A DNA stretch of 40,497 nucleotides from a virus. Under the pieces are notes generated by a model. It made no database searches. It was not told where the DNA came from and worked only from the letters and a program-made list of their open reading frames with translations. The stretch is taken from positions 1-40,497 of the IMG/VR virus record IMGVR_UViG_3300030329_005663. One strand, written 5' to 3'. This document shows, piece after piece, positions 1 through 40,497 of the stretch; positions within the stretch are counted from its first letter, which is position 1; the number at the start of each line of letters is the position of its first letter. Both the position numbers and the translations under genes were made by a program.

Positions 1-82
1 TTTTATTGGTGATAAGCAGTTTCCTAAAATAAGACTTGCTGATGAGGGAGATCTTAGTCCAAAAGATAATGTATTAGGATTA
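1..82. repeat. Left copy of the contig-end overlap (circular closure)
   Basis: These 82 bases match 40416-40497 at 81 of 82 positions. The only difference is A at 79 against G at 40494, the third base of a glycine codon, so it is silent. The frame entering at base 2 continues the frame leaving at the right end. This is what a circular assembly of a circularly permuted or replicating phage genome gives. A true short direct terminal repeat inside a coding gene is possible but less likely. Confidence 0.9.
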
Positions 83-3000
83 GCTGATGATGTACCTTCT
101 GAGTATAAAGGTATGCCAGTGCCTGTTGTATATGGGAATGTAGATAACAGTCCATGTGTTGTGATAAATGAGGTAGATCCTGTATATGGAAACCCTGACC
201 ATCCGTCAAAAGTTCCTACCATTTATTGTGATAATAATGATAGTGGAACAAAGTTTAAAACAGACAGTGGATATTTCTCTTGGACTTCCGAGGATGTTGA
301 AACAAATTTTAATTGCATATCATTTCTTTCAGGGAATGATGCAGGTACTTATACAAATATACCAATGTTTCATTGGAGGCATGAGCTTCTTCCCGGAAGT
401 GGAACACAGCCAAACGATTATCCACCTTGGGATAGATTTCCAAGGCTTTACGGGTATGAGGATAATTCTATAGCACCACAATATTATTTTCCTAGTGGAC
501 CAAATTATGAAGACAACTCAAATTTAGAGTCAAACAAATTGATAGTAGCTTCTGTTCCAAGGCTTGGTGATATTGGAGAATTAGAGGCAACTGATGAACA
601 GATAGATGCAAGTAATGATTTAGATGTTAGTTCCGTTTCCAGTAGTTTGTCTGACAATATAGTTCTATGTAATGCTATTCTCCACCCAAATTCTGCAAGA
701 ATAATGGACGAAGGAGATTCTTATACTTCAAGCTTTTTTGGCTATTCTGGCAGACAGTATGGATATAACGTAGATTATATTAGGAATAGTCAAAACTTTG
801 GACCTAATGTACCTTATGATAATAAAATTTTAATTTGGGATATATCTAATCGTTTGCCATACTTATTAAGGAAAGGTGAAACTGCTTATTATCATTTTGA
901 TGCTTTGGTTAATATATTTTATAGTGGTTATTATAGTAATGCTACAGATGAAGGTGTTCCAAATTTTAGTTATAATCAATTTTCTGACTTATTTAGTATT
1001 AGCCTTACCCTGCCACAATTACCTAATTATCTAAACGCATTTCCAATACATTATACCTTTACAGGTGCATTAGAGTACTCAACCCCATCAAAAGGCTTAA
1101 CTTCATTAGAGGTAGATGGAACAATATATGGACAATATCATAATTATTTATGGGATGGCTATAATCCAGAACTTGCAGATTTAGAGATTAATTGTGATGC
1201 GTTTAATGATAGTGGCTCTTATGCAAAAATATCCTTCGGCTTAACTCAGATAGACCCTACTCTTTATTATGGGGCTACAAAGAATAAGGCAGGTGAAATT
1301 TATTTAGTTCCATCAGAAGGTGTAATACTAAAGGGTTCAACCCAAGAGGGTGGCTATCTTTTAGATGGATCTTGGGGAGGGGTTGATGACGATGGTTACT
1401 ACTTAAACAGAGTATCAGGATATAAGATTTCAGGTGAGGGAAATTATTCATGTGTACTAAATGCCCCTTATGATCCAGTATTGACTTTTTGCAGTAAAAG
1501 TTTAAACCCTTTCCAGATGAATACAGAGCTAAGTGCTTATAGTAGAGCAGCTTTAGTTAATGGAAGGTTAGATAAGTTTTCATTTTTAGCTCAATTTTAT
1601 GTTGGTAGCTTTAAATATACTGAAGAACAATTATTTGCATATTTAGCTGAAGGAAGGCTTGGGTCTATGCCTAGAGTGCCTGAAATATTAAATAACTTGT
1701 TAAACAATGAATTAGAATTAGATTCAGATCAAAGTTGGAATGTATCAGTAGTTGGGGATGATGTTGAATATATTTATTGGAGCTATGCTGTAACAGTCAA
1801 TGAGCATATTTCAGTAAAAAAATTCATGCAAGATTTACTTTCCGTAAGTCCATATATAATGAGATATAATCATATTGGAGGTGGAGATGATAAGGTTAAT
1901 GAAGTACAGCTTATTCCAATTAAAAAACAATACACCCTTTCAGATATTGAATCATCTTCAAGGATTATGGAAGAAGATATTATGGATTTTAAATTTTCAT
2001 CTACAAAATTTGAAGATATTCATTCTGAAGTAATATTTCACTATAATTGGGATTATGGGAATGAAAAATTTAAAGAAAGCATATCTTTTGGATATAAACA
2101 GGCAATGCAATTTAAGGATACTCAGGTACAATATAGCCCCGATTATTATGGAAAATCTAATGTAAAAACTCTTATTATTGATGATGATAGAGGTAAATAT
2201 ATTAGAAATAAAGCAGTTGCATTAGAATTTGCAAAATGGATATTTTATCAAAATTGCAATCAGCATTTAAAAATCAATATTACCCTTCCTTTGAAATATA
2301 TGAACAATGAGGTAGGGGATATAGTTTCTTTTGATAAAATGATTCACGGAAATCCAGTTTATGGTATAAATTATTCTTATGATTCACGTTTTAACTATCC
2401 GGGGGCTCCAGATAAAAAGCTAGGAGCTTTTGTAAATGGTCAACAAGTTTATCCATTATTTATGATAAATTCAATATCAAAAAATTTAGATTCAGTACAA
2501 ATTGAATGTACTCAATTACACAATTTAAATGATTCACCTGATTTAACAAATGCATCAAGTTTTGCTATGGGCTGTAGAGATTCTAGTGCTTGGAATTATA
2601 ATCCTGAAGCAGTTTTTGATCCAAGTTATGGTCAAGGATGTGTGTATCCGGGTGATTTTATTGTTCCTGAGGGGGATTGGGGCTGCCCTGAAGAAGCAAT
2701 GCTTGTTGAGGAGCAAAGGACTGGCGAGACGACATACGATCATTCATTAAATTATGCAGGTAATGGAAATTATTCTACAGAATTTGAAGAAGGTGATAAT
2801 GTATTTATTTCAAATACAGAAGAAGATTTTAATAATTTAATTTCTGTTCCCGAAGGACCAGCTTATCAAGCTTGGGTATTAAGCAATGCTGTTGATGGTA
2901 CAACTAGAAATTATACAGAAGGTGGACCAAAAATATATAATAATTGTAATTGTATTTGGGAGGAAAGTAAACCTCATGTAATATCACATGTAAAATTATT

Positions 3001-4087
3001 ATTAGTACCACAAGAGGAATCTAATCCATCTTTATATAAAACAATAGCAACATGGAATAACATCCATGATAACCCAGTATTTGAACAAATAAACTTAGAA
3101 TCTAATCAGTGGTTAGACGATGGTCAGTATCCATTAAATATGCCTGAATTGCTTGATAGTGATATATATACTCATAATATTGGTCAGGATGGGTATAGTA
3201 ATAATAAATTACAACTCAGGTTTTATTTCAAGCAGTCAAATTATAATAACGACTTTACTTTTACAGGTATGAATAAAATGCAAATTAAAGTATTGGCAGA
3301 TAGATGGATGCCTAATCTAAATGATGCAGGAACTCAGCCAACTGGAGGTCACTATCTCGAAACTAATGTAAATATTGTAGGACCATCAGAGCAAATGCAA
3401 ATACCTTTAATAGAAAATTTTACAAAATATGATTCTATAAATTTTTCTGCACCACCCGATACTTCTGAAGAATATTATTATTGGATTGCTTCTGAGAATT
3501 TTATTCCAGTAGAGGGTTGGTTTACTGGAATGCAATCGGGTAGTTTTGCTGAGGAGTATTGGTGGGAAAGAACTTTAGAAACATTGAAAATTACCTACAC
3601 ATTAGAGGCTACCTCAGATCCACAGCATACTGAATTATTAAGAAGTACTGAATCTTCTCAAAGTAATGGATATTCAAATTCGCCATTAACAATAAAAGGA
3701 CTAGCTTCAACTGATTACAGTCTCGATCCATTAGCTGCAATGCCTGTAGGGGATTTGAATAATGATCTTAGAATTAGCGTACTAGATTTTGTACATATAA
3801 TAAATCATATAACAGGTCTTGCTCAAGGAGACGATGTAGATCTTTCATTAGAACCTTTTATGGATATTAATGCTGATGGCGTTGTAAATATATTAGATAT
3901 AATATATTTTGCTACTTTTATATTAGATGGTGATATTAACATGACTGTAGAACAGAGTACTTTATTTAAATGTAGAGAAGATGGTGGAATTCAGTCATTT
4001 TATGATTGGACTTTAGGTCCAACAGGACTTAGCCCATGCCAAGAAGATTGGGGGCAAGAAGATATTTTGGAGGGTACTATTGGTTAA
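1..4087 (+). CDS. Tail hub/baseplate-like structural protein with dockerin-like repeats (3' part; start lies at 39838)
   Basis: This is the larger part of a gene that begins at 39838 and crosses the contig junction; the joined protein is 1554 residues. The junction-proximal part has the GMPVPVVYG / SPCVVI stretch that I associate with tail hub or tip proteins of marine siphoviruses. The middle (about 1810-2530) reads like a receptor-facing hub domain. Near 2567-2652 is a Cys motif, MGCRD..AWNYNPEA..GCVYP, of the GC-D-A-NYN type common in secreted proteins of marine bacteria. At about 3744-3935 lie two Ca-binding dockerin-type repeats (GDLNNDLRISVLDF and MDINADGVVNILDI). It is followed directly by an overlapping gene. 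The role as a virion tail protein is inferred from context and size. The adhesive function of the C-terminal modules is also an inference. Confidence 0.8.
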   Translation, partial: FIGDKQFPKIRLADEGDLSPKDNVLGLADDVPSEYKGMPVPVVYGNVDNSPCVVINEVDPVYGNPDHPSKVPTIYCDNNDSGTKFKTDSGYFSWTSEDVETNFNCISFLSGNDAGTYTNIPMFHWRHELLPGSGTQPNDYPPWDRFPRLYGYEDNSIAPQYYFPSGPNYEDNSNLESNKLIVASVPRLGDIGELEATDEQIDASNDLDVSSVSSSLSDNIVLCNAILHPNSARIMDEGDSYTSSFFGYSGRQYGYNVDYIRNSQNFGPNVPYDNKILIWDISNRLPYLLRKGETAYYHFDALVNIFYSGYYSNATDEGVPNFSYNQFSDLFSISLTLPQLPNYLNAFPIHYTFTGALEYSTPSKGLTSLEVDGTIYGQYHNYLWDGYNPELADLEINCDAFNDSGSYAKISFGLTQIDPTLYYGATKNKAGEIYLVPSEGVILKGSTQEGGYLLDGSWGGVDDDGYYLNRVSGYKISGEGNYSCVLNAPYDPVLTFCSKSLNPFQMNTELSAYSRAALVNGRLDKFSFLAQFYVGSFKYTEEQLFAYLAEGRLGSMPRVPEILNNLLNNELELDSDQSWNVSVVGDDVEYIYWSYAVTVNEHISVKKFMQDLLSVSPYIMRYNHIGGGDDKVNEVQLIPIKKQYTLSDIESSSRIMEEDIMDFKFSSTKFEDIHSEVIFHYNWDYGNEKFKESISFGYKQAMQFKDTQVQYSPDYYGKSNVKTLIIDDDRGKYIRNKAVALEFAKWIFYQNCNQHLKINITLPLKYMNNEVGDIVSFDKMIHGNPVYGINYSYDSRFNYPGAPDKKLGAFVNGQQVYPLFMINSISKNLDSVQIECTQLHNLNDSPDLTNASSFAMGCRDSSAWNYNPEAVFDPSYGQGCVYPGDFIVPEGDWGCPEEAMLVEEQRTGETTYDHSLNYAGNGNYSTEFEEGDNVFISNTEEDFNNLISVPEGPAYQAWVLSNAVDGTTRNYTEGGPKIYNNCNCIWEESKPHVISHVKLLLVPQEESNPSLYKTIATWNNIHDNPVFEQINLESNQWLDDGQYPLNMPELLDSDIYTHNIGQDGYSNNKLQLRFYFKQSNYNNDFTFTGMNKMQIKVLADRWMPNLNDAGTQPTGGHYLETNVNIVGPSEQMQIPLIENFTKYDSINFSAPPDTSEEYYYWIASENFIPVEGWFTGMQSGSFAEEYWWERTLETLKITYTLEATSDPQHTELLRSTESSQSNGYSNSPLTIKGLASTDYSLDPLAAMPVGDLNNDLRISVLDFVHIINHITGLAQGDDVDLSLEPFMDINADGVVNILDIIYFATFILDGDINMTVEQSTLFKCREDGGIQSFYDWTLGPTGLSPCQEDWGQEDILEGTIG
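2567..2653 (+). other. Cys-NYN motif inside the tail hub-like protein
   Basis: The encoded stretch has the order GC-x-D-x2-A-x-NYNP-x-A, then GCVYP. It resembles a short disulfide module repeated in secreted and surface proteins of marine Bacteroidota and related phyla. Here it is a single copy in a phage tail protein. The family resemblance is from memory of the pattern, not from a search. Confidence 0.5.
3744..3935 (+). other. Dockerin-like pair of Ca-binding repeats in the tail protein
   Basis: Two segments of about 22 residues each have the dockerin/EF-hand-like pattern D-x-N-x-D...DF/DI followed by a hydrophobic helix: GDLNNDLRISVLDFVHII and DINADGVVNILDIIYFA. The spacing between them is about 35 residues, usual for type I dockerins. 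Dockerins bind cohesins in cellulosomes, but such repeats also occur in non-cellulosomal surface proteins. Some Ca-ligand positions are replaced in the first repeat (L instead of G after ND). Confidence 0.7.
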
Positions 4088-4682
4088 AATATATTACGGT
4101 CAAGGTAAATGTTCTTTAGAAACTGACGAAGATATTGCATTATTGCAAATTAATTTTTCAGGTGCAATACATATCACAGATAAAACTCCTTCTAATTTTG
4201 CTATTATGCAAGGAAAGAAAAATATTAGTAGATTGTTAATATTTAAAGTGTCAAATGGTGGTGAATTAAGTGATTTATTTGAATATAAGGGTTATTTTAA
4301 AATTAATAGGGCTATTGCAGTTAACCATTCATTATCTAAATTTAATTGTAGAATTCAAAGCCTCTTGGAAACTGCAGATCTTATGAGTACAAAATCTGAA
4401 GATATTAGCACTAAAAGTGAAGAAACTGGATTATCACATACTTATAAGAGGCCAGTCTCAGAAACAAAAATAAATAATAATATTATTAATAATTTAAATT
4501 CAAATGGTAATCTTTATGATTTTTTAGGAAATGAATATAGTGGTAAATATCATATACATTTAAACACTCTTGAATTAATGACAGGAGCAACCCATACTAA
4601 AGATTCAAAACAACTATTTACAAAGAAAAGTAAAAGTAAAATAAAAAGAAATAAAATAAACCCTAGGTTTCAAAAAATATAA
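4080..4682 (+). CDS. Hypothetical protein in the tail operon
   Basis: I do not recognise this 200-residue protein. It starts with TTG at 4080, 5 bases after a GGAGGG, and overlaps the previous gene by 8 bases. The N-terminal half looks folded and beta-rich. The middle (about 100-150) is rich in Ser, Thr, Glu and Asn, and the C-terminal 25 residues are strongly basic (KKSKSKIKRNK). It sits between the hub-like protein and the paralogous tail proteins and ends in a TAATG overlap with the next gene. A minor tail component is likely from position only. Confidence 0.7.
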   Translation: MVKIYYGQGKCSLETDEDIALLQINFSGAIHITDKTPSNFAIMQGKKNISRLLIFKVSNGGELSDLFEYKGYFKINRAIAVNHSLSKFNCRIQSLLETADLMSTKSEDISTKSEETGLSHTYKRPVSETKINNNIINNLNSNGNLYDFLGNEYSGKYHIHLNTLELMTGATHTKDSKQLFTKKSKSKIKRNKINPRFQKI

Positions 4683-5818
4683 TGTCTTATAGAAGAGTAA
4701 TTAAACCAAGATTCTATATAAATGTTTATGATTGGGCTGCCAAAATAGGAGGAATATCATCACAAGCAAACTATCTACGGTTTGATGAGGCTATATTTAG
4801 TACACTTCCTGTAAATACTAAGCCTTTAACTGCTAGCTTATTGCAATCTCCTAGTCGTAGTTCAGCTACTAATTTTCCATGGAAAGTGGGAATATTTTCA
4901 GGAGATAATAAGGACGAATGTGCAGTATTTGAATTAGGACATACTTTTGCAACAAAAACAATTCAAGATAGCAATAATGGTGATTATACATTCACCAACT
5001 CAATAGAGTCTCTATATAATGGAGGATTTCTTGATAATCCTGACTCCGAAATTAAAGAAATAAATTCTGTAAGTTCTGCTCAAAATGGAGGTACTGCTGA
5101 TAATAAAAATGGATTCAGCTTGAAAACATTTAAAATAATTGAATCAGATGAGGGTAGTCCTTTTAATATTGAATTTGTATCCAGAGATCCTAACGATGAA
5201 TATAATACGGTTCCATCTGAAAACTCTACGCTTGGAAGTATTGCAATATGCAGTTATTATACTATGCCAAAATCCCCAGAAATGTCTATAACTTTAAGCT
5301 GGGAGTATGGAGGATCTTCGCATAAAACTTCAATTAAGGGTAATTCTATTAGCAATACAATGTGGTCGAAACCTCCCATGTGGGGCAACCTTCCACCGTG
5401 GGAATTAATAGATCCTAACAATACAACTCATGCAGTGCCTGTTGATGATTATAAATCAGGAAGAAGAGTATGGGACTTAAAATTTCCACATTTTCAGGAT
5501 AGTGATTTATGGGGATCTAATCAAAGCTTAGATCATACTTTAATAAGTGATTCAGGTTTAGATTCTTTAGATATTTTAACTGATGAAAGTTTAGAAGATA
5601 GTACGTTTCAATGGAATATAATGACAGATGATAATTTCTTTTCACAGGTATGGCAAAGAACTTTAGGGGGATCAATTCCTTTTATTTTTCAGCCTGATAG
5701 TGAGAATTATAATCCCGACCAATTTGCAATATGTAGAATTAAAGATAATTCTCTTAAAGCAGATCAAATTGCACCGGGGCTTTACAGTATTTCACTTGAG
5801 ATAGAGGAGGTTTGGTAA
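4682..5818 (+). CDS. Tail protein, short paralogue
   Basis: The 378-residue product begins with a (K/T)PRFYIN...W box. It ends with a conserved block: GG-x-IPFIFQPD, NPDQFAICR, then Q-x-x-x-GLYSI and EVW at the very C-terminus. The same boxes open and close the next, twice as long gene, so the two are paralogues. A RxWDLxFPHFQDSD segment precedes the C-terminal block in both. Such C-terminal blocks are typical of minor or distal tail proteins in marine siphoviruses. The exact role is unknown. The start codon overlaps the previous stop (TAATG) and has no strong SD. Confidence 0.75.
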   Translation: MSYRRVIKPRFYINVYDWAAKIGGISSQANYLRFDEAIFSTLPVNTKPLTASLLQSPSRSSATNFPWKVGIFSGDNKDECAVFELGHTFATKTIQDSNNGDYTFTNSIESLYNGGFLDNPDSEIKEINSVSSAQNGGTADNKNGFSLKTFKIIESDEGSPFNIEFVSRDPNDEYNTVPSENSTLGSIAICSYYTMPKSPEMSITLSWEYGGSSHKTSIKGNSISNTMWSKPPMWGNLPPWELIDPNNTTHAVPVDDYKSGRRVWDLKFPHFQDSDLWGSNQSLDHTLISDSGLDSLDILTDESLEDSTFQWNIMTDDNFFSQVWQRTLGGSIPFIFQPDSENYNPDQFAICRIKDNSLKADQIAPGLYSISLEIEEVW

Positions 5819-8130
5819 TGGCTTATAGTAAGGTTGGTACTCCAAGATTTTATATAAACTTAGTAGAGTGGATGGGTGTAAATAAAAGATCAGAAGATTC
5901 TAAATATAAATTAAGATTTCATGCAGAGAATATAGCATACCAAGGATCAGAGGAGCAATCTAACTGGACTGATAAATTTCAAGATATATTTAGAACATAT
6001 CCCAAGGGTGTTCACAGTGTAAATAATTCTATCGGTGTAGATTTTGTACAACAGGAAGAATTTGAGCAAACAAATTATAATTTATTAGATCATGGTGATG
6101 GTGGTAATGGCTTTATAGCATTTCTTGGTCATAGATTTACTGCCGGTAATGATTCTATAGTAACTGTTGAAGCTGCTCGTGATATAAGGGGAGGAGTTTA
6201 TGATTGGGGTGATGCTGGTGAGCAATATTATGATGAAGGAGTATTAACTGTCACTTTAAATGGTCCATATCCATGGTTAGGTGTCCCCTTAGAGCCGGCA
6301 GATGGTGATCGTGAACTTATGTCTCCTGATGGTCAGAGAGGATATTTTTCAGGCTTACACGGATTTAATGATAATAAATTTCACCTTGAAGATAAGAATG
6401 AAAATAGAATTTATTGGGACAGTCAGCAAGCCAGATGGATAAATGATATTGGAGAGCTTACTCCGGGAGAATCATATAGATTTATAAGTCATATTTATTT
6501 TCAAGATGATTTCACTTTTCCCACTTATGGAACTTTAAGAAATCTCCCTTGGACTACAACTTTTGAAAGTATTAATATTTATCCTAATAACTATGGTGGT
6601 CACACTTTTTCTGGATATACATATATAACCCATCCATATCCATTTGAAGTAACTTTTACACAGATTTTTGATATGCTTGTAAATACAGGGCAAATAACAT
6701 ATGATATGGATTATGAAGATCTTCCAATAGGGGCAGCAGCAGTAATGACTAGAGCAAATCTGATAGTTAGGCGTGACCATTATGAATCGGGCTGGGGGAT
6801 AATAGGGAGTTATATCACACTTAGACCGGGTGAAGGCTTTGTAGCTATGACTAGCGTTGGTAAGCAGATAACATGGTTTCCAATAGATGGAAGAGGTGGT
6901 GGAAGTAATAGACCGGGTGTGAATTGGGATGATGTTGATTTAACACCTCTTGTTAATTGTGAACTATCTGGAAGCAATAGCTTTACAGCAAGAAAAAGTG
7001 GATTCAGCATATCGTCATTTAACGGACTAGATATAGGTCGTATTAATATTAAAGTAGCAGGTTTAGATCCGGATGATGTATATGCAGATTCATCATGTTC
7101 GTCAATAGTTGTAGGCTCATTTTATGATATGCCCTACGGTCCAGAAACCTCATTAAGCATGTCTAATGAATTAGACGGTATATCAGTAAAAAGAGGTATG
7201 GGTGGCAATAATTTTACAAATTATAATTATATAAAACCAAGTGATTGGAATGATAAACCTGCTTGGCACTTGTATGAAATAAGCGATATGGTACGAACAT
7301 CAGATGAATTACACAGGGTATTTGACCCTCAGGTTTGGAGTTATGGAGAAAGTGAGATTGGTCATAATTATGGTGAAGGTAACACTCCCTATACGTTCCA
7401 AGGTAATAGAGTTTTCTTTAACACTCTATATAATCCTGTATTTGAGCCATATGATGATGTTATCACTTTACAGTTAAATGATATTCTAATACCTGGAGTT
7501 GTGAATTTAATACATTTTAAAGTCACTGCTAATCAGCATGATGTAGATGATAGCTGGGTTGATAATACAACTATAGTTTTGGATGGATATTATTACGATG
7601 CTAGTTCATTCTATACTTATGATGAGACAGGGATTGATGGAGAGATAAATATAAAGAAACCCATTGCTTATGGAACATCTATTACAATGATAACTAATAC
7701 TGGGAATTTACTGAGTGCTTGTATTTTAGAAGATTTTTATACCCATACAACAGAAGAAATTTTAGAAGATACTAAAGCTTCAAGAATAGGTAGAAGGACT
7801 TGGGATTTAGAATTTAATTACTTATCTGATAGTGATATCTTCCCAAATATAAGCTCACTTACCAATTATGAGACTACATCTCCTGATGGAATTGTTTGGG
7901 ATTCAGAGATGGCAATAGAGGAAAATACTCTTACACAACAAAGTACATTCTTTTCTCATGTTATACATAAAACTAACGGAGGTCAGCTGCCGTTTATATT
8001 TCAACCTGATAATACCAACTTCAATCCTGATAGCTTTGCAATTTGTAAATTCGATATGAAGACTTTTGAATTTGAGCAAATTTCAAATGGAGTATATAAT
8101 ATAAAAATAAAAATCAGAGAAGTCTGGTAG
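5818..8130 (+). CDS. Tail protein, long paralogue with inserted domains
   Basis: The 770-residue product has the same frame of motifs as its upstream neighbour: TPRFYIN...EW at the start, then GRRTWDLEF, GGQLPFIFQPD, NPDSFAICK and a final EVW. Two long insertions account for the extra length, one of about 200 residues after the N-terminal box and one of about 100 before the WDLEF segment. I prefer ATG at 5818: it has GGAGG 7 bases upstream and overlaps the preceding TAA. A TTG two codons upstream is also possible. The gene ends back-to-back with the convergent minus-strand nuclease. It is probably a tail or receptor-binding component. Confidence 0.75.
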   Translation: MAYSKVGTPRFYINLVEWMGVNKRSEDSKYKLRFHAENIAYQGSEEQSNWTDKFQDIFRTYPKGVHSVNNSIGVDFVQQEEFEQTNYNLLDHGDGGNGFIAFLGHRFTAGNDSIVTVEAARDIRGGVYDWGDAGEQYYDEGVLTVTLNGPYPWLGVPLEPADGDRELMSPDGQRGYFSGLHGFNDNKFHLEDKNENRIYWDSQQARWINDIGELTPGESYRFISHIYFQDDFTFPTYGTLRNLPWTTTFESINIYPNNYGGHTFSGYTYITHPYPFEVTFTQIFDMLVNTGQITYDMDYEDLPIGAAAVMTRANLIVRRDHYESGWGIIGSYITLRPGEGFVAMTSVGKQITWFPIDGRGGGSNRPGVNWDDVDLTPLVNCELSGSNSFTARKSGFSISSFNGLDIGRINIKVAGLDPDDVYADSSCSSIVVGSFYDMPYGPETSLSMSNELDGISVKRGMGGNNFTNYNYIKPSDWNDKPAWHLYEISDMVRTSDELHRVFDPQVWSYGESEIGHNYGEGNTPYTFQGNRVFFNTLYNPVFEPYDDVITLQLNDILIPGVVNLIHFKVTANQHDVDDSWVDNTTIVLDGYYYDASSFYTYDETGIDGEINIKKPIAYGTSITMITNTGNLLSACILEDFYTHTTEEILEDTKASRIGRRTWDLEFNYLSDSDIFPNISSLTNYETTSPDGIVWDSEMAIEENTLTQQSTFFSHVIHKTNGGQLPFIFQPDNTNFNPDSFAICKFDMKTFEFEQISNGVYNIKIKIREVW

Positions 8131-8589
8131 TTACCAAGTTGTAAAATTTGACAACCAAGATGTTGGGATTTCATAATATAAATTATTAGGATTTTCAGGA
8201 TATGCCCTGACATCAGGCTTTCTATCTTCTATAATCTTAATCATTTCATCAAACATTAGTTCGCAATAAGCTTTTTCCTTTACATCATATAAGAAGAAAA
8301 CCACCTTTAAATGATTATTCCATTTAGCATAGCTATTCAAATCCCTTAATTTTATTTTAATTGTTCCAACGAATCCTTTTGCTTCAAAAAATAAAGGGTT
8401 ATTATCTTCTGTAAATATAATATAATCAGGTGCAGACCTTACAAGTGCAGGTATTTTATATATTGGAAGATCTGAATCAAGACAATCAAGACCATATCTG
8501 ATATATCTTGTCATTCTTCTTTCTAAATATTGTTCGGCTTCTTTTTCTGCAACTCTATTTTTATTTCTTGTTTTAAAATCTGCCATCAT
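8131..8589 (-). CDS. PD-(D/E)XK family nuclease
   Basis: The product is 152 residues. The motif PD at residues 54-55 is followed by E69-A-K71 (PDYIIF...LFFEAKG), the metal-binding core of PD-(D/E)XK nucleases. The N-terminal KEAEQYLERRM helix is usual in VRR-NUC or Holliday-junction-like members. It is the last gene of the leftward replication operon, starts in a 4-base overlap with the RuvC-like gene, and has AGGAG upstream. A structure-specific nuclease acting in replication or recombination is likely. The substrate cannot be told from sequence. Confidence 0.8.
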   Translation of the reverse strand: MMADFKTRNKNRVAEKEAEQYLERRMTRYIRYGLDCLDSDLPIYKIPALVRSAPDYIIFTEDNNPLFFEAKGFVGTIKIKLRDLNSYAKWNNHLKVVFFLYDVKEKAYCELMFDEMIKIIEDRKPDVRAYPENPNNLYYEIPTSWLSNFTTW

Positions 8590-9107
8590 TCTATTACTCC
8601 TATTCCTTTCTCAGCTTCAGGCATATTATCATTATAATAACACTCCTTTGCGTGATTTGCTATTAATATTGCGTCACTTACATTAAATGTAATCTTTGTA
8701 TTTGGATATAATGATTCTGCGTATTCTTTAAGCCATTTCTTTCTATCCCTTCCACGAAGATTATTTGGAACTTCTAACACGTTCTGCCATTTTCTAGGTG
8801 CAACATTATAAACGTCTATTTCATTCGCTGCTGCTATACCTTTCCACAGACCATAATTATAACCAAATCTAAAGGCACTAACTCTGCCATCTCCGGGAAA
8901 TGACCAAACATGTTCTACAAATAAAATAACATCATCAGCACTTGTTTCACCAATACCTGCCTCAAATACCCCTGCCATATCATATGCAGTTTTTGGGCAT
9001 CTAACAGCTTGAATAACATCACTATCAAGTTCCGGCTTTATAAATACGATACCTCCATTCATTCCGGGATCTATACCTATAAATAGTTTCTTTTCAATAT
9101 TATACAT
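8586..9107 (-). CDS. RuvC-like Holliday junction resolvase
   Basis: The 173-residue product has the RNase H-fold acidic residues in RuvC order: D13 in GIDPGMNGG, E65 in LFVEHVWSFPGDG, and D145 in NVSDAILIA. The length equals that of bacterial RuvC. It would cleave four-way junctions or branched replication products before packaging. It overlaps the helicase gene by 8 bases and the nuclease gene by 4, so the three are probably translated together. Confidence 0.88.
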   Translation of the reverse strand: MYNIEKKLFIGIDPGMNGGIVFIKPELDSDVIQAVRCPKTAYDMAGVFEAGIGETSADDVILFVEHVWSFPGDGRVSAFRFGYNYGLWKGIAAANEIDVYNVAPRKWQNVLEVPNNLRGRDRKKWLKEYAESLYPNTKITFNVSDAILIANHAKECYYNDNMPEAEKGIGVIE

Positions 9108-10425
9108 TTTTTCTTGCCTCCCTAAATTCCTCTACTGTGTTATATAATTTAACTTTATCCCCATCAAACCCAAGTTTAATAGAGCCTGAATTACCATACC
9201 TTACTTTTGAGCCTATTATCTCTATTCCATTTGCACCAACCTTACTTTTTGCAAAGTTTATTTTATAATCGTAAAATACAAACCATACGTTTTCAGCAAC
9301 TTGTTCTATTGCACCACTTTCTGCAAGATCTGATAGCATTGGCTTTTGGCTTATTCTACTTTCAATTTGCCTATTTAATTGTGATACCAATATTGCACAG
9401 GCTTGTGTAGATTTTGCTAACCATTTATAATCATTTACTATCTTTTCAAGCTGTAATCTTCTTTGTTCTTGCTGATTATCAGGAGTTATTAGTTGAATAT
9501 AATCATCTATTATAACATCTGGCTTAAACTTTTTAACTTCTGAAGCTCCTGAGCTAAAATCTTTAAGGTTATCAAACATTGCAAATTTGTCTTCAGAGTA
9601 CTTCTCAATTATACTTTGTTTCACCCTTGCGAGTTCAGCCATTCCCTGCATATCAAACACCCCTCTTCTTATCATACCATAAGATAGGTTTCCACTTTCA
9701 AGAGCTATTAATTTTTTAAGCATTTCAACATTTGTCATCTCACGATTAAATAATGCTATTTTCTTGCCACTTTCTATAAGACCTTTTATAAGATTTATAG
9801 TGAATGTTGTTTTTCCGTGACCGGGTCTCCCCCCAACTATTGTTATCTCACCCCTTGTCATTCCACCTGAAAGCTCATCAAGACCTGTAAAACCTGTTTT
9901 TACCAAATTAGTTTCACCTGTTTCAATACTGCTAACAACATTATCCATTGTTGTTTTAATATCAAAAGTCTCACCGGGTTTAATTTCTATCAACTCACCT
10001 ATAAGGGAATGTGTATCAGTAAGAACATCATAAGTTTTAGCATGATTCTTATGTGCCAAGGTCTGAACCTCTGATGTCCTATCTATTATAAGCCTTAAAA
10101 GGTATTTTTCATAAATTGATTTTGCATAAACTATGGCTAATTCTTTTCCAACTGCATATTGAAATAGACCTGATAAGTAATAAGGGGTAACACCTGCAGT
10201 TTTCTCACCTTCCGTTAAAGATTCAGAAATTGTGACCAAGTCCACATGTTTTCCTGCCTTTATCATGTGACCTACCTTATTCCATAGTATTTTACTTTCT
10301 TGTTTATAGAGTATATCTTCATTTACATAATTCATAACACTTTCATATACATGTGGATCTGATATTACACCTCCAAGCAATACATCTTCTGCTTGAGAAG
10401 CTACGGGTACTTTTACTTTTTCCAT
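9100..10425 (-). CDS. dnaB: DnaB-like replicative helicase
   Basis: The 441-residue product has the two-part DnaB layout: a helical N-terminal domain (residues 10-130, EDVLLGGVI, VDLVTISE) and a RecA-like C-terminal ATPase. Walker A is GRPGHGKT at 199-206 and Walker B is VIIDDY at 304-309. SQLNRQ at 348-353 and SDLAESGAIEQ at 365-375 match helicase motif H4 and the arginine-finger region. AAAGGAG stands 5 bases before the ATG. No separate primase or loader was recognised, so the phage probably borrows them from the host. Confidence 0.95.
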   Translation of the reverse strand: MEKVKVPVASQAEDVLLGGVISDPHVYESVMNYVNEDILYKQESKILWNKVGHMIKAGKHVDLVTISESLTEGEKTAGVTPYYLSGLFQYAVGKELAIVYAKSIYEKYLLRLIIDRTSEVQTLAHKNHAKTYDVLTDTHSLIGELIEIKPGETFDIKTTMDNVVSSIETGETNLVKTGFTGLDELSGGMTRGEITIVGGRPGHGKTTFTINLIKGLIESGKKIALFNREMTNVEMLKKLIALESGNLSYGMIRRGVFDMQGMAELARVKQSIIEKYSEDKFAMFDNLKDFSSGASEVKKFKPDVIIDDYIQLITPDNQQEQRRLQLEKIVNDYKWLAKSTQACAILVSQLNRQIESRISQKPMLSDLAESGAIEQVAENVWFVFYDYKINFAKSKVGANGIEIIGSKVRYGNSGSIKLGFDGDKVKLYNTVEEFREARKNV

Positions 10426-10435
10426 TTACACTCCT

Positions 10436-11116
10436 TTAGAATATTTTAAGTTGATTTAATTCTCTATCTATCCTTTTATAAGCACTTTCTACATACTTTT
10501 TATTGATTTCAGAGCCAATCCATCTTCTTTTTTCTTTTATTGCTGATACTGCAGTTGTTCCACTCCCCATAAATGGATCATAAACTATATCATTCATTGA
10601 GGAACTTTTACTAATAAGCTGTCTTATTAAATAGGTAGGCTTTTGAGTGGGGTGCAATTCATTCATAGTTCTTGGAGAATATATTATATTGCTATCCCTT
10701 TTACCATTCAGATTTCTTTTACCTTTTACACAAAATATAATCATTTCATATTTAGGGGCATAATCTCCTTTTAAATCCCCCATACCTGTATTATTCTTTT
10801 CCCATATAAGTATATTTTTTACATTAAAATATTTTTGTAGCTCAATTTTGAATACTTCAATATTATGGTAAGAACAGAAACAATATAAATGAGTATCTTG
10901 TTTTAAAATTCTATATGACTTTTCAACCCAAGCAGGAAGCCAATCAAGATTATCATCACCATATATCTCATCATGTTTTTCATATCTATGATTACTTCTA
11001 AACTGCATACCATATGGTGGATCAGCAATTATAAGATCAATAAAGCCATCATTCATCTTATCCATAGTATCTAGGCAGTCTTCGGTATATATCTCACAAG
11101 CCATACTTTCTTCCAT
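10436..11116 (-). CDS. DNA methyltransferase (N4-cytosine/N6-adenine type)
   Basis: The product is 226 residues. Catalytic motif IV DPPY is at 32-35 and the AdoMet-binding motif I DPFMGSGTT is at 180-188, preceded by HPTQKP. This order (catalytic before binding) is that of beta-group methyltransferases. No restriction enzyme is adjacent, so it is an orphan enzyme. It may protect phage DNA or mark it for regulation or packaging. AAAGGAG is 7 bases before the ATG. The target sequence is unknown. Confidence 0.92.
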   Translation of the reverse strand: MEESMACEIYTEDCLDTMDKMNDGFIDLIIADPPYGMQFRSNHRYEKHDEIYGDDNLDWLPAWVEKSYRILKQDTHLYCFCSYHNIEVFKIELQKYFNVKNILIWEKNNTGMGDLKGDYAPKYEMIIFCVKGKRNLNGKRDSNIIYSPRTMNELHPTQKPTYLIRQLISKSSSMNDIVYDPFMGSGTTAVSAIKEKRRWIGSEINKKYVESAYKRIDRELNQLKIF

Positions 11117-11327
11117 TTACATTCTCCTTTACTTAAATTTTTGGGCTATCCCTGTACGTTGCTTTAATTAACAGGTCTTTAATCATTGAATGATATCCGT
11201 TCTACAGCCCATCATAGCGTCTAAAATGGAGTTTTTATCCTGCAACTTCCAGCCAGTTAATCATTCGTCTTTAATGTGGTTAAGATTAGCATTACTGATC
11301 ATCAGATCACCACCACATCTACGAATT
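11117..11327 (-). ncRNA. GC-richer, hairpin-rich leader of the methyltransferase gene (candidate structured RNA or decayed gene)
   Basis: These 211 bases contain no convincing gene but are clearly richer in GC than their surroundings. On the minus strand a 7-bp stem joins ATGTGGT (ending near 11312) to ACCACAT (near 11280) and encloses a CTGAT/ATCAG hairpin. A second stem pairs GGGCT near 11207 with AGCCC near 11142. The methyltransferase frame, read upstream, is peptide-like but broken by TGA and TAA codons, and tiny ATGA-coupled reading frames of 9-28 codons tile the region. It could be a regulatory leader, a set of leader peptides, or a decayed gene. Confidence 0.4.
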
Positions 11328-11549
11328 TTATTCAGGCAAACAATCAAGCATTGCATCTATTGTTTTCCTTGCAATACTTATATCTCCCATATCATCAATA
11401 GCCTTTAACCCTTCCATTGCTATTTTATACTGAGAGTTTCTAACTGCCAATTTAGATGATAATGTATTATTTATCCTTGTTAATTGATTCTCTTTTTCAC
11501 CCATCGAGTAATTTTTCCTTTTTTGCTTTTCTACTGTTTTTTGAGCCAT
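11328..11549 (-). CDS. Small hypothetical protein, basic N-terminus
   Basis: The product has 73 residues if started at ATG 11549, which follows AAGGAGG with a short 3-base gap. A later ATG at 11504 would overlap the upstream stop and give 58 residues. The start is rich in Lys and Arg (KTVEKQKRK) and the rest looks helical (IAMEGLKAIDDMGDISIARKTIDAML). I do not recognise the family. It overlaps the zinc-ribbon gene by about 50 bases in another frame, which is compact even for a phage. Confidence 0.6.
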   Translation of the reverse strand: MAQKTVEKQKRKNYSMGEKENQLTRINNTLSSKLAVRNSQYKIAMEGLKAIDDMGDISIARKTIDAMLDCLPE

Positions 11550-11703
11550 AAGCCTCCTTGTATGCACAGTCTCTACAGATATAAGTTTCATCTTTAGTGA
11601 TCATTCCAGTCCACAAATACCTTGGCTTTTCAATTATTCTCTGTTTACATCTTCCACACTCAAAGTATGGATGTTTGCTGTTTATCATTTTTATATATCG
11701 CAT
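11497..11703 (-). CDS. Small zinc-ribbon protein
   Basis: The 68-residue product carries two CxxC pairs (ECGRCKQ and ICRDCAY) about 25 residues apart, a four-Cys zinc ribbon, and a basic C-terminus (KAKKEKLL). Such proteins often bind nucleic acids or other proteins. Its ATG lies 9 bases after a GGAGGGGG run that is the 3' arm of a strong hairpin (see 11713-11744), so translation may depend on opening that stem. Confidence 0.7.
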   Translation of the reverse strand: MRYIKMINSKHPYFECGRCKQRIIEKPRYLWTGMITKDETYICRDCAYKEAYGSKNSRKAKKEKLLDG

Positions 11704-11887
11704 TTTAAATATCCCCCTCCCCTAAACCTAAAAAGAGGAGGGGGCTTAACCTAACCGTAAGGAGGAGAGTTACCTGTACCGATAGAAAGTGGACTTGGAA
11801 ATCCGTAATAAAGATAATATCGGCTTAACCCTCATTCCAAGAACTTTGTTAAGAAATAGTGCGATTTTTAACTTTATTCTCGTCCTT
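11704..11887 (-). ncRNA. Structured 5' leader between the SSB-like and zinc-ribbon genes
   Basis: The 184-base gap has several features apart from the RBS hairpin. GGTTAAGCC occurs twice on the minus strand (complements of 11822-11830 and 11743-11751). CCGATA and TATCGG can close a stem around a small GGAT/GTCC hairpin. The sequence ATCGGTACAGGTA (11783-11771) also occurs at 18668-18680 on the other strand. The GC content is above that of the genes on either side. I match it to no known RNA family. Confidence 0.4.
11713..11744 (-). promoter_or_regulatory. Hairpin that would sequester a ribosome binding site
   Basis: On the minus strand CCCCCTCC (11744-11737) pairs perfectly with GGAGGGGG (11720-11713) across a 16-base loop. 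The 3' arm is the only SD-like sequence in front of the zinc-ribbon gene at 11703. A second anti-SD-like segment, CCTCCTTA (11765-11758, same letters as the 3' end of 16S rRNA), lies just upstream and could pair with the same GGAGG. No T-run follows, so a translational switch is more likely than a terminator. No ligand is implied by anything I can see. Confidence 0.55.
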
Positions 11888-12505
11888 TTAGAACGGCAAG
11901 TCTTCAAGTTCGACATCTACTTTTTCTCCTTCTTCCCATTTGTCAATAGTTTTAACTTCAAAAGACTTTCTTTCTACTCCATCAGTGCCTTTCCAAGGTT
12001 TGCCTAAACCTATTGTTGCAAGGACAGGTACTCCAAGGAAATCATTAGTGTCAAGATGAGGTAAACTTTTTACCATTTTCTTTTCACCATCTATATCTAC
12101 CTCTACATCAGGACAATTAACTCCAAGAGCCATCACGGTATCCATATACTTTCTATTTCCACCGGGATTAGCCTCAAAATCATCGCCAACATCAGGTGCT
12201 ATAAAAAAGAATATACCTGATGATCTGACTTCACGACCAATATAGTTATTCCCATCAACTTGTTTCATTTTCCCATCAATATCTTCTATTTGATAGGTTC
12301 TACCTGCAACAGATTTATCAATCTTAATTCTAAAATTGTAAATATCTGCTTTGTACTTATTTCTAACAGATCGTGTTGCCTTATCACATTTTATAATATG
12401 TGCAGGATAAACACCTGCTGCCAGTCTTGTTTTTGATTGCTCTTTAGAGGGATCAAAATAATTTACTACCCCTGCAGAACTTGCTACTTCATTTATACTA
12501 CTCAT
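11888..12505 (-). CDS. Single-stranded DNA-binding protein (SSB-like)
   Basis: The 205-residue product ends in an acidic tail with the tip VELEDLPF, matching the (D)DLPF/DDIPF hook by which bacterial SSBs recruit partner proteins. The body has a beta-rich stretch consistent with an OB fold (RNKYKADIYNFRIKI...). GGAG lies 7 bases before the ATG. It sits directly downstream of the Rad52-like annealing gene, the usual recombination pairing. The OB fold itself is inferred rather than read from a signature. Confidence 0.75.
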   Translation of the reverse strand: MSSINEVASSAGVVNYFDPSKEQSKTRLAAGVYPAHIIKCDKATRSVRNKYKADIYNFRIKIDKSVAGRTYQIEDIDGKMKQVDGNNYIGREVRSSGIFFFIAPDVGDDFEANPGGNRKYMDTVMALGVNCPDVEVDIDGEKKMVKSLPHLDTNDFLGVPVLATIGLGKPWKGTDGVERKSFEVKTIDKWEEGEKVDVELEDLPF

Positions 12506-12515
12506 TGTCTTTCTC

Positions 12516-13142
12516 CTAGATTAAGGTTTCTATTTTTCTTATTGTTGCCTCAAAATTTGTAATATTGATTGTCATCTCATCAATACCATTACGAATTTTA
12601 TTAACAACCTTCTCATTGTCTTTTATTTCTTCGAGTTTAGCCTCAATTTCATCTCTCTGATCATCACTAAGACTAATATCCTCTATGCGTTTACGATACA
12701 CATCATCTGCTATATTGCAAAGCCTATTAACTGCAACCTTAAAACAATCCGTATTAGCCGATTTAAGGTCATTCCCTATATCAACATAGCCTTTGTCATT
12801 TGAAGCGATTCTATGGGCATCTACGGAATCAAAACTACGTTCTACGCCATTATCATTAATAGTTAATCTTCCGTGAACTAAAATAGCCTTATCCCCTATG
12901 AACTCATATTTAATTATCTCCCACTTCCATATAGGATAATACTTGTTCAACAGATGACGCATATAACCCTCGTCAACATAGTCAAAGCCTTGTTGTTGTT
13001 TTACATAGACTTTAGGAGTATTAATCATAGATATATCGTCGTGCTTTGATATAAGGTTTGATTCTAACTCCATTATTGCATCGTCAACATTTGCTATATT
13101 CTCTGCAAAAGTTTCGGACTTTACCATTTTGCCATTTTTCAT
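12516..13142 (-). CDS. Rad52-like single-strand annealing protein
   Basis: The 208-residue product has the pattern of the Rad52/DdrA/Sak annealing group. A YVDEGYMRHLLNKYYP segment is followed by a beta-hairpin ending in HGRLTI, then a GNDLKSANTDCFKVAVNRLC helix of the KSA-x-TDAxKRA type. The C-terminal third is a predicted coiled coil (DEIEAKLEEIKDNEKVV). It would anneal complementary single strands, working with the neighbouring SSB and the nuclease halves upstream. Assignment is by pattern only. Confidence 0.65.
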   Translation of the reverse strand: MKNGKMVKSETFAENIANVDDAIMELESNLISKHDDISMINTPKVYVKQQQGFDYVDEGYMRHLLNKYYPIWKWEIIKYEFIGDKAILVHGRLTINDNGVERSFDSVDAHRIASNDKGYVDIGNDLKSANTDCFKVAVNRLCNIADDVYRKRIEDISLSDDQRDEIEAKLEEIKDNEKVVNKIRNGIDEMTINITNFEATIRKIETLI

Positions 13143-13315
13143 GCTGTTTTTCTCCTTTTCTCATTTATCCCCCAAGTGCTTGAAATGTCACTCTTGAGAG
13201 TTTTTACATCATAGTTACCATTCGCTAAATCTACGATGTCTTTTATAACCTCTTTATGTAGCGAAATTTGACTACCATACCAATGCGATACCATTTTTCC
13301 AGTTATTTTCATCAT
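13139..13315 (-). CDS. Small hypothetical protein (58 residues)
   Basis: The frame opens with two consecutive ATGs at 13315, overlapping the previous stop as TAATG, with GAGG just upstream. It ends in an ATGA overlap with the annealing-protein gene. The product starts MMKITGKMVSHWYGSQISLH and ends in a basic KRRKTA tail. I do not recognise it. Tight coupling on both sides argues that it is real. Confidence 0.6.
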   Translation of the reverse strand: MMKITGKMVSHWYGSQISLHKEVIKDIVDLANGNYDVKTLKSDISSTWGINEKRRKTA

Positions 13316-13830
13316 TACTCCTCGGTTCGCATTTCTTTAATTAATTGTTTACCTGATCTTGGACTTGATAGAAATAAACCAAGCCTTTTACCTCTATGAT
13401 ATGTTGAATCTTCAAAATATCTTTCAAAGTGTTTTTCAGCTTTATCAATAACTATATCCCTATTGTCACTATCCTCTAAATAAAAATTTCCTGAATATTC
13501 TTCCCAACCATCTTCTCCGTGTAGTGATGGATTGTTTCCTTCTGGAAGAACTCTTATTTCAGTGAAACTTCTATTCATATAAGCATTTAAAGTATCTGCT
13601 ACTCTTTTTATATGTTTCTTTAAAGACCTTACATCTTCCTCTAATGTTGATAACTTGCAACCAATAACACCTTCTCCATCACAAGTCTTACAGGTCCTAG
13701 AAACCCATTTACCCTCTTTATCTTTATTCTTGGTTTTAATCTTCCCTGCACCAAAACATTTTTCACAATTATTTTTAAGTTTATTCTCAATTTTTTTAAC
13801 CCTTGTTACTAAATCAAACTCTAAAGCCAT
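13315..13830 (-). CDS. DnaJ-type zinc-finger protein
   Basis: The product is 171 residues. Residues about 22-58 hold two CxxCxGxG-type repeats (CEKCFGAGK and CKTCDGEGV, then GC), the cysteine-rich finger of DnaJ, without a J domain. A coiled coil follows (TLEEDVRSLKKHIKRV), then an acidic stretch and a basic C-terminus. In phages such fingers occur in nucleic-acid-binding or chaperone-like accessory proteins. It lies within the recombination cluster; its role is unknown. Confidence 0.65.
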   Translation of the reverse strand: MALEFDLVTRVKKIENKLKNNCEKCFGAGKIKTKNKDKEGKWVSRTCKTCDGEGVIGCKLSTLEEDVRSLKKHIKRVADTLNAYMNRSFTEIRVLPEGNNPSLHGEDGWEEYSGNFYLEDSDNRDIVIDKAEKHFERYFEDSTYHRGKRLGLFLSSPRSGKQLIKEMRTEE

Positions 13831-14138
13831 TATGCTTCTCCTATATTATTATTTTGTATTGAATTCATTACAGATTCAAAATCTGGCCAGTCTTCACTCA
13901 TGCTTAACCAAAGCATTTCACAGAACTTATCGTATTCAAAATGATCCTCGCCAACTGACTGTTTATAATCAAGATAGAATGATCTTATCTTATCTTCTGA
14001 AAACCATTTCCAAAACCTAAATCTTGAATATTCATCAAGAGTTAAATCGCCCAACTCTTCTTTTTTAATCTTGTCACAAAAATCATCAACTATCTCATCT
14101 TTATTAGCATCAATATATTCAGAATATTTATTAAACAA
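13830..14138 (-). CDS. Hypothetical acidic protein
   Basis: I place the start at TTG 14138, 5 bases after GGAG and 1 base after the stop of the nuclease C-terminal half, giving 102 residues. Longer starts would run deep into the nuclease gene in another frame. The product is acidic and aromatic (RFRFWKWFSEDKIRSFY, MLWLSMSEDWPDFE). No family was recognised. Being coupled to the nuclease half, it may work with it. Confidence 0.6.
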   Translation of the reverse strand: MFNKYSEYIDANKDEIVDDFCDKIKKEELGDLTLDEYSRFRFWKWFSEDKIRSFYLDYKQSVGEDHFEYDKFCEMLWLSMSEDWPDFESVMNSIQNNNIGEA

Positions 14139-14139
14139 T

Positions 14140-14601
14140 TTATCTCCTTTCATTACAAGTTTTTTCATATTGACAATATTTACATTCCCACGGCATAACA
14201 GGTGATTCACCCTCTTGGAATTGGGGTAAGCCATCTCTATGAAGGTCTTTAACTCTAGTCCAAAAATTATAACTACCATCAATGAAATCTATATCAACTT
14301 CAATCTCTTTCATATCAGATGTATCTTTATTGTAAAACAAGAGGAACAAGCCATCGCACCTTCCAAACTCCTCTCTCACTCCATAGCCATAAGTACCTAA
14401 TTGTAACTCTTGATGGATTGACGGCTTGTCCTCTTTCTTCCTCCCGAACTTGAACCTCCAAGACCACGAGCCTATTGTCTTTATATCATAGACATAGACC
14501 TCCCCCGATTCAAGCTCCACTACTATATCTGCTAAACCTTTAACATTAAATTCAGGTATTTCAATTTTATGTTCAACGAGCATATTCTTAATATTGTCCA
14601 C
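14140..14601 (-). CDS. Cas4/RecB-like nuclease, C-terminal half
   Basis: Started at GTG 14601 (GGAGG 6 bases upstream), the product is 153 residues. It contains the catalytic core of RecB/Cas4-like PD-(D/E)XK exonucleases: D25 in KGLADIVV, D39-I-K41 in YVYDIKT, and a Q67-x3-Y71 motif. Three cysteines follow (140, 143, 149; ECKYCQYEKTC), the C-terminal ligands of the family's 4Fe-4S cluster. The N-terminal helices, the motif I His and the fourth Cys are missing; they are encoded separately at 15029-15301. It would be the exonuclease partner of the Rad52-like protein. Confidence 0.8.
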   Translation of the reverse strand: MDNIKNMLVEHKIEIPEFNVKGLADIVVELESGEVYVYDIKTIGSWSWRFKFGRKKEDKPSIHQELQLGTYGYGVREEFGRCDGLFLLFYNKDTSDMKEIEVDIDFIDGSYNFWTRVKDLHRDGLPQFQEGESPVMPWECKYCQYEKTCNERR

Positions 14602-14740
14602 TTTCAACCTCCATTTCTTGCTCTTGCATAAATATAACTAAACATTCAGAACATAGTCTTTGACCATAACAAACTTCGTGTAAACCTGATAAATCATAAT
14701 TTCCACAATCAGAACATATAACCTCTTTTACTTTTCCCAT
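14588..14740 (-). CDS. Small zinc-ribbon protein (50 residues)
   Basis: The product has CSDC near residue 9 and CSEC near residue 31, a four-Cys zinc-ribbon layout, and an acidic glutamine-rich C-terminus. It starts in a TAATG overlap with the upstream gene and overlaps the nuclease C-terminal half by 14 bases. It lies between the two halves of the split nuclease. No family was recognised. Confidence 0.6.
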   Translation of the reverse strand: MGKVKEVICSDCGNYDLSGLHEVCYGQRLCSECLVIFMQEQEMEVESGQY

Positions 14741-14931
14741 TATTCATTCTCCTTTACATTTTCTAATTCATCATTTATTCTCATTATTTCCAAATCAAAA
14801 TCTTCAACATCAGACTCAATTTCGCCTCTTTCAAATTTTCTATTATAAATTTTTATAGCTTGCTCTTCATTTGTAGCATCAACTATTACAGACTTAAATC
14901 TCTTTATTAAATAACCTTTAATTAAAAACAA
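14740..14931 (-). CDS. Small hypothetical protein (63 residues)
   Basis: It starts at TTG 14931 with GGAG 6 bases upstream. The N-terminus is basic (IKGYLIKRFKSVIVDA) and the C-terminal half acidic (ESDVEDFDLEI...ENVKENE). The alpha/beta pattern with TNEEQAIKIY resembles small phage proteins with a DUF-type fold, but I do not recognise it. It is also part of the segment inserted between the nuclease halves. Confidence 0.6.
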   Translation of the reverse strand: MFLIKGYLIKRFKSVIVDATNEEQAIKIYNRKFERGEIESDVEDFDLEIMRINDELENVKENE

Positions 14932-14943
14932 ACAACTCTCCTT

Positions 14944-15028
14944 ATTTAGTATTATTAGTATTATATATTATATATTATATATATAACTATAAGAAAAAAG
15001 AAAAAAAGAATAAAAAAGAAAAAAGAAA
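14944..15028 (-). promoter_or_regulatory. Pyrimidine tract followed by TA-rich tract (copy 1)
   Basis: On the minus strand about 40 bases of T with scattered C are followed by about 40 bases of TA-rich sequence. An element with the same order and the same core (TTTTTATTC then T-run) stands before the terminase gene on the plus strand at 20693-20786. Both end at a gene start. It may be a promoter, an unwinding element or a recombination scar. Low complexity makes chance similarity possible. Confidence 0.35.
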
Positions 15029-15301
15029 TTAATTCTCAAGTTCTTCTATCAGTGCTTTTTGTATTTCGTTGTGAACAACCGTTCCAAGTCTCATTATTCT
15101 TTGAGATTTCTGATAAGCCTTGATTTCACTATCAGTTTGGGGTGTATCAGGCTCAATTTTTTCTATTGATTCAAAATATATTTTTCTTGCACACATACCA
15201 GAACTACTTGGTCTGTATCTATTATCAGTTTTAGGGTTTTCTTCCCTGTATTTTTTTCTTTTATTCTCAATAGCTTTATTATAGATTTCAGATAATTTCA
15301 A
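15029..15301 (-). CDS. Cas4/RecB-like nuclease, N-terminal half
   Basis: The 90-residue product starts at TTG with AAGGGG upstream. It reads as the first third of a Cas4/RecB-like exonuclease: a RYRPSSSGMCARKIYF segment with Cys37, the usual single N-terminal Fe-S ligand, and RLGTVVHNEIQ with motif I His77. It stops after EELEN, before the catalytic Asp residues. Those lie in the 153-residue frame at 14140-14601, which begins where this one leaves off. About 430 bases with two small genes separate them. Whether the halves associate or the gene is dead cannot be told from sequence. Confidence 0.78.
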   Translation of the reverse strand: MKLSEIYNKAIENKRKKYREENPKTDNRYRPSSSGMCARKIYFESIEKIEPDTPQTDSEIKAYQKSQRIMRLGTVVHNEIQKALIEELEN

Positions 15302-15343
15302 GTTTTCCCCTTTTTCAAATAATTTACATTTAACAACAAATGT

Positions 15344-15373
15344 AATATAAAAATATTAATAAATATAATGCAA
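15344..15373 (-). promoter_or_regulatory. Possible sigma70-like promoter for the recombination operon
   Basis: TTGCAT and TATATT are separated by 18 bases, and the start codon of the nuclease N-terminal half is about 40 bases further on. The -10 box matches five of six consensus positions, the -35 only three. In such AT-rich sequence matches arise easily. Confidence 0.3.
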
Positions 15374-15541
15374 GAACTATTTTTTTTCCCATATTTTTTA
15401 TATTTGGGAAAATATAAATCAATCGTTTAAGAAGCTTTATTTTCTATACGACAAAATGTATGTGGAATAAAAAATATAACCATATTGAAGCCGTTATCGT
15501 CCTTAAAATTGAATTGTATATTATAGGTTAAAAAATTTTTT

Positions 15542-15579
15542 GGGAATTTGGGAGAGCCGATTAAGACTCTCCCTTTCCC
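15542..15579 (-). terminator. Terminator-like hairpin after the amidotransferase operon
   Basis: GGGAGAG (15550-15556) and CTCTCCC (15567-15573) form a perfect 7-bp stem with a 10-base loop, extended outward by GGGAA/TTCCC (15542-15546, 15575-15579) across an internal bulge. On the minus strand the stem is followed by A6 then T6. It lies about 25 bases past the stop of the small membrane protein gene, where a transcript end is expected. Confidence 0.65.
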
Positions 15580-15605
15580 AGACCTGATTATGCATAAGGA
15601 TCTCA

Positions 15606-15740
15606 TTAATCATCAAAGAAGAAGTGTTTGATAACCTCTACAATGAAGTTGATAATGAAAAGCACAACAAACAGGCATAGTCCAAATATCAGTGTTGATA
15701 CTATACTTGCTGTTAATACATTAGCATAAATCAAAGTCAT
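15606..15740 (-). CDS. Small single-span membrane protein
   Basis: Started at ATG 15740 (GGAGG 5 bases upstream), the product is 44 residues. It is dominated by one hydrophobic segment (IVSTLIFGLCLFVVLFIINFIV) followed by an acidic end (FFFDD). It overlaps the end of the amidotransferase gene by 20 bases in another frame, so the two are translationally linked. It may anchor or escort the amidotransferase/amidoligase proteins at the membrane, or it may be a holin-like toxin. Confidence 0.65.
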   Translation of the reverse strand: MTLIYANVLTASIVSTLIFGLCLFVVLFIINFIVEVIKHFFFDD

Positions 15741-16647
15741 CTGAACCTCCTTCAAGCAGTTTCCTGTCTTTGTTAAGAAGTTGTGAATCACTTCTTACGC
15801 ACTCGGGACATAGTTTTGCTGTAACTACATCATAGTCCTCGTGATTGTAAAAGTCAGTAACATCACACTCTTTAAGATCTCCAGACTCCATACCACACCA
15901 ATCACAATTTGGAAATGTCAGATCATCAGCATTCTCAAAGTCATCTTCCCAGCCATATTTGATTCTATCTTTAGCATTTTTTAATGCTGTATTAACAATC
16001 AAGCCAGTATTGTTATTCTTCTTTGATACGCTCTTTTGCTGATTCCACCCATATACTGAGGCTCCGTAACTCCCATAGTTACCATAATTGTAGTATTTAG
16101 TCTCACAATACCCATTATTTGAGAACCATATTGTTTCCTCGTCATTCCAATGTCCCATATCCTCATTGATAATTGAGAAGTTCTTTTTACTGTCTAAAAA
16201 GACAAGTTTAGAATTTCCAATAAATCCAGAAATCAATTTAATATGAGCAGTATTTTCGAGGAAATCTAAAGGTAACTCCTTTAATACCTCTTTATTGAAC
16301 ATTTGAGTATCTGAAAGTTTATCATCATCAGTTACATCTGATATTATTCCATTATGCCCAAATACCAGATCGTTCCTAACTTTGAATGGGTGAACATTCT
16401 CTGTCCCTATATTGACTCCGTGTGTTGCAAGTCTGAAATGTAATAGGAATGGTGATTGATGCCCATAACGAGAAATATCTCTATCGTAACCTTTTAGAAA
16501 TTTAGAGAACTTTCTAAATTTACGAATAATTAATTTCTCATCTTTAACAAACGAGTATCCAATTCCATCAGGATTTGAATCATCTGAGTTTTGCAACTCT
16601 TTTTCAGTTAATCGAGTATTCTCTTTTTGTAGTACAAGTAAACACAT
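15721..16647 (-). CDS. Class II glutamine amidotransferase with C-terminal zinc ribbon
   Basis: The 308-residue product begins with Met-Cys, so the nucleophile Cys2 of Ntn-type amidotransferases would be exposed after Met removal. The family's motifs follow: NPDGIGYSF (25-33), LLHFRLATHG (68-77), VHPF (85-88) and GHNGII (97-102). It would release ammonia from glutamine for a partner synthetase. Unusually the C-terminus adds a zinc ribbon (C248, C251, C280, C283) after a Gly/Tyr/Asn-rich linker (about 186-200). The partner is most likely the amidoligase encoded just upstream. GGAG stands 8 bases before the ATG. Confidence 0.87.
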   Translation of the reverse strand: MCLLVLQKENTRLTEKELQNSDDSNPDGIGYSFVKDEKLIIRKFRKFSKFLKGYDRDISRYGHQSPFLLHFRLATHGVNIGTENVHPFKVRNDLVFGHNGIISDVTDDDKLSDTQMFNKEVLKELPLDFLENTAHIKLISGFIGNSKLVFLDSKKNFSIINEDMGHWNDEETIWFSNNGYCETKYYNYGNYGSYGASVYGWNQQKSVSKKNNNTGLIVNTALKNAKDRIKYGWEDDFENADDLTFPNCDWCGMESGDLKECDVTDFYNHEDYDVVTAKLCPECVRSDSQLLNKDRKLLEGGSDDFDLC

Positions 16648-16668
16648 TATTTATTCTCCTTTTTTTAA

Positions 16669-18582
16669 TTATCTATTTATGTTTAATCCTTCAGGTACTT
16701 CTTTAGCGAATATTAAAGATTTCTGATAATCTTCATTTCTTTCTGATACATATGTATTCAGATTCGCATACTTCTTTTTATTCTCTTCAACATACTCCAT
16801 AAAAGATCTAATGCTCAATTTCTTTAGAGGTATGTTTTTCGACCAGTAATACAAGGCATCTAAAAAGTCAATATTCTTTCTGAATGATACCTCTTTCAGA
16901 TTACCTTTAAAGACTCTTATCTCTATTGTATTAGTATGTTGGAGATTAACAGGAACATATTTTTCTCCGTGATTTAAAGTGCAATATGTAAACCTGTTCA
17001 GATTCTCTTTAAGATCCAGTTTCTTGCCTCTTATATTTTGAGCCATATAACGCTGGGCAAGTCTTGTATCTCCTGCTTTGAACTTTGCATAATTGTTATA
17101 CTCGTCCATCGCTTTCCTCTGCGATATGAAATGAGTAAACTTCTTATACTCGTGTATGAACGTCATAAACTTTAAGACGTGCAGATCACTAAAAGCAGAT
17201 CTATTCATATGGATATGAATTCCACAGGTTTTAGTAAAGTAACTCCTAATATCTCCCCTGTGTTTAAATATAGCCTCATCTAAATTCATATCAGCCCAAG
17301 CCTCAAATGTCATTGGATGTGAACATATCTCAAAGCCATCAGATAGTGAGCCATCTTCTTTACACCAGAAGAATTTATGCAAATCACCACCATACTCTGA
17401 TATTTCCTCTGCTATTTCATATTTATCTATACCACCATCAGCAGACTCAACCTCAAGTTCTACTCCATAATATGGCATAAATCTCTTTTGATTTGCTACC
17501 TCGTGTATTCCCTTTACCCTGTTCCACTCATAGTATGTAAGTGAAGGATTATCAGAATATCCACGAATTGACTGATTGTAGGATTCCTCTAAACAATTAT
17601 GACAATACCAATTATCATCTCGATTAGAATATGAGCCATTTTCTTCGTCAAAGTCACTATCACATCTCTCACAATACCTTGAGTAGTCTTCAAAGCACTG
17701 AATACACCAATAGTCTCCATTTACTTCTCTCATATAGAGATCCTCTATCTGGGAAGTTTGATGCCTACTGCAATGATCACATCTCTCCATTTTATCAAGA
17801 TTGTAATATGATATTTTTGCTGAATTACGATGATTGAATGAGTGGTTTATTCTTATTCCAGAACCAAAGAACTTCCAGCAAAATCCAGTATATGGTTTAA
17901 AGTAAGGCTCTTCAACATCTTCAAGATCTATGTAATCATTATGAGCATTTCCAAGAACACAGGATTCCACTGTATTAGTGATGAATGTTTTAAAGTTTCT
18001 TATGTGATTCAGACTTAAAATTCCATTCCAGCCATCATCACTTTGAAAGCAATATTTCATATACTCAGTTAGATCACTTTCCAGCATTTTCTTATTCACA
18101 ACAAGATTGAATAACATTCTGAAGAATTCACCTCGTCCAGTGCCAGTTGCTTCTCTTCGCAACATATTGTCTTTCCAATGAGATATCTCGTGAAGTCCAA
18201 TCGAGGGATCAATATTGGTAATACTATCGCCAATATGTGAGGCAAAGGTTTTACTGACAAGCCCATCTTCTCTAATACAATGATCATTGTATGTTTTTAT
18301 CATTCTTTTGAGAAGTTTATTTTGATCAGAAATTGAAGGATCATCAGTAACATAACGTCCCCCAGTCCTATGAACAAAAATTATTGTCTCCGTAATTACT
18401 ACCTCAGGCTTCAACTCTCTTGACTGCAAAAACCCTACGCCTGGAGTTGGATCGTAATTAATGAGTTTTTTAACACTCTTTTTGTCAATAAACTCAACGT
18501 GTATTTGAGGCATTAGATTGCCAGACTCCTTTTGTATCTTTTTGTAAAAAACCAGACCATTCAGTCTTACTTTGTATTCCAT
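16669..18582 (-). CDS. Large protein with two zinc ribbons and a C-terminal amidoligase-like domain
   Basis: The product is 637 residues. Residues about 370-600 show the glutamine-synthetase-fold amidoligase (COOH-NH2 ligase) signature: GVELEVE, CKEDGSL, GFEICSHPMTF, GIHIHMN and NTIEIRVFKG. The acidic, His-x-His and Arg positions are those expected to bind metal and ATP. Before it lie two Cys clusters (C268, C271, C293, C296 and C304, C307, C327, C330) that read as zinc ribbons. The first 260 residues match nothing I know. With the adjacent amidotransferase it would amidate a carboxylate using glutamine-derived ammonia. The substrate is unknown. Confidence 0.78.
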   Translation of the reverse strand: MEYKVRLNGLVFYKKIQKESGNLMPQIHVEFIDKKSVKKLINYDPTPGVGFLQSRELKPEVVITETIIFVHRTGGRYVTDDPSISDQNKLLKRMIKTYNDHCIREDGLVSKTFASHIGDSITNIDPSIGLHEISHWKDNMLRREATGTGRGEFFRMLFNLVVNKKMLESDLTEYMKYCFQSDDGWNGILSLNHIRNFKTFITNTVESCVLGNAHNDYIDLEDVEEPYFKPYTGFCWKFFGSGIRINHSFNHRNSAKISYYNLDKMERCDHCSRHQTSQIEDLYMREVNGDYWCIQCFEDYSRYCERCDSDFDEENGSYSNRDDNWYCHNCLEESYNQSIRGYSDNPSLTYYEWNRVKGIHEVANQKRFMPYYGVELEVESADGGIDKYEIAEEISEYGGDLHKFFWCKEDGSLSDGFEICSHPMTFEAWADMNLDEAIFKHRGDIRSYFTKTCGIHIHMNRSAFSDLHVLKFMTFIHEYKKFTHFISQRKAMDEYNNYAKFKAGDTRLAQRYMAQNIRGKKLDLKENLNRFTYCTLNHGEKYVPVNLQHTNTIEIRVFKGNLKEVSFRKNIDFLDALYYWSKNIPLKKLSIRSFMEYVEENKKKYANLNTYVSERNEDYQKSLIFAKEVPEGLNINR

Positions 18583-18849
18583 TTTTACTCCTTTACTTGT
18601 TCTATTAACTATTTATTTTTCTCTATTTTTTGTAGGCTGAGAAATATAAGCCTAATCGCTACATAAAATCGGTACAGGTACCTTATTATTACATATGCGT
18701 GACCAGAGATTCCTCGCAAATCAGTCACCAGAATTGCTGGGTTTTAATTTCAGGAATTAAAATCGGTCTGCACTATGCGTTCATATCAGCATAACCATCC
18801 TTTTCCTCCATTTAATATCCTTCCAAGATAATTGTTTGCTATACAGAAA
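18583..18849 (-). ncRNA. Long hairpin-rich leader of the amidoligase operon (candidate structured RNA)
   Basis: No gene is visible in these 267 bases, which are GC-richer than the neighbours. They contain stems TAGGCT/AGCCTA (18633-18638, 18649-18654), GGTAC-AG-GTACC (18671-18682), GTGAC/GTCAC (18699-18703, 18724-18728; TGCG/CGCA as alternative), TTTTAATT/AATTAAAA (18742-18749, 18755-18762) and TATGC/GCATA (18774-18778, 18789-18793). This density suggests a folded 5' leader or a stand-alone RNA. It shares 13 bases, on the other strand, with the leader at 11771-11783. No known riboswitch consensus was recognised. Confidence 0.4.
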
Positions 18850-18972
18850 TTATTGTATATACTGATATATTTTTGTCATCATTGTAAAAGCACAGGCAAT
18901 TACAAAAACCGAGAACATTATACTCAGTATTGGTATTAATATCTGTGAAAAGATCCATTTTGCTGTTGTCAT
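18850..18972 (-). CDS. Small membrane protein (40 residues)
   Basis: The frame has AAAGGAG 7 bases before its ATG. It encodes a Trp-containing start (MTTAKWIFSQ), one hydrophobic segment (ILIPILSIMFSVFVIACAF) and a short polar tail. It precedes the structured leader of the amidoligase gene, and a second tiny membrane protein ends the same operon. Function is unknown; a membrane anchor or small toxin is conceivable. Confidence 0.62.
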   Translation of the reverse strand: MTTAKWIFSQILIPILSIMFSVFVIACAFTMMTKIYQYIQ

Positions 18973-19064
18973 TTTCTTACTCCTTTTTTGTGGGTTAAAA
19001 TATATAACCAACCATACCTGACCAATTCGTCAAGATTTGAATATGATATGGCTGGACCGAGGAA

Positions 19065-19096
19065 AAAATCTGACAACTTTTACATCATCAGATTTT
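19065..19096 (-). terminator. Possible terminator after the first gene of the leftward block
   Basis: AAAATCTGA (19065-19073) and TCAGATTTT (19088-19096) are perfect 9-base inverted repeats with a 14-base loop. On the minus strand the stem is followed by more T, a run of six in all. The stem is poor in GC, so it may only partly stop transcription from the 158-residue gene into the small membrane gene. Confidence 0.45.
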
Positions 19097-19125
19097 ATCC
19101 CGTTTCTGCTTGTTATATGGTCGAG

Positions 19126-19602
19126 TTATTTTGGAACTGCTATTCCAACTTTAATCGACTTTTTAAGTTGCTTCCCTGTTTTAGCATCAAATTTTCTGCC
19201 CGATTTTTTGATGTAGAAACCAACTTCAAGCTCCTCCAATATTTCAGGATTCTTATCATTAGGAACTTGTGCTGTCAAACCTGTTTTAGATTCCTTCTGA
19301 AAGTCTTTTAAGGTTGTTTTTAATGTATTAATACGTTTTGTATCATTAGCACTGAAATTTACAACGTGTCCAACTTTTTTAGTTCTGAAACGTTTGGAAA
19401 CAAAATTCAAAGCACGTGTCTCTGCTTTTTCTTTTACAACGTTTGTAATTTTGACTCCCATATCCTTTAAATTATCAATGTTTTCTTTTACCTGTTCATT
19501 AATTAATTTGAACATTTTTTGTTCCGATATTACAACACGTTTATCAGATTTTGTTGCAGTTTCAGATTTTGTAGTACTATTATTATTAAGATTCTTACTC
19601 AT
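19126..19602 (-). CDS. Hypothetical basic protein, first of the leftward genes
   Basis: The 158-residue product has a low-complexity start (Ser, Thr, Asn, Lys), a helical middle (LINEQVKENIDNLKDMGVKI) and a basic C-terminal half that ends in KKSIKVGIAVPK. It is the gene nearest the divergent intergenic region and so would be the first product of leftward transcription, a position often held by early regulatory or host-takeover proteins. I do not recognise the family. AGAGG lies 11 bases before the ATG. Confidence 0.65.
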   Translation of the reverse strand: MSKNLNNNSTTKSETATKSDKRVVISEQKMFKLINEQVKENIDNLKDMGVKITNVVKEKAETRALNFVSKRFRTKKVGHVVNFSANDTKRINTLKTTLKDFQKESKTGLTAQVPNDKNPEILEELEVGFYIKKSGRKFDAKTGKQLKKSIKVGIAVPK

Positions 19603-19893
19603 TGTTTAATTTACCTCTATTTACGTTTTAGTTTACTTTTTCCGTCGCTAAAATATTGTTATCTTGCGACCATAATAATTTACTATGATAATTAGGCATT
19701 TTACAACCTCAGATATATTTTTTTTTATCTGATATACCATATATTGTGGTCTGAAATTTTGCACCACCATATGTGGTATGGGTAAATTTTGATTTCCTAT
19801 AATTCTCTCACACATTTTTTTTGAAAAAGAATTTGATTTTCAAGTTTCAAATTATAATTTGGAATTAATTTGAATTTCAAGTTAAGTTACTTT
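19603..19893. promoter_or_regulatory. Divergent control region between leftward and rightward genes
   Basis: The 291-base gap separates divergent transcription units. It holds GTCGC/GCGAC arms (19644-19648, 19666-19670). It also holds two related operator-like sites, ACCATATATTGTGGT and ACCATATGTGGT, the second partly overlapping the -35 region of a TATAAT box at 19798-19803 that faces the terminase genes. A perfect 14-bp palindrome CAAATTATAATTTG lies near 19849-19862. The -35 boxes are poor, so an activator or phage sigma factor may be involved. Confidence 0.5.
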
Positions 19894-20598
19894 ATGGAAA
19901 AACCCAGAAAAGATAAAGAAAGACTACTTGCACTTGAGATGTTAGCAATGACTCCAAGTATAACTCAAAAAGAGCTTGCAAAGTCTCTTAATGTGACAAC
20001 TCCTACGGTTAGAGGTTGGCTTAATGATCCACTTTTTATTGATGCAATGTATAAAAGATATATGGAAGTTGCAGGTAAGGATTTACCTCTCGTAATAAAT
20101 GCAATGATACGGGAAGCACAACATGGTAATGTTCAAGCTGGTAGGTTAATTTTAGAGCATTTTGGTAAGTTAGATACAAGGGTTAAGATACAAGTTGAAA
20201 GTCCTTTTGAAAAGTTTATGAAAATGGAGAATGTTGAAGATGCTGAATTTGTTAATGATAAAGAAATTACTAATGGAGCTATTTCTATTGCTGAGCAAGC
20301 TTCTTCTCTCATTCCTGATGATAGTGAGCTTCCTGATCGTGATATTCGTAATAATCGTCCAAGATTTCGTGAAAAGCAGGAAGAGTCAATGTTAAAGTAT
20401 GCTACGCAAAAAGCTAAAAATAAAATTAGTGAAAGAGCCCTTCAAAGAAAGATGTATGAAAGAAGGAAACGTGCAAAGGCTGTTGGTCTTGAACTCTTGT
20501 CTGCTGGTCGTAGTTCAAAGGGTCAGAGGGACGAATGGTGGAAAAAACTTGAAAAAATGGAGATAGAGAAGTTTGGAGAAGTCCAAGGAGAGCGTTAA
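19894..20598 (+). CDS. terS: Terminase small subunit-like protein (phBC6A51-type HTH)
   Basis: From ATG 19894 the product is 234 residues. A TTG 8 codons upstream is possible; neither has a clear SD. Residues about 25-50 form a helix-turn-helix (ITQKELAKSLNVTTPTVRGWL) followed by a helical segment with NAMIREAQHGNVQAGRLILEHFGKL, typical of small terminase subunits of the phBC6A51 type. The C-terminal part is basic and helical. It would recognise the packaging site and recruit the large subunit encoded next. Position before the large subunit supports this. Confidence 0.78.
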   Translation: MEKPRKDKERLLALEMLAMTPSITQKELAKSLNVTTPTVRGWLNDPLFIDAMYKRYMEVAGKDLPLVINAMIREAQHGNVQAGRLILEHFGKLDTRVKIQVESPFEKFMKMENVEDAEFVNDKEITNGAISIAEQASSLIPDDSELPDRDIRNNRPRFREKQEESMLKYATQKAKNKISERALQRKMYERRKRAKAVGLELLSAGRSSKGQRDEWWKKLEKMEIEKFGEVQGER

Positions 20599-20786
20599 AA
20601 TTAAAAATTTTGAAGAAAAAAGGGTTTATAACCATCTTGGTCACAAAATGATGGTAAATTGGGTCAAAAGTTATTGCTTGTTGAAAAAAAAATAATTTTT
20701 TTCTTGTTTTTATTCTTTTTTTTTCTTTTTTTATAATATATATATAATATATATATTAATAATATATAATAATAATATAATAATAG
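20599..20786 (+). promoter_or_regulatory. AT-rich gap before the large terminase gene, with T-tract/TA element (copy 2)
   Basis: The gap starts with a small ACCATC/GATGGT inverted repeat (about 20632-20656). It continues into a T-rich tract and then about 50 bases of TA-rich sequence that run up to the terminase start. The T-tract plus TA-tract order repeats, on the other strand, at 14944-15028. Several TATAAT-like boxes fall directly before the ATG. A promoter or an easily melted site is plausible. Confidence 0.35.
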
Positions 20787-22145
20787 ATGGCTGAAGATTT
20801 TATTCGTTATAAGGAAAGATATTTCAAGTTTACGAAGTATCGTCCACATGAAGGGCAAGAAAAGCTACATTTTCCACAAAAAGATGCTAGATTCACCGTT
20901 GCTGTGTGTGGCAGAAGGTGGGGAAAGTCAGTTGCTGCAGCAAAAGAGGTTGAGGCAGTGATAACACAACCAAAAAAAAGGGCTTGGGTAGTTGCACCAA
21001 GCTATCAACTAGCAGAAAAGGTTTTTCGTGAAGTCTGGCATGAACTTATAACAAATCAGGGCGTACCAACGAGGCGTGCATCATACCGAGATATGTTTAT
21101 AGAAACGGAGTGGGGATCAGTCTTCGAGGCTAAGTCAGCAGATAATCCTCCTTCACTTGTGGGTGAAGGTCTTGATTTCCTCGTACTTGATGAAGCTGCC
21201 AAGCAGAAAGCTACTGTTTGGGATATGTACCTACGCCCTACATTATCAGACAGGAAAGGAAAAGCTCTTTTCATCACAACACCTGAAGGTTATAATTGGG
21301 TATATGAAAAATACCTTCTTGGAAAGAAAGATGAAGATTGGGCTTCATTTAATAGCCCCTCTTGGGAAAATCAGTATGCTTATCCTGATGGATTAGAAGA
21401 TACTGACCTTATTGAGGCTAAAAGGAATATGGCAGTTGAAGTTTTTGACCAAGAATATGGTGCAATGTTCACTTCTTTTGCAGGTCGTGTATATCCATTC
21501 GATAGAACAAAGGATATGGGTAATTTTCCATACCAACCTAATCTTCCAACTTATGCTTGTATTGATTTTGGATTTAGGATGCCTGCCGTAGCTTGGTTTC
21601 AGGTTTATACTATCGGTGGCGTTGAACATGTGAACATAATTGATGAATTTATCCATCAGGAAAGGGTTTCAACTGATAATTTAATTGAAGTTTGTAAATT
21701 AAAACAGGCAAACTATAAAGTAATCACTACCTTCGGTGATCCTGCAGGTTCTGCAGTTCAATCTGTTGCAGGAATGGGTGATATTGAAAGATTTAGGCGT
21801 GCTGGGATGAATGTTCGCTTTGTTCGTGACAAAATTAGTCGTAAATTAGAAGCAGGTATTTCTCACGTCAGAAGCTTCATTGAGAATGCTGAAGGGTTAA
21901 GAAGATTGCATGTTGATAAGAAATGTATAGGAATTGCAGAAGATCTTGAGAACTATAGGTATCCTGAACACAAAGAGGGAACAGCCCTCAAAGAATTGCC
22001 AGTTAAAGACGGTTATCACGACCACGGATGTGATATGGTTAGATATTTTTTTCTTAATAGATTCCCAATTAAACAACAAGGTATAAAATTCGTAGATAGA
22101 AACAAAAAGGAACAGAAATGGCGAAATACGCAGAAGACTTTATAA
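20787..22145 (+). CDS. terL: Terminase large subunit
   Basis: The 452-residue packaging motor has Walker A GRRWGKS (42-48), Walker B FLVLDEA (131-137) and coupling motif ITTPEG (163-168). The C-terminal RNase H-like nuclease carries Asp260 (ACIDFGF), Asp318 (FGDPAG) and Asp416 (HDHGCDMVRYF). It cuts and translocates genomic DNA into the prohead through the portal encoded next. No SD precedes the ATG; it is preceded directly by TA-rich sequence, so leaderless or weak initiation is possible. The gene overlaps the portal gene by 28 bases. Confidence 0.95.
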   Translation: MAEDFIRYKERYFKFTKYRPHEGQEKLHFPQKDARFTVAVCGRRWGKSVAAAKEVEAVITQPKKRAWVVAPSYQLAEKVFREVWHELITNQGVPTRRASYRDMFIETEWGSVFEAKSADNPPSLVGEGLDFLVLDEAAKQKATVWDMYLRPTLSDRKGKALFITTPEGYNWVYEKYLLGKKDEDWASFNSPSWENQYAYPDGLEDTDLIEAKRNMAVEVFDQEYGAMFTSFAGRVYPFDRTKDMGNFPYQPNLPTYACIDFGFRMPAVAWFQVYTIGGVEHVNIIDEFIHQERVSTDNLIEVCKLKQANYKVITTFGDPAGSAVQSVAGMGDIERFRRAGMNVRFVRDKISRKLEAGISHVRSFIENAEGLRRLHVDKKCIGIAEDLENYRYPEHKEGTALKELPVKDGYHDHGCDMVRYFFLNRFPIKQQGIKFVDRNKKEQKWRNTQKTL

Positions 22146-23461
22146 AACAATCAATACAAGATATTAAAGTTAACAGACTTAATGCTAAAAGAAAAGAGGT
22201 TGAGTGTTATATAGATTTTTATTCAGGAACTGAGATTGGGAGATATATTAAGCCTTATTTTGATGCAATACCATTTCAGGAAGTGCCTGTATATGAAATG
22301 AATATTACCAAGAAGTTCATTAATAAAATGTCAAAGATTTATACTCTTGGTGCAAATAGAAATGCCAATAAGAAATATGAACATTATACAAGGAAAAAAG
22401 ATGTTTCATTTAAACATATTGAAAGAATGACTAGATTACTTGGAACTTTAGCAACACAGGTAACTTATGATGATGATAAATTTTCATATCATCCAATTTA
22501 TTTTTTCATCCCACATTTTGATCCTTCCGATCCTTTAAATCCTATTGCAATTTCATATCCACTTCTTCCACCATATGAAGATCCAAATTATACTAAAGGT
22601 AATGAGGCATTTGCATATATTGATGATGAATTTTATATTGAATACGATAAAGAGGGTAATATTACTGCTGAAGACCACCATAATCTAGGCAGGATGCCAG
22701 TTGTTTTTACACACCGTGAACATCAGATAGATTCTTTTTTCGTTGAAGGTGCAAATGATATAATAAATTGCAATCAGCATGTAAATATTACGCTTACTGA
22801 GATGCAACTTGGACTTAGATATCAAATGTTTGGACAGCCATTTGCTACAGGAGTGCCTGAGGCAGAAATGACAGCAAGGGGTGGTAGTGATATGATTATT
22901 TCGTTGCCTGAGGGGGCTAATTTTGGAATAGCATCTCCTGGTGGTAACCTGCAGTCAGTTATAGAAGCATTAAAATTTCAAATTGAGCTTGTTGCTCAAT
23001 CAAATCACATGTTTGTGCAGTTTGCACAGGATGGTGGAGAGACTCCTTCAGGAATAGCTCTCCAAATTAAAGACTTAGAATCCTTTGAAGATTATAAAGA
23101 TGATATTGAACTATGGAGGCAATATGAGCATGATTTTTATGAAGTTGAACAACTTGTTGGACAGCCTTATGGTATTAAGTTGCCAAATAAATTTGGAGTT
23201 GATTTTGTTGAACCTGAATATCCGAAGTCAGAGCAGGAAAAAGTGCTTCGTGATGACTGGGATTTAAAAAATGGGCAGACAACGCTTGCAGAGATTATGG
23301 TACGCAACAATAAAGACATTACCATTGAAGAAGCTGAAAGGAAGATTGAAGAAAATCTTGAAAAAAACTTAGGTCAGCTTAATACATTTGTTCCACCACA
23401 GTTACAAGAAAATGAGGGAGAGGAAAGCGAGAATATAGATGATTCCAATGGAAGTAGATGA
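22118..23461 (+). CDS. Portal protein (SPP1 gp6/HK97-like class)
   Basis: The 447-residue product is in the position and size range of portal proteins. It has the usual N-terminal RKEVECYIDFYSG and NITKKFINKMSKIYT segments, and a later GGETPSGIALQIKDLES motif close to the conserved S/P-G-x-A-L helix of portals. The C-terminus is acidic and low complexity. It would form the dodecameric ring through which DNA passes. AAGGA lies shortly before the ATG, within the terminase coding end. Confidence 0.88.
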   Translation: MAKYAEDFIKQSIQDIKVNRLNAKRKEVECYIDFYSGTEIGRYIKPYFDAIPFQEVPVYEMNITKKFINKMSKIYTLGANRNANKKYEHYTRKKDVSFKHIERMTRLLGTLATQVTYDDDKFSYHPIYFFIPHFDPSDPLNPIAISYPLLPPYEDPNYTKGNEAFAYIDDEFYIEYDKEGNITAEDHHNLGRMPVVFTHREHQIDSFFVEGANDIINCNQHVNITLTEMQLGLRYQMFGQPFATGVPEAEMTARGGSDMIISLPEGANFGIASPGGNLQSVIEALKFQIELVAQSNHMFVQFAQDGGETPSGIALQIKDLESFEDYKDDIELWRQYEHDFYEVEQLVGQPYGIKLPNKFGVDFVEPEYPKSEQEKVLRDDWDLKNGQTTLAEIMVRNNKDITIEEAERKIEENLEKNLGQLNTFVPPQLQENEGEESENIDDSNGSR

Positions 23462-23594
23462 AATTAGAAGTGTAATAGCAAATGTTCAAATAGATATTTA
23501 CCAATTAAACCAAAAGTTTGATATGCTTGAGGAAAAAATAGAAATACTTGAGCTTAAACTTAACGAAATACTTGATAAAATAGGAATTAAATAA
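23448..23594 (+). CDS. Small coiled-coil protein between portal and morphogenesis genes
   Basis: The 48-residue frame (51 if started at ATG 23439) overlaps the portal end and ends in TAATG with the next gene. After about residue 15 it is a regular heptad coiled coil (QLNQKFDMLEEKIEILELKLNEIL). Such short coils may act as assembly cofactors. No family was recognised. The overlaps on both sides argue that it is translated. Confidence 0.62.
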   Translation: MEVDEIRSVIANVQIDIYQLNQKFDMLEEKIEILELKLNEILDKIGIK

Positions 23595-24214
23595 TGGCTT
23601 TAAAGCAAATGATGAAGTTTACAGAAAGAGTTGCAAAAGCCTGTGAAAAACTTTCAAATACAGGAGATCAAGCAATATATGGTCGTTTTGTATCTGAAAC
23701 AGCTAATGCTCTTAAAGATAGATTAAAATGGGGTATTGATAATGGTCGAAATATTGAGGGACATCCTTTTAAAAAGGCAGATCCAAATCCAACTAATTCA
23801 GTAACAATAGCACTTCGTGATTCCAAGATAAAGCCAAGGCAAAGCTCAAATACCCCAATTCTTCACGGAACAGGGGAACTAAGAGAATCTTTTGTAGTTT
23901 CACATAGGGGTAAGCCCGGAAATGGAGAATTATTCCTTGTAAAAGATAAAGTATATAGCAGTTACGGGAAGTTTCATAATAGTGGCTTTACAACTGGATC
24001 TCGATCTTTAGTTCCTAACGCAAATGTTCCACAAAGAAAATATTGGGGTATCCCTAAATCATTTAGAGCTCCAAATGGAACAGTCTATAAGAGATTAATG
24101 GCTGAATTGGCAAATAATTTAAATTTTATGTTTGGAACATTTTTAGATACAGGTCAGATTGGGACACCTGCTGCAGGAGTTTATGAGGATATAGCAAAAA
24201 GAAAGCGAAAATAG
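23594..24214 (+). CDS. Virion morphogenesis protein (Mu gpG/HK97 gp10-like)
   Basis: The 206-residue basic protein has DRLKWGIDNGRNIEGHPFKK near residue 45, LHGTGELRESF near 90 and VPQRKYWGIP near 150. This is the order seen in the phage virion morphogenesis (tail completion) family, where RPYLG follows the beta-rich core. In some phages this protein joins head to tail. The location next to the portal fits head completion. Assignment is by motif pattern. Confidence 0.62.
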   Translation: MALKQMMKFTERVAKACEKLSNTGDQAIYGRFVSETANALKDRLKWGIDNGRNIEGHPFKKADPNPTNSVTIALRDSKIKPRQSSNTPILHGTGELRESFVVSHRGKPGNGELFLVKDKVYSSYGKFHNSGFTTGSRSLVPNANVPQRKYWGIPKSFRAPNGTVYKRLMAELANNLNFMFGTFLDTGQIGTPAAGVYEDIAKRKRK

Positions 24215-24438
24215 TGACTGAGAAGGAGAAAAAGATAATAAGAGGACTTGCAAGGATGATTGAGGAATTGCAGGATGAGATTGATATAATACACGAATCA
24301 ATAAATCCACCAGTTGAAATTATTACAGATTCCGAGGATAATTATACTGGTCCAACAGCTCAGATACCTGTTGACGTCTATGAAAAAATTATTAAATATT
24401 TAGAAGATAAAGATTTAATTTTTATGGGAGTAGCTTAA
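24214..24438 (+). CDS. Small acidic hypothetical protein
   Basis: The 74-residue product starts at GTG overlapping the preceding TAG (TAGTG). The first 30 residues are a charged helix (KKIIRGLARMIEELQDEIDII), followed by a Pro- and Thr-containing acidic segment and a short C-terminal helix. It is not recognised. It lies just before the scaffold gene and may be a head assembly factor. Confidence 0.6.
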   Translation: MTEKEKKIIRGLARMIEELQDEIDIIHESINPPVEIITDSEDNYTGPTAQIPVDVYEKIIKYLEDKDLIFMGVA

Positions 24439-24451
24439 AATGTTTGCAAGT

Positions 24452-24467
24452 AGAACTTTAAAGTTCT
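24452..24467. promoter_or_regulatory. Perfect 16-bp palindrome followed by T-rich sequence
   Basis: AGAACTTTAAAGTTCT reads the same on both strands and is followed on the plus strand by TATTTTTCCC, between a small gene and the scaffold gene. It could be a weak terminator, an RNA processing site or a protein-binding site. It sits inside a 14-codon reading frame that I do not call a gene. Confidence 0.4.
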
Positions 24468-24499
24468 TATTTTTCCCACATTAAATTAGGAGATTTTTA

Positions 24500-25057
24500 A
24501 TGGAAACAGATGTAACCACTACAGATCAAGCAACGGGGCAGGAGCCTCAACATCAGAATCAGGATGATTCTAATGTAGATTATAAAGCCTTGTATCTTGA
24601 TGAAGTTCAAAATTCAAAGAAACTTCGCAAAAGATCGCAGGAAGCAGAAGCGAAAGTGACAGAATTCACAAAAGCTCAAGAGACTAATAGGGTGAAGCAG
24701 ATGAAGGAACAAGAAAAGTTTCAGGAATTATCTGAAGAACTGCAAAAGCAATTAGATTCCACTATGCCTTATAAGGAGAAGTGGGAAGCTTATGAGACAG
24801 CTCAACGTGAAAAATATCTTTCAAAGCTACCAAAGGCTGATAGAGAGAAGTTTGCAAATGAAAGTTTGCAAGTTCTGGACTATATGACTAACAAATTAGA
24901 TTCTATTGATCAAAATGAGAGCTCTAAAGTAAAGCATGCTCCAGCTCAAGTTAGAGGTAAGCTTTTGCAGGGAAATGCTTTTGAGAATATGGCTTATGAT
25001 GATATAAAGAATAATTGGGATGAAGTTGTTAGTCAATATAAAAATAAAAAACAATAA
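24500..25057 (+). CDS. Capsid scaffold protein
   Basis: The 185-residue product lies directly before the major capsid gene. It has an acidic, Gln-rich N-terminus, a long charged coiled coil (about 25-100: SQEAEAKVTEFTKAQ, KEQEKFQELSEELQKQL) and a basic helical C-terminus, which usually binds the coat protein. This layout and place are those of scaffolding proteins of HK97-fold phages. It would shape the prohead and then leave. No protease gene was seen. Confidence 0.82.
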   Translation: METDVTTTDQATGQEPQHQNQDDSNVDYKALYLDEVQNSKKLRKRSQEAEAKVTEFTKAQETNRVKQMKEQEKFQELSEELQKQLDSTMPYKEKWEAYETAQREKYLSKLPKADREKFANESLQVLDYMTNKLDSIDQNESSKVKHAPAQVRGKLLQGNAFENMAYDDIKNNWDEVVSQYKNKKQ

Positions 25058-25118
25058 TTAATTCTACTTGAAGGTCTAACAAGGCAGTTGATAGAGAATA
25101 AAAATATAGAGGTTTAAA

Positions 25119-26078
25119 ATGGCAACAACAGCAACAGTGCCTGCAGGAGATATCATGTTGAAAACATCTGAATTAGATGTATTTATACCTGAACTGTGGG
25201 CAGACTCAATAAGAGCAAGTTTTAAAAAACAATTAAAGTTATCAGCAATAGCTACAGATTATAGTGCAGTATTTTCAGGTGGTGGAGATAAAGTTTATAT
25301 TCCTACTTACCAAGATGTAGCAGATGCACAAAATAAAGTTGAAGGAACACCTGTAAACTACGCTGCAAGAGATGAAGTCGCATTGAATATAGAAATCAAT
25401 AGACATAAATACACTTCTTGCATGATAGATGATTTACCTGTAGTTCAATCTTCTAATGAACTATTCTCAGGGTATGCAGATTCACTGGCTTATAAACTAG
25501 CATTAGCATTTGATGCAAATTTAGAAGCTGAATTGCAAAGCACTGATAATGGTATTCTTATAGGTACAACAGCTTCAACAGCTGATACTGCAGAAACATT
25601 AGGTAAGAATAGTATTAATGATATTTGGGCAGCAGTAATTGCTCAAAATGTTAATCCTTCAGAATGTGTAATGGTCTTGGGTAGTAAATTATATAGCTCA
25701 TTATTCTTATTGGATGATTTTATTCATGTTTCTAAGACAGGAGTATCTAACTTTGGTTCTGCTCAAGTTGGAACATTAATGGATATGCCTGTATTACATA
25801 CTACTGCAATAACAGGTTCAGTAGCAGTAGCATCATCTTTGACTAATGCAGCAGGTGGAGCTGTAGATAATGATGAAGTTATCGGTGGTTATGTAGTTCA
25901 TAAATCTGCTTTAGGTTATGCATTTAGCAAAGCACCTACAGTAAAAGCTGAATACGATATGGATTATATTGCTCATAAGATGGTAGCTGATTCAATATAT
26001 GGAGCTAGATTATTACAAAATAGCACATATCAAAAGAAATGTTGGGCATTAATTGAAACTGGTGTAACAGCGTTTTAA
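25119..26078 (+). CDS. Major capsid protein (HK97 fold)
   Basis: The 319-residue product follows the scaffold gene and has the features of coat proteins of this class: ELDVFIPELWADSIRASFKKQLK at the N-terminus, VYIPTYQDVADAQ near residue 60, IDDLPVVQSS near 105, and a C-terminal KAEYDMDYIAHKMVADSIYGARLLQ segment. GAGG precedes the ATG. A strong hairpin follows the stop, which fits an abundantly made protein. No cleavable N-terminal delta domain is present, since the scaffold is separate. Confidence 0.87.
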   Translation: MATTATVPAGDIMLKTSELDVFIPELWADSIRASFKKQLKLSAIATDYSAVFSGGGDKVYIPTYQDVADAQNKVEGTPVNYAARDEVALNIEINRHKYTSCMIDDLPVVQSSNELFSGYADSLAYKLALAFDANLEAELQSTDNGILIGTTASTADTAETLGKNSINDIWAAVIAQNVNPSECVMVLGSKLYSSLFLLDDFIHVSKTGVSNFGSAQVGTLMDMPVLHTTAITGSVAVASSLTNAAGGAVDNDEVIGGYVVHKSALGYAFSKAPTVKAEYDMDYIAHKMVADSIYGARLLQNSTYQKKCWALIETGVTAF

Positions 26079-26097
26079 TTAAAAACCTTGCAATAAC

Positions 26098-26129
26098 TAT
26101 ATGGGGGTGGTTAATTCTACCCCCATATA
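26098..26129 (+). terminator. Strong hairpin after the capsid gene
   Basis: TATATGGGGGT (26098-26108) and ACCCCCATATA (26119-26129) form a perfect 11-bp stem with a 10-base loop, 20 bases past the capsid stop. No T-run follows, so it is not a classic Rho-independent terminator. It may stabilise the 3' end of capsid mRNA or partly reduce expression of the genes beyond. Confidence 0.6.
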
Positions 26130-26145
26130 AAATTAAGGATATATA

Positions 26146-26352
26146 ATGGAGCAATATTGGTATAAACCAGAAAAAAGAATTAAAAGAATTAACGATAATG
26201 AAAGTGATGTTCTTAATAAGATTTCAGAATTAAAGGCTAATGGATATGTGCAGGTTTTAGATAGAAGAAATCCAGAGGGTTCTATTGCAGAAAAATCTAA
26301 ACCTAAAGCAGAACCAAAGCCTAAAAAGGCTAAAAAAAAGTCTAAAAAATGA
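26146..26352 (+). CDS. Small basic protein with Lys-rich tail
   Basis: The 68-residue product begins MEQYWYKPEKRIKRI, has a short helical region, and ends in a Lys/Pro/Ala tail (KPKAEPKPKKAKKKSKK). It lies after the capsid gene and overlaps the endolysin-like gene by 4 bases (ATGA). The tail suggests contact with DNA or an acidic partner; a minor head protein is possible. No family was recognised. Confidence 0.6.
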   Translation: MEQYWYKPEKRIKRINDNESDVLNKISELKANGYVQVLDRRNPEGSIAEKSKPKAEPKPKKAKKKSKK

Positions 26353-26813
26353 TTAAAGAAATAAAGGAAATAGCAGAACACGCCCTTTATAAATTAAATT
26401 CTTATAGTGATGATGCTCTTGCTCTTGTTGTTAGGACTGGAATGGCTGAATCTGGTTATAGAGCACTCAAAGGTTACGGAGAGGGGAACCCTGCTATTGG
26501 CTTTTGGCAGATAGAACCTGCCACACTAAATGATATGGTAGATAATTACATTAAATATAGACCACATTATTCAAAAAATCTTATTTCTCTTGGAATGAAT
26601 TTTAATGACGATATGATTATATCGGTAATATCAAACATGGCAGTTCAAGCAGGATTGTGTAGGCTTCACTATCGTAGAGATAAAGATCCTATACCTTCTT
26701 GGGATGATTTGGAAGCACAGGCGAAATATTGGAAACGGGTATATAATACGATTGAGGGACGTGGAACGGTTGAACATTTCATCAAGGCGAATAAAGATGT
26801 TGACTTCGGTTAA
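26349..26813 (+). CDS. Endolysin-like lytic transglycosylase
   Basis: The 154-residue product has VRTGMAESGYRAL around Glu34 and NPAIGFWQIEP at 48-57. This recalls the catalytic E-S and G-x-x-Q-I motifs of SLT-type lysozymes, here in a family I associate with marine phages. It would cleave peptidoglycan at lysis. No signal peptide is seen, so release depends on a holin, and the next gene is a good candidate. Family assignment is by pattern only. Confidence 0.72.
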   Translation: MIKEIKEIAEHALYKLNSYSDDALALVVRTGMAESGYRALKGYGEGNPAIGFWQIEPATLNDMVDNYIKYRPHYSKNLISLGMNFNDDMIISVISNMAVQAGLCRLHYRRDKDPIPSWDDLEAQAKYWKRVYNTIEGRGTVEHFIKANKDVDFG

Positions 26814-27033
26814 AAGTATCTTTCACGACCATCCATTATCAAACACTTTTGCATCTCTAATAGGTTATGCAATCTCACTCTCAGAATTTATATCACCATT
26901 TTTTAGATTTTTAATATTAGTTTTTAGTACAAGCACAGCCATATCCGTAGCTTATATACAATTCAACAAGGCAAGGAGATTGTGGTATGGCAAGAAAGAC
27001 TCCAGTAAAAAGGGTAATAGTAACTCCGGATAA
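26797..27033 (+). CDS. Holin-like membrane protein
   Basis: From ATG 26797 the product is 78 residues. It has two hydrophobic segments (TFASLIGYAISLSEFISPFF and FLILVFSTSTAISVAYIQF) and a basic, Ser-rich C-terminus (KKDSSKKGNSNSG), the usual look of a small holin. It overlaps the endolysin gene by 17 bases and the phosphoesterase gene by 47. The holin role is inferred from context. Confidence 0.65.
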   Translation: MLTSVKSIFHDHPLSNTFASLIGYAISLSEFISPFFRFLILVFSTSTAISVAYIQFNKARRLWYGKKDSSKKGNSNSG

Positions 27034-27763
27034 GCATTTCCCTCTAGCAGATATACCTGCTATTAAGGTTGTATGTAGAGCTATAGAGATACTAAAACCT
27101 GACTCTTATGTTGACTTAGGAGATACAGGAGAGTGGGAAAGTTGCTCTCATTGGAAATGGAAGAAAAAGAAAAGACCTCCCTTAGAATATCAATTACCTG
27201 ATATAAAGAAAGATATTCAAGATGTTAATAATGGGATGGATATAATAGACGAGTCTTTAGATAAGGCTAATTGCTATAATAGACATTTTTGTGAGGGTAA
27301 TCACGAAGATTGGCTTACTAGGTTTAACGATGAAAATCCTTACTTAGATTTATCTGTATATTCTGCATTAAATTTAAAAGAAAGAGGTTACAGTTATCAC
27401 CCTATAGGTAAATATCTTAAAATAGGTAAATTATATTTTTATCACGGTCATCACTATGGCAGTGTAAATCACGCTAGAAATCATTTAATGAAATTAGGAG
27501 TTAATATAATGTATGGACATCACCACGATGTTCAACAATCTTGTGTTACTCATATGGATGGGCAGAAGGCTGCTTGGAGTATAGGATGCTTAAAAGATAT
27601 GTCAGATGAGGAGAATCAGTGGCTTGGATACAGAAAACATAACTGGTCTCATGCATTTGCTATTGTAGATTTCTTTGAAAATGGTTATTTTACGGTACAC
27701 GTTATACAGATAATTAAGGGCAAAACCTCCCTGTGGGGAGAAATTATAGACGGGAATAAGTAG
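26987..27763 (+). CDS. Calcineurin-like metallophosphoesterase
   Basis: The 258-residue product shows the five metallophosphoesterase blocks in order: D15-x-H17 (TPDKH), G45-D46 (DLGDTGEW), GNHE 104-107, H153 (YHGHH) and GHHH 177-180. These bind two metal ions and hydrolyse phosphomono- or diesters. It lies inside the lysis cluster, unusual company for such an enzyme. The substrate is unknown: nucleic acid, cyclic nucleotide and cell-wall phosphodiester are all possible. It begins inside the holin-like gene. Confidence 0.85.
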   Translation: MARKTPVKRVIVTPDKHFPLADIPAIKVVCRAIEILKPDSYVDLGDTGEWESCSHWKWKKKKRPPLEYQLPDIKKDIQDVNNGMDIIDESLDKANCYNRHFCEGNHEDWLTRFNDENPYLDLSVYSALNLKERGYSYHPIGKYLKIGKLYFYHGHHYGSVNHARNHLMKLGVNIMYGHHHDVQQSCVTHMDGQKAAWSIGCLKDMSDEENQWLGYRKHNWSHAFAIVDFFENGYFTVHVIQIIKGKTSLWGEIIDGNK

Positions 27764-27768
27764 TGGAT

Positions 27769-27912
27769 ATGAATTTTCTTCAAAATTATTGGGAGCAATT
27801 ATCAGCATTTGTCATCTTAGTCGTAGTTTTAACTAGAATGAGAGTTGATATAGATGTTCTTAAAGATAAAGTCAAGGTCTTATTTGAGTTGTGGAACAAA
27901 AAGAACGATTAA
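27769..27912 (+). CDS. Small membrane protein (47 residues)
   Basis: The frame MNFLQNYWEQ...RMRVDIDVLKDKVKVLFELW encodes a hydrophobic segment (LSAFVILVVVL) and then a short amphipathic helix. A GTG at 27763, overlapping the preceding TAG, is an alternative start. It is the first of four tiny genes between the phosphoesterase and the tail-fibre genes. It may be a holin or spanin-like factor; no family is certain. Confidence 0.6.
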   Translation: MNFLQNYWEQLSAFVILVVVLTRMRVDIDVLKDKVKVLFELWNKKND

Positions 27913-28052
27913 ATGATCTTGAAAGAAGAGTTGAGAAATTAGAATTAAATTCTCATCCTCCACAAGGATGGGAAGATAGAATAGAGATATTATATAAGAA
28001 GTACATGAAACTATACGATTTATTAACAAACAAAACGAAGGAGAAAGAATGA
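27891..28052 (+). CDS. Small charged coiled-coil protein (53 residues)
   Basis: A GTG start within the end of the previous gene opens a frame with a charged coil (EQKERLNDLERRVEKLEL), an SHPPQGWEDRIEIL turn and a basic end. It ends in an ATGA overlap with the next frame, so it is coupled on both sides. Function is unknown. Confidence 0.58.
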   Translation: MEQKERLNDLERRVEKLELNSHPPQGWEDRIEILYKKYMKLYDLLTNKTKEKE

Positions 28053-28192
28053 GTTGGTTTTTAAGTAATTGGGATTTATGTTTAGCAGTATTTTTTGTTT
28101 TAGAAAAATTAGTAAAGCTATCCCCAACAAAGTATGATGATATTTTGTTAGATGTTATTTGGGGTTCTATTAAGAAAGCGATGGGTAAATGA
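28049..28192 (+). CDS. Small holin-like protein (47 residues)
   Basis: AAGGAG precedes the ATG. The product has one hydrophobic segment (LCLAVFFVLEKLVKL) and a conserved-looking tail (SPTKYDDILLDVIWGSIKKAMGK) that I associate with small proteins of phage lysis modules. It is coupled by ATGA to the genes on both sides. Confidence 0.65.
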   Translation: MSWFLSNWDLCLAVFFVLEKLVKLSPTKYDDILLDVIWGSIKKAMGK

Positions 28193-28353
28193 TCCCGGCT
28201 GCTGCAGGACTTATATTAAGAAGGCTATTGAAGAAGAAGGGTTCGATAGCCCTCTTAATGTTTGTTGGTGATTTTATAGTCAAACAAACAAAGACGAAGA
28301 AGGATGATAAGATGTGGGCTGAAGTTAAAAAGGTATTAAAGAAGTTTGTCTAA
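28189..28353 (+). CDS. Small basic amphipathic protein (54 residues)
   Basis: The frame starts MIPAAAGLILRRLLKKKG, has a hydrophobic SIALLMFVGDFIV stretch and a Lys-rich end (KQTKTKKDD...VKKVLKKFV). It is very basic and partly hydrophobic, so it may associate with membranes. It overlaps the following tail-fibre gene by 8 bases. No family was recognised. Confidence 0.58.
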   Translation: MIPAAAGLILRRLLKKKGSIALLMFVGDFIVKQTKTKKDDKMWAEVKKVLKKFV

Positions 28354-29101
28354 CGATATTAAATTACAAGAAGGACATCCTGTTGATGAGAATCTACGAC
28401 CTATTAAGGTTGGAGGGGAATCTACTGCTCTTGAACTTTCTAAAGATAAAGTTAGAACAAAGGTTTTAGATGCAGGTGAACTAACAGCATCCACTTTTAC
28501 ACCTGCAACCTTGTCTGTTTCAGGTGATGCTACCATAGGGAATGATTTAACAGTAGGAAATGATATAACTTGTGGAAATGATTTTTTGATAACAGGGGGT
28601 GTGATAGAATTTGGTTCAGCTAGTGATCAAATATTTAAAGTTACAGGTCAATCAACTATAAGATTCGTAGCTGGTGGTGCAGTTATGATGAATATAATGG
28701 AAACCACAACTGGAAATCATATTGAATTTTATAATTCTGCAGTAGGTTTTAATCAGAGGGACTATGGTACTTTAGATGCAACAGATACTTATTTATTATT
28801 TAGGGAATCTAATAAATGGACTGGTACATTTCCTGCATCGAATATAACAGATATGCACCTAATTTTTCCTAATGTTTCAGGTAATTTTATGCTATTATTA
28901 ACACAAGATGGAACAGGAAGTAGAACAGTCACAAATTGGAAAACTTGGGATGAAACGGGTGCTGCAAATGAATCAACAGTCAAATGGGCAGGTGGGTCTG
29001 CACCTACATTAACCACAACAGCAAATAAAACGGATATACTTTCTTTTTATTGGGATAATACTAATCATAAAGCCTATGGCGTAGCGAGTTTAAATTTCTA
29101 A
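28346..29101 (+). CDS. Tail fibre-like protein
   Basis: The 251-residue product starts at TTG. It is rich in Gly, Thr, Asn and Ser, with a repeated VSGDATIGNDLTVGND-like stretch typical of beta-helical fibre shafts. It ends in DILSFYWDNTNHKAYGVASLNF, a C-terminal form common in phage fibres. The start (MSNDIKLQEGHPVDENLRPIKVGG) recurs in many marine phage fibre proteins. It overlaps the preceding gene and abuts the methyltransferase (TAATG). Receptor binding is inferred. Confidence 0.7.
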   Translation: MSNDIKLQEGHPVDENLRPIKVGGESTALELSKDKVRTKVLDAGELTASTFTPATLSVSGDATIGNDLTVGNDITCGNDFLITGGVIEFGSASDQIFKVTGQSTIRFVAGGAVMMNIMETTTGNHIEFYNSAVGFNQRDYGTLDATDTYLLFRESNKWTGTFPASNITDMHLIFPNVSGNFMLLLTQDGTGSRTVTNWKTWDETGAANESTVKWAGGSAPTLTTTANKTDILSFYWDNTNHKAYGVASLNF

Positions 29102-29655
29102 TGGCATTTAAAGATACAATATTAACATTTAGTGAAAATAAGATTGTTGAATCTGATTATGGGTGTGAAGTTATGATGGATTGGGAAGCACCTATAATGG
29201 AAAAGAGTGCTGAATATATATGTGAAAGCAAAGGAGATATTTTAGAAATAGGATTTGGTATGGGTATTTGTTCTGATTACATACAAGCACAAGGAGTTAA
29301 TTCTCATACTATAGTGGAAATACATCCACAGATTATTGAAAAGTTAAATGAATGGGCTAAAGATAAAGATAATGTAACTATTATTGAAGGTGATTGGCTC
29401 ACAAGTGGTATTACAGATAAATATGATGGAATATTTTTAGATACCTTTGGAGATGATAGTCGAAATAGTTTTAAATCATTTGCTATTGCTATAGGTAAAA
29501 TAGGAACAAAATTAACATATTGGAATAACTATACTTATGCTAAAGATGAATTTGGGTTTGACAATACTACATTTGAAAATATAACTGTATCTCCTGATAG
29601 CAATATATATACAGACATTGAAGAAATTTATTATATGCCAAAGGTAATATTATAA
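29101..29655 (+). CDS. Class I SAM methyltransferase of the guanidinoacetate/arginine-type family
   Basis: The 184-residue product has the family marks of GAMT/RMT2-type enzymes: MMDWEAPIM (25-33), SAM motif I ILEIGFGMG (47-55), acidic motif II VEIHP (72-76), YDGIFLDTFGD (108-118) and LTYWN (138-142). Family members methylate guanidino nitrogens of guanidinoacetate or arginine. Here the gene lies between two fibre genes with 1-base overlaps on both sides. It may modify a virion protein or a small host metabolite; substrate choice is inference. A tail-fibre neighbourhood is unexpected for this fold. Confidence 0.78.
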   Translation: MAFKDTILTFSENKIVESDYGCEVMMDWEAPIMEKSAEYICESKGDILEIGFGMGICSDYIQAQGVNSHTIVEIHPQIIEKLNEWAKDKDNVTIIEGDWLTSGITDKYDGIFLDTFGDDSRNSFKSFAIAIGKIGTKLTYWNNYTYAKDEFGFDNTTFENITVSPDSNIYTDIEEIYYMPKVIL

Positions 29656-30323
29656 TGCCTACTGTTTATGCAAATACAAGTGATGGATCTCAAGCTAGTA
29701 GGCTTCTGGCTACTTGGAATGATACCCATGATCATATAGGAGTAGGAAGTCCTGGTACTACAAATGCAACACATACTATGAATGGAGCAAGATATGAATA
29801 TGTTACTGGAAGGGGTGCTCCAAGATATTATTTAGTAAGGTCATTTTTTGATTTTGATACAAGTGGAATTAGTTCTGCTCCAAGTGCAGCAACTTTTAAG
29901 TTAAAAGCATTTAGTCAAAATACTTGCACTCCTTGTATAATAGCTAAGTCTGGACATGATCCATCAACAACTTCCGATGATTGGTTTAGTACATGGATTA
30001 CAGGACAAGGTGTAACCTTATCAGGATGGGGGGCAAGCGATATAACTGCATATTCTTCAAGTACAACTATAAATTCAGTTGGGTCTTATACAGATTTTAC
30101 TTTAAACTCAGATGCTTTAAGTGACATGGCAAGTTTAAGTACATTTAAAATATGTTTATTGCATAATAATGACTATAATGATGTAGCCCCCACATCAGGA
30201 CTTCTTAGAACTGGACTTTATTTCGCAGATGCAAGTGATGCAGCAGATAGACCTTATATAGATTATACAGAAGCAACAGTATCGACAACAGATAACGCAA
30301 TATTTTTTGGGAGTAATTTTTAA
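29655..30323 (+). CDS. Virion surface/fibre-like protein
   Basis: The 222-residue product is Ser, Thr, Ala and Gly-rich and beta-type. It carries FFDFDTSGISS, the strand-turn motif of DNRLRE/CBM96-like surface domains, and ends in DNAIFFGSNF. It starts right at the stop of the methyltransferase gene. A tail or head decoration protein is likely; receptor binding is possible. Confidence 0.62.
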   Translation: MPTVYANTSDGSQASRLLATWNDTHDHIGVGSPGTTNATHTMNGARYEYVTGRGAPRYYLVRSFFDFDTSGISSAPSAATFKLKAFSQNTCTPCIIAKSGHDPSTTSDDWFSTWITGQGVTLSGWGASDITAYSSSTTINSVGSYTDFTLNSDALSDMASLSTFKICLLHNNDYNDVAPTSGLLRTGLYFADASDAADRPYIDYTEATVSTTDNAIFFGSNF

Positions 30324-31159
30324 TGCCAAGTTTTACAGGAAATAAATTTAGTAATTTTTATAAGCGTATTTTGCAAATTAACCAAAGCTCAAACACAGGA
30401 GTAGATACCACTACACGAAATATTCAAGACGGAGATGGGGGTTCAACTGTTGCATCTATTTCAGATGACCAATTATTAGTAAAACCAATTAATGATGATA
30501 CTACAACCACATTAGCAGTCCAAGATAGTGGAGGCAACAATAGATTAACAGTAGATACAACTAATGATTTGGTAAAAGTAGGTGCATCACAAGTAAGTGC
30601 AACAACACAATATGCACATTTTGGAATGATAGGTCAATCGGCAGATTATGGGAATATGGTAGAAGATACACATTACGCACTTCCTTTTGGTGGGATGGGA
30701 ACAAATTTTGGATTAGAAAATGTTAGTTATTTTGCAATGGGAAGTTCTACAAGTTCATCATTCAATGATACTAATCCTGCGACATCACTAACAATATCAA
30801 CAAATCTTTCAGGTGCATTAGTGGCTACATATTGGCACATTAGAGATAATATTACCATAGATGAAGTTACTTGGCTTCACGGAGCAGATGCTGCAACTGG
30901 TGATTCAACTGCTGCTCATTTGATGGCATATACAGTAGATACAGGGAATGGTGCTACATCAGGAGATTTGTCAAGTGGAGTTGTCGTAGCAGATGGTGCA
31001 ACGATAACAAATGCAGGATATGGGCGAATATATTATCAACAAATGACAATTCAATCTGCAAATGTAGATGCAGGAAAAGTAATATTGTTTATATTTGCAT
31101 CAGATACAGTTAATTCTGATTATGGAGTAAACGCAACAATTAAATATCATATTAGGTAA
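30323..31159 (+). CDS. Virion fibre-like protein
   Basis: The 278-residue product begins MPSFTGNKFSNFYKRILQINQ and continues with TGVDTTTRNIQDGDG, an N-terminus I associate with marine phage fibre proteins. The C-terminal two thirds look like a jelly-roll-type beta domain (FASDTVNSDYGVNATIKYHIR at the end). It overlaps the preceding gene by one base (TAATG). Confidence 0.62.
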   Translation: MPSFTGNKFSNFYKRILQINQSSNTGVDTTTRNIQDGDGGSTVASISDDQLLVKPINDDTTTTLAVQDSGGNNRLTVDTTNDLVKVGASQVSATTQYAHFGMIGQSADYGNMVEDTHYALPFGGMGTNFGLENVSYFAMGSSTSSSFNDTNPATSLTISTNLSGALVATYWHIRDNITIDEVTWLHGADAATGDSTAAHLMAYTVDTGNGATSGDLSSGVVVADGATITNAGYGRIYYQQMTIQSANVDAGKVILFIFASDTVNSDYGVNATIKYHIR

Positions 31160-31170
31160 GGAGAAAAATT

Positions 31171-32832
31171 ATGGCAGGTGAAGGACCAGATTATGGAGTA
31201 GGGGTAGGAAGAGGTATGATAAGTAGCCCGTATAATAGAAAACAGGATAAATCAGCACATATAACAAAGTCAGTCAGTTATGTTGCTACAGGTAGTAATT
31301 CAAATCAAGTTATATCATTAACGGGTACTGAAAGCGATACTGCTACGGTTTATGAGCTTCCAAAATCAATGAATATTACAAATACAGGATCAGTTCCAAT
31401 TACAGCTATTATAGGATATGAAGGTTATTCAAATGAAAATACAGATGAAGGACCAAGATATCTTCATTGTTTTTTACTTCCGGGTGAATCTATTTCCCCT
31501 CCTATTAGGGCTACTATTCCAACTGAAAATGTACTTGAGGCACTTGATGGTGAAGTTGTGGATTTTACACCACCAAATGTAGCTGTAAAGGTAGATACCC
31601 AAGATGCAACTGCATCAGGTGAATTAGCTAATACAGATGATCCTGTAACATTTGAAGTTGACAATGGTCATGAAAAATATTTTGTTGGAGATTATATAAG
31701 GGTTGAGGATGAAATACTTCGTGTTGAAGCAACGAATAGTGATAATCCTATTAAAGACTTATCAGGAAATACCTTGCCTACATTAAGTGATAACCATATT
31801 TCTTGCTCTAGAGGTCATTTTGGATCAACTAACGCTTCTCACAGTGGAGCTGCAGGTATATTCTGGCCTCTCTTTAACGAGCATTATGATTGGGATAAAA
31901 AACTATCAGGGGACACTCAGCTTGTCCAGACAGATGCTCTTGGGAGATATAAATCTTGTAATTTTTTTGGATATGGAAGACCTACAGGAGATCTTGGGAG
32001 TTCATCAAAGCCCCTTGGATTAGTTCCCGGATCAATAGTTATGAGATGGTATTCTAAAGCATATCAAGATGTATTATTTGGTGGTCCCGGAACTGCAGGT
32101 AATCTTGGAGTTTCAAATCTACCAATAACTTCTTCAACAAATAGTAAGTTATCTGCATCTACAGAATATTCGCTTAATTTAATAATAGATGATAGCTCTG
32201 AGACAACAGTTAGCTTTACAACAGATTCTAGCAATCTTACTTTTGGTGGAAACACTGGTATTGTTGCAAAAATTCAAGATGCTATAAATACTGCTACAAG
32301 AACTCCGGGAAATAATCTTTTTGGATATTCTTGCACCGTATCAATAGTTAATGGAGCTTTAAGATTTACTTCAAACTCTAGATTGCTTCCTCATAATGCT
32401 ACTAATGGTAGCAAGATGGAGATAAAGGATGGAGCAGGTGGAACAAATGTATTTACCGGTGCTTTAGGTATCTTTCCAGACATTACAGGTATAAATGCCC
32501 CTGTTAAGCCAAAATTACCACAATTACATGTTCGTGATTCATTGACTTATTCTAGTTCGTTTAATTTTGATAGGCAACGAATTTGTCACGATGATGGTAA
32601 GGGAAATATTGTTGGATGTGCTAATGGAACAATCAACTATGAAACTGGTGCAATAGATATATTTGGAGCCCCTAAAAATGCATCCTTTGAAGTATCTTGT
32701 ATTCACGATAATCCTTTTTCAGGAAAATTAGATGCTAATAAAGAGTATTCAAATTCTATAAGTGGTGTTTATGCTAATGTTTTAAATAAGAATGTTAAAG
32801 GTCAAATATCTATAAGAATGGTAGGAAGATAA
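31171..32832 (+). CDS. Large virion structural protein
   Basis: The 553-residue product has GGAG 7 bases before its ATG. It is beta-rich, with SGPG-, Asn- and Ser-rich loops and no catalytic motif that I can see. A stretch near residue 170 (FVGDYIRVEDEILRVEATN, then CSRGHFGSTNASH) is typical of phage proteins that define binding or assembly surfaces. It lies between the fibre group and the connector genes. A neck, collar or head-surface protein is possible. Confidence 0.58.
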   Translation: MAGEGPDYGVGVGRGMISSPYNRKQDKSAHITKSVSYVATGSNSNQVISLTGTESDTATVYELPKSMNITNTGSVPITAIIGYEGYSNENTDEGPRYLHCFLLPGESISPPIRATIPTENVLEALDGEVVDFTPPNVAVKVDTQDATASGELANTDDPVTFEVDNGHEKYFVGDYIRVEDEILRVEATNSDNPIKDLSGNTLPTLSDNHISCSRGHFGSTNASHSGAAGIFWPLFNEHYDWDKKLSGDTQLVQTDALGRYKSCNFFGYGRPTGDLGSSSKPLGLVPGSIVMRWYSKAYQDVLFGGPGTAGNLGVSNLPITSSTNSKLSASTEYSLNLIIDDSSETTVSFTTDSSNLTFGGNTGIVAKIQDAINTATRTPGNNLFGYSCTVSIVNGALRFTSNSRLLPHNATNGSKMEIKDGAGGTNVFTGALGIFPDITGINAPVKPKLPQLHVRDSLTYSSSFNFDRQRICHDDGKGNIVGCANGTINYETGAIDIFGAPKNASFEVSCIHDNPFSGKLDANKEYSNSISGVYANVLNKNVKGQISIRMVGR

Positions 32833-32918
32833 TGCCAAAGTCTAAATATGTAAAAAAGAAGTCAATGGATAAGAAGAAGCCAAAACAAAAGAAAAATTCA
32901 AAACGTAGGAGATACTAA
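32832..32918 (+). CDS. Tiny highly basic protein (28 residues)
   Basis: The frame is joined to its neighbours by TAATG overlaps at both ends. The product MPKSKYVKKKSMDKKKPKQ...SKRRRY has 12 Lys and 3 Arg in 28 residues with a single Asp. It could bind DNA or RNA, neutralise packaged DNA, or act as an assembly tail. Coding is supported only by the double coupling and composition. Confidence 0.5.
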   Translation: MPKSKYVKKKSMDKKKPKQKKNSKRRRY

Positions 32919-33901
32919 TGGCAGGAGCAGCAACATATTGCACACAAAGAGATGTAGAAGATGTTTTTCCAAATATAAATGACTACGATTCTAAAGAGGC
33001 TATATATGGATGGGAGATAGATGATAATTTAGGTTATGCATATAACACAGGGATAGTTACAATGCTATACTCTGATGGGGCTGAATTAGGTGCAGCAGAG
33101 TCAACCAGTGGAGCTGTTAATAGTGTTGGGAAATGGTTTTATGATTCTGCAGCAGATAAAATTTGGTATTACTTTGGATCTTCTAATACTAACCCAAATG
33201 ATAAACTTATGGAGTCAGGTGAAGATTGGAATACATTAATAACAAGAACTATGGCAAATGCATCAAGATATTTTGATAGCCGTGTAGATGGAACGATATC
33301 AAGGGATCAATGGAAAGATAGGGAAGGAAATTATGACTATCTTATCATTAGGACTACTGCTCTTATAACAGTATCATTTATGATGAAATCTCACGATCCA
33401 ATGAACGCAATGCTTGGTAAGTTTGAAGAAGAAGTTGATGTTAATATTGCACTTATAAATAGTGGACAGGCAAAGCTTTCTCATCAAAATACAGCTGATT
33501 CTTCTAAAGGCTCTATTCGTGAAGTGGGAACTATATCGGGTGCAATAAGACCTGTTGATACAAGAGGTTCTTGGGGTGGAACTTATGATGTAATTAAAGT
33601 TAAAATTATAGATGCAGGTGTTTTAGGTACTGCTACATATTCTGTATGGGTGAAAGATAGTGATAAATTGGGTATAAATGAAGGAAATCAAGTTGTCACT
33701 GCAGAAAAGATTAATGGAGACTATCAACCCCTTGCAGGTGGTCTTCAAATTAGATTCGCAGGTTCAGCCAAAGATTCTACTGCTACTGCAGATGATGAAT
33801 GGGAGATAGAGGTTTGGGGTAGAGGTGAAGAAGTAGATAATCCAGTTGTTAGGTCAGTAAAGATGACTAGGGGCTGGAAAACTAACAGACAGACTTATTA
33901 A
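32918..33901 (+). CDS. Head-tail connector-like protein
   Basis: The 327-residue product starts MAGAATYCTQRDVEDVFPNI, the N-terminal form of gp6/DUF1320-like head-tail adaptors, with a helical central part (RTMANASRYFDSRVDG, LIIRTTALITVSFMM). The C-terminal third is an added beta domain (VWVKDSDKLGINEGN...). It precedes two tail-completion-like genes, as expected for a connector. Confidence 0.65.
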   Translation: MAGAATYCTQRDVEDVFPNINDYDSKEAIYGWEIDDNLGYAYNTGIVTMLYSDGAELGAAESTSGAVNSVGKWFYDSAADKIWYYFGSSNTNPNDKLMESGEDWNTLITRTMANASRYFDSRVDGTISRDQWKDREGNYDYLIIRTTALITVSFMMKSHDPMNAMLGKFEEEVDVNIALINSGQAKLSHQNTADSSKGSIREVGTISGAIRPVDTRGSWGGTYDVIKVKIIDAGVLGTATYSVWVKDSDKLGINEGNQVVTAEKINGDYQPLAGGLQIRFAGSAKDSTATADDEWEIEVWGRGEEVDNPVVRSVKMTRGWKTNRQTY

Positions 33902-33932
33902 CTTGCTTAACATATTAATTATTATATAAATT

Positions 33933-34376
33933 ATGCCTACAAGTTTTACAAATAATTGGAAGAATATCTTAAATAAGCTAGAGAGTGTTTTTAGCATTGA
34001 ATTTAAAAATACTTTAAGGGTTATGATAGGTGCTTCAGTAGATGCTGGTAATCAATATATAAGGTTTGATCCCGTAGGGTCAGAACTTCTTGAATACAAT
34101 GTCAGCTCAGAAACAAGAGAATATTCTATTGCAATCACTTATCACTTTAGAGATGCTAATATCAAAACTAAAGCTCTAGATCATATTTTAAGATATGTCT
34201 CAAGGATAGAGTCCTTAATGCATGATAATATGACTATGACTCTTGATAAGGGGACTGATGCAGATAATACAAAAGCTATAAACTGCAGAATGGATTCATG
34301 TACTTTGAATCAGGGAGATGAGAATGAGTATGTTGTTGTATGGGATTTTAAATGTATGCATGTAGGTAATATTTAA
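33933..34376 (+). CDS. Tail completion/terminator-like protein
   Basis: The 147-residue product has the beta-rich make-up and size of tail terminator proteins, and its place between the connector and the tail tube gene is the usual one. Segments such as YSIAITYHFRDAN and VSRIESLMHDN are consistent with an antiparallel sheet and helix. Assignment rests on position and size. Confidence 0.6.
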   Translation: MPTSFTNNWKNILNKLESVFSIEFKNTLRVMIGASVDAGNQYIRFDPVGSELLEYNVSSETREYSIAITYHFRDANIKTKALDHILRYVSRIESLMHDNMTMTLDKGTDADNTKAINCRMDSCTLNQGDENEYVVVWDFKCMHVGNI

Positions 34377-34388
34377 CAAGGAGATTGT

Positions 34389-34595
34389 ATGAAAATCAAA
34401 GCAATAGGTGGTAAACTAGAGAGAGTTCCCGGTGGCTTAAATGTCAATTTGGTTAATGCTCTAATGGGTGGAAAGGAAGTAGAGGTAGATTCAATTCCTC
34501 ATAAGCTAGAAGGATTGGTGGAGACTGTAGATACTTCTTCTAAGAATAATTTAAATAAAACTAATAAGGTTGAAGTGAAGAAAGGAGATAAATAA
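34389..34595 (+). CDS. Small hypothetical protein before the tail tube gene
   Basis: The 68-residue product starts MKIKAIGGKLERVPGGLNVNLV and has a Lys/Asn/Ser-rich C-terminus. AAGGAG lies shortly before the ATG, and the stop overlaps the tail tube start (TAATG). It is not recognised. Confidence 0.6.
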   Translation: MKIKAIGGKLERVPGGLNVNLVNALMGGKEVEVDSIPHKLEGLVETVDTSSKNNLNKTNKVEVKKGDK

Positions 34596-35650
34596 TGGCT
34601 TATAATACAGCAGCTTTCTCCCCTAAAGAATGGACATTAGGGATTAAAGAGGAGGAAACCGTTGGGACAGCAGTAACATCATATGATGGGATTGAAATTG
34701 AGTCTATAAGTTTTCCATCTATTAATGATGGTTTAAGAGTTACAGAAAAAAGATCTGGAAGTACTGGTCCAGTCTTAAATACAAATGATCTTGTTTATGC
34801 TGAGGCAGGTGGTATTCATGAAATTAGTGTAAGTGGAGTTTTAAATAAAACATTATTACCAGTTTTGGTTGAAAATGCAACAGGTATAGAAACTTCTACA
34901 AATAATGTTATAGTCAATCATAATTATGCTCCTGCTCATTTTCTACATGGTGCAGAGAGTAGTGGTGCTCATAATACAGTAGCATTTTGTATAGAGGGAC
35001 CTGCAGGTGGTCCTAATGACAGTTATACATTAAAAGGTTGTGTAATTACATCTTTAACATTTAATGCAGAAAGTGCAACCGAAGGTGGCAGGATAAAATT
35101 TGATCTTACTGCACAAACAAGAACTCCAATGACAACTACAGCAGTTGCACAATCTGTTAATACAATAGCTGCACCTGCAGAAACGTATTTAACACTTGGG
35201 CATGGGACTGCTGCAACAAGAGTTTTTGCTAAAGAGTGTATATTAGATTCTTTAGGTTTTACTATAGAGAATCCGGTAACATTTCTTGGTAATGGAGCTA
35301 TCACAGGAGCTCCAGAAGCTTATCAAAGATCATATCCTGAAATGAATATAACTGCAAATTGTAGTGTTAAATACGATGCTAATAGTGCAACATTTGTAAA
35401 TGATTGGAGAACACAGGGAATAGCAACTAAAACAGATACTGGTGTTGTTGATGATGGTGTTGCAGGTTTCTATTTTGCTAATGATGCAACATGGGCCGAT
35501 GCAACTACTTTTGGTATAAAGATGGATAATGTTATGATTGCTGAACAACCTACTTTAAATGAAGGCGATTATATGAAGGTTGATTGCGTATTAAAGGCTG
35601 TCAACGACGAACTAACTACATCTGATATATTAGATATTAGAGTAAGCTAA
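34595..35650 (+). CDS. Major tail tube protein
   Basis: The 351-residue product lies between tail completion genes and tail assembly chaperone genes, as siphovirus tube proteins do. It starts MAYNTAAFSPKEWTLGIKEEETVGTAV and is a beta-rich protein with long Ala/Thr stretches (TTAVAQSVNTIAAPAETYLTL). The ending with LTTSDILDIRVS is also usual. GGAG lies 7 bases before the ATG. It would polymerise around the tape measure protein. Confidence 0.75.
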   Translation: MAYNTAAFSPKEWTLGIKEEETVGTAVTSYDGIEIESISFPSINDGLRVTEKRSGSTGPVLNTNDLVYAEAGGIHEISVSGVLNKTLLPVLVENATGIETSTNNVIVNHNYAPAHFLHGAESSGAHNTVAFCIEGPAGGPNDSYTLKGCVITSLTFNAESATEGGRIKFDLTAQTRTPMTTTAVAQSVNTIAAPAETYLTLGHGTAATRVFAKECILDSLGFTIENPVTFLGNGAITGAPEAYQRSYPEMNITANCSVKYDANSATFVNDWRTQGIATKTDTGVVDDGVAGFYFANDATWADATTFGIKMDNVMIAEQPTLNEGDYMKVDCVLKAVNDELTTSDILDIRVS

Positions 35651-35679
35651 TATTATAAAAATAAAAGGAGAGTGTAAAG

Positions 35680-35988
35680 ATGTCTAAAAAGAATGTAGAA
35701 TTGTCTTCCGGAAGGAAGGTAAAATTAAAAGAAATGTCTGTTGATGATATTGATCTTTGTAGTGATATGACCGAGGTTGTATATACTGATGGTGAAGTAA
35801 CAACAGTTAAAGGTGTTTCAAAATCTAGGACTGCATGGCTTAGACGTGGTATAGCAGGAGGTGACTTTAAGGATTTTTCTCTAGATGCTAAAGGTCTTGT
35901 AGAAGATGCTGCTCTTAAGGAGCTTAATGAGGCTGAGAAGAATGAATTAATGACATTAGTGCAGGGATATCAAAGTCTGGGGGAATAG
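35680..35988 (+). CDS. Tail assembly chaperone, short (gpG-like) product
   Basis: GGAG precedes the ATG. The 102-residue acidic product (MSKKNVELSSGRKVKLKEM...) is in the place and size range of lambda gpG-like chaperones between tube and tape measure genes. Its 3' end holds GGGGGAA followed at once by TAG and a stable stem. Ribosomes that shift back one base on GGG would read on into the frame ending at 36449, giving a 256-residue fusion. This is the arrangement of gpG/gpGT in lambda-like tails. Confidence 0.82.
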   Translation: MSKKNVELSSGRKVKLKEMSVDDIDLCSDMTEVVYTDGEVTTVKGVSKSRTAWLRRGIAGGDFKDFSLDAKGLVEDAALKELNEAEKNELMTLVQGYQSLGE

Positions 35989-36039
35989 ACGCCCTTACAT
36001 TAGAATTAAATGTTCATTTAGAAAGCTGGTGTAAGGGTG
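35979..36039 (+). promoter_or_regulatory. Programmed -1 ribosomal frameshift signal
   Basis: G GGG GAA (35979-35985) lets a tRNA on GGG slip one base back onto GGG. The zero-frame stop TAG follows directly. Four bases later CGCCCTTACA (35990-35999) pairs with TGTAAGGGTG (36030-36039), ten base pairs including one G-U. The loop holds a smaller stem TAAAT/ATTTA. A slip site, a short spacer and a strong downstream stem are the three parts expected of such signals. The slip site is a run of five G, not the common GGGAAAG. Confidence 0.8.
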
Positions 36040-36449
36040 ACTATTGTGAATATCACAAGTTCCCATATAAGGCAACACTGCCTATACTTATAGATGGAAA
36101 AAAAGAAGTAAGAGTTTTTAGTTGTAAAGAGGATGTAGAACAAGTAATCAAATTACTTATTAAGGAGACGGAAGATTTTAATAGTCAGGGCAAAAGTTTC
36201 GATGTTGCATTATCAGTATCAAGACAGTTGCCCTTTTTTTCTTGTATTAATATTGTATATGATAGATTTGCTCAAAAAAATATTGAAAAATACATTTATT
36301 GTAAAGAGTTTGGGGTATCCCCATATCCCGGATCATTTGGGGAACAGCCTAAAAAAATGGTTGATATTATGTTTTTAATAAAAAATGCTTTTGCTAAAAA
36401 GGAAAAAGCTATGATTGATAGAAAGAATAAAGAGGTGAAGAATGGCTGA
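35982..36449 (+). CDS. Tail assembly chaperone extension (gpT-like), reached by -1 frameshift
   Basis: This 155-residue extension (GIDALTLELNVHLESWCKGDY...VKNG) has no start codon in its frame until TTG 36228. An in-frame TGA lies upstream, near 35953, so it must be entered by frameshift. It is a full-length coding frame with a normal composition, ending in an 8-base overlap with the tape measure gene. In lambda the homologous T domain binds the tape measure protein; the same is expected here. Confidence 0.8.
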   Translation, partial: GIDALTLELNVHLESWCKGDYCEYHKFPYKATLPILIDGKKEVRVFSCKEDVEQVIKLLIKETEDFNSQGKSFDVALSVSRQLPFFSCINIVYDRFAQKNIEKYIYCKEFGVSPYPGSFGEQPKKMVDIMFLIKNAFAKKEKAMIDRKNKEVKNG

Positions 36450-39400
36450 TGCTCCAGATAGATTAAAGATTTCCATGGAAGGTGTTGCAAGTGCCTATAA
36501 GAAGTCTGAACAGGCTGCTAGAGGTATGCTTAAAGCTTTTGGAGAGGAAGTAGAAAAAAGAGGTAAAGTATCTTCTGCTCTTGCAAAGCAATTAATATTA
36601 GAAGGCAATTTAACAGATGTTTTAAAGAAAAAGTTTCCAATAAGCCAAAACGAGATTAAAAATCTCAAGGCAAAAGGTTTAAAAACTAATGAAATTATAG
36701 CTGTAATTCAAAAGTATATAGAAGCAGAAAAGAAGTCAGCATCTCAACAAGAAAAGATGTTAAGCTTACAGCATCAAGCTATCTTAGAGGATAAAAAAAG
36801 AACTGCAGCTATAAATAAGACTAAAGCAGCTAGAAAACTTTCTATTGATAAGTTAATACAAGAATTGCATCTTAATGGATTGACCGTAGCTTCCGTTCAA
36901 AAAGAAGTTAAATGGAAGACTTTAAGAGAAAAGGTAATTAATGGTAACAAACTTGCCTTAGCTGAGCTTAATAAAAGAGTAAAAGACCATATAAGGTCAA
37001 CAAAAAGAAGCACACAACACATACATCAACAAAAAAGAGGCTATAAAGAATTAGCACTTGCTATGGCAGGTGTTAATAAACAAGGTGCTTTTGCAGTAAG
37101 AAATAATCGTAATCTTGGTGGAACTTTTTCTGTTCTTCGTTCTAAATTATTATTAGCATCTTTTGCCTTTGGAATGGTGAATAGAAGTATAATAGAGCTT
37201 GCAAAAATTCAAGGAAGGCAAGTAGAGGCTGAGAATAGGGTTGCCCAAGCAATTATAGCAACTGGAGGTGCTGCAGGGCTTACTGGAAATCAAATTGAAG
37301 AATATGCACGACAGCTTCAATCAGTAACTACTTTTGGGGATGAGGCTATATTGGGATCATCTGCATTATTATTAACATTTAAAAGAATTAAAGACGAGGC
37401 ATTTCTTCCTGCACAAAAAGCTATATTAGATGTATCTGCTGCAATGAATGTTGATCTCAAAACTGCAACAATACAAATTGGTAAAGCACTTAACGCTCCT
37501 AAAGATGGATTAGCAGCTTTAAATCGTGTTGGAATACAGTTTACTGAAATGCAAAAAAGGAAATTAACTAAAGCCTTGCTTGTAGCTAATAGTGACTTAG
37601 AGGCTCAGACAATTATATTAAAAGAACTTGAAACTCAATTTGGTGGGATGGCTGAAGTAATGGCTTTTTCAACAATCGGATCTATTGAGAGAATGAAAAA
37701 TGCTTTAGGTGATTTAGCAGAAGAAGTTGCTGATAATCTTGCTCCAACTATAATAGCAATAACTGATAGCATTAGAGTGTGGGCTGAAAATGTTGACACT
37801 AAGACTGTTAAATTATATATAGATATACTTGTAAACCTTACTGCTACATTTGCCCTTCTTGGTCCAGTAATGAAAGTCTCGACTGTTCTTATTACAGGCT
37901 TTAGTGCAGGTCTTAAAACTGCTACTGTTTTAGCCAATCTATTGAGAATAGCTTTAATAAAAACAGGTATTGGTGGTTCTATTGCTTTATTAGTTTTCTT
38001 GATTCAAAAGTTTATAAAATGGAAAACTGTAACACAAGATGTATCGAGTGGCTTAGATAGGGCAAAAAGAAGTATGGCTGGTTTTAGAGGTGAAATGATA
38101 AAACTAGCAAGGGAAAAAGGTTTTGACGGAATTACAGAAGAATTTCAAATCTTGCAGAAAATGAAAAGAGAGGATTTGCTGGGTGAATTTGCAAAACAGA
38201 CAGGTCTAAATGTTAGTTTTGTTAGATCTAAATTTCTTGAAGGAGCAGAAGCATTTAAGAAATTTGAATTTAGCGTAACAGGAACAACTGGGACTTTTGA
38301 TAATATCCAAAAGACTTGGCAAAGAAATAATAAAACTCTGCAAGATCAGCTAAATATTCTTAAAAGACTTATGGCACAGCATCAAGGTACACAAGGATTA
38401 ACTCCTGAAACTTTGGCGATTCTTGCAAAGCTGGATGATCAATATAAGGCTAATATACAGACAAATAATCGTGCAAACAGAGTCCATGAAAGGACTATAG
38501 AATTAACAAAGGTGCAAGGCGATAAGGTTGGACAAACATCTGATAAATACAAGGAACAAATTATAGCTATTGATAATAATATTTTAGCATTAAAAGAGTT
38601 TAAAGTATTATATACAGACCCTGACTTAAGCAAAACTCAAAAAGAACATATAGACAACTTAAGTAGGCAGGCTTATTTGCAATGGCAATTAAATACTTCT
38701 TTGAAAAAAGAAGCAGAGCTTAGATCGGCTATAGCTAAAACTCAAACTGAAACTAAAGTATTTAAAGAGCAGTTTAATCTCGGAAATATTAAAGATAGAA
38801 TTAGACTTGGCTTTGCACTTTCAGTTCAAGATAAGCAGAAGATGGAATCTATGAAAAGAGAAATAGAACTCTTAGGCTTAACAAAAGAGGAGACGGAAGA
38901 GCTGAAGATACTTGTTGAAGAAAGAATTGAAGCAGAGACAAGGTTAGCCGATCTTGAAGCTGCGAAAGCTCAGGCTATGTCTATCATGAGTGACTTAAAA
39001 GAAATGCAGTTTGCTAGAGATATAGAAATGGCTGACCAAGCTATTGCAAAGGCAAATGAAGTTATGAATGCTGATATTGAAGCTGCTAAAAAGTCTTCTG
39101 CATATAAACTTGCTCAAGCTGTTGGTGATACAAAAAGGATGAAGAAGATAGAGGATGATGCTCGTGCTAAATCCCTTCAGAGCAGAATACAGGCATTTGA
39201 AGATAAACAAAATGTTCAGATTGGGCAAGTAAAGATGGAAGCTGGATTAGCAATGATAAAAGCTTTAAGTGACTTTGGATGGCTTTTAGGTGCTGGAATT
39301 AGCGTTCTTATAGCAGCTCAAGCTGATTCAGCTATTGCTACTATTAAGCAACAACAGCCACCAAAGATGGAAACTGGTGGTCTTATTGGTGGTCGTTCTC

Positions 39401-39636
39401 ATTCCCAAGGTGGAACTTTAATAGAGGCTGAAAAAGGCGAATTTGTAATGAGAAGAAGTGCTGTTGAAGCTATTGGGACTGAGGCTTTAAATAGAATGAA
39501 TAAGACTGGTTCTGCAGGCACTAATGTTACAGTGAATATATCTGGTAATGTTATGTCTGCTGATTATGTTGAAGGTGAGTTGGCAGAACAAATTAAAGAT
39601 GCAGTTAGAAGAGGTACAGATTTTGGCATTGTGTGA
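36442..39636 (+). CDS. Tail tape measure protein
   Basis: The 1064-residue product is the longest rightward gene entirely inside the window, with mostly helical, charged coiled-coil sequence (residues 1-220 and 560-890). A hydrophobic central part (about 340-520, including GPVMKVSTVLITGFSAGLK and ALIKTGIGGSIALLVFLIQ) may insert in the host membrane. The C-terminus carries the usual ETGGLIGGRSHSQGGTLIEA / GEFVMRRSAVEAIG motif of tape measure proteins. GAGGTGAAGA precedes the ATG. It would set tail length and aid DNA entry. Confidence 0.93.
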   Translation: MADAPDRLKISMEGVASAYKKSEQAARGMLKAFGEEVEKRGKVSSALAKQLILEGNLTDVLKKKFPISQNEIKNLKAKGLKTNEIIAVIQKYIEAEKKSASQQEKMLSLQHQAILEDKKRTAAINKTKAARKLSIDKLIQELHLNGLTVASVQKEVKWKTLREKVINGNKLALAELNKRVKDHIRSTKRSTQHIHQQKRGYKELALAMAGVNKQGAFAVRNNRNLGGTFSVLRSKLLLASFAFGMVNRSIIELAKIQGRQVEAENRVAQAIIATGGAAGLTGNQIEEYARQLQSVTTFGDEAILGSSALLLTFKRIKDEAFLPAQKAILDVSAAMNVDLKTATIQIGKALNAPKDGLAALNRVGIQFTEMQKRKLTKALLVANSDLEAQTIILKELETQFGGMAEVMAFSTIGSIERMKNALGDLAEEVADNLAPTIIAITDSIRVWAENVDTKTVKLYIDILVNLTATFALLGPVMKVSTVLITGFSAGLKTATVLANLLRIALIKTGIGGSIALLVFLIQKFIKWKTVTQDVSSGLDRAKRSMAGFRGEMIKLAREKGFDGITEEFQILQKMKREDLLGEFAKQTGLNVSFVRSKFLEGAEAFKKFEFSVTGTTGTFDNIQKTWQRNNKTLQDQLNILKRLMAQHQGTQGLTPETLAILAKLDDQYKANIQTNNRANRVHERTIELTKVQGDKVGQTSDKYKEQIIAIDNNILALKEFKVLYTDPDLSKTQKEHIDNLSRQAYLQWQLNTSLKKEAELRSAIAKTQTETKVFKEQFNLGNIKDRIRLGFALSVQDKQKMESMKREIELLGLTKEETEELKILVEERIEAETRLADLEAAKAQAMSIMSDLKEMQFARDIEMADQAIAKANEVMNADIEAAKKSSAYKLAQAVGDTKRMKKIEDDARAKSLQSRIQAFEDKQNVQIGQVKMEAGLAMIKALSDFGWLLGAGISVLIAAQADSAIATIKQQQPPKMETGGLIGGRSHSQGGTLIEAEKGEFVMRRSAVEAIGTEALNRMNKTGSAGTNVTVNISGNVMSADYVEGELAEQIKDAVRRGTDFGIV

Positions 39637-39838
39637 TTTTGATATAAATAAAGTTCCAAAATTTTTACATAGATTTCTCATATTTGATGATAAAATCCTC
39701 AAAGAAAGATGGGATATTTGCAATAATTGTGAATTTTTAAATAAAAAACTTAAATGTGAGCAATGTGGTTGTTTTATGAGATTAAAAACAAGAATGGGAA
39801 AAATGAGTTGTCCAATAGGGAAGTGGGGTAAAGTATAA
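39623..39838 (+). CDS. Small Cys-rich zinc-binding protein (DUF6171-like)
   Basis: I start the gene at TTG 39623 (GAGG 8 bases upstream), giving 71 residues that overlap the tape measure end by 14 bases. It carries CNNC, CEQCGCFM and CPIGKW in the order of a small phage zinc-ribbon family (R...C-x2-C...C-x2-CGCFM...CP-x-GKW). Such proteins occur in tail regions of many phages, with unknown role. It ends in TAATG at the start of the hub-like gene. Confidence 0.75.
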   Translation: MALCDFDINKVPKFLHRFLIFDDKILKERWDICNNCEFLNKKLKCEQCGCFMRLKTRMGKMSCPIGKWGKV

Positions 39839-40497
39839 TGCTTCAATATCCTGAATATTTTGCAGGTGATTTAGACTCGAAAGATACAAATTTATTCCCC
39901 TTAATTGTAATAGGAAGTCTTGAGAATTGGTTAAGTAGTGATACTTCTAATAATTTTCATTCAGAACAGAATGCAATTAGAGATTATTTGCTTTTAAGCA
40001 CAACTAATTTTAGAGGTAAAGTTGTTGATGCTGATCCTGCTTATAATTATAACTTCCTTCCTTTGATTATAAACATCTCAGGGGTAAAAGAATCGGTAGA
40101 TTTTAATAAAAGAACACATAAGATATCAAGGTCAACAATAACAATATCTAACGCTGAATATAATGGCTCTACATTTGATACTGCAATAAATAGCATATTT
40201 AATGCATTAGGGCTTACAGAAAATTATAACTTTACAACAAAATATGGATCTATAATAGGTATGCCAGTTTCTATGTTTTGGGCATCTCAAAGCACTACTG
40301 AAGTTATGAATAATATTTCCCAAAAAGGGGCATTTAAAGTATTTACTGGAGTTATAAGAGAGATAAAATATTCAAAAAATACTTCACAATTAATTATTGA
40401 AGATTCTACTTCTACTTTTATTGGTGATAAGCAGTTTCCTAAAATAAGACTTGCTGATGAGGGAGATCTTAGTCCAAAAGATAATGTATTAGGGTTA
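39838..40497 (+). CDS. Tail hub/baseplate-like protein, 5' part (continues at base 1)
   Basis: ATG 39838 overlaps the preceding stop (TAATG). The reading frame stays open to the end of the window and resumes at base 2, once the 82-base overlap is removed. The N-terminal 190 residues include RDYLLLSTTNF and FLPLIINISGVKESVDFNKRTHKIS, followed by KVFTGVIREIKYS, a form I associate with the first domain of siphovirus hub or tail tip proteins. The full protein is 1554 residues. The rest of the domain description is given at the left end. Confidence 0.8.
   Translation, partial: MLQYPEYFAGDLDSKDTNLFPLIVIGSLENWLSSDTSNNFHSEQNAIRDYLLLSTTNFRGKVVDADPAYNYNFLPLIINISGVKESVDFNKRTHKISRSTITISNAEYNGSTFDTAINSIFNALGLTENYNFTTKYGSIIGMPVSMFWASQSTTEVMNNISQKGAFKVFTGVIREIKYSKNTSQLIIEDSTSTFIGDKQFPKIRLADEGDLSPKDNVLGL
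40416..40497. repeat. Right copy of the contig-end overlap
   Basis: It matches 1-82 with one silent difference at 40494 (G against A at 79). See the left copy. It shows that the window is a closed circle of about 40,415 bases, and that at least two sequence variants contributed to the assembly. Confidence 0.9.

What the first reader, a model, noticed from the sequence alone, without database searches (positions are those of the whole stretch)
14140..15301. Cas4/RecB-like nuclease split into two polypeptides that would share one Fe-S cluster
The frame at 15029-15301 holds the motif I His77 and the single N-terminal cluster Cys37. The frame at 14140-14601 holds the catalytic D25, D39-x-K41, the QxxxY motif and the three C-terminal cluster cysteines (140, 143, 149). 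Joined, they read like one nuclease, and the second half begins about where the first ends. About 430 bases with two small genes and an AT tract separate them. Both halves have their own SD, and the second has a well-spaced GGAGG before GTG. If functional, the cluster and active site form between two chains.
Basis: partly seen in the sequence, partly recalled or inferred. Interest (0 to 1): 0.75.

Follow-up and report, generated by a model that had tools for sequence, protein, structure and literature searches.

The report
Phage Cas4-like nuclease in two genes
An uncultivated group of tailed phages encodes one DNA-cutting enzyme as two separate genes whose protein products must apparently meet to build a single active site and a single iron-sulfur cluster; the break lies in a repeat-rich linker and seems to have arisen more than once.

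Summary
The N-half (15301-15029, minus strand) and C-half (14601-14140, minus) match adjacent parts of one Cas4-like nuclease profile. Eight other IMG/VR contigs carry the split, six with both halves and different spacers (about 275 bp to 1.1 kb), so it is no assembly artefact; about 100 relatives carry one uninterrupted gene. In the nearest intact one (L203), residues 2-78 match the N-half and 97-252 the C-half. All ten catalytic and cluster residues are invariant in 55 intact proteins and every half; both halves are under purifying selection and diverge together. The intact fold (AlphaFold pLDDT 95) is closest to Cas4 SSO0001, and the break falls in the loop between the His helix and the first core strand. 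A Sak/Rad52-type annealing gene lies nearby, so the likely role is the exonuclease of a phage recombination module, working as an obligate heterodimer. The linker is AT-rich repeat DNA, inverted in the window's clade, and is the likely cause of repeated fission. Known kind (phage genes-in-pieces), new variant: I found no other split Cas4/RecB nuclease or phage enzyme with a predicted 1+3 inter-chain cluster. Assembly, cluster and activity are inferred, not shown.

The parts
15029..15301 (-). N-half of Cas4-like/RecB nuclease: cluster Cys37 and motif I His77 (90 aa, TTG start)
   Evidence: phrog_1706 E=1.4e-10 at profile 30-101; matches residues 2-78 of intact L203; Cys and His invariant
14140..14601 (-). 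C-half: PD-(D/E)XK core (D25, D39-x-K41, Q67-xxx-Y71) and cluster Cys140/143/149 (153 aa, GTG start, GGAGG 6 nt upstream)
   Evidence: Pfam PF12705 E=3.6e-8, phrog_1706 E=1.1e-11; matches residues 97-252 of L203
14588..14740 (-). Spacer gene 2: 50-aa cysteine-rich protein; its stop overlaps the C-half start by 14 nt
   Evidence: homologues in the spacers of L006 and L002 (E~1e-26 to 1e-33); overlap
14740..14931 (-). Spacer gene 1: 63-aa protein of unknown function
   Evidence: homologues in the same place in L003, L004, L006
14945..15028 (.). AT-rich (TA)n tract plus two-block purine/pyrimidine tract directly after the N-half stop; looks like the inverted counterpart of the linker DNA of intact genes
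   Evidence: conserved after the N-half stop in L003, L004, L006 and, more loosely, L091; the only 36-nt tract in the window with at least 35 purines or pyrimidines; intact linkers
12516..13142 (-). Sak/Rad52-type single-strand annealing protein (recombination partner)
   Evidence: syntenic with PF06378 SSAP_Sak of the intact-gene phage L005 (E=3.7e-43); model resembles Mgm101, 80alpha Sak and RAD52
11888..12505 (-). Probable ssDNA-binding protein (acidic C-terminal tail ending DLPF)
   Evidence: conserved synteny in L002, L003, L004, L005, L006; no family hit; assignment is inference
9100..10425 (-). DnaB-like replicative helicase in the same gene cluster
   Evidence: phrog_19 E=2.3e-66
8586..9107 (-). 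Holliday junction resolvase in the same gene cluster
   Evidence: phrog_1770 E=8.5e-23

Best explanation
The two frames are two functional genes that arose by fission of a single phage Cas4-like (PD-(D/E)XK, RecB-type) exonuclease gene. The 90-aa chain supplies the helical region with the motif I histidine and one cluster cysteine. The 153-aa chain supplies the beta-sheet core with the metal and catalytic residues and the other three cysteines. The chains are translated separately, the C-half coupled to the stop of the preceding small gene, and fold together into one nuclease with an inter-chain active site and an inter-chain Fe-S cluster. That enzyme probably resects DNA ends for the neighbouring Sak/Rad52-type annealing protein and SSB in phage recombination. 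The break lies in a variable, AT-rich, repeat-containing linker that tolerates interruption. Shown: homology, conservation, synteny, split point, purifying selection. Inferred: heterodimer, shared cluster, translational coupling, exonuclease activity, recombination role.
For: Complementary matches to one profile and to intact L203. Split with both halves in WIN, L003, L004, L006, L098, L102, L170, plus one-sided contigs L002 and L091, from different metagenomes with different spacers. About 100 intact homologues. All 10 key residues invariant in 55 intact proteins, 8 N-halves and 8 C-halves. Within the window's clade dN about 0.12-0.46 against dS above 1 or saturated for both halves. N and C distances correlate, r=0.92, permutation p=0.002. 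AlphaFold model of L203 pLDDT 94.8 with the break between helix 58-92 and strand 97-108; best PDB match Cas4 SSO0001 4ic1 E=1.4e-8, then Cas4-Cas1-Cas2, MGME1, EXO5, RecE, Dna2, lambda exonuclease; the 4ic1 sequence aligns over all four cysteines. Sak SSAP directly downstream of the intact gene in L005, counterpart in the window. C-half start overlaps the previous stop by 1-17 nt in six of the seven phages with both halves. No group I/II intron or other RNA family.
Against: No experimental evidence; the complex could not be modelled (single chains only). Rejoining at the RNA or protein level by an undescribed mechanism is not strictly excluded. The C-half could have residual activity alone, and the N-half might have a second role. 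The SSAP model is mediocre (pLDDT 69.8) and the SSB assignment rests on synteny.
Confidence: 0.85

Rival explanations
1. Pseudogene: the nuclease gene was broken by insertion and the two frames are decaying remnants.
For: The halves are separated by unrelated small genes in every split phage, and one spacer (L003) holds a PDDEXK_14 endonuclease-like gene that could be an invader.
Against: Invariance of all catalytic and cluster residues in every half, low dN against saturated dS, own start signals, congruent divergence of the halves, persistence across several phage lineages.
Confidence: 0.04
2. The halves are rejoined by an intron, split intein, trans-splicing or programmed bypass, giving one polypeptide.
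For: Phages do carry introns and inteins in DNA-metabolism genes (established knowledge).
Against: No Rfam match, gathering or relaxed; no intein-like sequence at either end, each half ends or starts within a few residues of the homologous domain; spacers have different lengths and genes; the C-half has its own start that overlaps a different upstream gene in different phages.
Confidence: 0.05
3. The C-half works alone as a minimal nuclease and the N-half has become a separate regulator or DNA-binding accessory.
For: The C-half holds the metal-binding D, D-x-K and QxxxY.
Against: The N-half keeps exactly the cluster cysteine and motif I histidine, whose known use is within the same fold; the halves' distances co-vary.
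Confidence: 0.05

Closest known systems
Phage Cas4-like nucleases of pfam12705 / PHROG 1706 and 1990 (PMC5704561)
   Same: Fold, ten motif residues, four-cysteine module, phage context
   Different: Those are single polypeptides; here the regions equivalent to residues 2-78 and 97-252 of L203 are separate genes
Genes-in-pieces of phages: Aeh1 NrdA split by mobE, gp43A/43B polymerase of Aeromonas phages 25 and 44RR, T4 topoisomerase (PMC2988022)
   Same: Uninterrupted in relatives, split into separately translated parts that reassemble; intervening genes or untranslated sequence
   Different: Other enzymes, not known to divide an Fe-S cluster; here no recognised homing endonuclease in most spacers, and the break sits in a repeat-rich linker, probably hit more than once
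lambda Exo/Red beta and RecE/RecT recombination modules
   Same: Nuclease beside a single-strand annealing gene; same nuclease superfamily in the fold search
   Different: Cas4-like with a predicted Fe-S cluster, Sak/Rad52-type partner, nuclease in two genes
Inter-protein 3+1 Fe-S clusters of the mammalian mitoribosome (mS25/bS16m, bS18m/bS6m; PMC11452305)
   Same: Three cysteines from one chain, one from another
   Different: Ribosomal proteins; not products of fission of one enzyme

Membership tests
Cas4-like PD-(D/E)XK nuclease (pfam12705 / phrog_1706) | Sequence match over the family profile | tested here: met
   C-half PF12705 E=3.6e-8, 34.1 bits against a 22-bit cut-off; both halves to phrog_1706; intact homologues over profile 29-242
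Cas4-like PD-(D/E)XK nuclease (pfam12705 / phrog_1706) | Motif I His, D, D-x-K, QxxxY | tested here: met
   Invariant in 55 intact proteins and in all split halves
Cas4-like PD-(D/E)XK nuclease (pfam12705 / phrog_1706) | Four conserved cysteines (1 N-terminal + 3 C-terminal) | tested here: met
   Invariant; aligned with those of 4ic1
Cas4-like PD-(D/E)XK nuclease (pfam12705 / phrog_1706) | Cas4-type fold | tested here: met
   Tested on the intact homologue L203: best PDB hit 4ic1, E=1.4e-8, TM 0.55/0.66
Cas4-like PD-(D/E)XK nuclease (pfam12705 / phrog_1706) | Bound Fe-S cluster and exonuclease activity | not testable with these tools
   Needs biochemistry
Phage genes-in-pieces | Uninterrupted orthologue in related phages | tested here: met
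   L203, L005, L118 group and about 100 others
Phage genes-in-pieces | Both pieces kept under selection | tested here: met
Phage genes-in-pieces | Pieces assemble into an active enzyme | not testable with these tools
Phage genes-in-pieces | Homing endonuclease at the break (typical, not required) | tested here: inconclusive
   None in the window's spacer; a PDDEXK_14 putative endonuclease in the L003 spacer, E=4.3e-9
Group I/II intron or split intein | Catalytic RNA or intein sequence at the junction | tested here: not met
   No Rfam hit; no extra sequence at the half ends; inteins not searched with a dedicated model
Exo-SSAP recombination module | Nuclease gene beside an annealing protein gene | tested here: met
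   PF06378 SSAP_Sak in L005; window counterpart by synteny and fold

The most novel reading that the evidence does not exclude
The linker of this phage nuclease gene carries a cis-acting DNA element (AT-rich repeats plus paired AAAGAAAAAGAA-type blocks, perhaps an origin or unwinding site, as lambda ori lies within the O gene). Inversion or slippage of this element has broken the gene at the same point at least twice, each time leaving an obligate two-chain nuclease with a shared Fe-S cluster, whose assembly could act as a redox- or stoichiometry-dependent switch on phage recombination.
Probability: 0.2. Interest if true: 0.75.

Novelty: new variant of a known kind. Interest (0 to 1): 0.55.

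Why it matters
It offers a natural split version of a Cas4/RecB-type nuclease in which neither chain holds a complete active site or cluster, so it would show directly whether the cluster and catalytic centre can be assembled between chains. It adds a new enzyme class to phage genes-in-pieces, with intact and split sister lineages for testing how fission (and perhaps re-fusion) happens. It also points to an unexplained DNA element inside a coding linker of a large uncultivated phage group.

Tried and rejected
Assembly artefact: rejected, as seven contigs (window included) carry both halves with different spacers. Intron: no Rfam match. Second intact copy in the window: none. Replication origin by GC skew: the skew follows gene direction and turns near 8,000 and 19,500, not at the element, so no support from that side. 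The window's tract as an RNA hairpin: z=0.29, none, although L006 and L170 fold strongly there. Single ancestral fission: not rejected (AU p=0.154), but the parsimonious tree needs three changes and the lesions differ between clades, so I lean to two or three fissions. Cultured phage relatives: none for the intact proteins L203 and L005; P0002 matches only Thermus phage TMA at E=0.04. Genome collection: one distant relative, in a Roseobacter MAG contig. The genome search gives no relatives for a virus record. Literature: no split Cas4/RecB nuclease found; 'split' does not occur in the Cas4 phylogenomics paper. This covers open-access papers only.

Full report
Observation. On the minus strand the window reads, in order, an N-half (15301-15029, 90 aa, TTG start), two small genes (14931-14740 and 14740-14588), and a C-half (14601-14140, 153 aa, GTG start 6 nt after GGAGG). 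The C-half matches PF12705 (E=3.6e-8); both halves match phrog_1706, at profile positions 30-101 (E=1.4e-10) and 112-243 (E=1.1e-11).

Sister phages. IMG/VR searches gave over 100 distinct homologues. Six further contigs carry both halves as separate genes: 3300020472_000005 (L003), 3300044267_004838 (L004), 3300030329_002785 (L006), 3300046532_002190 (L098), 3300030090_005537 (L102), 3300030106_004155 (L170). L091 shows the N-half with its stop before a contig end, and L002 the C-half after a spacer gene. The others with both parts read as one frame. The nearest intact protein, L203 (253 aa), matches the window with residues 2-78 at the N-half and 97-252 at the C-half.

Conservation. In an alignment of 55 intact proteins and 16 halves, four cysteines, the motif I His, D, D-x-K, Q and Y are invariant without exception. 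Synonymous differences are near saturation between split phages while amino-acid changes are few, in both halves (dS values are therefore rough). N-half and C-half distances correlate (r=0.92, permutation p=0.002). These are properties of two working genes inherited together. In six of the seven phages with both halves the C-half start overlaps the stop of the preceding small gene by 1-17 nt, suggesting coupled translation (inference).

Structure. The AlphaFold model of L203, with intact and half sequences in its alignment, has pLDDT 94.8. The junction (residues 79-96) covers the end of helix 58-92 and the turn into strand 97-108. The nearest solved structure is Cas4 SSO0001 (4ic1, E=1.4e-8), followed by Cas4 in Cas4-Cas1-Cas2, ACE1, MGME1, EXO5, RecE, Dna2 and lambda exonuclease; a profile search aligns all four cysteines with 4ic1. 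So the single N-half cysteine is expected to join the three C-half cysteines (inference from homology; the two-chain complex was not modelled).

Role. In L005, which has the intact gene, the next gene is a Sak single-strand annealing protein (PF06378, E=3.7e-43). The window's counterpart (12516-13142) is 24% identical, and its modest model (pLDDT 69.8) is closest to Mgm101, 80alpha Sak and RAD52. An SSB-like gene, DnaB helicase and Holliday junction resolvase lie in the same cluster. End-resecting exonuclease of a recombination module is the likely function (inference).

Why the gene breaks there. In intact genes of the main group the linker is variable and encoded by AT-rich repeats such as TATAATAGAGATAATAATAGAGAT, followed in many by paired purine blocks AAAGAAAAAGAA. 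Linker codons are far more AT-rich than the rest of the gene (AAT 94% vs 62% of Asn, AAA 91% vs 68% of Lys; the sequences are related, so the p-values are too small). In the window's clade the tract right after the N-half stop looks like the inverse: TTTCTTTTTCTTT-type blocks, then (TA)n. It is the only such tract in the window. In L102 and L170 the N-half instead ends KRKEPKENI-stop inside a forward tract that L203 reads through as KRKRKEAKEKENIYI. Two kinds of lesion at one site, and the tree (three changes; one clade not rejected, p=0.154), suggest repeated fission; one fission with re-fusions remains possible. Whether the element is a functional site (lambda ori lies in the O gene, PMC4488673) or slippage-prone simple sequence is open; GC skew gives no support for an origin there.

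Comparison. Phage genes-in-pieces are known: Aeh1 NrdA, gp43A/B, T4 topoisomerase (PMC2988022). Two-chain 3+1 Fe-S clusters are known in the mitoribosome (PMC11452305). Cas4-like phage nucleases of pfam12705 are known (PMC5704561, where 'split' does not occur). I found no report that joins these. The verdict is a new variant of a known kind.

Noticed in passing
window 14945-15028; intact linkers in L005, L014, L017, L028 and others: AT-rich repeats with paired AAAGAAAAAGAA-type blocks inside a coding linker, apparently inverted and intergenic in the split clade; possible cis-acting DNA element of unknown function.
   Followed up: partly
L003:2339-2842: The spacer between the halves holds a PDDEXK_14 'phage putative endonuclease' gene (E=4.3e-9), a possible homing-type invader.
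   Followed up: partly
L170:3722-3746, L102:4318-4346: Strong hairpins between the two halves in two split phages; the transcript may be attenuated between the chains, though the scan called a terminator only on the opposite strand of L170.
   Followed up: partly
L006:3256-3373: Pyrimidine tract, AT core and purine tract form a long imperfect inverted repeat after the N-half.
   Followed up: partly
window 15721-16647 and 16669-18582: Upstream neighbours: a glutamine-amidotransferase-like protein (phrog_25883) and a 637-aa protein matching an amidoligase family (phrog_7469, E=2.4e-8); both have counterparts beside the split gene in sister phages.
   Followed up: no
window 13315-13830: 171-aa protein with a DnaJ/anti-TRAP-like zinc-binding CxxC pattern.
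   Followed up: no
L169:1-646: C-half fused in frame to an unrelated domain at a contig start; looks like a chimeric assembly.
   Followed up: no
window 10436-11116: 226-aa DNA methyltransferase matching only positions 122-350 of the 743-position phrog_67; possibly a short version of the family.
   Followed up: no
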